From Phycomyces blakesleeanus NRRL 1555(-) (Eukaryota; Mucoromycota; Mucoromycetes; Mucorales; Phycomycetaceae), in the NCBI RefSeq assembly GCF_001638985.1, contig NW_017265152.1:931262-995261 (forward strand): DNA of 64,000 nucleotides. The letters run 5' to 3'. The translations under genes and the position numbers were made by a program. Positions 1-64,000 of the stretch are shown here, piece after piece. Under the pieces are notes generated by a model. It ran no database searches and had not been told where the DNA came from. It was given only the letters and a program-made list of their open reading frames with translations. Position 1 is the stretch's first letter, and each line of letters begins with the position of its first letter.

Positions 1-278
1 TATATTTGTTTATTTTAATACCAATCTATACCACACATACAAGACTATCCAATGTACCTTGATAACTTCGTAGTATTGAGGAATATTTAGTGCTACTGCA
101 TCAACCTAAAAAATACATCAATATATTTAATTCTATTCTTGCCATCTTAATATATGCATATACATATGCATATGTATACGCATATGTATATGGAGATCAG
201 TAAACTCACTGGTTCATAAAATGGCTGGGATGCCTGATGTTGCCACACTTTTTTCAAAATACGATCACAACGTTTGAG
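1..278 (-). other. Bromodomain 3 of the TAF2 fusion (cut by the window edge)
   Basis: LKRCDRILKKVWQHQASQPF at 278-219 is a bromodomain helix Z. A GTGAGT donor follows YEP at 209. After a TTTTTTAG acceptor, an exon at 105-58 gives VDAVALNIPQYYEVIK, the usual next segment of a bromodomain. It ends at a GTACAT donor, so the rest of the domain lies left of the window. The GTACAT donor is acceptable but not strong. Confidence 0.8.
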
Positions 279-3200
279 ATTATTACCATCCATGACAGCC
301 TGGATTGAAGACGATTTGGGCCTAGACGATTTGGGCTTGTCGGATCTGCCCATCCCACTACTATTTGAGGAGTCGTGTTTTTGGTGTTTGGTCGGAGTCG
401 TTGTCTTTGAGTCGTGTGCATCAGACACCTTGTGTTTGTGCTTTTCTGAAGAAGAATGTGTCATGGCTGCAGATGGTAAAGAAGAGGAGGTAGAAGAAAT
501 TGATGATGAGGAAGAAGTCTTGATCTTGACGGTAAGTTCTGGTACTGATGCTGGTGTCGGTGTTGCTGTTGCTGATGTGGGTGTCAGTACATGTGCCGAT
601 ACAGGTGCAGGTGCAGATACAGGTGCAGGTGCAGACGTAGGTGTATGTTGTGTATGTGTATGTATAGGCGTAGGAGTAGGCGTAGGCGAAGGTGCATGTG
701 CTTTTACTGGTGCAGACACTGGTGTAGGTGCAGACAAACGTACAGGCACTGGTGCAGAAACTGGTGCAGAAACTGGCTTCTCTTTAGAAACCTCGACCGA
801 AGTTCGACGAGTGTTTCCAAAATATGCATTATAAGCAGTACTAAAAACTTCTTCAAGCTGCTTGGCCTCGTTATATACATAAGTGTTTGGAGGATTAAAG
901 GTGAAGCAGTTACGAAGCATAAGGCGCACATCGTCATCGAGTTGTTGTGGATGGCTGTATTGGTTCTTTTGTAGCTTGGTCTTGATAGTACTCAAGTCCA
1001 TAGGCGTTTTGATGATATTAAAGTAGTGTGGAACACCTTGCTTTACAGGATCTACCGGTCGTAAGAATTCGAACGCGTGTCGGCATTCCATAGCCTTCAT
1101 CAGTACATCCATCATCTTTTCCTTCATAGTCTTTGGGCCTTCTGGTTTATCTAGTTTCTTTGGTGGCACAGGTGTGTGTGTAGAAGATGCAGCAGATTTA
1201 ACTGGAGGTGGTGTATAGGTAGTAGGTGGAGTAGGTTTAGGCGGCGTTGATCCGGTAGACGAAGAAGGCCTTGGGGATGCAGTTGTGTGTTTTGGTGGAG
1301 CAGTAGATGGTCTTTGTGAAGCAGCCGCAGGTCTTGGTGGTGTAGGCACTGGTCTTGGTGTAGTGGAGACAGGCCTTGGTGAAGGAGTTGGTGGTCTTGA
1401 AGGAGTTGGTGCTCGTACAGGCGCACCACCACTTGGGGGTATTTTTGTACTTGGAGGTGTCTTCACACTCGAGGGTTTCGCACTCGGAGGAGGTTTTGCA
1501 CTCGTAGGAGGCTTGACACTCTGAGGAGGTTTGACACTCTGAGGAGGTTTGGTACTCTGAGGAGGTTTGGTACTCGGGGGAGGTTTGGTACTCTGGACAG
1601 GCTTTGCACTCTGGGGAGGAGGAGGCTTGACACTCTGGGGAGGTTTTACACTCTGAGGAGGCTTCACGCTTTGCGAAGGTTTCACGCTCTGAGGCGGTTT
1701 CACACTTTGAGGAGGCTTCATGATCGGTGGTTTTACAGGTTTAACTGGGTTCTCGACAATCGTCATATTTTGAGTCTCTTCGTGCTCTTTGCCCTTGATC
1801 TGAGACAGCTCTTTCTCAAGCACTACCTCAAGTGCCTGTCCTTCATTGTAGACAAAGGTTCCAGGTCCGTTGTAGGCAAAACAATTACTCAACATCAAGC
1901 GGACATCATCTTCAAACTGACGGAATGAAGTATATTGTTTGTTGTCAAGTTTTTTCTAATAAAGAAATTATAAGTTTATTATTACATTGGTTTTCTTGTG
2001 GTCGAATTGTTCCTTTGTTTTTGTGTTTGTATTTGTGTTTGTATTTGTATTTGTATTTTACCTTTACACTGCTGAGATCCATTGGTCTCCTGATTAACAC
2101 GCGAGTAGATCATGGCGTGTTAGTCTATATTCAGTTCGATCTTCGTAACACTTACTTTATGATCTTATAGTATCCCGGAGCACCGTCAAGCGTCTCATCC
2201 ACAGGTTGTAAGAACGGAAGTGCTGCGCGATGCTTGAGCAGTTTGCTGAGAACACGGCGCGATCGTTTGGTTTCCTCTCCCGACATGCCTTCGGGTTTTC
2301 GGATGGTAACCTTTGGAATAGACGGCGTCGATTTTTGCTCGACTGGTTGTGGTCGCGCCACAGGTGTTTCGACAGCCAGCACTGGCACTGGCACAGCCGC
2401 AGGTTTAGGTGAAGGCTGACGAGGTGGAACAGGCAGACGCACAGAAACTGAAGCGGGTCGCGCAGGTGCGGGTGTGGGAGTAATTGCGGGTGTAGACACC
2501 GGTGCAGATGTGGGTGCTGACTTGTGCACTGGCATTGGTGTTGGGACGGGTAAAGAGGCGGATGACGGGTGCTCAATCGTTGTTGGCTCGGTTTTGATGT
2601 GCACGGTTTTGGAACCTGATTTCTTGGCGGGTTTCGGGTTCTCTGACGAGTGCACAGATGGTGGTCTTGACTTGACTGTATCGTGTTTACTATCTACATC
2701 TTTTCGTGGTTGCGAAGATTTTGGTTTACTGATACGGAGAATTGCAGGCGCAGGTGGTGCTTCTGATTCTTGAATATCGTCTGAAAGATCCTGTGCCTTT
2801 TATTTTTATAAAACCAAAACCAAAACCAAAAAAAAAAAATGGTACCAGAAGATATTGAGGATGTTATCGTCAAAGTATAATTTGCCTTTTCTGACTATTT
2901 TTTTTTGTAAAAAAAAAAGGGCTCTTACCGGTAATGTTGGTACACGGATTGTAACTTTTAGGCCAACATCTACAGGTTTGTACATGTATTCACAAAACTG
3001 TAAAAGGTATTTTCGAATACAGTAATCCAACTCTGCATATTCAGTTGAGCTAAGGTAGTTATTATATATATAAAGAAAATACAAGGCAGATTAGTTTTTT
3101 GGTTTTTGGTTTTTGGTTTAGTAAGCAGCTCATATTTGGTTTCAAGTTTTCTTCCTTACTTGAGAAGTTCCCAGAGTCTTTGCTGAAGCTGTGTATTGTT

Positions 3201-6200
3201 TTCGAATCGTTTTCGCAAATGCTCTACGCTCGCCTGGAACTCCTGTTGGGGCGTTTTCCCAAACGGTTGGCGGTCATCGTCGATAGCAACTTTTCCTTCC
3301 TCTTCTGCAAACTCTTCAACAAATCGACCGTGCGGAATATCCGCTCTTTCGCGCATCGCAAGTCCCAACCACGCCAGCATGGCCCGTGCGACATAATGAG
3401 ACACATAAACGCATGGATCATCGTTAATGACACTCAAGAAGTACTGGATCAAGGCATTATCAGTAAGTCCACACAGCACAAAAAGACTATCAAATGCTGC
3501 CAGTCTGATCTCAAGGAAATTTCCATATCTGTTTTAGAGTTAAAAGAAAGAAAAAAAAAAGTAAAAGAAAAGACGTGTGTAAATGAATGATGTGTGTGCA
3601 CAGCATGTGAAAATGTTCATTTTTGGAGAAGCTGCCTTTCTTTCTTTCTTTCTTTCTTTTTCTTTTTACCTTGTGTAATGTAAAAGAATACCGATATTAA
3701 TATCCATTAGGTTATTTAGTGCCAGTTTTGTCATCGTCTAGGGAAGAAGAAGTGAGTATGTCTTACTTGTGTTCCACAAAAAAGGAGATGAAACTTACCT
3801 TGATACAAGCTACGGTAACAACGTTGTGATATGTAGGGATCACATAATCTAATGTACGGAAACGTTCAATTTCTGCCTTGACTGCAGTCAATAATTGTTC
3901 GCCCTCAATATCATCAAATTGAAGGGCATCTGGAACATCTGGCGACGGTATTACCGAATCTCCAACAGCAGAGATAAGTGTGGCTACATAGTAGCAGTCT
4001 GAAAACTACAGATGGTTCCGTTTAAAGGTTAAAACCTCATACTAGCTTTTTTGTTTGATATATATACATTGTGAAGAAATAAATAATGATAATGATAATG
4101 TTTTTTTTTAAAAAAAGAAATCGTTACTGTAAATTATTTACCTCGTTGCTGATATTGTCATTGTACTTTAGGAGATCAAGCAAGAATTGACGGATTTTGA
4201 TAGGGGCCAAACCATGTTGGTCGCGTACTTGAGAGAACGCGATTACAACTGCTTTTTGGATAAAGTAGTCCGGTAAGGTTGAAAAGTTGTTTGGCTTTGG
4301 AATTGCGAGGCTAAGAGGAATTTCGTCGTCGATTTCCATGAGTGAATTTCCGGTTGGGAAACAATAGCGCTTCTGGAACATTTTGTTTAACTGATGAAGT
4401 CCAGTGTAGTCGAGGCTAGGGATGGCACAAGTAGCGAGGGCGTAGGCTGCCTCCATGCGGATCTTGTAAAAACATTTCGGATCCAACAGTGCTCTCAAAA
4501 GACTAGTGGATGTAGGTAATGATGGCATGTGCCTAAGAGCTCCGATTGCATCGTGTTGGGCAACAACGTCTCTGTCCTTTGTCAATTGCGCTGCCCACAT
4601 ATAATCCGGCTGCTGGAATTCGAACACACTCAGCCATTCAAACTCTGCGTCCAGACGGATCCAATCGAACATCGCACTTGCTGCTCCACTTGTGTCTTCT
4701 TCGTCCTGTCCCCACTCAATAATCTTCCAGTCCTGTCGCTGCTGAGGATCCTCGAATATAGGCATACCCAATCCTAAACTAGGTATAATTCCCAACACAT
4801 TTGTTGTGCCATCGCCATCTTCATTTTCATTCTCCTCTTCTGCTACGGCTGCAGCTGCAGCGGCCTGCTTAGCCAAGAAACGTTTTGTGTTTCTTCTAAT
4901 ACGCTTGTATTTAGTGTTGAATTGGACTTCAAATTTGTGTTTGCTGGATTGGATATCCAAGATGTGCTCGTAAGGTGTTCCGTCTGCTTCGTGAATACGC
5001 ACTGTTAAATTTCCAGTAAACAGAGGTGTGACAAGCTCTTGGAAATTGATTGCTCCTCCGTCTGCTGTCAGACTTGTCGAATTTTCGCCGGTACCGATTA
5101 CCGTATTTGTGTTTTCTTGACGCATAAAAATCTCAACCACCATCTTCTTACGATTAAAGTGGAAATTGAATCCAAACTTTGGGCAGCCACTCTTATAGAC
5201 CCACTGATCTGCAAAGGTCTTTGTATCAAATCCACTGACTTTTCGGCACAGTTTCATAAAGTAATGAGTGCTGATGGCGTTCTGAACAAGTTCTCCACTC
5301 ATGGCTGACACAAGAATCTTTGGTAGAACACGCGAAAGACCCAGAGTGCCACCACCCTTACACATCCTCTTGTCCAGCATGTACAAAACCAGGGGTGCCT
5401 TTAGTTCCAAAAAGTCAAGATCCTCTGGATCCAATGGAGAAGGTAATGCAGGATTATACAAAGGTGGGCGGTTCACATCAAGTGCACAACATAATTCCAT
5501 ATCCTATCACCACAACCAAAAGACAACATCAGTTTCTTTTCGATCCCACACACACACACTATTTATCTTTCTATTTGTTCCTTTGTCTCTAAGTGTAATT
5601 TCCTCTGTAAGCACTTACTCGCTTCAGTCTTAGTCGATATTCATTATTACCCAGATGACGTTTGATAAATAATGAAGATATTAGGTTTGCCAAACCACAA
5701 ACCAACCAAGTATCAGGCCAAGACTTTTGGGTAATGTGAATACCAAACCACTGCCTTGCAAGTGCCAAACTCAGTGCCTGCCTGGTGTGGTATGTCTGGT
5801 CAATGATATCTGCGGGATGAAGGAGATGTGAACTAGATAAATATATATATATAACAAATCATAAATGCAAGAGTCGCACACAACAAAGCAGTAACAATAA
5901 CCCTGACTATTTCGTACCTGCAAATTGCTAATGAAGCACAAGAAGCCGTCTCATTCCAAGCATCTTCGACAAAAACCATTTTAAAATCAGAGAATGGGTA
6001 GGATCCATATTCTTGTGCGTAGAAATGCATAGCCTAAATTTACAGACACACAAAAAGTTCATATTCAATCCGCCACAAAATAAATAGATACAGAATAATA
6101 ATAATAACAATAATAGTAAAACCCCTACATGCATAAGAAAACTACAGCTGACGCTCAGTTCTTCCTCCTTCCCCGGCAACGCAAATGCATAGATGTTAGA

Positions 6201-8229
6201 CATCATGTTAATTTCAGCCATCAGACTCTGTTGTTGATTTTCATCCAAATCGGCTGCATTTAACACTTCTTCCTGGAGTTGTGATGGCGACAGTTTTATC
6301 ATTTCAAAAGGGCCAATAGCGAATCCAATAAAAGGTGCTGCGGTAGGTACAGACAAACTGTAGTGCACAATTTTCTTTGAAGGATCTAGAGGATGGACAA
6401 CCTAAAAATTCGTACACACACACACATACACAAATCTTCTTCTCAGTTTTTTTTTCTTCCATTTCCCCCCTTTTTTTTAACATTTGTACGCAATCCTTAT
6501 TTCTTATTACCTGCTCTACAACATCGCCACTGCAAACTACCACAGTTGCGTCCTCTTCTTCTTCAAATACTCCCTCTGTATCGTATTCACCCGTAACACC
6601 GCTCATTCGACGTGGCACTACAAATTCCATTTCCCAAGTACATCTTTCTGAAATTTTGTCGATACATGGTAACCATGCGCGGGTTGCTCCAGGAAGTGGT
6701 TGATTTACGGTATATATATGGCTGTGGCGCTTTATAAACCATTACAAATAAGTCATGTGTATGTATATATAAATGTATATGTGGACTTACATAAGGTGCT
6801 ACTTCATCGTCTGGTTCAACAAACACAACACCAGCCTTGGGGTGATCAAGTATATAATCGACCCGAATTACAAGGGGTGCAAATGATGGTGCTGGTACAG
6901 CCGTAGGAGCAGTGGGTGCTTTTTCAGCAATAGTAACGTCGTCTTGTAACTCTAGATGACACACGCACATTTGAGTTTAGATATGTACTCTCTTTTGTTC
7001 TTGCTTTGCTTTACTTTGATTTTTTATTTGATTTTATTTACAGTTTTTTTTTAGATGAAAAAATAAATAAATCCTCTCTCTCACTCTCTTTATCTGTTTA
7101 TCTCACATCCTATTTTTCTCTATTTCTATTTCTCTCCTTCCACTCTAAAAATAAGCAAACAACCAACCAACCAACCAACCGGCCAACCGGCCAGCTGGCC
7201 AACTAATTAACCAACCAACCTGCATGACTGTGTAGAAAAATATCGTTGCTAATCATTTGTGCTTCTGATTCTGTCATCTACACTCAACAAAACAAAACAA
7301 TATAGATATATAGATATATGTATATGCATATGAATGTGTATTCATTATTTTATCAGCACATAAACAAGCAAACAGACAAACAAACATAAACACATACACA
7401 CACGCATAAATCGTTACCTGTTTAATGCTGTCTTCTGGTATTTTGATCAACAACTCCCCCTCATCTGCTTCTCTCAATGCATTTAAGTATCGACTTTTGT
7501 AAACTTGGTGATGAGCAACTGTTGTGTTTGGTCCCAATGTCAATTCTGAAACAGCGTCTGAATGAGTAAAATCCACCGAAACATTATTCACAAATGTTTT
7601 CAAGATTTCTGTACATTATAAAGAAATTAATAAAGTTAGTAAAGCTTTCAAAGAAGGTTTTTCTTCTTTTCTTTTTATCCAGTATTTGTGAGCGCTAATC
7701 TGCAAGTATATATATATATATATCGTTTGGTTGCTTGTTTTTTTTTTCGTTCGTTCGTTCTACATACGACAATGCCGGCTATTGATTCGGATGCTGTTTA
7801 GTTTGCTGTGCAGTGGTTGAATGGTAAGCTCAGCTGAGCCCTAGAACATACATGAACAATACTTTATTTAAGTAAAAAGAAGAACAAGAACAAGAAAGAA
7901 AAAGGAGAGGAAGGAGGGGATGAAATACAGTGATTGATGTACAAGCTACTGTTATTATAAGCTTCGCTTACATGGAGGATGCGACGGCTTGGATCAACTT
8001 CCAGCACAAAGCGTTCATGACTCGTAAGGTGACCAAAAAAAAAAAGAAATAGATAAATAAATAATTATAATAAGTGAAATAATAATCGTCAGCCAATTAT
8101 GGAATGAGAGAATGAATAGATAAATGAATGAAAGGATTAACTAATGAGCTAAGGACTTTGTGGTTGGTTAATGAAGTTTGGAAAGTATACTTATAATGTG
8201 AACCCTTTCTTGTATGCGTCTCTTTGCAT
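1..8229 (-). CDS. TAF2: TFIID subunit TAF2 fused to tandem bromodomains (partial at its 3' end)
   Basis: TAF2 is the M1-aminopeptidase-like TFIID subunit that helps bind core promoters. Pieces in order match the family: GSAELTIQPLHSKLNSIRIN near 7.8 kb; exons at about 7.6-7.4, 7.27-7.22, 6.95-6.79, 6.73-6.52 and 6.41-6.13 kb; FYAQEYGSYPFSDFKMVFVE near 6.0 kb; a degenerate peptidase site (ALARQWFG, no HEXXH) near 5.75 kb; a large exon at about 5.5-4.14 kb; and HEAT-like pieces down to 2.93 kb. The exon ending VTIRVPTLP then joins, phase 0, to DLSDDIQESEAPPAPA, which runs without a stop into bromodomain sequence. The loss of the catalytic motif is normal for TAF2. The initiator is unresolved: ATG 8229-8227 is one candidate, but the first donor and the join near 7.7-7.6 kb are unclear. 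The gene continues past the left edge. TAF2 identity is firm; the fusion is strongly supported by phase. Confidence 0.9.
816..1133 (-). other. Bromodomain 2 of the TAF2 fusion
   Basis: An intron-free bromodomain: MKEKMMDVLMKAMECRHAFE, then FLRPVDP, IIKTPMDLSTIKTKL, and DDDVRLMLRNCFTFNPPNTY. The conserved asparagine in NCFTFNPP and the PMDL motif are intact. It is flanked by low-complexity Pro/Lys/Ser/Ala linkers. Confidence 0.93.
1415..1765 (-). repeat. Proline-rich KPPQSV-type hexapeptide repeat linker
   Basis: Between bromodomains 1 and 2 the protein carries more than ten tandem units of the type KPPQSV (variants KPPQST, KPPPSA, KPSSVK). They appear on the plus strand as repeated CTCTGAGGAGG-like 18-base units. 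It is a coding repeat within the TAF2 fusion and a likely flexible, length-variable linker. Confidence 0.9.
1800..2280 (-). other. Bromodomain 1 of the TAF2 fusion
   Basis: The domain starts at EETKRSRRVLSKLLKH near 2280 and crosses two introns. The exon ending PGYYKIIK at about 2153 joins a 28-base exon near 2096-2069 (RPMDLSSVK). That joins, phase 0, to KKLDNKQYTSFRQFEDDVR from about 1953. The ZA-loop PMDL and the acetyl-lysine-binding asparagine context (SNCFAYNGP) are both present, so this looks like a functional reader module. Confidence 0.9.
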
Positions 8230-8429
8230 TACAATAGAGAATTAATCTCTTTCTTTCTTTTCTTTTAGAAAAAAAAAAAAGAAAAATAAGAAGAATAAAG
8301 TAAGAGCGATTGAGTTATGAAGAGGTGAGGTTCTCGCGTAATCCAAAAAGCAAGCCGCTGTGTTCAACTTCCAACAAAGAACCTCGATTTTTTTTGCGGC
8401 GCGCCAAAGAAACCCGTCACACACAACCA

Positions 8430-10060
8430 TTTATGATGTCACCTTGTGGTCAATTCTTTGGTTTTCTTATGCGAAAAGTATAGTTGAGGTTGGTTGCCTG
8501 TTCTCTTATTTCATTTTCAAATATATCTTGATATATATATATCAATGTATGTGTGTATGTTTTGACGTGTTTGTCTGCAATACGATTTATCAGGAAATAA
8601 TATTTAATATGAGGTTGATTTATTCAAATTCCAATTGGGCCTCGGAAGGAAATAATATGTCTTGATTTCATCAAAAGAGTTAACTTGATCTAGAGCTAGT
8701 CTTCAGTATCCAAAAATAAAACATTATACATGGCAAGCTTTCAATATATCAGTAAGAACTCTTGGACTTAATAAGTGTACTGATATAAGAACTATACATA
8801 AAAATGTGTGCATACGTTTGTATTTGGCCCAGAGTTTCTTAATAAATTATGGAAGCCTGTTTTATTAAGAAAAGTATTTGGTTATATGAAATGCATTGAT
8901 ATTGTCATTTGGAAAGAGTCAATGCTATATGTAAATTAAATTAAATTAAATTAAATTATTGAATTGAATTGAATCGAATTGGATTGGATTTTTAATTACA
9001 AGTATTTAAAGAGTTTATCATGAATAAATATAGGATAATTAACAATAGCCTATGATTAGTTATACATATTTGATAATAAAATTTTAAGAGCTATTTGTGA
9101 TACTTGAATATGTGTGTGTGCCTAGGTATGTACGTGCTTATCTTTGAGTTTGTGTGCTTATATGACTCTAATATGAACAAGCATAATTCCTGTACCTGGA
9201 TTCTTAAAGATTGTATATAGAATTAGACTTGGATTTTACGAGTAAATTAACCTTTTTAGTATTTAATAGAGCACAAATTTAAATATATTTCAATGCTTAT
9301 TGATTCTTTTTAGTATAAGCGTATAAGAGCATATATATACATTCTTTCAATTGAAAAACCATATTCAATCACTACTGTCTGTGCACCTTTCTTTTTTTTA
9401 ACAAAAAAAAAAGGAAATGGCTGAGTTCAAGTTCTTTATTTTAACATTGTCCAATAGGCTTGGACTACAATTTTTATATAGTTGATTTTAATTATTATTT
9501 TTAACCTTGTATACCTGTCAAAGCTGTAATAAATAAAAATAAAGAAAAGATCGTTACTGACCACCCCTCTCTATACATAGCTTGAGATTATTCCATAGAC
9601 TATAGATGTAAAGCTAAATTATATATTTTTCAGTTATGTTGATTGAAATTTATATGTATAGATGTATATATAACTCATACACAGTGGCTACATATACAAG
9701 AGTATGGTCTATTCAATTGAACTTGATTTTCTGTATTTTATCGGACATTTAAACAAACAAACAAAAACAAAAAGAGCTGCGTCACTGTTAAAAAATGGTG
9801 TATTTAGCTATTTCGATCGGACGTTCAAATTGTGGTGAAGGAAGTTTTTGACTCTAACTCTGGCTGTCGACACATTTTTTTTTGATTTTTTTTTTTTTGC
9901 TTTCTTTCTTCTTGTTCCATAAATTCAACAACAAATAGTAAATAAAAAGGTATAGATCGTTTGTGAATTTACTATCTTTACTTGGGTACCAACACGATCC
10001 TCCCATTTTCTATCTATTTCTATTTGGATTATCTTTTGTTCCTGCAAGTCATCTACATCA
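8430..10060. other. Gene-poor AT-rich spacer
   Basis: About 1.6 kb between the unresolved 5' end of TAF2 and the E2 gene. It holds homopolymer runs, TAAAT-type repeats near 8935 and short AT dinucleotide tracts. Promoters of both flanking genes probably lie here. I see no coding region or structured RNA I can support. Confidence 0.6.
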
Positions 10061-11427
<1,367 letters not shown>

Positions 11428-12876
11428 AAAGATAAAGAAAGAAGAACAGCAATTGAATCCCCCCAGTTCCAAGTATCATAAGTATTTTCTTATTCTTCTT
11501 CTTTATTCTTTATTTTATTTTTACTCCATATCCCCCTCCTTTCTTTTCATTATCCTTCAACTCAATTCAATTCAACTCAATTCAATTCAATTCAATTCAA
11601 TCATTCAACTTTTACTCAACTCTACTCTTATCCTTCTCCCCCTTTTGCTGTTATTTGATTTCGAACCTCTTTTGTTTCTCGTTTGCCGTAATAGAATTAA
11701 TTTTATTTTATTTTTATATTATTTTTATATTATTACTATTACTACTATTATTATTGTTTTACTTGCGCATTCCCTTCATTTCCAAAATCGCATGTGTATC
11801 ATAAATGCCTTGAAAAAATAAAATAAAAATAAATAAAAATAAAATCCAAGAACAAGAACAAGAATAAACAAATATATGTAATAAATTCAATTTAATATTA
11901 ATAAAAACCAAAGAAAGTGGTCGTTTTTCTTTTTGGTTTGAATTGCGCGCTTTGTTGCACTAGATCTCACCAAAGATAAGTATATAATATTATCACCTGT
12001 CTTCTGAACAAAGCAAATGAAAGTTCAAGTAATATTTTGATTTAATTCTATTTATTGATAAGCAATCGAGTATATACACTTATTTCTTTGGTTGAATTAT
12101 CTATATTATATATATATATATACAGAAAGAAGTAGGAATACATATTTTGTGCCAAGCTAAAAACTACATTGTTCAAAATTAATAATTATTAATTATCCGT
12201 GCAGTAATTTGGCACAAATGTGTATATTTTGTATTATATGGTTCCAGAAAGGTGCCCGAGTAAATTGCAAGAGAGGAGAGAAAAGAAAGGGTGCACACAC
12301 ATATTTTTATTTCGGAGAACAACCTTTGTTTCAATTAGTGACGAAATCTATGTGTAGATACGTAAGTTACACTATAATAATTATGTATAAAAAAAAAAGG
12401 GTATATTGTTTATAGTGTAAAGTCTAAGTTCAAGCGTATATAAAACTTGCATAGAAATTAAATTTTATATATATTTATTTATTTTCCCAGTAGTCTATTT
12501 GATATTAGACTAGTATTTTTTTTTTCTTATTATAATTTTATATATATTATATAAATATATATATATATATAATATGTGTAAATTGCAGTAACGATCATTA
12601 CTGTTATTTAAATATATTATTTTCTCTTTGTGTGTGTGTCTGCGCGTAGTGTAGTATAATTCATTCATTCATTCATTCAAAATATAAAAAAGTTTCTTAT
12701 CAGTTGATGATGATGCAATGTGAATTTTAATATCCTTTTCTATAACTACAATAGATCTAATATAAAAAAAATTAGCATAAATAAAGCTTGTATTTTCCCA
12801 AAGATTCACATCTCCTTTCTTCAACTCTTTTCTTACTTCTTTCCATTACATTAATTTTTCTTTATTAACAATCATA
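11428..12876. other. Spacer between the E2 and aldolase genes
   Basis: AT-rich DNA with a tandem ATTCA/CTCAA stretch near 11560-11610 and pyrimidine-rich DNA directly before the aldolase start at 12877, as expected for a strongly expressed gene. An open frame over 11417-11821 runs on from the last E2 exon through low-complexity DNA and is not convincing as a gene. Confidence 0.55.
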
Positions 12877-14717
12877 ATGGGTGTCCTCGATATTGTCCCC
12901 GCTGGTGTTGTCACTGGCAAGAACCTTTACAAGTTGTTCGACTATGGTAAAGTACCCGTAGCAATATAAATGTCTATATTATATATATATATATTCATAT
13001 CGATAATTAATTCAAACCTTTATTATCATATTTAATGTATAGCTCGTGAGCACAAGTTTGCCATCCCTGCTATCAACTGTACATCTACCAGGTAAATCAA
13101 AGCCCTTTTAATATAAGCTATACATTGTACATTGTGCATTGTGCATTGTGCATTGTACATGCATGCAACCATGCACATACGCACAGAACAAGACAACGCG
13201 TTTTGCATATGTAGTTATAATTATGGGTGATTATGGAATTATGCGGGAGAATTATGAAAGAATTTTTTTCTTTTTTTTTAAAAAAAAAATGTCCTGCCAA
13301 TCCATCTAATCTCCGTCAAAAAGGAAGAGATATTTGGGGGTTGGGGATGGTATTTTGTTCATTATGAACATGACGGCATAGACAAACGAAAGTGCCTGTG
13401 TGTTCAATGTACAATGCACAATGTATTATTATTTCAATACCAAACCATATTCCCAAGATATATGTGTTAGTATTAAATATTAACATTATAACTATTATTA
13501 TATAGCACTGTCAATGCTGCTCTTGAAGCTGCTCGCGACATCAAGTCTCCCATCATCATCCAGTTCTCCAACGGTGGTGCTGCCTACGTTGCCGGTAAGG
13601 GTCTTTCCAACAAGAACCAGGAAGCCGCTATCATTGGTGCCGTTGCTGGTGCACAGGTAAGAATATTATATAAAACATAGTACATATAGTCTGTATCTGG
13701 TTACAGCATGGGTATTGACGAGGGTAACGATGGTTTTGGGTTTGAGTGAGGGTGTACATACATTTATTATATACAATCTGTGATTGTTGGGAATTGTTGG
13801 GAAATTTTAAAATTATTTTTTTTTTTTAAATTTTTTTATTATTACTCTATTTGGGTTTAATCACGAACAATCTCTTTTCTCAACTATTCTATTAAAATCT
13901 ATTGTAGTACGTCCGTACAGTCGCCACCGCATACGGTATCCCCGTTGTCATCCACTCTGACCACTGCGCCAAGAAGCTCTTGCCTTGGTTCGATGGTATG
14001 CTCGCTGCCGATGAGGAGTACTTCAAGGCCCACGGTGAGCCCCTCTTCTCTTCTCACATGTTGGATCTCTCTGAGGAGTCCAAGGAGGAGAACATCGAGG
14101 TCTGCCTCAAGTACCTTGAGCGCATGGCCAAGATCAACTGCTGGTTGGAGATGGAGATCGGTATTACCGGTGGTGAGGAAGATGGTGTGAACAACGAGGA
14201 TGTCGACAACGCCTCCCTCTACACCCAGCCCGAGGATATCTACGAGATCTACTCCAAGTTCTCCGAGATCACCGAGAACTTCTCTATCGCTGCTGCTTTC
14301 GGAAACGTCCACGGTGTCTATGCTCCCGGTAACGTCAAGCTCCACCCCGAGTTGTTGGCCAAGCACCAGGCCTTTGTTGCCGAGCAGATCGGCTCATCAA
14401 ACCCCAAGCCCGTCTTCTTTGTCTTCCACGGTGGATCTGGTTCCTCCAAGGATGAGATTAACACTGCCGTCAATGCCGGTGGTGCTGTCAAGATGAACGT
14501 CGATACCGACACCCAGTGGGCCTACTGGACCGGTCTCCGTGACTTCTACAAGAAGAACCAGGACTACCTCCAGACCCAGGTCGGTAACCCCGAGGGCGAG
14601 GGTAAGCCCAACAAGAAGTACTACGATCCCCGTGTCTTCATCCGTTCCGCTGAACTCACCATGAAACAGCGCGTCGAGGAGGCTTGCCAGGATCTCGGAA
14701 ACGTCAACGTTTTGTAA
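12877..14717 (+). CDS. FBA1: Class II fructose-bisphosphate aldolase
   Basis: Four exons (12877-12946, 13043-13091, 13506-13656, 13908-14717) encode 359 residues, the usual length of fungal Fba1. The enzyme is a zinc-dependent glycolytic aldolase that interconverts fructose 1,6-bisphosphate with glyceraldehyde 3-phosphate and dihydroxyacetone phosphate. Family marks include IHSDHCAKK with the metal-ligand histidine, LEMEIGITGGEEDG, AFGNVHGVY, FHGGSGSS and NVDTDTQWAYW. The large last exon uses many C-ending codons (AAC, ATC, GTC, AAG), unlike its neighbours, consistent with high expression. Intron 2 (13092-13505) carries inverted repeats, listed separately. Confidence 0.98.
13123..13160 (+). 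repeat. Heptamer tandem repeat inside FBA1 intron 2
   Basis: Five tandem copies of CATTGTR (R = A or G). The last 17 bases (13144-13160) are the exact reverse complement of 13407-13423 in the same intron, so the transcript could pair across about 245 bases. Confidence 0.85.
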
Positions 14718-17700
14718 ATATTTTTTATAATATATAGCATAAATATAAATATAAATTAGTACTCTATAATTTTTTTTCTTTATTTTTTTTGGTACTGTAA
14801 ATAATATATATATATATATATATAATACAAAAATATATATATATATATTTGTATGTTCTCTCAATATAAGAAATTCAAATGTCAACCCATTAGCTACAAC
14901 TAGTTAGTTTAGATTACAGTCAATTGAGTTGGTTGATATCAAGACACACAAAAAATACAATATAATATGTATGGTAACCTTTGGTCAAGATTCTGTTCAT
15001 TTTGTTATTAGCAGGGAGAATTTCAAGTACAAAAAATCTCTCAACAAAACTCATGAATATAAATATAGTAGATACATGAAATGAAAGAGAGTCTTGTTGG
15101 GAAATTCAATTCAATTCAATTCAGTTGTCATGGTCACGATCATTTATTGCTACTGTAAACATTGTCTATAGATTATAGGTGAAACGTATTCATCAAGTCA
15201 ATCAATATATTAATCCTCAATTTGGCCCATGCCTGTCCCTAGGAGAATAAAGATTGCATGAGTGTTGAGTTGGAAGTAAAATAGTAAGTATCAAAAAGAA
15301 TTAAATAACGATAACGATAATGATAATGATAATGATAATCAGGTTTCATTTATATGTATGTTTGTTTCAAATGTATTGTCAATAATAGTCCTGTTCACCA
15401 AGATCTTACATTGTCTAGTACGACTAACGGACAAAACCAGCTTTCTCTGTAATCCATCTTATGGGCTACATAAAAAATAAGCTTGCCATTATTTTTGATA
15501 GATAATCCAGTTTTCGCCTGCTTACATATTTGATATATAAGAAATATTGCTCGCTCCAATACCTTGATAAATCGGTGTCTGCTTACCACCATTAATACAA
15601 TTATCAGTCAACTTGAAAATACCATGAGAAAGAGTTCCCAGCCCGTCAACAACAAGACTTTCTACTCTTAAATGTCACGGAGCTCATTTTTGAGGATATG
15701 TACCAGAGCTCTAATTTTTTTTTCGTGTAGCTCGATTGAAAGGTACTATGAAACCGCCAAGCACTTGGCCAATAAAAGAGCCTGCCTACACTTTGAGATC
15801 ATCCAGAAACAATGTTGACTTATACCCGGAGAAAGCTGGTGAATTACCAAAAGATATATTGCTTTTTACCACTTTGTCGATTTTGAATATTGAAAGGATT
15901 TCTAGAAATAAGATTAATACTTACCGCGACTTACACTAGACAAGTCTTTGTTTTTTTTTGTTACCTAACTGTGAAACACTATGTGCCAATATACAAGTAA
16001 GTTGCGAAATTTTTGTCATTGCTGAACCTCTCAAGTACTTTTTTTTTCAAGTAATAAATGCCGATGGGCAGTAGGATGGGCTTGACAGCTGCTTTTGGGA
16101 AATACTTTATACTATATGAATGAATAAATAAGAATTCGCCTGATACAGATAATTGAACAAGGTGAGTACCTTTCATTGCCTCAACGGGGTATGTTGGATA
16201 CATTCTGCCTAACCACCCGGCCTGTACCCTTCCTCCTCCAGTACCGCCCAATTTTTCTCTGCTGGGCTCCGAAATACTTCTTCTGAGCAATTATGATCAA
16301 GACACTCATTCTGTTGGTGTAAGTTTGGATATATGAATGTCTATTCTATCGTGTATTACAGCGTAATTGGTATACTCTGATTTTTATTGAATATTCTTTG
16401 AAAGATCCTCCCTTAAACATACTTGTCTTGTGACAGTTATATATATATATCTTGAGAGTTTTGGAACATTTTGTTTTGAAAAGTAAAAATAAATAAACAA
16501 AAATATTCCCATGGCTAATGAACTAGCTGAAAAAAAAAGAAAAATATTGATGGTTCAACGACAAATCATACTCAATCTTGCCGTGTTGGCTTAACTTTCT
16601 ATGGGGTATAGTAACCACCAAAACATTGTACGGGAAGGGTGCTTGGCTCTTTAGATAAAAAGAAAAAGAAGAAAGTGCGGAAGTTTCCACACCAAGAGCA
16701 GCTTGGTTACGGTACAACATTGCATGGCTTAGAAGAATATATCGACTGTCTCTGAAAAGACGAGTATCGATTTTGCCTATGAAAAGAAAAGCTGCTCACT
16801 CTCTTTAACTATTCTTTAAGACTAAGAAAAGACTTCTTTCCTAAAACAACATATGTACCAAAACCATTCTTGCGAGGCTTATTGCTACACTTGAGTACAT
16901 ACTCTATCGATAAATAAATAAATAAATAAATAGGTATTTTGTGTGATACAGTGTACTCATTCTCAAAGTTTCTTTCCCTATCAGCCATAGGTTAGAATTG
17001 ACTAGCTTTAAGTATTATGTAGTGGATAGGCTGATACCTACATTTCATTATTCGTGTTAGTCAGAACAGATATTGGTAGTGTCTAGAGGTATAGTCCTTC
17101 TTCATATTATAGTTATTTTGCTACTACAGGGAATAAAAATTCTTTGGGATATAAGTTAAAATAGCTATCTTCTATTAGACTCACATACACCTGTAGACGC
17201 ATCCTGTGTGTGGTTAGGGACCAGATATAATTGCTAGATACTAGACCCCGAGTCAGTTTTCAAGAGTCTGGTACTTGATATAAAAAAAAGTAGTGTCCGA
17301 ATGATTGTACTAAAAAGAAATAAAAACAAGGCTTAACAAACACAAAAAATGTATATTTGTCCTAAATACATAAACTGAATTTCTTCTATATGATCTTATA
17401 CTCATAGATCTATATCTATATTTGGAGTAAAGCAATACATATCCGATCCTTGTATTATACTTCTTATTTTTTTTTATTCGTTTATAGAAATGGCTTGGAT
17501 TTCTATTTCTTTTTGCTATCCGATCTATGGATTGTGATATATGAATATCTGATAGCTGCTGGATTCTTGTGTATTTTCTTTTCTTTGTACATCTTTACAT
17601 CTCTCTAACAAGCCTACGGAATATACACAGCAATACAAAGAAGTACACCAGACATTTGGGGCCGCAGATCACCCCGGAAACAGGCAGATTACAAAGTTTA

Positions 17701-18200
17701 AAAAATAAAAATAAAAATAAATTCATAGCCAAAAGGTGATATTCATTTTTTTTTAGCAAGCGCCACACGTGAGAAATCTTTATAGGGCAAGAGGGCAACG
17801 ACAACTAATTCTAAAAAGGTAGAGATCAATTGGGATTTATAGCATACCCAGCCGTCAGCCCCAAAGCCAAGGCTTTATCCCTTTTCTTCTTCTTCTTCTT
17901 CTTCTTATTCTTTATTACTATTATACTTTATACTCTGTCAAAATAATACTAATAAAAATATCAATACAAACAAGTAGACAAGATATAGTCCAACAGGCAG
18001 GCCAACAGAGAGAAAGATATACTTCTTCTTCTTCAAAACAATAGGCACCATACAGGCAACACACACACGCATAGACCCAACAGCGACAATATATATATAT
18101 ATACACGCTCACGCCTACACATATATATACCAAGATATAAAAATATCAATATATCAATATATATTGATATATTAATATATATATATATACATACACAGAA

Positions 18201-18231
<31 letters not shown>

Positions 18232-18235
18232 AAGA
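14718..18235. other. Gene-poor spacer of about 3.5 kb
   Basis: AT-rich DNA with TAAA repeats near 16910, CTT repeats near 17885 and long (TA)n tracts near 14805, 18090 and 18170. The only coding-like signal is the possible relic at 15400-16330 (separate entry). I saw no tRNA or snRNA. Confidence 0.55.
15400..16330 (-). pseudogene. Possible decayed or unrecognised protein-coding region
   Basis: The minus strand holds several protein-like stretches in different frames: FRSPAEKNWAVLEEEGYRPG near 16280-16220, MYPTYPVEAM near 16200, AVKPILLPIGIYYL near 16080-16050, GYKSTLFLDDLKV near 15830-15790, AGSFIGQVLGGFIVPFNR near 15785-15730, and VVDGLGTLSHGIFKLTDN near 15655-15600. They are separated by stops and I could not join them with good splice sites. 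The ILLPIG piece is vaguely like a major-facilitator transporter, but that is weak. It may be a pseudogene or a many-exon gene that I cannot parse. Confidence 0.25.
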
Positions 18236-21200
18236 ATGGGAAATCCAGCGCCTATCATAACAGCTCAACAAGAGTTGTCAAGTCAACTACCTCCATCACA
18301 ATCGCGGCTGCCATCTACTCCATCTGCAGCCCAATTCAACCTCCCCGAACCAACCGTACCGCAATCTCCCACCAATAAGACATTACCAGCAAGACGATTG
18401 TCTGTACCAGATCTACACAAACTCAAAGAAGAATGGTCCCGTAGAGAAGCTCTTCAAGTCAATACTCTTCCACCAGGAAAACTCCAGGCAAGTTTCCTTT
18501 GCTCCCCCTTTTTTTGATGTTCTTGTTTTTGATGTTACTGTTAGTGATATTTGTATAATACAATACAATAAAATATAATGCAATAGAATGTAAATAAATC
18601 TTGTATAGTTATATATATATATATACATACATACAAATATGCATGTGTAAAGCAAGTTATTAATCTCGTATAGGTTTCAAATAGATTGATTTGCTCAATG
18701 TTCGCTCAGATGTAAAAGTAAGACGCCCATTAATGCGACTGCGTATGGGCTCTCAGCACTACTTCTCATCACGCTCAAAGGATGAGAATGGGAATTGGAA
18801 CGAAGGCTTTATTTTCACAGTCTCGTATCACAATCAACTATTTGATACAATTGAGGTACTAAAAAAGAAAAAAGAAAAAGAAAACAGGGGTTGAAGTGGG
18901 GGTTGAAGTGAGGGCTGGGCGGAGGGATGATGAGAAGGAGAGATTACGGAAAGAGATCAATTAAAGAAGAGGACAGTCAAAGCAAATATATAGATAGAAT
19001 AAAAGTAAGATCAAGAGATAAATAAAGAAGGGGATAAGTATAGAGAGATAGATATATAGAGGGGTAGAAAGAGATACCTATAATAGTTAGGGAGACCCCA
19101 ATATGTGTGTATTTTGTGCGTATGTTTATAAATATATAGTAACAAGATAAAGTCTACGCCGACTACTGCTTTGTTTTCTTTATTGTATATCTAGTTGGAT
19201 TTGTATGATAAGCGAAAAGGATGGAGAGCAAAAACCAAGCACATTGGAAAGGCTAAATTAAAACTTGGAAAGATAAAAGGACATGAAGACGTGTTTCTCA
19301 CGTAAGTACACACGCACAGAAAGAGAGAGAGAGAGGTAGAGAGGTAGATATAGAAGCACATTTGTATTTATGTGTATTTTTCTTGGAATACACTGGCTTT
19401 GGGCTAAAGCAAGGAAATGTGATTATAGTTTTCTTCCGATGTATGAATACAATATACGCCGTTATCTCCCTGCCCACATTCAGCTGCCCCACAACTTTCT
19501 CAAATCACACATGCCCACTCTTCCAAATATGCCAAAGTTCAACCTTCCCCGCCCACAACAATCGCAGCCACAACCACAAGCACAAGCACAAGCACAGCAA
19601 CAAAGTCAACATGAGCACGGACAGGAGGCGCAGGAGAGCCAGGATACCGAAGAGTTCGCTGAAGAAAACATAGATGAATTCCCGCCATTTGAAATTAGAC
19701 AGCACCCTAGCCACAGTAGACACTCCATGACACCTTATATAGGGTCAATTCAGATCCGCATTCGCTATGCTTTCCAGAACCCTCCCGACCTGCACTCAGA
19801 CGAACTGACGCCCGTCTATCTCTCCTATAACCCATCCCGAGACTTTGACACCCTGAGCTTTGCAAGCAGCCACATTGACCGAAGCACAATCACCTCCACT
19901 AGAAGCCAAGCAAGCAATAGCAGCAGCAGCATATCCAGCTCCACACTCTATTCTACCGATCCATTTAGCTCTCTTTCAAACGTCAATCACCATAGTAACA
20001 ATAATAGCCATAGCAACAACAGTAGCCAAGAAGATTTCCGAGACGCCATCGAACCAAACCTGGTGTTTGTAAATGATGCCAGAGTCACCCTAGAAAAACC
20101 AACGGCTGCATTAACCGGAGTACTATCAAGATCGCCCAGTGGTCCTGTTAGAAGCGAGTCTACAATCAATATCGAATTTGAAAAGCGCTTGGAGGGAGAA
20201 CTGTCTAGAGGCTTACCTTTTATACCCCAACATCAAGAAAAGTCTGAAAAGAATACGTTTGGATTCTCGCAGTGCGACGTTGACAACTCAAATACCGGTC
20301 TGAAAGAAAAGGACGGCGTCTCGATGGACTCGGCGAGTGTGAAGAGCTATAAGTTCGGCGACAAGAATTTTGCTATCAGCTGGATGAACGAGACATTTGA
20401 AGAAGTTGCCTTATCCCACCCAAGTCTAGATCGTATGATTGGTTTGGTTGTAAGTCCCCAGACAAGAACCCTTTTACGTGCTGTTGTCAAGATGTGCAAT
20501 GCTTTTGTGAGTGCAATAAAAAAAACCAGTTTTTTTTTAACAAAGTAGATAATCATTTAATTTCTTAATTTATTATTACTTGTTATACTGATACTGATAC
20601 TAATACTAATACTCATGCTTTTTATTGTCTAATGTGCGTTAATTAGGGTCAAGGATTCAAAATTACTGGGTTGCAACTCTTGAGCTCATTGTCTTTACTG
20701 CAAAACTTTTATTCAGAAATAGCCAGGTAGGAAGAGTATGATGTATACTTATATTACTTGCATGTGTATGTGCGCGGCAGTCAATAAACAAACAGACAAA
20801 AAAAGAAGAAGAGATAGGGTACTGATACTAGTCGAAATAGACCTCCTCCAGCAGAAAAGGTGACGGATTTACGATTCTTAGACGATGCATCGTATTATCT
20901 TGGACATGCAATTATTGCCTATGTGAGTTTATGATTAGAAGTGTGTTGGCTATCTCTTGGTATATATGTATAATATTTGTTTGTTTGTTTGTTTGTCCGT
21001 TGTGATTAACCGGCTGCTTTATTAATAGGGGTGGCGAGGAATATCTTATTTGGGAGACTATGCAAAATACCTAAAAGGTTAGTAAAAAGTAGTAATAGTA
21101 GCTGTGGTCATCAACCGGATCTAATATAATACAAACCCAAAAGAAAGCTTAAAAGACGATACTAATAATAACCAATTATTGTAGATGTAATGAAGACGAA

Positions 21201-22505
21201 ATCCAACAAAGAAGCTATTGTTAGATTCTTGAAGATTCCTTCTGAAGATCTTTTGGGTTACCAATACGGTCTCAGGAAAGGTGCCGTATTCCAACCAAGT
21301 TACTTTGTTTCTATTGATCGAGGACGAGAGGCAATTGTGTTGGGCATTCGTGGTACCTGGGTATGTTTGAGGATCTATATATTTTTAAGCTTGTGATTCA
21401 CATACATATACACACATGTACGCACACACGCAGTAAATCTAATTACAGCCTTTACTTTATTGTTATGTACATACACGTATATTCAAATACATTGCAGAGT
21501 ATTTACGATTGCATTACTGACCTTGTGTGCGAATATCGACCATGGAAGGGCGGTCTAGTCCATTCGGGCATGCTGGCTTCTGCCCAATGGTTTTTTACCT
21601 GCATTATTCCTAGCATATTTCATTATGTAGCAACCCAATCAATGTCTGAGACCCGCCCGGTTTCTTCATTCATTATTACTGGCCACTCTCTTGGTGCAGG
21701 CACAGCTGCCCTTCTCACCATGATGGTAGCTGATCACATCGAAGAGCTTCGAGAGCTTTCCCAAAATCCAGAATTCAACGTTCATTGCTACAGCTATGCG
21801 CCCGTAGCAAGTGTATCTCTTGACATCTCAGAGAAATACAAGGAATACATCGACAGTTTTGTGTGCCATGACGATCTGGTCGCACGTCTGTCGTACGGAA
21901 CGGCCACATGTGCCAAAGAGCTTATTATGGATGCATTGACCGCAGTTGATGGCTTGGGAGGAACATCAAAGGTTAACTCTGATCCCGAAATTAAGAAGGC
22001 CTGTTTTGATATCATCCACACCCGGCGCGAAGAAATCTACCGCGCAAATGAGCCTCGTTATCCACTCCTGTATGTCCCTGGTCGTGTCTTCCAATTCCGC
22101 CGTACACCCAACAAACCCCTCCCAAAAGTAAAACCTGTCGCTACCCCTATGTCTCGCCCCCGAGCGTCATCTTCCGTCAACGACACTAACGCCAAGGGAC
22201 CCCACCAGATTCCCATCAGTCACTCTGAACCAGCACTCATACACCCTCCCAGCTCATCGCTCTATGGAGACGTCACATTTACTCTCCACCAGAGCTCTCC
22301 TCTCATATCTGAAGAAGTTTTGATTTCCAAGACATGTTTGGAAGATCACATGGTAGTAACTTATCTGAATGCATTCCAGATGGTTAAGCAGGATTGTATG
22401 CGGCAGTCAGCAATTAAGAAAACAAGTGTTCCACCCCGAACATCCAGTAGAGCTGCTTCACTGCCTAGTATACGTGTTGAAGACCCTGAAGGAAAAGTAG
22501 TCTAG
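18236..22505 (+). CDS. C2-domain lipase, sn-1 diacylglycerol lipase-like
   Basis: Nine exons (18236-18487, 18685-18855, 19195-19301, 19429-20506, 20647-20726, 20832-20922, 21029-21077, 21185-21360, 21498-22505) give 1003 residues with consistent phases. An N-terminal C2-like domain (DLLNVRSDVKVRRPLMRLRM onward, about residues 85-175) is followed by a long disordered Gln/His/Ser-rich part. A class 3 lipase domain of the diacylglycerol-lipase type comes after that. Visible lipase marks are IVLGIRGTW, the nucleophile elbow TGHSLGAGTAAL, a likely catalytic Asp in CHDDLVARLS, and a candidate His in LEDHMVVTYL. It probably acts on membrane diacylglycerol, with C2 aiding membrane contact. Intron 1 has a GC donor. 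Confidence 0.88.
18488..18684 (+). other. GC-AG intron in the lipase gene
   Basis: The exon ends CTCCAG and the intron begins GCAAGT. No GT donor nearby keeps the frame. Splicing to the AG at 18683-18684 is phase 0 and yields GKLQ-IDLLNV, a natural beginning for the C2 strand. GC donors are a minor U2-type class, usually with a strong AG/GCAAGT context as here. Confidence 0.75.
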
Positions 22506-22714
22506 AGAACATTGTACATGAAAGAGTAATTATATATATATATATAAAAAATAACATATAAAAACATCATTTTCTTTTATATCCTTCGCCTCTTTATATA
22601 TACGTAGATACATTTCTATATGTACATATATATATACACACATTACAATTGATAAGAAATTTTTAAAGATTAGCAAACCAACGACAATATTATATATACA
22701 AATTATTATTTAAT

Positions 22715-23654
22715 TTATTTTGACTTTTTATCATTGTCCTTGTCATTATTTGTATCGAATGGAAATCCAAATTGATCCTTAATGGACTTTCCAATGTCAT
22801 CAAAATTTTTGGGAAGTTTTTCCAACAGAGAGGATGGCGAACCGTCCTTTAATGATTCTAGGATTTGTGCTGAAATTGTCGCAACAGCTGGAGGACCATT
22901 GTCTTTTAATGCCTGTAACGTCTCAACTGACATTTTGTAAGCAGGATCCACGGTTTCTTTTACAAGTCGTTCAGCTAAAAAAAATTCAAAGCAAAATACA
23001 AGTGTAAGAAGAGAAAAAGAATTATTGTTATTATTATCAATAATAATATTGAATACTATCATGGATCTTACCTGTTTTACTTGCTGTTGATAATTTCTCG
23101 TCAAGGTCCAATTCATAAATAGTTGATCTGTAGAAACCAATTGATATAATTATTAAATTTATTATTTAAATTAACATCAGTATTACTATTGCAGGTTATT
23201 TTTTGCTTTATTTTTCAATACCCTCGCTTATTCGATTTGCTGGTGTGTGAACTAGTTTGCTCTGTCCAAACGCATACATACATACATACATACATACATG
23301 AGATGCAATGACATGAGATGTTAGATTAATTTTCAATTATATTCTTCTTCTTTTTCTTTTTAAAAAAATCCTACCTTTTGTCTCAGTACACTCTTCTCTT
23401 CCACGGGCCACTCTTACAGAATAGCCTTTGAGCATATTAGTGAAACGAGACAAGTTGACGGCATATACATTCTCGTCAATAGGCTCGTTCGATTCATTTT
23501 TTGTTTCTTCAACACCCTTTTTTCTCAGGCATATCATTACACAATCCGGAGCTTGACCATGGTCACTGTCCTCTTTTGTTTGCTTGCACAATTTCAAGCA
23601 CGACTCTTCCCAACCACTCTTTTGGGTGTCTTGAGTTGTATTGTTGGTAGGCAT
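22715..23654 (-). CDS. Uncharacterised protein with twin CX3C motif
   Basis: Four exons (23654-23375, 23261-23222, 23127-23072, 22974-22715) encode 211 residues. I do not recognise the family. Near the N-terminus lie SCLKLCKQ and, after 14 residues, DCVMICLRKKG. This CX3C-(14)-CX3C spacing resembles small Tim chaperones and other proteins imported into the mitochondrial intermembrane space by Mia40. The C-terminal half is acidic and amphipathic (SVETLQALKDNGPP, SSLLEKLPKNFDDIGKSI) and ends in a charged Asp/Lys tail. An in-frame upstream start at 23747 would add a hydrophobic signal-like leader (MTPKYCLLILFFPLYFLG), so the compartment depends on which start is used. It is convergent with the lipase gene and ends about 210 bp from it. 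Confidence 0.75.
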
Positions 23655-24171
23655 TAATTTTATGTCAACTTTTGATCGGAGGATAAAGGCCTCCCCCAAA
23701 AAATAAAGAGGGAAAAATAAAATTAAAAGACAATATTTTGGTGTCACTTGAATTGACTGATGAAATTTGCAGCGTTATTGTGACAGCTAGATTCTTGGTG
23801 TTTAAACCCTCATTAAAACCGTCGAAATGAAATGAAAACAATTATTATTATTATTATTGTTGTTGGTGTGAAGCTAAACACACCATCCTTTCAACAAACT
23901 ATACATTTAAATATACATATACATATACATATATCACATTAAGAATGTACTATGTATTTGCTACGGACAGTTTTTTTTGTTTTCTTTAGAAACCAATGTA
24001 AAATATAAAATTCTACAGGCAAAAAAGAAAAGGAAGAAAAAAAAACTATTTTAATTCAGCGTCATTTTATTTTGAAAAGCGCATTAGTGAGTGACGTTGC
24101 TTTTCTGGTAATCAAGGCAATTTTGACTTGTCTCTTTCCTTTTTTTTTTCTTGACCGATCCTACTTTGCAC
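23655..24171. other. Divergent intergenic region, CX3C gene and CDK9 gene
   Basis: About 517 bp between two divergent starts, holding an ATT repeat near 23847, an ATACAT repeat near 23915 and a poly-pyrimidine run just before the CDK9 start. It presumably carries both promoters. I can name no specific site. Confidence 0.5.
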
Positions 24172-26347
24172 ATGAAGAGAGCTCTTTCTGACGAAGCGCC
24201 AGACGAACGCTTTAGAAAGACAGGGAGAGGGATTGAAAAGTCGGTAGAACCTCCCAGCAATGGAACCTCTCCAGCATGGTCTACGATTTCGTCTTCACCA
24301 GCGCATAGACCTGTCTCTCAGCATACACACAAGTTTTCTGGCTGTTCGCCAATTACTGATTATGATTTGAAAGGAAAGCTCGGCGAAGGAACTTTTGGGT
24401 AAAGAGAAAGAAAAGAAAAGAAGAAGAAGAAAAAGTCCCCTTTAGAATCTATTTTCCTGTGAATGTGTGAATGTGTGTGGATGTGCATACATGTGTTCGT
24501 ATATATATGTATATACACCTCTCTATCTCTATCTCTCTCTCTGTGTGTGTGTGCGTGTGTGTGCTTTGTTATTTATTTGAGTTTGCGATGCTGATTCCTA
24601 CTTCGTTCTTCGTTATTCGTTCTCCTTCTCCTCCTTCTTTCTGGATCCCTAATTCGTATTTCAGTGAGGTTCACAAAGCGAGATATAAAGTTACAGGTCA
24701 ACTTGTTGCTCTCAAGAGAATTCTGATGCACAATGAAAAAGACGGTGTAAGTTGTCTTTTTATTTTATTTTATTTTTTATAAGAGTGGTATTTGATTCGA
24801 TGACATTTATATAAATACATACATACATATGCACATACATACATACATACATGCATATATATATATACATATATATATATATTCTTTTAATTGATCCCTT
24901 TTCAAATTCTTCTATCCAGGTTCCTATTACAGCCATGAGAGAGATCAAGATTTTGAAGCAATTACGACACAAGAATATTGTTCCATTATCTGATATTGCT
25001 GTTGAGACTGGTATGAATATACACTATACAGTATATAGATCAATTAAGAATAATTGACCTTTTCTGCTGTATATATATATGTGTGTTTAGGTGACTCTGC
25101 AAGGAAAGAGCAGGGTAGTATCTATATGGTATTCCCGTACATGGATCACGATCTTGCTGGTCTACTCGATAATCCTTCCGTACGACTCAGCCGTCCTCAG
25201 ATAAAAACATACATGAAGCAATTGCTGGAAGGCACTGCCTACCTTCACTTTGTATGTATTCAAGAAACATGAGTATAAGATGTGCATACTCAAGTTCAAA
25301 CAAACCAAAAAATCAAACAATACTTGCTTCATCACTTTTAGAATAAGGTCCTTCATCGTGATATGAAAGGTAAGTGTCAAATTAAAATTCAAGTCCAAAT
25401 CCAAACCAGCAACAAAACATGCATTTAACCATCTTATCTTTATCTTTGTGTGTGTATATACATACATGTATTATAGCCGCAAATCTTCTCATCAATAACG
25501 ATGGAATTCTACAAATTGCAGATTTTGGTCTAGCACGCGGGGTTGAAGACGATGGCCGTGAATATACACAATGTGTTGTCACTCGATGGTATCGTCCTCC
25601 AGAGCTTCTGTTAGGCGAACGAAGATACACGAGTGCAATCGATATGTGGGGTGTAGGGTAAATAAAAACAAAAGAAAAGCAAATAGTATTCATCTTTCTG
25701 GTGATTAATTACGGTTTTATATATATCCTCAAATAAGGTGCGTGTTTGGAGAACTTATAAAATTACGGCCAATCTTACAAGGTCAAGATGACATGGAGCA
25801 GTTAAAGCGCATTTTTCACCTATGTGGATCGCCAACACAGGAAACCATGCCAGGGTGGAATAAACTTCCTGACGCTGGGAAAGTGCGATTTGATGTCACA
25901 AAAAGGCGTGTCGTCGAAGAGTTTTCGCGTCCTGATCCACTAGCAGCCGATCTGATCGATAAGCTTCTTATTCTGGATCCAGCAAAACGTCTCACTGCCT
26001 TGGAAGCATTAAACCATGATTATTTCTACAGTGAACCATTGCCAGCAGACCCGGCTCTGTAAGTTTCTTTTTCTTTAAAAAAGATGTTTTGCTGTTCTCT
26101 CTTTTTCTCTCTCTAAATATTTAATATATAATTTTATTGTTGCTGTTGTAGTTTGCCAAAATATGAAGCATCACACGAATTCGATCGACGCAAAATAAAG
26201 CAAGAAAAACAACAAGCCCAGCAACAGCTTCAACAGCAAGCTCAGCATCAGCATCGCTCTTCGCAGCATAGTTCTCATTATCAACAGCGCCACACATCAA
26301 GGCACAGCAACTCATATCAATCACATCATCCAAGAGAGAGGAAATGA
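24172..26347 (+). CDS. Cyclin-dependent kinase CDK9/Bur1 (P-TEFb type)
   Basis: Eight exons (24172-24398, 24665-24746, 24920-25010, 25091-25251, 25342-25369, 25477-25657, 25738-26058, 26152-26347) encode 428 residues. The P-loop is GEGTFGEV and the catalytic lysine lies in VALKRILM. The PSTAIRE-equivalent helix reads PITAMRE, like the PITALRE of CDK9. The catalytic loop is HRDMKAANLL, then DFGLARG, and the T-loop [20 protein letters not shown] carries the activating threonine. CDK9/Bur1 with a T-type cyclin phosphorylates the RNA polymerase II CTD and Spt5 to release elongation. The last exon is a Gln/His/Ser-rich tail. ATG 24172 is the first in-frame ATG of a clean exon. Confidence 0.95.
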
Positions 26348-27529
26348 ACGATTTTTTTTAAATATATATATACAACTTAGAGTTTTAATGTACATGTCGT
26401 TCAGATTCTCCAAGACGACAAAGTCTTATAATTGTCTTTTTCTTCTTCTTCTTTTTATTGGTTACTCACCAACCAAAGGGACAAATGTAGTATAAAAACA
26501 AGTGTTTTCTTTTTCTTTTTTACTTTTATTCACAAAGCTAAAGCTATACACCTATATTTTAATTATTACTCGTACACATCTTGGTGGAATTTCAACAGAA
26601 ACAAAACTCCTCATTACCAAAAGAGAAAAAAAAGTAATACAACCACACATTTAATGAAGACTTATTATTTTTGACCAACAAAATCTTATTAATAATAACA
26701 ATAATATCAAGTATATATATATTTACAGAGACTTTGCTTTTAGTCAATAAAATAATTATTAGTATCAAGCAGTAAGATATTCAATGAAAGAATATCATAT
26801 TGTCTGTGCAAAATAATTTGTGTAGGGCAGTAATTTCAGCCTCTCTTTATATATCAGCAATCTTACGGGGACGATGTCTCTATCTAACCGGACTCATTAA
26901 TTGCGACTACCTGTCCGGGACCCGGTATCTTTAATCCTTCAGGACAGAATGGTGTGTCTTGTAAATGTGCCTTTCGTTCCTTCCAGTGCAGTTTTTTCTG
27001 TGAACATATTGCTTCAATTTCTCTTTCAATCCTCCAATCTCATAGACTAGCTCTTTGACTTTTGTGCTATTTCTGCCTTCTGTTTTATACTTTCTCCTGT
27101 ATTAGTTATTCTCTTTGTTTCTTCTTTTAATTCTGCTTCCTCCCTCTCTATGTAATTTTGTCTTTTCCTCCTCTCTCTGTACGTATTAGCTTACTACCTT
27201 GTCCCCACACCTTGTGTATTTATCTATCTATCCCCAGGCACTTAACTCTCATTCTTGTAAGATCTACAGCCTGTATTTGGGCAACTTGATAATAAAGTAC
27301 TGTCTCATGCAAAAATCAAATCCTGTATAATCAGTTACTAGCCCTAAATTTAGACTTGACAGTAAAGAAATAATAATTAAGCACAAATACACTATATCAA
27401 TAGCCAGTTATGCAGAACAGTATGAGTTGTCATTAAAGTGTGACGCAACCTTGTTGGATATTCTACTATTTGTTATCCTTACGCATATCGTGTCTTTCTC
27501 TTTCTTTCATCTACTTATATTCCCAGACT
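26348..27529. other. Spacer between the CDK9 and PWWP-like genes
   Basis: AT-rich on the left. A more GC-balanced, pyrimidine-rich block lies at about 26880-27290, with CTCT/TTCT-rich stretches. No reading frame or RNA gene is supportable. Confidence 0.5.
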
Positions 27530-28409
27530 ATGACAGCACCAACTGGTAAGCAATTCCCATTCACTCTTTTTTTCAAAGCACAAAAAAATGACTTTACACG
27601 AATGTTCTGTATTCTTAGGAACCAGATAGAGTTATTCTATGTCGGCAAAAAGGTCACAATTTGTGGTCCGGTAGAATCAAAATGTCATCTCCCTCAAATC
27701 AGCGAGACGTAAAGCAAGTAGATAATATACACTGTAGTAATGAGTTATGTTAATGGTCTCATTAAATTATTACAAGCAAGTAATGATAGCACATCAAGTA
27801 ATATCGGTGTGCCTGAACAATGTGATTAGCATGAACTGGTAAATATTGTTTTATTCTTGAACCTAGTAATTATATCTCAATAAAAGTGATAATTCTTAAA
27901 TATTATGCAGGATGAAGATACAAAAAAATGGTAGTGATAAGGAAGTTTCCTCTAACAAGTGTGAGCTGGGATCGGTAAGTTACACTTTATTAGAGTACCT
28001 TATATATAATCTATATTAAACGGTTATTTAGGAGCACAGCTCTTTCACGTCTGATAACACGTATAATCCAAATTCACCGAGTTATTTTGGTGATAATTTA
28101 AACACAAGAAGTTATATTCTGCATTCAAACGAAATTGACATATTAGAAAATGAAGATAAAAAGCAACAGAAAATGTATGACTGTTCCTCTTCTCTCGATG
28201 AAAGATTGTAGGTATTATTAAAGGCAACATAACTTTGTGCTAGCATTCTTAAATGATAGACAGCTTTCATATATTACTTATGACAATATATTGCCGAATA
28301 AGTTGGATACTAATCCTGTATCATTTACTGATAATGAAATTAGCATGATACATCAATGGAAATTCGTATGTAATATATTTATAATTTTCATAAATTGTAG
28401 CAAACATAA
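27530..28409 (+). CDS. Small seven-exon gene with PWWP-like N-terminus
   Basis: Reconstructed here from splice signals: exons 27530-27545, 27626-27708, 27777-27838, 27911-27974, 28032-28207, 28260-28365 and 28401-28409 would give 171 residues with no internal stop. The beginning reads MTAPTDRVILCRQKGHNLWS, then GRIKM, which fits the D-x-V...KG...W...RI pattern of PWWP domains, readers of methylated histone tails and DNA. Next come VISVCLNNVISMNWMKIQKN and an acidic, serine-rich tail. All six junctions have acceptable GT-AG signals and agreeing phase, which argues for a real gene. The exons are short and AT-rich, so chance is possible. The last exon codes only two residues; reading through instead would add a short hydrophobic tail. 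Confidence 0.5.
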
Positions 28410-28850
28410 TAATATACTATCAAATAGAGTATTTTAAAAGACAAGCTGTTTTACCCACATTTCGCAACAACTCCAAGCGAATTATATCTTTCCACACTAT
28501 TGGCTTCAACAACACAAGCAACACTACACCAAGCAAAGAACGAAAAAACAAAAAAAAACAAAAAAAACAATTGTTCTGAACTTGATTTCATTATACAAAG
28601 TGTCAGTATCGAAATAGCCATGTATGCAAATTAAAGATATTTATTAAATTTTTTTTTCCATATTGACACATCTGCTGTGAAATGAGATACTGTATCTTTT
28701 GGCGAATTCGACAGTGTAATTGTGACTTTGTTTTTACGGTTTGTGTCCAAATTTTTGTCACAGGCGGCGATTTCGATACGAATATTCTATATTTTTTAAT
28801 TTTTTCTAAATCGCATAAGAGTTTGGTTGGTTGACGCATAGACAGATCCA
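28410..28850. other. Spacer upstream of NSA2
   Basis: About 440 bp. A minus-strand open frame over 28603-28893 crosses into the NSA2 start exon but has no recognisable homology, so I take it as chance. It holds an AAAAAC repeat near 28555. Confidence 0.5.
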
Positions 28851-30010
28851 ATGGTAAGTAATCCTCGATCCTAAAAAACAAAATCAATGTCATTTTTATC
28901 CAATGAATCTTGTGATCTCAACCAGATTCTGTTTCTTTCTTTCTTTTATTTTATTATTTTGGCATTTAGCCCCAGAACGAGCATATCGAAGAGCACATTA
29001 AGCGTCATGGACGTCGTCTGGATTATGAAGAGCGCAAGTAAGTTTCTTGGATGTATAATCTAAATCAATCCATTCAATCCTAACAAACTATGTATACTTA
29101 CATTTTATATAATAAAGGCGTAAGAGAGAAGCTCGTAAGGTCCACAAGGACTCTCAGTATGCTCAAAAGGTACATGGTCTGAAGGCCAAGTTGCACAACC
29201 AGAAGCGTCGTGCCGAAAAGATCCAGATGAAGAAGACGATCAAGAAGCACGAAGAACGAAATGCAAAGACAAAGACCGCCGATGCCGTTCCCGAAGGCGC
29301 TGTTCCTGCTTACCTTTTGGATCGTGAAGGTCAAGATCGCGCCAAGATTCTGAGCAACATGGTTAAGCAAAAGAGAAAGGAAAAGGCAGGAAAGTGGTCT
29401 GTTCCTTTGCCCGCTGTGCGTGGTATGGCCGAAGATGAGATGTTCAAGGTCGTGAAGAGTGGAAAGAGTAAGACCAAGTCGTGGAAGCGTATGGTTACAA
29501 AGGCTACCTTTGTTGGAGATGGCTTCACTCGTAAGCCCCCGAAGTATGAGCGTTTCATCCGTCCTATGGGTCTTCGTTTCAAGAAGGCACATGTTACCCA
29601 CCCAGAACTCAAGGCGACCTTCCAACTGCCAATTATTGGTGTCAAGAAGAACCCTCAATCACCTCTCTTCACACATCTTGGTGTTATCACCAAGGGTACC
29701 GTATTGGAAGTCAACGTATCCGAACTTGGTTTGGTAACCACTGGTGGTAAGGTTGTCTGGGGTAAATATGCCCAGGTCACCAACAATCCTGGTAAGTTTT
29801 CTTCTTCTTCTTTTGTCTTCAAAGGACTTGATCTAAATAGTGAATTGAAATGAATTCTAATATATTTTAATTTGCATTTATGTATTTATGTATCTATCTA
29901 TCTATCTACCCATCTGTGTGTGTGTGTATGTGTGTATGTGTGCGTTTCTCTTTACTATTATTTTTATTATAGAAAACGATGGTTGTATCAATGCAGTATT
30001 GCTGGTCTAA
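28851..30010 (+). CDS. NSA2: Ribosome biogenesis protein NSA2
   Basis: Exons 28851-28853, 28970-29037, 29118-29791 and 29973-30010 encode 260 residues, the family's usual length. NSA2 is a nuclear factor of late pre-60S ribosome assembly. Conserved text includes [58 protein letters not shown] and the C-terminus [12 protein letters not shown]. The first coding exon appears to end directly after the start codon: ATG is followed at once by GTAAGT, and the next exon opens with CCCCAGAAC (PQN), as NSA2 requires. The N-terminal half is Lys/Arg-rich and the C-terminal half is an S8e-like fold. Confidence 0.96.
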
Positions 30011-30563
30011 ATAAAAAAAATATTATGCTATATTAACTTTCTGTATATTTCCCATTTCTCCCATCTTTTGTTTGGGAGTTTTTTTTTGCTTATTTAAATT
30101 CACTTTCATCCTTTACATCATGGCTTTCTTTCTTTTTTCTCTTAGAAAGTTCAAATAAAAACTCATTTCTATACAAATCAACTATATTGCAATCAAACCA
30201 GTTTTGATACAAAGAGCTTACTCTATTTCATTTTTATTTAATTTTATTTATTTTTTGATCAAGATCAAAAGTAAAATGACCGAACAAAAATGAAATAAAA
30301 GAGGTTTATATAGTGTAGATAAAAGCGTGGATCAAAACAAAACAAATCAAAAGATTAATGGAAGGAAAGAGCGTAAGATTTTATATACGCCTGTGAGTCT
30401 AAGTTAATATTGGAAATAACGAGATAATAAAGGGTATACAAAATATATGTAAGTGCAATTAACTATGAACGGTGAAAGAGAAAGAAAGATAAGATAGAAA
30501 GGACAGAATAGAGCCAGCTGCCATGATAATAAATGTGTATAATGTGTATAAAGAAAAAGAAGT
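30011..30563. other. Convergent 3' region between NSA2 and the KIN1-like kinase
   Basis: About 550 bp shared by two 3' ends. It is AT-rich with AATAAA-like signals on both strands and no supportable gene. Confidence 0.55.
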
Positions 30564-31280
30564 CTAGGATGCGTTGTTATTGTAGTGTTTTGGTGGTTTA
30601 CCAAAGGATGTAGATCGATTAAGCCATGCCCCAAACTTGCTCGAAAGGTTACTAGCTCCACGTGAAACAGAAGCAGAGCGCTGGTGTTTATTGCTTGATC
30701 TGGAAGCTGCCTTTGTGGATTTGGACTTTTTAAGAGTAGTGGAACCACCAGTTGGCAGAGTGGCTTGTGGGGGGTTTTGAACACGGTGTTCTGACACCTG
30801 AGGTACAAGGGGACTAGAACGTGTGTGAGCTGGTACAATATTTTCAGGAAGACGTGGTGGCTGGTCTGGTTGTGCTGGAATGGGCGGGATTACTCGTTGC
30901 TGCTCTTTGACAGAAAAGTTCTCGGTAGTGTTGGAAGGGGATGTTGAATGATGAGAATCGCTGTCAATTGAAAGAGATTGCCCCTCTTGGGAATCTCCGT
31001 GTTTGTGATGCCTGGCGACAGACTCTTTTCGGTTCATAGAATTGACTGAGGTTCCGCGACGGATGAGGGCATGTGAAATCTTCCGGAGCAGGGATTTTCC
31101 TGGTGGAAGGGGTTGACGTCCCTGGTTTGAGGTGTCTTCTTCGTCTAAGAATGCGTGGGGTAATCCACCTGAAGAGGATGGCGGATTGAAGTTTGTAGAG
31201 GAGTTTAACACAGACTCTGACTCATTCAATGGTCTCGAGTTTGGTTGCTGTTGAATATCAAGATAATGTTGAGCCTGCTC

Positions 31281-31324
<44 letters not shown>

Positions 31325-33237
31325 GGCGCTGTTCCTGTTGTTGTTGTAGTTGCTGTTGGCGCTGCTCCTGTTGCTGAGTATGTCTCTTTTGTGCTTGCTG
31401 AGCATTCTCATGTTGTTGCTGTGTGTGATTTTGTTGGTGGTGAGCAAGGGGTGGCATAGGAGGTGCGTGATTACGTTCATCATCATCGTCATCAGGTGTA
31501 GAATGGCCAAATTGCTCATTTGAGGCCGAAGATCTGAGCCATCGCTGAATCCGTGCAAGATAATCTGTAGAGGCAATTGCAGCAGAAGGTTGAGATGTAA
31601 ACCCAAACATACCACTTTGAGGTGCCTGCCCTTCTTGTGATACCGGTGGTGGGTGGTGGATAGCAGCCTTGTCAAAGGCGATCTGATGAATACGACGTGG
31701 ACGACTGGTACCTGCACCATTTCCATCAACCTGGTCAGCATCTCCAAGCGACAATGAAACCTGGCTTCCGGGAGCTGAGGATGATCCAGCGGAGAACCCG
31801 GATTCAACAGATGTCTTTCGGGAAAGTCCTCCGTGTTTGATACTCACAAGAGTGTGTTCCTGCTCCAAGAAGTTCTGACGTTCACGAGTAAGATGGTAGA
31901 TAGATACAAGAGGGTGATACGCCTCAGGAACAGATTGTGGGTCATCGTAAAAGAAATCTCGGACGGCTGTATGATTGTACTCATTGACGTTTAAGGATGG
32001 ACCAAGTGTTTTGACGGACACGGCTTGTTGATTGACAATCCGTTCATTTGCATTGCAGTACATTTCAGACTGTATTACTTTCTCAAGCTCAGCTCTAATC
32101 TCGTTGGGTGTTCCAAAGCCAAATCCTTGGCTCATTGCTTCGATCACTTCTGTCTCTAGAGGTAAAGTAAGCGTTTTGCGATAAGGAATGAAGCTCTTGA
32201 TAGGCGGGCTGTCGGCATTAATCCATGGGTGGCGCAAGATGTCGGCGAGCGGAATACGCTTAGCCGGGTCAGTGATAAAGATCTGCGCTAAAAGATCGCG
32301 ACACTCGGGGCTCAAATGAGCTGGATAGGTTACTTCGCCACGCTTAATCTTTTCGTGTAGACCTGGCATCGATTTGTCGTCAAACGGTACTGATCCAGTT
32401 ACCATCACATATAATACAACGCCCAGACTCCAAATATCAATCTCAGGGCCATTGTAAGGTGTGGCACACAAAAGTTCAGGGGCAGCAAAGTAAAGAGAGC
32501 CGCAATAAGTGCTGAGCTGGCTTGTGGGACTAAAGAGGTTGGATAAGCCAAAATCAATGAGCTTGACGTTTCTTCCAGCCTTGTCAATCAAAATATTCTC
32601 GATCTTTAAATCTCGATGAACAATAGAGTTACGGTGGAGATAATCAAGTGCACCAACAATTTGACGGGTGAAAAGGCGTGCTCGACTTTCTGATAGGCGC
32701 TGTCGTTTGACAATGTAGTGCAACAGCTGTCCACCATTAACGTGGTCCATAAGAATGTAGAAATATGGCCCATTGATGACTAGATCTCGGAGACCGACAA
32801 TGTGAGGGTGTCTCAGGAGCATCATTATGTGAGCTTCTCTTATTGTTCGCATTTCTCGGTTATCTTCTCTGGCTCGTTCCTTGGCAATCTGGCGTGGCGA
32901 TTTATTTGTAGTAGACAGCAACTGCAGGTTTGCTCTGGGTACAATTTTGACAGCAATCTATTAAGAGTTGGTTATCAGCCTGGGCAAGGGAGACTCGGTA
33001 AAGTTTTTCTAATACCTTTTCTCCAGTAATGTTGTGTACACCTAGCTTGACCTTTCCAGTACTTCCTTTACCAAGACTTTGCTGAAGAGAATAGTGGCCG
33101 ACTACTTTGAGACTAGGGGTGTGTGTTGCCTGGCGATGTTCACGAGTGTTGTTTTTTGGTAATTCGGCCGAGGAAGTCACCTGGGGGCGATCTTCTCGAG
33201 ATGGCACAGCTTCTTCCTGGAGAATGGGCACTGCCAT
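30564..33237 (-). CDS. KIN1/MARK (PAR-1) family protein kinase
   Basis: Two exons (33237-33016, 32957-30564) encode 871 residues. Kinase motifs in order: LGKGSTGKVKLG (P-loop), IAVKIVP (lysine), RTIREAHIMMLLRHPHIV, HRDLKIENILI, DFGLSN, STYCGSLYFAAPELL and HPWIN. The close match to Kin1/Kin2, including REDNREMRTIREA and GPEIDIWSLGVVLYVMVTGS, supports the assignment. These kinases act at polarity sites, cell wall and exocytosis in fungi. The C-terminal 550 residues are low-complexity with a polyglutamine tract, and end in a basic Ser-rich tail. I see no KA1 membrane-binding domain, which Kin1/MARK proteins usually carry at the C-terminus. Confidence 0.9.
31281..31326 (-). repeat. Polyglutamine (CAA)n microsatellite in the KIN1-like gene
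   Basis: An uninterrupted run of TTG on the plus strand encodes a stretch of about 15 glutamines. Further Gln-rich sequence (QQQEQRQQQLQQQQ) follows in 31327-31440. Confidence 0.95.
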
Positions 33238-36200
33238 GGTGAAGTGAAATGAGGGTTTGGAAAACAAAAAAAGCACAACAGGCCTAGAAATGTTTGATCT
33301 TTGCCCATTCTTTTCTTTCTCAATCAAGCAAATTATCCCGTGACAGGAAACAATGTGAGAAGCGTCCGTATTTGGTGGTCATTTCGCCTCTTTAAATACA
33401 AAAAGGTGCACTCATGGGCCATGTACAAAGTTTCGTTTCTATGATTATATGATGACCATTATATAAGTATCCGACAGTCTACTTGACACAAATTGGGTTC
33501 TATTGTTCCTTTTTTTGGACACGGATGACACGTAGGTGTGCATATGTATATAAAGAGGGACGAAAAAGCAGTAACTGTATCTAAACCCACGCTTGGGACA
33601 CTTGGTTTTAAAGTGGTTACGAACTGAGATTAAACGGGATACAAATTATGGATTTGGGCTCTACTTCCCACGTGGAGCTGGCTCGTCCGATCGTCTATCA
33701 CCATGAATACAGATGAGAAACAGCAGAGTCCCCGACCTCAACCATGTGCTGGGATGTCATTAAGCCAAATGGTCAAGCTTACAAGCTGGCATGTTGTGAG
33801 CGGGCAGTTCAAAAACTGGTGGAGATCCCACGTTGTAATTACTAGAAACAGTCAAAGGACAGTGATTATTTCCTGATTTTACCCATTTCTTTTTTTTTTA
33901 AAAAAAAAAAAACTCTCATGTATAACACTTAAGATAATCAGCTGTCTAACATAATAGGAGAATATATATATACCTATACCTATGCGTAAAATATTTTTTT
34001 TCTGCTTATTGAATGGAGGTAAATTCAAATACCTTAACATTTGAATACAGAAATGCATCTATAATTGTTATGGTTTTGATGATTGATACTTGTGTTCAAG
34101 CTTTTGACCTTGACGTCACCGAGTATTTTCCAATTTATCGTTATTGTATAATACCAAATCTATCTGCAGCATATTTGTTAAATCCAATAATTGAAATTAT
34201 CGAGAATTACTATAATCTGTCCTTATTTAATCTCAAAGTATAAAAGGAAAAAGGAATAAATACGAACCAAAGTTTTATCTCAACAGCTTCATATTCTTTT
34301 CAAGGAGACTGTAATATACATCGGATACAAAAAAAAAACTAAAGTTACTCATATGTATCACATTTGTATTTAATAAATAATAATGAAAGACAAAAATGAA
34401 TATGATCTTCATAAAAAAAAATGCTATGTAAAGTCAATTATACTTTCCTTTTATCAATCTTTTTAATCGATTACTGAATATGCTATATGCTTTGGTATAA
34501 AAATTTATTAATGCCTCTCTTATGACTTACGAGTAAATACCACTTCTTTGCATAGAAATTTATTCTTTCTCTCTTTCTTTTTTTTTCACGTTTTTGAGCA
34601 AAAATTATTTAAAAGATTTTAAATATTTTGTGGAAGAAATTGAAGAAGTTGTACGAGAATTCAGGAGTGCAAAAGAATATAATTATTATTTTTTAAAAGA
34701 AATACAAAGCCTGTCTGTACCAAAGTATATATTTGCTTTTATGCACTTGGATATAAAAGAATCAATTAATATTTTTGTGTTTTTACAAGGGTATTAACAA
34801 CTAATTTATAAATTTAGAAGAGTAACAATCGTTCCTAGAACTTAAATTAATCGCGAAGTTGGTGATAGGTAAAACAAAGCTACAATAGAAATAATTTGTA
34901 TGAATGTATGTAAAAGAGTTAATGGATATTTTGAGATTTTCAAAAGTAATAAACAAATAATGCATGAAAGAATAACTTGATAGAACGATCTATATTTTTC
35001 ATCTATTATTACAATAATTAAATGCTTGTTTACAAAAACAGCTATACATTATAGAAAATAAAGCTGTTAATATGAATATTCATCAAAAGAAGTAAAGCCC
35101 TAATTGAAATTGCTGCCAACAAGGATCACATTAATCAATATGAATATCACAAAGAAGTATATTGCCAAGTGTCGTTGTACCATGTCATATTATTAAAGAA
35201 AAATATCGTGTCTAAAGCCAATATTACTACAATTTTTTTACACAGATTTTAATAGGTGCATGAAACACATCTCAGAATAGACAAATAAGATGTACTTTTA
35301 TTCTTGGGATGAGGAAAAGCGAAATAAAAGCAAAACTGCTCGCTATATATCATTTATATTGACATTAAACTTGCATATATAATTTCTCGAAGGAAAGACA
35401 AATATAGACATTTAGGTAGCTGAAGTAATAATAGCATTAACTATACTTCTTAAAATACAATGCTATATATAAAAATCTCGTATATGGATCATACAGTAAT
35501 TATATGATACATATATATTTGCCTGATTAAATACAATAATAAATAATTAATGTTTGAGAAAAGTGTAGAGAATATGCCTTTATTTTCTCTCAACAAAAAA
35601 TATATTGTGTGGTCATTCACATCTCACAAAATATCCTTCAGTAAATTGGCATTGGTCATAAGAAAATATGTATAAGCCTAGAAAAAAAAGCATACATCTC
35701 GTTTTCTGTTTAATTGTAATGTTTTAGTGGTAAAATTTATCTATACCGTTTGATGTTATAGCCGACTCACCCCAAAAAAATCCTAATGACAATAAAAAAT
35801 TGAACATGACAATGAGTAATTTGTACTTGCAAAGTACCTGAAAATAACTATAATTTTGAGTAACCAATTTCATGTCTAGTTATGTGTACATTCTTCTGCT
35901 TGTGAAACCTGTCTGAACTGTCCTACATAAAGCAATATACTTTAACTTGTAAAAGACTAAATATTACACAACTCTCATCAATGAGTTTTTTTTTATGATA
36001 AAGCAATACGAGATTAAACAGAGTATTAGATTTATGGCTTTAAACTAATTGATTTCAATATTAATCCTTTTATAACTTGCTAATGGCAATAATGGCAATA
36101 ATAAAAGCTTTATGTATACATTATTATATCCATCGTAAAATACACTTGCTGGTTCCTTGTTAGAGATATTAACAAAATTGACTTTTTCAAGAAATTTGAC

Positions 36201-38950
36201 TAGAATACTTGTATAATATATATATATAAATGTAGTATTGTAATATATAGTAAAGTATCTTTCCAAGCTGTTTGAACGTCGGGGTTTATTATATGATGTA
36301 GAAAGAAGAAATAACTATCAAGCGTGTAAAATAGATATCTTGACATAGTGGTTTCCTTGTGAAAGTCTTTACTAAACTATATAAAACAAGTCAATTTTTT
36401 AAAAAAGCCTTTCTCTTGTGTTTTTCTGTATCATATACTACTTATTATTAAGAAATATACACAGTTTATGGTATAATACATAGAAAACTCTGCTATTATT
36501 CTTGTAATAGTCAAAACTCTATTATATTTCTAAAAAAATCAATCAGACATCGAATATTATATATATACTAAGTACGTTTAAGAGTTTAACAATCTTTAAA
36601 CGCGTGTGCATTCTGTTTTTTGCCGCGGAAACTCTTGTTTTCTATCATGAGTGGCTGTTAAAAGGATGCGCGAATCAACATCGGGCGTCAGTCCGAATGA
36701 GAAAAATAGAAAATTGATCTTTAATGCGCAAGGTTCTGACAAACTCATTTCTGCAAGAACATGATGAGAGTTATATATAAGCTAATGAGCTATTCGCATT
36801 AGCAGAATTGTAGTTGTTGATGGTAAATAAGGTTTCGCATCGTTGTCGCTCGTCTTTTTCTGTTTTTTTGCGTCCTTTTTTGTTTACTTTTTGCTTTTTT
36901 TCATAGTCTTTATCTCTAGTAGTCACATGCATATAAAAATAGTCACACATTGTCCCCCTTCGCTGACGTGTACACCTCCAAAAAAAATGATGGAAGGATA
37001 CAAGAGATGTGTAAAGTAGATGGAAGACTCTTCATTCACTTTAATTCTTTTCACTGAAAAGGAACTCGTGAAACTCAACTCCGTTAAAGTAGTTGAAATG
37101 ACGATTGACGTTCTTTAAAAAAAAAGTGTGTGTTAGGTACCACCATACTCGTCCGTACTATTTTTTGGAATGGGTTCGAGTTTGACCAAAAAGTACAATA
37201 TGACTGTACTGAAGTTCTGACAATATTTTATAGAGTTAAGTTTAAGAGAAACTAAAAGTTTGTAACGATTTTTTAAGAAATAAATAAAGGTGTAGCGGTT
37301 TCTATCAGAGAAAAAAATCTAGCAATTTTAAGCAGAGAAAAAAATTTAGAGCTTTTAAAATATGGAATATTGAATAAATAATTAAGAATTAAGAATAGTA
37401 CTGATCAAACTGGCCATACCAGCAGTAATAATAATATCAGAAATATAAAAAATGTGCTTTCATGCCACAAGATATACGGCTACTTGTATTTTAGCTTCTT
37501 TAACTTTTAATACAAACTATACACTTTGTGCATCGAGGATACAGAAGTTTGGGAATTGTATAATATAAATATACATATTTGGTCCAATAAGTTAATTGAA
37601 GAAAGGGCGTAATCCTGTGGAAGTCGCTGCTTAAAGCTTCAGGCCCTTAGTAGCATCCGTGTATGGACAGACAAGAAATAACATCAATGTTGCGCGCCAA
37701 AAATACATAGCTACCGTTGGGCTTATGAATATTTATATACACATATGCATAATGCACTGCCCTATCATATAAATTATTCTTTTACTCTCTCTCTCTCTTT
37801 CTTTAGAAAAATCTATGGTCTGAAATATTAACGTTATATCTTTAATTAATTAATTAACAAAAAAAATCAGCCATTCTCTTTAATAAAGTCAAAAAAGTTA
37901 TCTGTATCCTTCTCTGTTAAAGCATAATATAAAGATATGTCAGCATCCATTGCACTAAAATTCATACATTTCCTCAGCACATATACTGAATATTTTCTGA
38001 AATAACTATCACTCTCATTTCATTACTAACTACACTCGACTCTATATAGCTCGCTTTGTATCATCAATTTATTATTCTCAGGACGAGTCTCTCATATACT
38101 ATTCTGCTTCTCATCAACCTACCACTAACTCCTGAACTTGCTTTGCCTACTTAATATGCTCCCAAAGTAAATTATTGTCTATTTACTCAGTAAGCAATTC
38201 TTGTGTTAGAATTTTTATACTAGGAAAATTTACCCTTTTAAGTAATATAAACTTTATCTTAAATAGCAATGAAGACCGGTCGATCACAACTAGATGAAGG
38301 CCTACTGGGTTTATCCAAATGATCTGCGCCACCAGATTTTTCTCTATAAAAGAATATATACGTGAATTGAAGTTTTTCGAAATGCAAAAGTCTAAACTTG
38401 CACACGTAAATAGAGTAAAAATAACTGTGTAGAAGGTTTACAGAAATACATAAAATATAAATTTTAATAGTTTTCATCTTTACATTCTCTTCTCAAGAAA
38501 TAATGTATTCCTCTAATATAACAGCTTGTAATATTTTTGTTGATTTTGAAGACCGTCTTGTTAAAGCTACATTTCATCTACCTAGAAAGATTTCCAAGAT
38601 TGAAAGTAAAGTTGAACACCGCCAAATTTTCATATCCGAGTAATTGGGTCAAATCCCTTTTATTAAATTTTTATTATTATTTATAATTATTAAAGTCGTG
38701 AAGTATTTGTAAGCTAGTGAGTCACCTGCATGGTCATCAAATCCACTTGTACTACTTCTTGTCAGATAGAGAGTTTGTCAAACACAATTGCATATACAAT
38801 GATTCATTTTTCCTTGAGTCACTCTTCATCAAACTTCAATGACGCAGTCACTCCATTTTTACTCGGGGTTCTATAAAGATGCTGTCTTCAGAAGCTCAAA
38901 ATAATTGTATACATTATTATTGTTACTTCAAAACAGACAAATATATATAA
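33238..38950. other. Large gene-poor region
   Basis: About 5.7 kb, the largest empty stretch. The left 600 bp, with more balanced composition (CCACGTGG-like E-box near 33670), is the KIN1-like promoter side. A slightly GC-richer block lies at about 36600-37150. Open frames at 34013-34243 and 34594-34797 look like AT-rich chance. I find no transposase, tRNA or snRNA. Confidence 0.5.
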
Positions 38951-40382
38951 ATGTCTCCTTCTGCACCCCAAAAAGCCTTTGGACACAGTCTCCGCAAGGA
39001 CTTTTTCCTCGAGTCTAAATACGTTCCTGTTAACCACGGATCTTATGGTACCTACCCCCGTTCTGTGCGTGCTGTTATGCGTGATTACCAGGATAAAGGC
39101 GAGGAACAGCCAGATAGATGGTTCCGCCTAGAATTCGCAGCTGTCGTTAAGCAAAATCTTGAGCGAATCGCTTCTCTTTTGCACTGTGATAGCAATGATA
39201 TTGTATATGTTCAGAACGCATCAACTGCTGCCAGTACTGTTCTTCGTAGTCTTCCATTTGAGAAGGGGGACAAGATCTTGTGTGTAAGAATTTTCTCATT
39301 TAACTATTCATTGTTGTTTGACTTACAATGTTATCATTAGTATTCGACTGCTTATAATGCAATTGATCGTGCTAATGAGTATGTGAAAGACAGCAGAGAC
39401 GCTAAGTTGATCAAGATTACTCTTAACTACCCCATGAGCGATGAAGAGATCATTCAGTTGACAAGAGAGACAATCGAGAAAGAGCAAGCGAAAGGTGACG
39501 GTCGTTTCCGAATCTGTGTAATGGACGCTTTGATTTCCATTCCTGGTGTTCTATTTCCTTACAAAGATGTCACTAAGCTTGTCAAGAGTTATAATATGCT
39601 CGCTATGGTCGATGGCGCCCATGCTATTGGTAATTATCCACACAAACACTTTTGTCAGTAGCTATACTCATGCCTACTTTCTTAAAAAGGTCAAATTCCT
39701 TTGGATTTGACAGCACTGGATGCCGATTTTTTCTTCACAAACGGCCACAAGTGGATGTTTATGCCCCGTGGATGTGCTGTACTGTATGTAGCTAAACGTA
39801 ATCAGGGTCATGTTCATCCCTTATCAATCAATGCCAAATACATGCATCACAAAGATGCTCAAGATAATTCTTCTTTCCAAAACGAATTTGGTGGTTTGTC
39901 AACCACTATCGACTGTGCTAACTACTTGTGCGCTAATGCAGGTAAAAGAAGTGCAGTTTTTTTTATAAATCACTAGCATGTATACAGTACAGAATAACCT
40001 TAAAAATATTTATATAGCTTTGGACTATCGTCAGTCCCTTGGTGGTGAAGATGCAATTATGAAGTATTGTAATGACCTGGCTGTCAAGGGCGGTGCTTTA
40101 GTTGCAAAAATTCTAGGTACGGAAGTTATGGAGAACAAAGCCAAAACCCTGACAGTTGCCATGGTCAATGTGCGTGTTCCTGTTGGAAAGACAACTAAGT
40201 CTGACGCCGAACTTACTGCTTATTTTATCAACGAACTTGTTTACAAGCACAACACTATGATCTCGGTATTTAAGCACAATGGTCTTTGGTGGGCACGCTT
40301 CTGCGCTCAAGTTTATGTTGAGCTTGAGGATTTTGAGAAAGCAGCAAAGGCTTTATTGGAAGTATGCAAGACCATTGCCTAG
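38951..40382 (+). CDS. PLP-dependent class V aminotransferase-like lyase (Egt2-like)
   Basis: Four exons (38951-39283, 39341-39629, 39690-39941, 40018-40382) encode 412 residues. The fold is the class V aminotransferase/cysteine desulfurase type: [13 protein letters not shown] at the start, a cofactor-contact region [28 protein letters not shown] with the PLP-contacting Asp, and the Schiff-base lysine in [14 protein letters not shown]. The ending [20 protein letters not shown] is typical of the isopenicillin-N-epimerase-like group. That group includes fungal Egt2, the hercynylcysteine-sulfoxide lyase of ergothioneine synthesis. Family placement is firm; the Egt2 role is inference, and the substrate could differ. 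Confidence 0.88.
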
Positions 40383-40568
40383 CCATAAATATCAAACAAT
40401 AAAACCCTTTTTTTCATATCCAATCATAAATCCCATTTCCCGTTTTCGATCCATTAGATACTAGCGTATCACGCTTAATATAATCTTCTATAAAGAACGT
40501 CTTTGTTTGTTTGTTTGTTTGTTTGTGTTTGCGTTGCTGTTGTTTTGCTTGTGTTAATTACTACAGAT

Positions 40569-41398
40569 TTAGTCGATGAGTCTCTTTCTCTTGAAGAAGC
40601 GACGAAGGTAAAGGATTTGCCATGTTCCCAGTCCAATAAGGGTGAACAGGGACAATATGCTGAACCATTTAACACGGTTGTTGGTGGATTCTACACAAAA
40701 AATATCAGTAATTCTGTCAATGTCATAGTTTGGTTTAAATACACTTACCGTTGGTGTCTCTCATACGGGCTTCACGTCTCTTCAGATAGTTCATCTCATC
40801 CACAATTTCCTTAACTACAGTCTCAAGCTTACGAAGTTCTAACTCAAGGGGGTTAAGCTTCTCAGCCTTGGCGATCTTCTCGAAATCCATAGCTTCGGCA
40901 CCGACGTTAAAGTCAAGATCAACAGTACGAAGATATTCGGGAGATTCATGGAAGCCTATTTCATAGTATGAGATACATAGAGTTTCTGGCTAAGCTATTT
41001 ACCTTCAGAAAGAGAATTAGTAAAGCAAATGCTGACAACACCATCTGAATGAGTATTGAAGGCATTGCGGAGTTCATTTGAGACGTCTTTCTTGGACACA
41101 TAGACGGTGGGAGTAGCGCTGTCATCTGCAATCTTTATTGAAAAAGTTCTCGGTTATCTAGACTTTTTAAATAAAGCATATAATGATGTTTTACCTCAAG
41201 GTCTATACGCTGGTTGTAACCTTGGCCAATACGGACTGTAGCCAAAATCATTGTGTCTTTAGGAACATACTGAGAAAGACATCTCTTGTTTTCCTTGGCA
41301 CGGTCAGGAGTAACTGCAACCAGATCAAATTTTACAGCCTTTACAACAGCAAGAACACCGAGGATAAGGACGAGTAATGGAAGGAATGCTTGCCGCAT
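40569..41398 (-). CDS. ERV25: p24/emp24 family cargo receptor (Erv25/TMED10 type)
   Basis: Four exons (41398-41195, 41132-41003, 40955-40749, 40690-40569) encode 220 residues. A signal peptide ([14 protein letters not shown]) is followed by a GOLD domain with the two cysteines in KRCLSQYV and SICFTNS, then a coiled coil ([20 protein letters not shown]). One membrane span follows ([20 protein letters not shown]), then the cytosolic tail [11 protein letters not shown]. The FF pair and following basic residues are the COPII and COPI signals of the delta-type p24 proteins. It cycles between ER and Golgi and packages cargo such as GPI-anchored proteins. The neighbouring MID1 gene is divergent. Confidence 0.93.
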
Positions 41399-41622
41399 GA
41401 TGGCCGATGAAGTGGAGAAAGGGTAACGCGTGCCTTGCTGCGATTCGGCCTTTTCGATAAGATCTACAATGATTGGACGTTGTCTGTGACGACACACAGA
41501 CTCTTTTTGGCTTTTTGATTTCCGCAAAGGTGCACAGTGTCCATATTCAAAGGAACGTCTAAGTGTTGGGTACAAGGCAATGTCCAGTCGAAACTCATTC
41601 CTGTGACTTTGTGATTTCGGCC
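41399..41622. promoter_or_regulatory. Shared divergent promoter region, ERV25 and MID1
   Basis: Only 224 bp separate the two start codons, so both promoters must overlap or lie in 5' leaders here. The ERV25 frame stays open upstream to about 41575, but p24 proteins start at the signal peptide at 41398. I cannot name individual sites. Confidence 0.6.
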
Positions 41623-43299
41623 ATGCTTATTCTTGTTCTTGGACTTTTACTTTCTTTATTTTCATCAAATGTCTTTGCTCAGGCACCAATTACTATACAG
41701 CTGAACAACTCTCAGATCATATCGCTATCAATTGACTCGGGAGATCTACAACATTTCTATTTTCCCGTCGAAACTGCAACAATTCTTGCTTTGTCAACCA
41801 TTCATGATTCTTTTACAAAGAGGGATATTTCACCGATTTACTTGACGCTTACCAGCTGCAGCCAGCCAACCCCTCCAGACAACTATCAAGGTCAAGTGCC
41901 TTCTCTGGATGTCTTTTTGTCATTGAGCAACGATAATACACTTCCCGGTCCAAGCAATGGGATACCTGTTAACGGGTCATTTGGAGGAAGAACTTCATGG
42001 GAAGGAGATTCTACATTTCCGAAAGTATGGATCGGTGTAGTAGCTCCGACTCTAAACGATCATTGGACTGGAAGCTGGACATTCGAGATTGGCATATCTA
42101 CTCAACGTAAGTAAATAAGCTAATAATGACTTTTTTTTAAAAAAATAATAATAATACAGTATATGCTAATACCATCTCACTAGAATGGATGCACCCTCCT
42201 TTATTGACTGGCTCTCTTGGTGAGCCCGCTATGGTTCTAGACGACACCGATACTACTCATGCACTCTTCCTTACTTCTCCTTACGAATCATCGACAGCTC
42301 CTAACGTGTCGCTTCTCTTAGCCGGACATGTACCGACAGAACTCATGTATTCTCTTTGTGCCATCAAACCTTACCAGATTACAAATTTTAGTCTCAACAC
42401 TACCCTGACTAGCCGTGGACCTAGTGTAGCAGCACGGCAGCAACTCTATGTTTCAGGTCTAACCGGGGACGCTGTATATATTGCATATCTCTTGGAAACA
42501 CAGAACGGACAAATGACGTTTGGACCTCCTATAGAAATCCAGACAAAATCACCAGGCAAGCATACACATGTCTACCCAGAAAACAAAGATCGACTAACCA
42601 GCCCACGGTGAAGATACAGATGCAAGCTGTCGCCTGATATATAATCTTGGTTTTTGCGACCAGGTAGCTTACAGTGTTCCCGTAGGAGCTACGATTGGTC
42701 TTGATACATCAGAAATTGCTAGTAACTATGATACTCAAGCAAAAGCAACGTTTGATCCTTTTGGAACTGCTCTGTCACAGTTTAACTGTGAAAAAACACA
42801 GTATTCTCTTGTGCGCAACTGTAACGATTGTTATATGGATTACAAGCGTTGGCTTTGCTCAGTCACAATTCCTCGCTGTACTTCTGCTCTATCTTCTGTA
42901 CCTGGAACACAAGCCAGCGGACAATTCCCGGCAGTATCTGTCAGATCAATTCCTACAAACCGATCCCGAAATCCTTGGATTGATCAGAATATGACACCTG
43001 GTCCATGGGTCGAATTACTTCCATGCATTGATCTGTGTTATCGGGTTGTTCAGAGCTGCCCTCCATTTTTACAATTTAATTGTCCTATTGGGGATCTTGC
43101 TATGTACCAGTATGGCTATTGGCAAAACGGAGAACTCAGTGCAAATGATACAACTTTCACATATGATGTTAATCACCCAACATGTAATCGCAACGGACTA
43201 GATACCACACTTTTGGTTATTAGTGAAGCTATAAATATAAAGGTATCAGGATCTCTGGCTTTTATAGGTTTATTCTGGATGATCTGGTGGAATATATAA
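41623..43299 (+). CDS. MID1: Mid1, stretch-activated calcium channel subunit
   Basis: Three exons (41623-42106, 42184-42555, 42602-43299) encode 517 residues, close to yeast Mid1 (548). A signal peptide (MLILVLGLLLSLFSSNVFAQ) leads an N-glycosylation-rich ectodomain. The C-terminal cysteine-rich domain has the Mid1 pattern: NCNDCYMDYKRWLCSVTIPR and PCIDLCYRVVQSCPPFLQFN. A hydrophobic end (SLAFIGLFWMIWW) may be a GPI or membrane anchor. Mid1 works with the Cch1 channel in calcium influx after cell-wall or ER stress. Intron 2 is 46 bp with a GC donor. Confidence 0.93.
42556..42601 (+). other. 46-bp GC-AG intron in MID1
   Basis: The exon ends ACCAG, the intron begins GCAAGC and contains GACTAAC just before its AACCAG acceptor. 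Removing 46 bases restores the frame into GEDTDASCRLIYNLGFCDQV, needed for the Cys-rich domain. Without splicing a stop follows within 20 codons. Confidence 0.75.
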
Positions 43300-44130
43300 C
43301 TTCAGAACCTCCATATAAATAATAATAATAATAAGAATAACAATAAAATACACCAGAATTTATACCACTAGAATAACTCCAATAAGAAAAGAATATGGTG
43401 CAATAAAAGATAAACATCCAAGTTTCTTTTGGTGTTTTTCAAAATTCAGTAACTTTTACTACATCCAAGTTATTGCTAATAAATAAACAGGAAAGTTTTA
43501 GTTTCTTCTTCTTAATATCAAAAGAAAACCGATGGTCACTATAGCAAGGAATAAACTTTCAATATGAATTTTCCCAGCTCTGGATGCTTGGTTATCAGAT
43601 ATAGCAGTACTTAAGCACCGAACAATAATAATCAATATCAAAGAGCTATTGAGTAAATTATATTTCTATAGTTTGGTCTTAAGGTAGCTACTGTAACATA
43701 TATTGATTTTGCTTTATTTTTGACTTTGCTTTTATATGAGCTTCGCCATAGATTGTACATAAGGTACAGAAATATGTAAAGTTTAGTAAAGGCAACTATT
43801 TATTTCAATGACAAATTTATAGCAATATTCACATATAAAGCGCCCAAATCTCAAGTTCAAAAATTGCAAATTTGAAAACCTTGATATTTATTATCGATTG
43901 CACCATTTACGCAAACATATTTTATAAATATATTTTCCCCCTCGCTTTTGCTTCGAAGATTAAAATAGCTGTCATATCATATATAAGAAATCGCTACTCA
44001 AGACCTTCTCTAATAAAGTAATTTGCTTTCGTAGCAGCCCCATTTATAAAAATGAGCTAATTAGTACGCCATATTGAAAATAACAACAGGCGTATTTATA
44101 TTAAATATTTAAATATTTGTATATCTAACA
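43300..44130. other. Convergent 3' spacer, MID1 and ATR-like gene
   Basis: About 830 bp of AT-rich DNA with an AATAATAAT stretch near 43320. Nothing coding is supportable. Confidence 0.55.
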
Positions 44131-44176
44131 TTATATAAATGGTGCCCAACCTAATATATAGATAAATACAAAGGAA

Positions 44177-44216
<40 letters not shown>

Positions 44217-47200
44217 TGTACAAAATCTTTTCTTTTCTTACCAAAATACATGTTGGCCAAATTTTCGGTTTTTGTAGCTTCATGGATTAGTCTAGCTACT
44301 TGATCCTTTGGCTTTTCATTATCTTCTTCGGTAGGTAAGTTAGCCTTAAATAAGGCATCGCCAGATATCTTTTCTGCCATACTATTGATAATATACTTTG
44401 CATCATTTTTGTTATTTCCATTAGCGTGTGGCACTCGTTTTTTGTATGACACTGGGTCATGTACAAAAGTCTCAAAAACACTCAGTAACGATTCTTTGTT
44501 TTCTTGCAGTACTCGCAGAGTCACCCTGCAGGACTTTTCAAATTTTCCTAAAAAAAAGGTGTTAATTTTATGCATACTAAAATATCAAAGTATAAAACTT
44601 ACCTTTGTACCCCAAAACACCCAACGCATCGACAAGACTCTGCGTGAGTCTGAATGGCACAACTTCAGGAACAGGAAGATCCGAACCCTTGAATTTTGTA
44701 CATGTCAAGTTTAATATCATTAATATGGGTTGTTTTGAAGCTCATAATCTACAGAAAGTTTACCCTACTTTGTCAAATAACATATTAAGGTCTACATGAA
44801 TGCAATCTCCAGATAACCTATCGAATAATATATTCTCGGCATGTCGGTCTCCTAGACTAAAATATAGACGTGCATGAGTTTCATTTTTTTTTCTTTGGCA
44901 GTCATTAATAGCAATTATTACCCAAGAACATATCCAACAATTGACATCACGGCTAGAGTATTTGTATATCGTGTTCTTGCTGCTAGCCAAAGAGAAGGTT
45001 CAGGAAAGCAATCTAAAAACCAGTTATTGAGGTGGCAAGGAAAACTGTAACATAAGAAGAAGGTTAAACAAAATAAATTGCTTTTGCTAATAAAAATATC
45101 TTTGTATTCTTGCCTTGGGAGTATTTCCTTGATGAATCTATTTATTTTCTTTTTGGACGATAATGGAATAGTCGGTTTATCAACAGGATCCATAATTTCT
45201 TTCGCTTTTTCCGCTCGACTCTGTTATTCGCAGTTTACTTTTAGTCGTTTGTTATTAAGCAACAACTATACGTTAAAAGCTTACTTGATAATCTATCCCA
45301 TGTTTTTCGTATTCTCGCGCAGTTATTAGTTTAAGCGTTTCTAGATTGTCAATCCACTGCAAAAGTCCCCATTCGTGACCCAATGGGATAACTGCGTATG
45401 TTCGAATGTCTGTTATAGAAAGATGATTAAAACTTGCTATATATAAATTTACACAATAGAATATTCTCCTTACATAGCGATCTATCTCTTGCTTCTGGAT
45501 CCTTTCTTAGAAAATTGTTAATCATATAGCAAAATTCCATTACTCTGGCATCTTTTCTGAGATCATCACTTGTTTTACAGAGGAAACAATAGCGCTTTCC
45601 ATCCGTTCCAATCAACTCAATCTTCTTTGGTTTTTGTAGAGATTGCATCATAATAACTCTTGGATAAATTCCTAAAATCAGAAATATATAAACAAAACAT
45701 ATATACATACATAGAGTGCAGGATCCATGTTACATACATTAAATAAATAATAATTTTCTTTTGTAAATTATCAAATTACCTTGAATCTTTGGCAAGTTTC
45801 GAGGGAACGGGTTATAATCATGACCTTCTTCTTCGGGTTCTGGCAGTCTAGCTACCAGTGCGAGCTCTTGAGGAATATAAAGGTCAAGATCTCTAAAGAG
45901 TTTTATACCAGGATGCTGTGTTAAAATAGTCGCGCGATTTACAAAAGCTCGTGGATGAATATTGGATATTCCTTGGAGGACTCTATTAAAAATTTTGGCA
46001 TCCTATCATAACATTTTAAGTAAGAAGGGAGGTCATAAATGTTGTTTGAGTATCAATTTTTTAAACTTTACATTGATGATTTTCTTGTAATTTTCGCCAG
46101 TTTTCTAGTTTACAAACAATTAGAATACAGTATATACATATTAGTTGACAGACAGCACAATATATTGGATACTGTATATCTTACAGCACGAGCTTCTTTA
46201 TCCTTTTGAACGTCATCCAAAATATCTCTGCATTGCGACTTTAGCATATCCGATGGCGACTCAAGTGCAGCCAAGAGGGGCCACACAGCCATTCGAGGGT
46301 AAGCCAAGAAAACCTTCTTTATCATTGCAATAAATGGAGCTGTAATAATTCCTTTGTCATTTGCAAGTCTAGATATAAGGCGGGGAAGTACAAGGGCAAG
46401 CTTTCGGGTAGAAATGTTAATAAGCTTACAGGTTTACGCATATTTGTATATATTGGCTTTTTCTTTCTTTTACCTGATAAGGCTTAATAGCGTGTATATC
46501 TTTGGAAAGTTTATCAGCTGCAAGTTCGCATGTACTTTTAATATCTTGGTATTCTACTGTGGTCAATCTAATTAATAGACCATTTAATATGAGTATATAT
46601 ACATATTATAGAATAGCCTTTTAATTATATATAGACTACTTACGTGGGATAATCCTTTAAATCCATTAAGCAATATTCAGTAAACTCGGACCACAAAGTC
46701 AGCATCCTTGGCATGGTTTGGTTAAACATTTGTGACCCTGCACTGAGTGCTCTAATATAAGATCGAATGACAACCACAAGAGAGTAAACGCTGATATTTT
46801 AATGCAATAAAAATAGTGAGCTTGCTGAAATAACACATCATCATAAATCAAAACTTACTAATTTTTTAAAGGGGCTGTTTTTTTGAGAATGGGAAGTTGT
46901 CTTTCATAAAACGCGCATAGTGCAAAAAGTCCTTCTTCCCATCTTTTAAGAGTATATCAAGCGTAAGCTTTACAAGTTATATATTAATTTTCTACACTTA
47001 CTTTGGATATTCGGTGGCAATTATTTTATATGCATCCTTGAAATTGATATTCTGTACCAATGCCTCTTCTTGGTACTTAACCAAAAGAAGATTCCTCTGA
47101 TTGAAATTTAGAATGAGTATCTTAGCTCGTTGATAGTTTTTATTTGCTATATATATATATACTAGGTTTAAGCTACAAAGACACCTTTTCACAAATTATA

Positions 47201-50200
47201 CAAGGGCTAATTTAAATACAAACACGTATATTGTGCTATATAAAATTACAAAGATATGTCTAGATAATTTGAAAAAAGAAAATATATACTTTATTCTTAC
47301 CTCCTTTAGTGGGTTCGACATGCCTTTCAATATAGCAATAGCTCGATCCCTCTTCTGGGTCTCCCAGTATAATTTTGCCTTCTCTATACAAGTATATTGA
47401 AGCTTCAAACTTTCTGCATTTTGAACCGCATCAAAAGCTGTACTAGTATCGCCAGCTTCGCGCGCTGTTTTTGCTAAAAGAAGCCACATGTTTCCTATGT
47501 CTGCCTTGACCATCTTTGAAATACTGTTTGGCATTTTTTCCTCACTTTAAAAAAAAAGAAAATATAAAAACAATAGTGTACCATATATTTTATAATCTTT
47601 ATGCAATTCAAATACTTTACTTACCGCACAGAATCCATTACTCGAATTCTTGATGTAATGACTTGTTTTCTTGTTGGATAATCTTGGGCAAGAAGCATAG
47701 ACTGAGAATTCCATGAGTTTCTAAGTTCCTCTATAGGCTTATATCCAGGTTTTGAAGGGTCCCGCATAGATGTCTTCTCAAAGGCAATGAGACAATCTTC
47801 AACTTCTTGTAATATTTGTAGATTAAGTATATAGTGATAAGAGCTTCGATACGATGAAGTAGCAAGAGCAGAGTGCTCGCCTATTAGGTTTAGCCTGGCT
47901 TTGTTGATGTAGAAAAATGAATTTGTGTAGCTCTTTGAATGAATGCTCGAATAAATTAAGGCAAGAAGCGACTCAAAGGTTTCGGCTATTGGTCTTTCCA
48001 GAAGTTTACCCAACGCGTCCCATTGCGATAGTTTCATTGAAGCTTCCGCCACCAACGCATTTGTTTGCGCAGTAGATTCGGGATACTTGTCGCCTAGCTC
48101 AATTGCTCTGATGCGCATAGTATCTTATTATAAAAGTGATCAATATACTTAACGATCTCCTTATTGGTATTATTATACTGACAATATAAGTATATATGTA
48201 TATATTACCATAAGCGCCTTCGTTTCTAAGGCATTTAAAATATTCACCGTAATACTGAGGACCCAGCTTAGACTCGACCAAACGGTCAAGGTGTTTCCGG
48301 GCCGCAAGCTCCCATCGTCCTTCACTTTCATTCAACATGATTCCCATTTCTTCGCTGAGAGGAATGTCAAAACTAGAAAACGCAGCGTCTATATTTTCAG
48401 CATCGTTCATTTGAGCATATATTTTCCACAAATTCTCATTGATCTTTGGTTTTTCTGATTTTGGTATTGATCGAATATAAGCTTCCTCGTGCATAAGTGC
48501 TTGGGCATACGCTTTGCTTTGATAGGAAGCCATCGACATCAGTTTATCTGACATAAACCCAAGGAAATGGTTGACTTTCTTAACATAAAAACCAGGATCT
48601 ATATCCGATTTTTTTTGTTTTTGCTGAATCCACTTGCGACAGTATGCTGTAATATGAACAACCGCCTTGTTGTATAAAGATACAATTAATATCGATAAAA
48701 TTCTTTGGCTGTATATAAAGAATTAAGTATATATCATGTGTGTGTTTTTTTTACCTGAAGGGAGCGTTGGCGCAGTTTCTCGTCAAGATTATTTTCAGTA
48801 GAATTTATTTCCAAAACCTTTACTAGCTCCATTGAAATATTACTGATTGTATTAGAATTTCCATTGATGATGTGATGGAGGATAATATAAGGAATCAAGT
48901 GGAAAACAATTTCGTCTCTTTCGGAATACACTGCCGGAATACAAGCCGAGAAAATATCACGAGTGATTCCGTTCGAGTCTTCGACGAGTCTGTGGTACCA
49001 TTTCTTGAGCCACTGAGAAAATCCCACCTTTGGATATATTGGATATTCTGGAATGGCTATATCCCATCTACTTTGAAATGTTGTGCTAAGCAGAGGATGT
49101 AGCATATTTTGTAACTTTACAGGGAACTGATGCCAGCTATCCAGGATTTCGCGATTTATCTCTATATCGTCTTGTAAAAGATCTCTAAATCCAGCCTGAA
49201 AGAGAAGTTCTTGCATAGTGAAATAAAGTTTCTGATGAACTTTCACGCTAGTTGAAGCCATAAACGAAGGTACGAGTCGTGTTTGAATGATATTACATAT
49301 GAAGTTTCTTGCATCTTTCTGATTTCCGAAATCTCCGAGGAAAATGAATCCACTCGTATTTTCAATGATAACTAGTCGGCTGGGGTCTGTCGCCCCTAAT
49401 AGGCCTAGACATTTCGCAGCAACCATCTTAATCTCGTCTCGGACGGTTATATCCTTTGACAGTTTGAGGAGTAATGAAAATAACTGATAATTTTCTTTCA
49501 ATTTTTTGATTGTTTCATAGTTGCCGTACTTGAGAAAGTGCTGGAGTCGGGTAAGTATGGGTAATATGGTTGCGAATTCCTCGGTAAAAAGACTTTCCAA
49601 CAAAGTTTCGATATAAATTATGGTGTCTTCATAAAACTCTATTATGCGTTTATCAATGGATGTCTTGATATGTTTCAATTCTTCAAATTTTGGTATTTCT
49701 GGCAATCTTAGTAGGAGAGGTAGTGTCAATATTGACTCCTCGAATAGGATTCCATGCAGTGCAAAGACAACTGTATTCTTGGTTTCGGTGTCAAGATATT
49801 GGAATACTCTCAAGAGTCCTTCAACGATAGTTGGAAGGTATATAGAAATAGAGTCTTTGTTCAGTCCACCGATAAGTGTTACCCATAATATAGAAGCATT
49901 TTTTTGCAAGCCTGGGATATTCCCTACCATCTGAATGACGGTAATCAACTAAAATTTGCATGAAACAGAGTAGTTTAATGATTTTTTATTTATTTATTTA
50001 TGAAATTTTACTTAAAGATGAGGTTACCCTACCCGGAGGGAAGAGAGGAACAAAGCTTCTAGTTATACTTTAAGACTACTCATTTCTTTATTTACCTGTA
50101 CAGCATAACTTTCAATATCAGGACCCAATAATGTCGCAATGTGATTTAGGGCATTCAGGGTTTGTGGATGAGTAACATCATTCTTTCCTCTCCGTTTCTC

Positions 50201-51147
50201 TAAAATGAATATTCGAGATATATCAAGAATACCGATAAAGAAATCATATAAATAGTCGGCTAGAGATTCATATTGGCCCGCTCCTGTCAATTGAATAACT
50301 TTCGCAAGTGCCTTTTCCACCTAAAACAAAACAAAATTATGCTTTGTATGATTATAGACGGGTAGTTTTGTTAGGAAAATTATCTTTTACCTGAGGTCTC
50401 TTTGATTCATAACCAAGCTCCATTGCCAGCAAGAGTGTAACCTTTGTCATATTTAGCATGAGCTGCTGGTTAAAAGTATTTGAGGTTGCAAGAATGACAT
50501 CGAGGTTATCCTTTATGGTCTGGAATTTTTCTTGGTTCATTTCAAGTAGACCCCCAACAAGGATGTGCTGAATGTTTTTTATGCAGAGATCTTTTGCATC
50601 CGTACCAAGTTGAATCGAAACAGCTTGAGTAAGATTGAGAGATTCTGAATGGCCCAAAGCAAATGGAAGAACATGGGAAATCTTTAATTTAAGAAATGCT
50701 GGTATATCGTCCGCATATATTTTGGCGATAAAAAGAGTTGAATCGATGTTTTTGATGAGATTTTCAGTAGCGCATTCGCATATTTGCTTTTCAAAGGGCT
50801 TGATTAATGTCATGGATTCGATTCCAATGAATGTTGATACTTTCATAATCTGTATGAAAAAGTCAATACAGCAGCTATAAATAAAGCGAGTAGAGCTAAA
50901 ATCACGTTGGATAAGGTAGATAGTAACCTCTTTAAAGATTGTCTCTAAGTTTTCAACATTTTTCGGTGATAAAAGAAGCTGGACAAGGTTTGGCACTTCA
51001 TCCACTACACAAGCTTCGCTCTAAAAGATAATAAAATCATAAGGATCCCTCCTTTTTTTTCTCTCACAATAAAAAAAAATCGTTTATTTTTACATCTCGC
51101 AAAGGTGGCAAGCCAAATATATCTTGAAGTTCTTTTGAATAGCTCAT
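44131..51147 (-). CDS. ATR/Rad3/Mec1 checkpoint kinase
   Basis: A PI3K-like protein kinase that senses RPA-coated single-stranded DNA and signals replication stress. The many-exon gene begins [18 protein letters not shown] at 51147. HEAT-like segments follow, then a UME-type region near 48.9 kb and FAT repeats from 48.5 to 46.1 kb. The kinase domain has the ATR-type hinge-side block [18 protein letters not shown], then [56 protein letters not shown], and [20 protein letters not shown]. The FATC end NLANMYFG is spliced at 44150 to WAPFI and a stop, which closes the gene. The DFG-equivalent reads DLN (DFN/DFD in most ATRs). Genomic length limits the protein to under 2300 residues, probably about 1900, short for this family. 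Individual exons were not all resolved. Confidence 0.92.
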
Positions 51148-51932
51148 ATCCAAACGATTAACCTATTTTGATGCTAAGCGGTTAGGCTATTGGGACTGAA
51201 CAGGTTAAAGCAGCAGCACGATGACTTGTATAGTGGAACAAAAGAGAAAATTGAATGTGACTTCATCTTTAGTCTACTGTATTTTAACCGAACATTCGCA
51301 ACAGTTACGTTTACTCTAAATACGTAGGGTGAGAATTGAAGAAATGGTGTGGACTTGTAGCAATTTACCACACTACTATATTTTTATCAAATTTGTTTCT
51401 CTTGGTTTAAATATATATATATATATATGTTTGGGTACCATATATCGGGAACTCTACTTTAGTATAATTAGTTTTATAAAAGTATTTTCTGTATGTTTTA
51501 GGCTATAGTGATATGGGCTGAATCTCTTCAAGTCCACATCCTCTCTATTATATAAACAATCCTACCAAGATAAGTTATTCTTCTACTGTTCCCAGCAATG
51601 TTTATTTAGGTCTGCTATTTTTTTCTTCTTCATTAAAATAACCGATAAAAGTACCGATACCAGCATTAAGTAAAATAAAGGAAATAATTGAAATGTATAG
51701 ATAGGTTTATGAATATGTTTATATGTAATTCTTTTTATCAAAATTCTTGAAACAAAAATGTAGAAAGAAGGAGAGAATAATAAGAAGTATTATATGAATA
51801 TGTGATATGCTTTTGTCAAGTTGTATAATTAAGCATCTCTTTTTTCTTTTTAAAAAAATAAAAATAAAAGAAAAGCAAGATGACAAGAAGAAGCGAAATA
51901 TAAAGTTTCTCTTTTCTTCTTCTTCTCTTTGT
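51148..51932. other. Spacer between the ATR-like 5' end and the PHF14-like 3' end
   Basis: About 785 bp, the probable ATR promoter plus the 3' leader of the upstream gene. It has a (TA)n tract near 51412 and is otherwise unremarkable. Confidence 0.5.
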
Positions 51933-54900
51933 TCATTCTTTGTAGTTTATACGAGCCTTAACTCTAGTACGGTTCGCACTATCACGTAAATCTCTTTGGG
52001 CTTCGCTTTCTTCCAAATCTTCTGCTGTAGTGTCACAATGAACACACACGAATATTTCGTGCCTAAATCATTTTAATAATATTAATGTTAGCACAAAAAT
52101 CATAATAGTACTATACATCTTTTTTAAGAGAAAAAACAAAACAAAGAATCTTACGGTGCAGGGTAGTTTTTGATCGGAGGATTGGGGCAACCACAGTGGA
52201 ACTCGCCTTTACAGGCACTACATTCAATAAATACACGTGGATCCCAGTTGAGTCCTTTGCCAGTGTATCCATTAAGTCGCAAATGGACAGTTTCTTCCAG
52301 ACGTTTCATGTAATCCTCTGGAAGTTTTAGTCTATCGAGAGCTTCCTGAGGCAAGTCGTGCTGATTACATTCACCACAGATACAATTATCGAGTTCCTCT
52401 GGAGTCTTGAATGACCTTTCAGCAGCCTTTGATGGCTTTTCTGCCTTTTTTTTCTGGTTGGCGTTAACTGTTTGCTTTGAGATAGCCTGCTTCGGTGTTT
52501 TTGGAGGCTTTGGGCCTTTTGTAGATTTTGTTTTTGATCTTCGTTTAACTTGAGGATCCGCAGTAATGACATTCAAAGCTTTCTTTCCAGTGAGTTTTTT
52601 GTTGCCGGTAACTGTGGGTTTAGGAGGCTTTGTTTGGGTTCCAGACTTCTTCTTACTTTCAAGATCAGGCGAAGCATCTACCCAATTGAAGATCGAATCA
52701 GATCCTACCAAAGTTGATGCAACTAAGGCCTTATTGAGTCTAGAAGAATCTTTCCTACAGGACAGGACATAATAGAAAGAAAGATGGACGTTTTAATATA
52801 TATATATAATCAAATACCAAAGAAAATATTGTTGCTATTAAATAGTGATTAGAAAGGGATACAAACTTTTTAGGATTACGAGGTACAGCCTTCTGTGCTT
52901 TATTTGCCGATAAGTCTGGTGAAAAGACTTCTGCAACAAAGTTTAATTGTACGCTACTCGGAGAATTTACAGGGTTTTGTACAAGTGGCTGCACAGAAAC
53001 CGGCTTGCTCTTGTCATTGTTTTTCAGGACAAGTTGGAATGAGAGTCGTGTAGCTTGCTCCAGGATATCGTCATAGTACCGCTTGTTCCGTCTATTAGAT
53101 TCACTCGCACGTTGTATACGTGTCATAACAGCCTTTAATTCTATCTGAAGGGCAGTTTGGTCTCTTGAACTGCTGTGCCTTTGAATATTTTCATACAATT
53201 TGGCTAGGCGTGCTTTTCCTTCCGTAATTATAGCCTTTGCTTCCTTGTATCTTGTATTACATATTGTGTTGATATTGTCACAGAATTTAGAAAATGCTTC
53301 TGAGCTGGATTCTATGTTGTCATGAGAAATATCTTTGTATGCTTTATGCCAAGCAGACAAAAATTCCTTCTTTGCACCAGTCTCTCCATCTGCGCTCTCG
53401 AGATATTCATCACGAGTTTCGACCCATCGGTCCCACAGATTCATGCGTTGCTCTGGTCGGGCGCGTTTAAATCTTTCTCGTTTATCATGATTGTAGCAGC
53501 AAATACTTCTCTTGCCACTCACGGTTATTCGGACCAGCCCATATTTTTGGCCGCAAGAGACATGAAACATAGTATCGCACCCAGGCTCTTGACATGACAC
53601 GCATGCACCATATTCTGCTTGTACAGGGTCAGGGCACACGGCACATTTCTATATCCAATTTAGTATATATATTTAACACAGATTGACAGTTAATTTTTTT
53701 TACTCACTCCTTTCCAACAAGACGGCTTTACTGAACGCAAATTGATTCCTTTGATTTGATCAGGATCTGCAATGTAGACACCAGGTATCCACAAGGCACA
53801 GGCAACGTGGACCCACCCCAACCCAAAGAAAGGACCCTCAAGTTTACGGAAAGCACCATGGGATGTTGGGCACAGCGCACAAATCTTTAATAGAAATAAA
53901 ACGAGGTAAATAGCAAGTTTGATGAAAATATGATTCCAGAACTTACAACCATTTTTGACCGATTGACTTTCAAAGACTCGCATCGATCGCATCTCCATGT
54001 GTCTTCAGAACCCGGGCATTTATCAATTCCATAACATTCTAAAATATGTACACGCCCACACGGATGTATATAGAGATACATTTAAACAACCAAGTTAATG
54101 ATCATAGTGAATACCACAGTAATTGTTGTAATGGTACACTTGTATTGCTTTCTTTATGGAGGGGTCATTTCTTTTCTTTTCTTTTCTTTCTTTCTTACTT
54201 TGATGAATGATTACATCACATTCTGGCTCATCACAATAGACAAATGGATTGTCTTCATTACATGTCTCCATAAAACATACACAACAGACCTCAGGGTCAT
54301 TAAATTTCTATTGAATATTTTATAGAAATTTTGTGTTATATTTTTGTAGAGAAAATAAAATACTAATACTAATACTAACAATAATACTAATATTAACATT
54401 AATATTAACATTAACATTAACCCTAATATTAACACTAACACTAACACTAACAGTAATAATAATAATTACCCATTTCTGAAGCCAGTTTCTGACATTTGAT
54501 GGCCACCTTCCATCTGCAACGGTACCATCACAGTTATTACTAGCATCGGAGCTAGTAGAACCGACATTCTCTTCTCTCTCACCACTTTCGGCGAGGGTAT
54601 TGCGATCACCAGGGTACCCAAATTCATTTTGATTTTCACCATAACGAGTTTCTGGCCCACGCTTTCCCAATATTGTACTTGGAGTGCGATTGTGACCATG
54701 TTGGGATTCATATTCATGTTCATGTTCATTTCCGTTTTCCGTTAGACCCAATCCATGCCTTGATATACTCTTGTTTACCCTTCCTGAATCACCCACGCCT
54801 TTTTCTTTTCTTTATAAAGCTCTTATTTTGAACATACCTTTGAGACCTGTCTAAACATTTACAAGAAAAATGGGGTTTAAGTGGATCATTACAAGATGAC

Positions 54901-56354
54901 ATGGGTTTATTAATATATATATGTGTGTGTATGATACTGCTTATAGAACTAATGTGTATTCTATATATTTCGGTTGACAGAGTCAAAGTCAAATAAAAGA
55001 AAAAAATTTAAAGAAAAATGAAATAAAATCATTTACCATCTTTTGACTTGTCGTTGTTCCAAGCGCCCTCGGGGTTTAACATTCTGTAGCCATCAAGTCC
55101 AACCCATGTGGAGGATGGCTGAGACGATTGTTGCGGTCTTTTAACGGGTACCTGAATCGGTTGGGGACGCGTCAATAGACGCGACGTGTGAAAGCGATGA
55201 CTGCTTGTCACTGCCATTCCAGGTACTATGCGTGGATTTGGGGAGTATTGTGGCATTCTAGGCATACCAAACCCTCCAAGGTTGTATGTCCTCCTATATT
55301 TCTGTCTCTCTACCCACTCTTCGTGTGCTTCTTGCATGGCGCGATGTCTGTTGATTCCGTTCTGAGCCTCAAACTCTTGCCGTTGTAAGGGATATCGAAT
55401 ACCATAAACCTCTGGTCTTCTTATAGGACCTGAAACCACATTTTCCACGCTCTGATCCCGCTGAGTATCAAGTGCATGATTAGTTTGGTTGTAAAAGTCA
55501 GGTTGGGTAGATCGCCTGGACTGGGTGGTGTGGATAGGATTACTAAAATAGGCAGAATGTCTAGAATGATTGGACTGTTCAGGTCTGCGTTCCTCTCCAT
55601 ATGTATCCTCATATTCAGACATGCAATTTGAATCTTCCGGGTAATTATTATCTACAGGATCTGATATCGATACTGTTTGTGAATAGGAATATATATTTAT
55701 ACTATATACATATCGGTAATAATAATAATAAAAAAGAAACATACTTAATGTACTCTCTGGCTGTTCAACAGGCAGACTCATATCATTAGTACTTACTTTT
55801 CTGCTTTTAACAGAAAGGTTTTGCAAATCATTTCCTAAACGAGAGTAGTAAGATTCGATTAAACTGGATGCTGTGAATCCAGATTGGTGTCGTCTTTTTT
55901 GATGCATGTGCTTAACATTATTATTATTATTATTATGTGGTAAAGGTGTGGATGCTAGCATGTTTCTAGGGCCTGATTGGTTTCTCAATGCTGGGAGGAT
56001 TAAAGAGTTTTCAGGATGAGTGATTGGAGAGGTTAGGTGTCTTATGCTGATGTTGTTGTTGCTGACTATTTTTCTGCTGTTGTAATTATTTTCATAGGCA
56101 TTGTTGTTTCCGTTGCCGTTGGTTTCGCCGTTCACATTGTTTGTGTAATCTTCATTATTGACAACATCGATTTCAGTATCGCTGTCTTCATTGTGGTTGT
56201 TATTAGACGTATCAGTGGTTACGTATCGAGTGGGTTGTCCGTTATGGAATCTGTTTCTTATGTAGGTTGTTCCTTGTTGACTGGCTGCATTTGCTGGTAA
56301 TGTGTTGTTGTTTGTTGAATTATAACGGTCGGGAAACAATGAAGAGGTTGTCAT
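51933..56354 (-). CDS. Multi-PHD chromatin protein with PZP module (PHF14-like)
   Basis: Nine exons (56354-55745, 55672-55037, 54798-54470, 54307-54199, 54038-53947, 53884-53708, 53648-52867, 52754-52155, 52062-51933) give 1154 residues with all phases matching. A disordered Asn/Arg-rich N-terminus of about 520 residues precedes a PHD finger (EVCCVCFMETCN, YCDEPECDVIIHQKCYGI, WRCDRCE). An extended PHD follows directly (ICALCPTSHGAFRKLEG, WVHVACALWIPG, CAVCPDP, CDTMFHVSCGQKYG), together a PZP module. After a helical region and a basic linker comes a further zinc finger (CICGECNQHD, ECSACKGEFHCGCPNPP, FVCVHCDT). PHD-ePHD-PHD order resembles animal PHF14, a reader of unmodified histone H3. Function here is inferred. 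The splice donor at 52866 (GTTTGT) is weak. Confidence 0.85.
54362..54457 (-). repeat. Degenerate telomere-like hexamer array in an intron
   Basis: Sixteen hexamers of the type RTTARK on the minus strand (GTTAGT, GTTAAT, ATTAAT, one ATTAGGG step) fill much of the intron 54469-54308 of the PHF14-like gene. Confidence 0.85.
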
Positions 56355-56574
56355 TGTGTAGTTTCAAGGCAACCTATTCTTTGTTTATTGCAGTGATTGT
56401 CTTTTTTTGTGTGTGTGTATTTTTATTAGTAAGAGTCGATTATTTAAGAAGAAGAGAAGGCAAGGTCGCGCAGTTACTCTTTTTTTTGTCAGTGTGACGA
56501 GAATGAAAATAAAACAAAACAAAAACAAAACAAAAATAAAATAAAATAGTATATATATATATATTATATTACAG

Positions 56575-57044
56575 TTGGTGTGGACAGACTAAAAGTTCAA
56601 AAAAAGGGCAAAAAAAAAAGAGCAAAACTTTAAGTAATATCATTGGGCGAGAGTTTTAATTAATTTTGTCCTTTTTTTTGCCTTTTTTTGAACCTCCAAA
56701 AAAAAAAAAAAGTAAAAAAAGGGCAAAAGATTTATTCGACTCTAATTAGCTAGTTTTTTTCAATTGTCACTAGGATTGAGAAGAGAAGCAATTTTTTATG
56801 GAGAAGATGTGCCATATAATGAGAGTTCTGGAAAAACTCGCAATAAAAGGTTCTCACTTAATGACAGAGACGGGATTATATGCACTATTTTATCTAATAT
56901 GTATTTTGAACTAATTTTGAACTTTTTTTTTTTTAAAAAAAAAAGGTGTGGACAGTCATAAATTAGTCTGATTAACTAAGTTCTGGATGAAGTTGTTTTA
57001 CCCTTTTTGTGCCCTTTTTTGAACTTTTAGTCTGTCCACACCAA
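56575..57044. mobile_element. Inverted-repeat DNA transposon, MITE-sized (470 bp)
   Basis: The left end begins TTGGTGTGGACAGACTAAAA at 56575, and the right end at 57044 is its reverse complement. The match holds for 26 bases exactly and about 36 with one length difference in an A-run before GGGCA. A further GGTGTGGACAG lies internally at 56945-56955. The interior is mostly A/T homopolymer with a short open piece (RNKRFSLNDRDGIICTIL, about 56830-56890), faintly like the N-terminal helix-turn-helix of Tc1/mariner transposases. No DDE catalytic region fits. I could not find a clean target-site duplication. It sits between the PHF14-like promoter and the 3' side of the EF-hand gene. Confidence 0.8.
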
Positions 57045-57539
57045 ATATTTTAGTTTTTTTTAAGAAAAAAAATTAGCGGACATTTAATACTGTTTTTTGA
57101 AGTCGGTGTATGAAATGAAAAAATTGACACAAATCCTAAAATTCCTGATTTTAATAAAAATATATAATTAAAGAAATTTAGTGCTACAATACAATCAAGT
57201 ACTTTTGATACCTGTCACTAGCACTGGCACTGGCATTGGGACAAGGACTATATATTTGTACTTTTTTTTTATTTCTATCTATTAATTGTATTGTAAGGAA
57301 TTTACTGAAATGATAAAATAAAGAAAAAAAGAAGAGTTTATTCAATATTTTATTGGCTTTGATTTTGTTTCTGTTAGCCAGCTAACACATACACATACTT
57401 GTACTCATATTAATAAGCACATGTGTATTATACAGTAAATAATACATTCACAAAATTCAGGGTCCAGGATCCAGGATCCAGGATCAAAATATACAATTTC
57501 ACCTCTTTGGTTTTATTGTACCCATTCTTCTTTTTTTTT

Positions 57540-58139
57540 TTAGTCTCTGTACTTGTCAGGAATGTGGCCTTCTTCTACTGCATCTTCCCATTGAGGAGTG
57601 TGAGTCTCGGGCAAATCATCTTCAATCTCGGCCTTGAATACATGCTGACTAGCATCATTCTGTTCGTTTTCGTTTGTTGATTGATATGGATGCTCTTCTT
57701 TCCACATTTTGTCTGCCACCTTTTCCTCCTCTGTCCAATTTGGGAGTTTTGTGGTCATGTATTCGGCCATTGAGACATACCCATCAAGGTCCTTGTCGAG
57801 ATCTTCAAACACACGATCGATAATAGTCCTTATGTGCTTTGCATCGGGATCAATGTCACGTTCGAGACCGTACATTGCACGAAGTTCATGTGCATCCCAG
57901 AAACCATCGCCATTGAGATCATGAATCTTGAAGAATGACATTTCATCTGCACTTTGGATCTGATGGGTGTCATGCAAGTGCCTGATATTTATAATGAATA
58001 TAACTTTAGTTTCTTTTTCTATTATCTTGTAGACTTACTCTTCTTCAAAGGTTGCAAAATTCCCCCCCTGAGAAGCATTGGATCCTGTAGCCAGGCACAG
58101 TAAAAGGGTTGTGATTGACAGCGTATTGATGATCATCAT
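57540..58139 (-). CDS. Secreted EF-hand protein, Ssp120/nucleobindin-like
   Basis: Two exons (58139-58039, 57981-57540) encode 180 residues. An N-terminal signal peptide (MMIINTLSITTLLLCLATGS) leads to HLHDTHQIQSADEMSFFKIH, then two EF-hand loops: DLNGDGFWDAHEL and DKDLDGYVSMAEY. Both keep calcium ligands at positions 1, 3, 5 and 12. A Trp/Glu-rich C-terminus ends HIPDKYRD without an HDEL retrieval signal. This matches fungal Ssp120, a luminal calcium-binding protein of the early secretory pathway related to nucleobindins, which fits the p24 and chitin synthase genes nearby. Two ATGs stand side by side; the first was chosen. Confidence 0.88.
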
Positions 58140-58890
58140 TTTATTTTGCTTGTTAATATTATAAAGAAAAAGGCACTTATACAGGAGAAGAAAGAAAGAA
58201 TAAGAGAATAATGAAATATATTGATAGACAGACAGAATTCAAGTGTTGAATACAAGGAAAGGTTAGGAGGTGGCGGACTTGATCCACTTTAGGATTCCAA
58301 AACAAACGTCTTTGGCAGATGAAGCTCCTGATTTGACTCTCCTTTTAATTCCTGATTATTTCTCTTCCTCTCTGTAGAGGGTAGGAGGGGACGTGGAAAG
58401 ATGTAATTCGCCTAAAGTAATTCGTACAACACACTATCCAACTGAATAGCCCAACTACACATGTACATATATCTAATTATATATTATGTGAATATAATTT
58501 TGGTTTCATTATTTTTTTTAAAAATAATAATAATAATTAATTATATCAATAGTTATATATTGATATATTTCTATTTATTTTCTCCTCAGGATCCCTTATT
58601 AAATTCAATATATTTTGTGTGTGTGTGTAAAATAAAGGGAGGTAGTAGGATAAGATAAGATTGTGGGTAAGGATACTTGTTTAATTTTTGTTAAAGAGAA
58701 AGAGAGAGACAGAGAAAAATAACATCTTATTATTTAAAGAAAAGAAGTGTATGGCTTGTATGGATTGGAATTTGTTTACAGAAAAAGTAAATAGAAAGAA
58801 ATAGAAATAGAGGTAGATAAAGAGGATGATGGTAAGAGGGGTGGAGATATAGATGACCAGAGAATTGGATAATAGAAAGATGAAGGGGAT
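58140..58890. other. Spacer between the EF-hand and chitin synthase genes
   Basis: About 750 bp: the EF-hand promoter on the left and purine-rich (GAGA/AGAAA) DNA from 58670 to 58870, the likely 3' side of the chitin synthase gene. No gene is supportable. Confidence 0.5.
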
Positions 58891-61800
58891 CTAAAGTCGT
58901 CCTTGTAAGACATACTCGATGCTTGTGTTGATAAACTCCTTCTTGGGTGTCATGTCAAAGCCAAAGAATGCACTGAGTTGTTCTCGAACTATCAATAAAT
59001 CATAGCGTTAATATCTATTGTAGATAAAGGCCAAACATTAGCACTATTGTTATCATCAAACTTACCCTGCTTCTTTGTGATGCTCATGAGATTAGCTGTG
59101 GCAAGAATATTTTTTATTTCAGAGAGAATCTCATCGTCTGATGGGAACCCGGGTGGTGTCATTGGCTGGAGACCGCCTTGAGACATCGGAATAGAGTACT
59201 GGCTCATGTGCGCGCTCATGGCTGGCATCTCATACTCACCCTGTGGTGGTGGTTGTTGGCTCATAATGCGGTTGCCACCAACACTGCGCTGATCGTACAT
59301 CGCACTACCCTGGTCTACGCCAGGAATCATCCCAGGATTTCCACCGGCAAAGAATTCAGGGTTACCAAAACTGTTGACAGACATTGTGCGAGATCCGCGG
59401 TTCATAGGAGGATTGCCGCCATAGTTTTGACCGCCACCTCCATATTCTGAGCCTGGTGAGATAACCGATCCAGGATAGCCCATCGGGGTCTGTGCTCGAG
59501 ATCCCTTAATTCCAGGTGTCGAATCGCGGTAATAATCATAATCGCCTGCCTGGCTACCACCACCACCACCACCATATTGACTTCCTCCGCCATATTGACT
59601 TCCACCGCCAATCTTTGATCCACGAGTCTGGTGGCTACGGTAGCTGTTTCCTGTCACTCCGGTCTCTCGGGAACCTTGAGATCCCATCTCCCACAACTCT
59701 TGCTCATAAACACTCCATTTCTTGACAGGGATCATCTTGTCGTCAAACTTCTCGTCATCGGCCACGATAATCTTCTTCTGATTGTTGTCACCAACGACCA
59801 CACGAGTGTTACCCCACGAGAAATCGTCGAAATGCCAGAAGGAGTAGACAGGCAAGAAGAAGGAGAAGACTGGAATGGCAATGATGTAAAACACCATCCA
59901 ACCGATGTGTTGCCACTGTCTCTTGAGAACAAATAGAACAACCTGGATACCATAACTTGCAGCCAACATAGCCAAGGCCAGAACGGGAAGCGGGCCAGAA
60001 CCAGAAGCAATGACATAGATAAGATAGACCATGTAGCAAACCGAGACAGGCAAAGTGAGTGTACCAATCAAATCAATCAAGACAATAAAGCGCATTGACA
60101 GACAGCAGAAACCACAGAGATCAGGAAGCAGCACGACCTCAAAAAGGTTGTGGATAGTAGAGTTAATCCAACGACGACGTTGTGACAACAGAATCTTCCA
60201 ACGATCAGGAGCCACGGTTTTACATTGAGCGTGAGGAGTGAACTTCATCTTGTACTGAGGAAAGTGCTTCATCATCAGAGTTGTCAGGTAACGATCCTCA
60301 CCAAGATGCAGCAGGTTCTTCTTGTGCAGGGTGTCAACATGGGTGTCAGAGTACTCGAGAATGATCTTGGGCGAGATAATCAAGGGTTCATTCTTGACTG
60401 GTGTGCGGATACGGTACATGCAGAAACAACCGGGCAAACAAGTGACAGAGCCGAATAAAGACTCGAATGCCTTGGCCAAGTGATGGGAAATGTAGTATTC
60501 GTAGACCTGAATCATCGTTGTCCATGAGTCGTCTTCATTGGTAAGCTTGGTTTCACCGCAGAGACCGATAATTCTACCATCATGAAGCATGCATGAAATC
60601 ATGTGGTTCAGTGCGTCTGGCAAGACCTCTGTATCAGAATCAACCATGAGCACGTATTCATAGAAAGATGGGTTGACACCAATCACATTCTTCAACTGAT
60701 GGAAGATCTCGAGCTCCAGAGGAGTCATCTCGCCGTCAAAGTGGACCTTGTTCAAGAAATTCATACAGATCATCTGCGAGTCACGCTTTCCTCTGTTTCC
60801 GGGCTTTGCACGTTCGGAAGCCTTTCCGACCTTGGCAATCACAATGTATGGCACAACATGGCCTTCGCATTCGTACAGGCCAGAATAGACCTTTCCGTAG
60901 TTGAGCTGTTTGCTGCCCTCACCAATCGACTTGAACATCAAGGGTTCGGGATCATTCTTGGTGTCATAGCCGAGGACATCGAGCACAATACGGGGCGTGG
61001 GTCTGTCGTTACCGCTACCCATGACCATACCGTCGGCAATAATGAAGAGCAACTTGCGCTTGTCGTCATAGTTGAGCACCGTGAGAGAGTCGATCGTCTT
61101 TTTGAGCGAGTCTTCGTCTTCGGTGTAGCAAGGAACCTGGCAGATGACAAATTTGTCGTGGTCTTCTGGGGTGGGTGCACCGCCAAACTGAAGAGCGGCC
61201 AAGAACTTGACACCAATGACGACGCACATGAGAATAGCAAAGGAAAGCAGCAAATAATTGGTAAACTGACAGCGGGGTGTTTCGCGCTCATCGACATCGC
61301 CAATATAGAAAAAGTTGTTGAGGCAGTTCATGTTCATGGCCTGCTGTTCGGGAGTCATGGAGCCCTTGTACTGGTTCCACTTGTCTGTAGCATCAGTTCC
61401 ACTAAATTTGGTAAAGATCTCTTCGATTGTGGAGTGGAGGTAGTGGTAATCGCTGGCAGTCGATCCACTGTCGTATGTCTTGGCAGTGGCAATGTAGTCA
61501 GTAATATCATATACTCTTCCGTTAATTGCAGCCGCAGTACGTCCCCAGGACTGGAAGTCAGCTAAGAGTTCCTTGATGGGTACGACAATGGGACCCTTTT
61601 TGTAGAGACTCATCTCGGGTAAGAATGTGTTCCAGTACCATGTGCTTGAAGCCATACTGGTTAGTGTGGGAATTGTTAGCTGGTCACCGGAGTTGTGAAC
61701 AAATGTGGATAGGACAATGGTGGCATTTGGAGTGACCTTGATGGTCGAGGATGTGACGAGCCCCTCGCAGGCGACAGTTAATGGAGGAGGGATACTGTAG

Positions 61801-64000
61801 GACACGTCCATGCCGGCCAGTTCAGACATGGCATCTTGGCTGGCACTAATGGCAGTTGTGCCGTGACCAGTGATGGCGAAGTTTGTGACATCATAAGCAG
61901 AACCACGGACACTCATGAAAATGTCATTGGTCTCTGTGTGAGCCGCCACGTTTGCAAATGAATACATCTTCTTTGTGCCCGGGCAAATGACTTCACCAAG
62001 ACCAACAATGAAAAAGATGACAACACAGGAGAAGAAGCCGATGCACATACAGAGAGTGACCTTTTCACGCCATGCCATCTGTACATCCTCACGTTTCATC
62101 TTGCCGAGGATTCGAAGCAGTGGTGAAGGGATCCACCAGGTGCAGAACCAGACAAAGCGCACCCACCAGATACGTACGGCTGTAATGGGCATTTCTTCGA
62201 CCTGTTCGTTTTGTGGTACATGGAAATCTTCAACCATCTTACTCATATCCATATTGGGACCAAATCTATCAGAAAAATATACATACATTAAATTAATTAA
62301 AAGTTATTGTTTGTTTGTAATTGATAACAAAAAGAAAAAAGTTTACCCTTCTGCAAGGCCTTTCATGCCCCATTCTGATTCATCTCCCCATTGGGACCCT
62401 TCCATTTCTGGCTTCATGCCATACTCGCTCTCCATGTAACTAGCATTGTCGCCGTATGCTGATGAACGGACCATGCCTCCGTGTCCACCGGGACCCATGT
62501 GACTGGGATCGCCATAGACGCCTGGGGGAAGTAATCTGTCTTCGCTGTCGTGATAATAGGCCCCACCTCCGGGCCCACCTGGCCCACCGCCAATGCCGCC
62601 TCCCATGCCGTCGTCGCCCATGTCCATCATCATGCCGGACTTTGCGAGGCCGTCGCCGCCCTTTGCGCGTGCACGTTCTTCCTTTTCTGCAGCCCGGAGT
62701 CCGTCCTCGAGCTCCTTCCAGGTGTCGAATGAGAGCCAGAGCATTTCTTGGCCGACGTAGGCCTGGAATTCGGTCCAGTTCATGATTGCAGACACGACCT
62801 CGACCTGGCCACGTTCGGTTTTTGAGGAGTCGATCTGGAGCGAGGCGACCAGACGATCGTAGCGGGCCAGGAACTCGCTGAATGTGTAGTAGTTGGCATA
62901 TTCCTGACTGCAGCGCAGTGTGAGGTCTGAGAGCAAAAATGCACGGACCTGCATCTTGACACGCTTGGCATCGAATAGATCAGGGGATTGGGTATCGTTG
63001 GGTCGAATGTGAATGATGTTGTAGACCCGGGTGTCTGCCATGGTGAGGAAGAGATCACGCAGGGTCATGTAGAGCTGGTCCATCACTGTGGTCACCTGCA
63101 TGTTCTCGTAGGCTTCTTCTGCTTCCTTTATTATCTTTTGCTTTCGGAGGTCTTCGGTGTCCAGCTCACCGCTCTCGGGTATTGGTACATTTGCAAATGC
63201 GTTTTCGGTGTTCTGTCTGCGCTTGTTGGGACGCTTCATGGATGGTGCACGAGTTGGCTTGCTTGACAGCTGGGCCTTTACGATTGTGCGGTCGTCCTTG
63301 GGATGGGACTCGGTGGCCATGCCAACGCCCTGGAAGAGGCTGGAGAGGAATGCGTTTGAACTGTTGTCTCTGAGCAGATTGACGAAATCTGGGGAGAGTG
63401 AGTCGAGGTTCTTTTCGAGGAAGAACTCGACACTGTACTGGACTGTGCCTGAGAAATGGTTGATTCCGAATGCGAATGCATAGGAGGTCTTTGAGAAAGA
63501 AGAGTGGTTTGCCTGGGTGCGCTGGATGCCGGCGAGGAAGTTTGCGTCTGTGGCATCGGTGGCACCGCTCTGGTATTTAGCACAGTCGCGATCGAGAGCA
63601 CCGACAATGCCGCCTAGTCCAAGAGCAGCGGACTTGCTGGCGTTCTTGTCCTGGTTCTCGTGCTCTCTTCCGACCAAGAGTTCTAGACATGCTGAGTTGT
63701 CCATTGTGATGACCTTTGGTAAGGGGACGCCGTCGCGGACCATGGCGCCATTGAGGCCTTCGGAGTCGTTGAAGCGCTGGCGGATGAGGAACTGGTGGAC
63801 ACGCTCGTTTGCAAAATTGATGGCGAATTCTTCGAAAGCGTTTGTCTTGAAGTTTTGGAAGCCGAACTGGTCAAGGATGCCGACGAAGTTTGCGGGTTCG
63901 CTGTCGTTGTAGCAGATTTTTGTGTTGATTGTTTCGACGATCCAGACGAAGAGGAGCTGGTAGATTGCACGGGCCAGACCGTCTCTCTGTTCGCAGGCGC
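58891..64000 (-). CDS. Chitin synthase with myosin motor-like domain (class V/VII), 5' partial
   Basis: Three exons are visible: window edge to 62347, 62265-59066, and 58988-58891. The first holds the C-terminal half of a myosin motor (NTKICYND, FVGILDQFGFQNFKTNAFEE, FGINHFSGTVQY). A Gly/Met/Ser linker, membrane spans and two cytochrome-b5-like segments (GSAYDVTNFAI, GRVYDITDYI) follow. The family-2 glycosyltransferase has VDSDTEV, GEDRYLTTLMMK and the QRRRW signature. Further membrane spans, a Gly/Gln/Tyr-rich tail and a DEK-C domain (EIKNILATANLMSITKKQ, VREQLSAFFGFDMTPKKEFI) end the protein. It makes cell-wall chitin at growing tips. The motor P-loop is outside the window, so class V versus VII cannot be decided. 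Confidence 0.96.

What the first reader, a model, noticed from the sequence alone, without database searches (positions are those of the whole stretch)
1..8229. TAF2 fused in frame to at least three bromodomains
The sequence shows the last TAF2-like exon (ending VTIRVPTLP) spliced phase 0 into an exon that runs stop-free into bromodomain 1, then bromodomains 2 and 3. In animals, the tandem bromodomains of TFIID sit on TAF1; in yeast they are on the separate protein Bdf1. A TAF2 carrying them would relocate acetyl-histone reading to the promoter-binding subunit. Bromodomain fusions of TAF2 may already exist in relatives; I cannot check that here.
Basis: partly seen in the sequence, partly recalled or inferred. 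Interest (0 to 1): 0.75.

Follow-up and report, generated by a model that had tools for sequence, protein, structure and literature searches.

The report
Fungal TAF2 carrying four bromodomains
In this mould one core transcription-start protein, TAF2, carries four modules that recognise chemically marked histones; the same arrangement turns up in many fungi outside the yeast branch, so the gene is real but not unusual for its group.

Summary
On the minus strand 20 exons (8229 to 58 in the window, then about 0.7 kb past its left edge) splice into one 2,220-residue frame: TAF2 (residues 1-1169) followed by four bromodomains. The join is a 132-base phase-0 intron; peptides on both sides recur in most of 25 Mucoromycota relatives aligned, which argues against two genes. 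The organism is Phycomyces or very close. Its genome has one TAF2, a TAF1 without bromodomains, and BET genes too. The fusion is not peculiar to it: 119 of the 120 best-listed relatives carry it, and 5 of 7 named chytrid TAF2s; 47 of 47 named Ascomycota in a length-limited list, and 5 of 5 insects, lack it. Best reading: an old fungal trait that builds acetyl-lysine readers into TFIID's TAF2 lobe, apparently lost in Ascomycota. The reading function is inferred. Nine searches of the held library showed no paper describing it; one 2026 paper notes a bromodomain match at Cryptococcus TAF2. New member of a known kind.

The parts
58..8229 (-). TAF2-bromodomain gene, window part: exons 1-19 of 20 (exon 20 lies past the left edge, window coordinates -4 to -696, C19:930565-931257)
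   Evidence: gene model of 20 exons, 19 GT-AG introns, all phases fitting, 2220 aa without an internal stop
2929..8229 (-). TAF2 part, exons 1-15 (aa 1-1169): aminopeptidase-like, Ig-like and TPR regions
   Evidence: TAF2_3rd 1e-29 and TPR_TAF2_C 1.7e-30; solved Taf2 chain 6hqa_A 3.8e-143 over aa 6-1040; exon 1 splice uncertain
2797..2928 (-). 132-base phase-0 intron at the TAF2/bromodomain join; if retained, the frame stops inside it
2156..2796 (-). exon 16: linker and first part of bromodomain 1
1797..2262 (-). bromodomain 1 (aa 1348-1445), split over exons 16-18
   Evidence: residues, placed with the exon table; PF00439 hit C19:933103-933216 for its second part
1461..1720 (-). proline-rich KPPQSV-type linker between bromodomains 1 and 2, 18-base tandem unit
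   Evidence: Tandem Repeats Finder
819..1127 (-). bromodomain 2 (aa 1669-1771)
   Evidence: residues, exon table; PF00439 hit C19:932122-932376, E 1.4e-20
58..278 (-). bromodomain 3 (aa 1952-2053), the part coded in exons 18-19; the rest and bromodomain 4 (aa 2063-2163, hit C19:930781-931026) lie in exon 20 outside the window

Best explanation
The gene encodes the TFIID subunit TAF2 with four C-terminal bromodomains on a long, repeat-rich tail. SHOWN: one continuous spliced frame in the genome; TAF2 family domains; four bromodomains each keeping the acetyl-lysine asparagine and tyrosine; the same architecture in predicted proteins of many fungal lineages. INFERRED: as in solved TFIID, TAF2 sits in the lobe that contacts promoter DNA, and its bromodomain tail reaches acetylated histone tails of a neighbouring nucleosome, so TFIID binding or residence is favoured at acetylated promoters, the job given to TAF1's double bromodomain in animals and to Bdf1 and Taf14 in yeast. 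The fusion is an old fungal feature, apparently lost in Ascomycota.
For: Gene model with 19 GT-AG introns and fitting phases. Across the join, VTIRVP before it is kept in 18 of 26 aligned proteins and a K/R-x-x-K/R-P-K motif after it in 16 of 26, the window's included. 119 of 120 listed relatives carry bromodomains; the exception, P0041, is named partial. 5 of 7 named chytrid TAF2s have them. The asparagine is kept in 457 of 478 bromodomain stretches and in 4 of 4 here. Third domains of six Mucoromycota group at 99, fourth at 89, and the fourth with the last domain of four of five chytrids at 97. Single TAF2, and no bromodomain match at TAF1.
Against: No transcript or protein data. A TAF2-only isoform by retention of intron 15 is possible. 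The public Phycomyces model stops before the bromodomains, though inside an earlier intron. The relatives are mostly predicted gene models too. Acetyl-lysine binding is untested; in 16 of 478 stretches, each the first bromodomain of its protein, the asparagine is T or S. Deep branches of the tree are weak (many 18-60), and some domains do not follow position: third and fourth domains of Mortierellales group with fifth and sixth of Mucorales, the first three of Bifiguratus with each other, and one chytrid (Blyttiomyces) is scattered. A single origin is not proven. Some other early fungi show TAF2 rows without bromodomains, mostly short or partial.
Confidence: 0.8

Rival explanations
1. Two adjacent genes: an ordinary TAF2 ending near 2.9 kb and a separate multi-bromodomain gene starting in exon 16.
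For: Exon 16 holds in-frame methionines at aa 1257 and 1340; no transcripts seen; the public model is truncated.
Against: Only 132 bases separate the two coding parts, with canonical splice sites and matching phase. Peptide upstream of the first methionine of exon 16 recurs in relatives. Single fused proteins are predicted in many other genomes.
Confidence: 0.04
2. Both forms exist: retention of intron 15 makes a TAF2 without bromodomains as well as the fused protein.
For: The retained intron reads about 40 codons and then stops, so a bromodomain-free TAF2 is encodable.
Against: No positive evidence; noise-level intron retention is common (general knowledge).
Confidence: 0.15
3. The bromodomains act mainly on non-histone acetylated partners or as scaffolds, not as histone readers.
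For: A linker is long and repetitive; some first bromodomains in other fungi lack the asparagine; for yeast Bdf1 the ET domain contributed more than the bromodomains to TFIID recruitment at most loci (passages of PMC13373324).
Against: Asparagine and tyrosine are kept in all four domains here and in most stretches examined.
Confidence: 0.2
4. The bromodomains were taken over from TAF1, a true relocation inside TFIID.
For: This genome's TAF1 has no bromodomain match while TAF2 has four; human TAF1's pair falls beside one chytrid TAF2 bromodomain at support 47.
Against: The other TAF2 bromodomains do not group with TAF1's. Bromodomain 1 scores 69 bits against BRD4's first domain and 47 against TAF1's second.
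Confidence: 0.15

Closest known systems
TAF2 of other Mucorales (Radiomyces P0001, Mucor P0006, Rhizopus P0014)
   Same: TAF2 plus bromodomains in one predicted protein (6, 6 and 4); 79, 74 and 72% identity to residues 1-1169
   Different: 13 of 29 Mucorales rows have six bromodomains, Phycomyces four
TAF2 of Basidiomycota, including Cryptococcus CNAG_03273 (PMC12844337)
   Same: TAF2 with a C-terminal bromodomain region
   Different: three bromodomains in 67 of 69 rows counted; asparagine changed in the first one of some
Ascomycete Taf2 (solved chain 6hqa_A, S. pombe P0170)
   Same: TAF2 core
   Different: no bromodomain match; in budding yeast the Taf2 C-terminal tail binds the YEATS protein Taf14
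Animal TAF1 double bromodomain and yeast Bdf1
   Same: acetyl-lysine readers tied to TFIID (passages)
   Different: carried by TAF1 or by a separate BET protein; the tree does not join them to TAF2 bromodomains with support

Membership tests
TAF2 (TFIID subunit 2) | TAF2-specific Ig-like and TPR domains (PF25316, PF25577) | tested here: met
   1e-29 and 1.7e-30, above curated cut-offs
TAF2 (TFIID subunit 2) | similarity over the TAF2 core to TAF2 of solved TFIID | tested here: met
   6hqa_A 'Taf2' 3.8e-143 over aa 6-1040; 'TFIID subunit 2' 30ff_DB 1.9e-108
TAF2 (TFIID subunit 2) | aminopeptidase-like region without the catalytic HExxH (motif recalled) | tested here: met
   no HExxH in the 2220 aa
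TAF2 (TFIID subunit 2) | presence in the TFIID complex in cells | not testable with these tools
   needs purification
Bromodomain (acetyl-lysine reader) | bromodomain profile match with the conserved asparagine and tyrosine | tested here: met
   PF00439 over cut-off at C19; 4 of 4 domains by the local profile, residues kept
Bromodomain (acetyl-lysine reader) | binding to acetyl-lysine | not testable with these tools
   no binding data
BET family (Bdf1/BRD4) | tandem bromodomains plus NET/ET domain | tested here: not met
   no NET hit on C19; sampled BET bromodomains form a clade of their own, 88
TAF1 | DUF3591 region with the bromodomains | tested here: not met
   4 DUF3591 matches, all on C16

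The most novel reading that the evidence does not exclude
TFIID of the fungal ancestor carried its acetyl-lysine readers on TAF2. Chytrids, zygomycetes and Basidiomycota keep them; Ascomycota lost them, so the yeast arrangement (bromodomain-free TAFs helped by detachable Bdf1 and Taf14) is a derived exception rather than the fungal norm.
Probability: 0.5. Interest if true: 0.6.

Novelty: new member of a known kind. Interest (0 to 1): 0.42.

Why it matters
The usual picture of TFIID comes from animals (bromodomains on TAF1) and ascomycete yeasts (none on the TAFs; Bdf1 and Taf14 help). Here the readers sit on TAF2, the subunit that touches promoter DNA. If general in fungi outside Ascomycota, as the sampled proteins suggest, it offers a natural experiment on how TFIID reads acetylated chromatin and on what yeast lost.

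Tried and rejected
Two-gene model: rejected on splice, phase and conservation grounds. Misassembly: the join lies inside one contig, and other genomes show the same fusion. A second, bromodomain-free TAF2 in this genome: not found; the only hit off C19 is on C27, 21.9 bits over about 100 residues. TAF1 origin of the bromodomains: not supported. The bacterial-type promoter scan says nothing about a fungal gene and was not used. Literature: nine searches, judged by their listings; two searches listed 8 of 56 and 15 of 1,719 papers. The only mention of a bromodomain at TAF2 that I saw is the Cryptococcus remark. A 2019 Genes and Development review of TFIID evolution, recalled, is not held, so an earlier description there cannot be excluded.

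Limits of the survey: one search listed 120 of 486 hits. One search admitted only proteins of about 460-1461 aa, by a query length chosen to expose TAF2s without bromodomains, and listed 120 of 221 hits, so Ascomycota with longer tails could be missed. One long solved Taf2 (6hqa_A, 1756 aa; Komagataella by recall and PMC6220335) shows no bromodomain stretch. Results against a universal fusion: the 2 chytrid rows without bromodomains are short (1027 and 1133 aa); four Coemansia rows (all partial), Smittium, Thamnocephalis, a partial Dispira, Geosiphon and a partial Ambispora also lack them, most ending near or before the end of the TAF2 core, but some run on past their last match, Coemansia P0145 by about 250 and Geosiphon P0161 by about 150 residues, so loss there is possible. 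Lineage names beyond those printed by the tools are recalled.

Tree limits: 25 TAF2 proteins were chosen by hand from those found; of this genome's bromodomains outside TAF2 only six, from three loci, were used, three short hits were dropped and its other bromodomain genes (25 exon-level matches in all) were not added; human references are seven fragments; rooting is at midpoint.

Full report
WHAT IS THERE. The window is C19:931262-995261 of a 53.5 Mb genome in 60 contigs. On its minus strand, from 8229 leftwards, I assembled a gene of 20 exons. Exon 20 lies beyond the window and was read from L009; the junction was checked with the overlapping locus L010. In the final model all 19 introns are GT-AG and every phase fits; the product is 2,220 aa and ends at C19:930565-930567. 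Boundaries were chosen by eye with the protein as guide, and some were corrected on the way. Residues 1-1169 are TAF2: the TAF2 Ig-like and TPR domains match at 1e-29 and 1.7e-30, and the best solved chains are Taf2 6hqa_A (3.8e-143) and TFIID subunit 2 30ff_DB (1.9e-108). Four bromodomains follow, at residues 1348-1445, 1669-1771, 1952-2053 and 2063-2163.

THE JOIN. Exon 15 (3049-2929) ends VTIRVPTLP and joins phase 0 to exon 16 (2796-2156) across a 132-base intron. I aligned the window protein with 25 chosen Mucoromycota relatives across the join. VTIRVP just before it is present in 18 of the 26 and a K/R-x-x-K/R-P-K motif shortly after it in 16 of 26; the rest, among them Umbelopsis (for the second motif), Endogone and Mortierella, vary. 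The motif lies upstream of the first methionine of exon 16 (residue 1257), so it would not be coding in a two-gene model. If the intron were retained, the frame would run about 40 codons and stop, giving a TAF2 without bromodomains. The relatives are themselves mostly predicted models, so transcripts remain the decisive test.

WHICH ORGANISM. A public Phycomyces blakesleeanus protein (P0121, 849 aa) matches residues 130-984 at 97.3% identity, gaps counted. Its last residues are the read-through of intron 12 (3798-3738; frame seen), so that model lacks the bromodomains. The window is therefore Phycomyces or very close.

THE REST OF TFIID READING IN THIS GENOME. TAF2 is single-copy as far as the search shows: off C19 there is one 21.9-bit hit. 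TAF1 (DUF3591) is on C16. No bromodomain match lies on C16, and none was found in open frames of the 9.9 kb around TAF1 even at E 10, although a TAF1-type zinc knuckle is there. Tandem bromodomain loci on C3, C45 and C2 fall in a clade with human BRD4; NET matches that together cover the domain, in two pieces each, lie on C3 and C45, and partial ones on C4 and C20. YEATS matches lie on C4, C7 and C1. So this fungus has BET proteins and TAF2 bromodomains, and no detected TAF1 bromodomains.

HOW WIDESPREAD. The first protein search gave 486 hits, 120 listed. By a local profile 119 of the 120 carry at least one bromodomain; the exception, P0041, is named partial. Counts per protein: 29 Mucorales rows have four (13 rows), five (3) or six (13); of 69 rows between P0049 and P0120 (Basidiomycota by name, or unnamed; three Dimargaris-group rows left out) 67 have three, one has two and one has one. 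Mortierellales, Umbelopsis, Endogone, Bifiguratus, Calcarisporiella and Dimargaris rows also carry them, and so does a partial Basidiobolus row. A search with a shorter query, which limits the length of what is found to about 460-1461 aa, listed 47 named Ascomycota rows (1136-1384 aa): 0 of 47 carry one, four of them checked against Pfam as well. A search from the chytrid Polychytrium gave 16 hits. Of 7 named chytrid TAF2s carry bromodomains (Phlyctochytrium, Batrachochytrium, Fimicolochytrium, Blyttiomyces, Cladochytrium) and 2 short ones do not; 5 of 5 named insect rows do not. In the length-limited list Coemansia, Smittium, Thamnocephalis, Dispira, Geosiphon and Ambispora rows also lack them; most are partial or end near the TAF2 core, but some run well past their last match, so further losses are possible. 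The simplest history is gain early in fungi and loss in Ascomycota. This is a sample and does not exclude other histories.

ORIGIN OF THE DOMAINS. A tree of 104 bromodomains over 99 columns (LG+G4, ultrafast bootstrap, midpoint rooting) groups many TAF2 bromodomains by position: third domains of six Mucoromycota 99; fourth domains of the same six 89, and these with the last domain of four of five chytrids 97; second domains of nine proteins 89. Against simple positional inheritance: third and fourth domains of Mortierellales group with the fifth and sixth of Mucorales and Endogone; the first three of Bifiguratus group together; Blyttiomyces is scattered; second domains of Basidiomycota group with third domains of the Dimargaris group (89). 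First domains of Basidiomycota and Mucoromycota lie near each other but weakly. Sampled BET domains, human and own, form a clade (88) without a TAF2 domain. Human TAF1's pair sits by one chytrid TAF2 domain at 47. I conclude vertical inheritance for several of the domains within Mucoromycota, for one probably from before the chytrid split; the ultimate source is open.

FUNCTION. In all retrieved proteins and the window (254 sequences, 137 with matches) the asparagine is present in 457 of 478 bromodomain stretches (12 T, 4 S, 5 gaps), and in all four here; the tyrosine in 473, with 5 gaps. The 16 T or S cases are, by their coordinates, all first bromodomains of their proteins. In the yeast TFIID structure TAF2 contacts promoter DNA, and a density assigned to the YEATS domain of Taf14 lies at the Taf2 lobe (passages of PMC6220335); Taf14 binds the C-terminal tail of Taf2 (passages of PMC9177701). 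The latter also names the other readers: TAF1 bromodomains and the TAF3 PHD finger in animals, Taf14 YEATS in yeast. In yeast, Bdf1 supports TFIID recruitment, at most loci more through its ET domain than through its bromodomains (passages of PMC13373324). By analogy the TAF2 tail here would hold TFIID at acetylated promoters. That step is inference.

LITERATURE. Nine searches of the held library showed, in their listings, no paper about bromodomains on TAF2. [quoted passage not shown] Passages only were seen of PMC5854669, PMC1199594 and PMC10442232. Public records already show TAF2 and bromodomain families in one protein, so I file this as a new member of a known kind.

VERDICT. A correct observation of a real, conserved architecture that is not peculiar to this genome. 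Its interest lies in how little it figures in accounts of TFIID based on yeast and animals.

Noticed in passing
window 3738-3798: The public Phycomyces TAF2 model (P0121) ends by reading into this intron, so the deposited protein lacks the TAF2 C terminus and all bromodomains.
   Followed up: yes
window 1461-1720: Proline-rich linker built of an 18-base tandem repeat (KPPQSV-like) between bromodomains 1 and 2.
   Followed up: partly
window 8020-8229: First splice unclear: relatives have FTLS between the KK-like start and HERF, which my GT-AG model drops.
   Followed up: partly
16 relatives (P0058, P0060, P0061, P0064, P0071, P0073, P0077, P0085, P0087, P0103, P0104, P0107, P0112, P0113, P0117, P0136), first bromodomain: Acetyl-lysine asparagine replaced by T or S in the first TAF2 bromodomain only.
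   Followed up: no
L036 451-6243 (C4): A frame with a very long poly-Q/PQ stretch and a bromodomain is followed about 2 kb on, same strand, by a YEATS match; whether one gene or two is not settled.
   Followed up: partly
window 10382-10819: Next gene, opposite strand: part of a ubiquitin-conjugating enzyme (PF00179, 9.1e-14).
   Followed up: no
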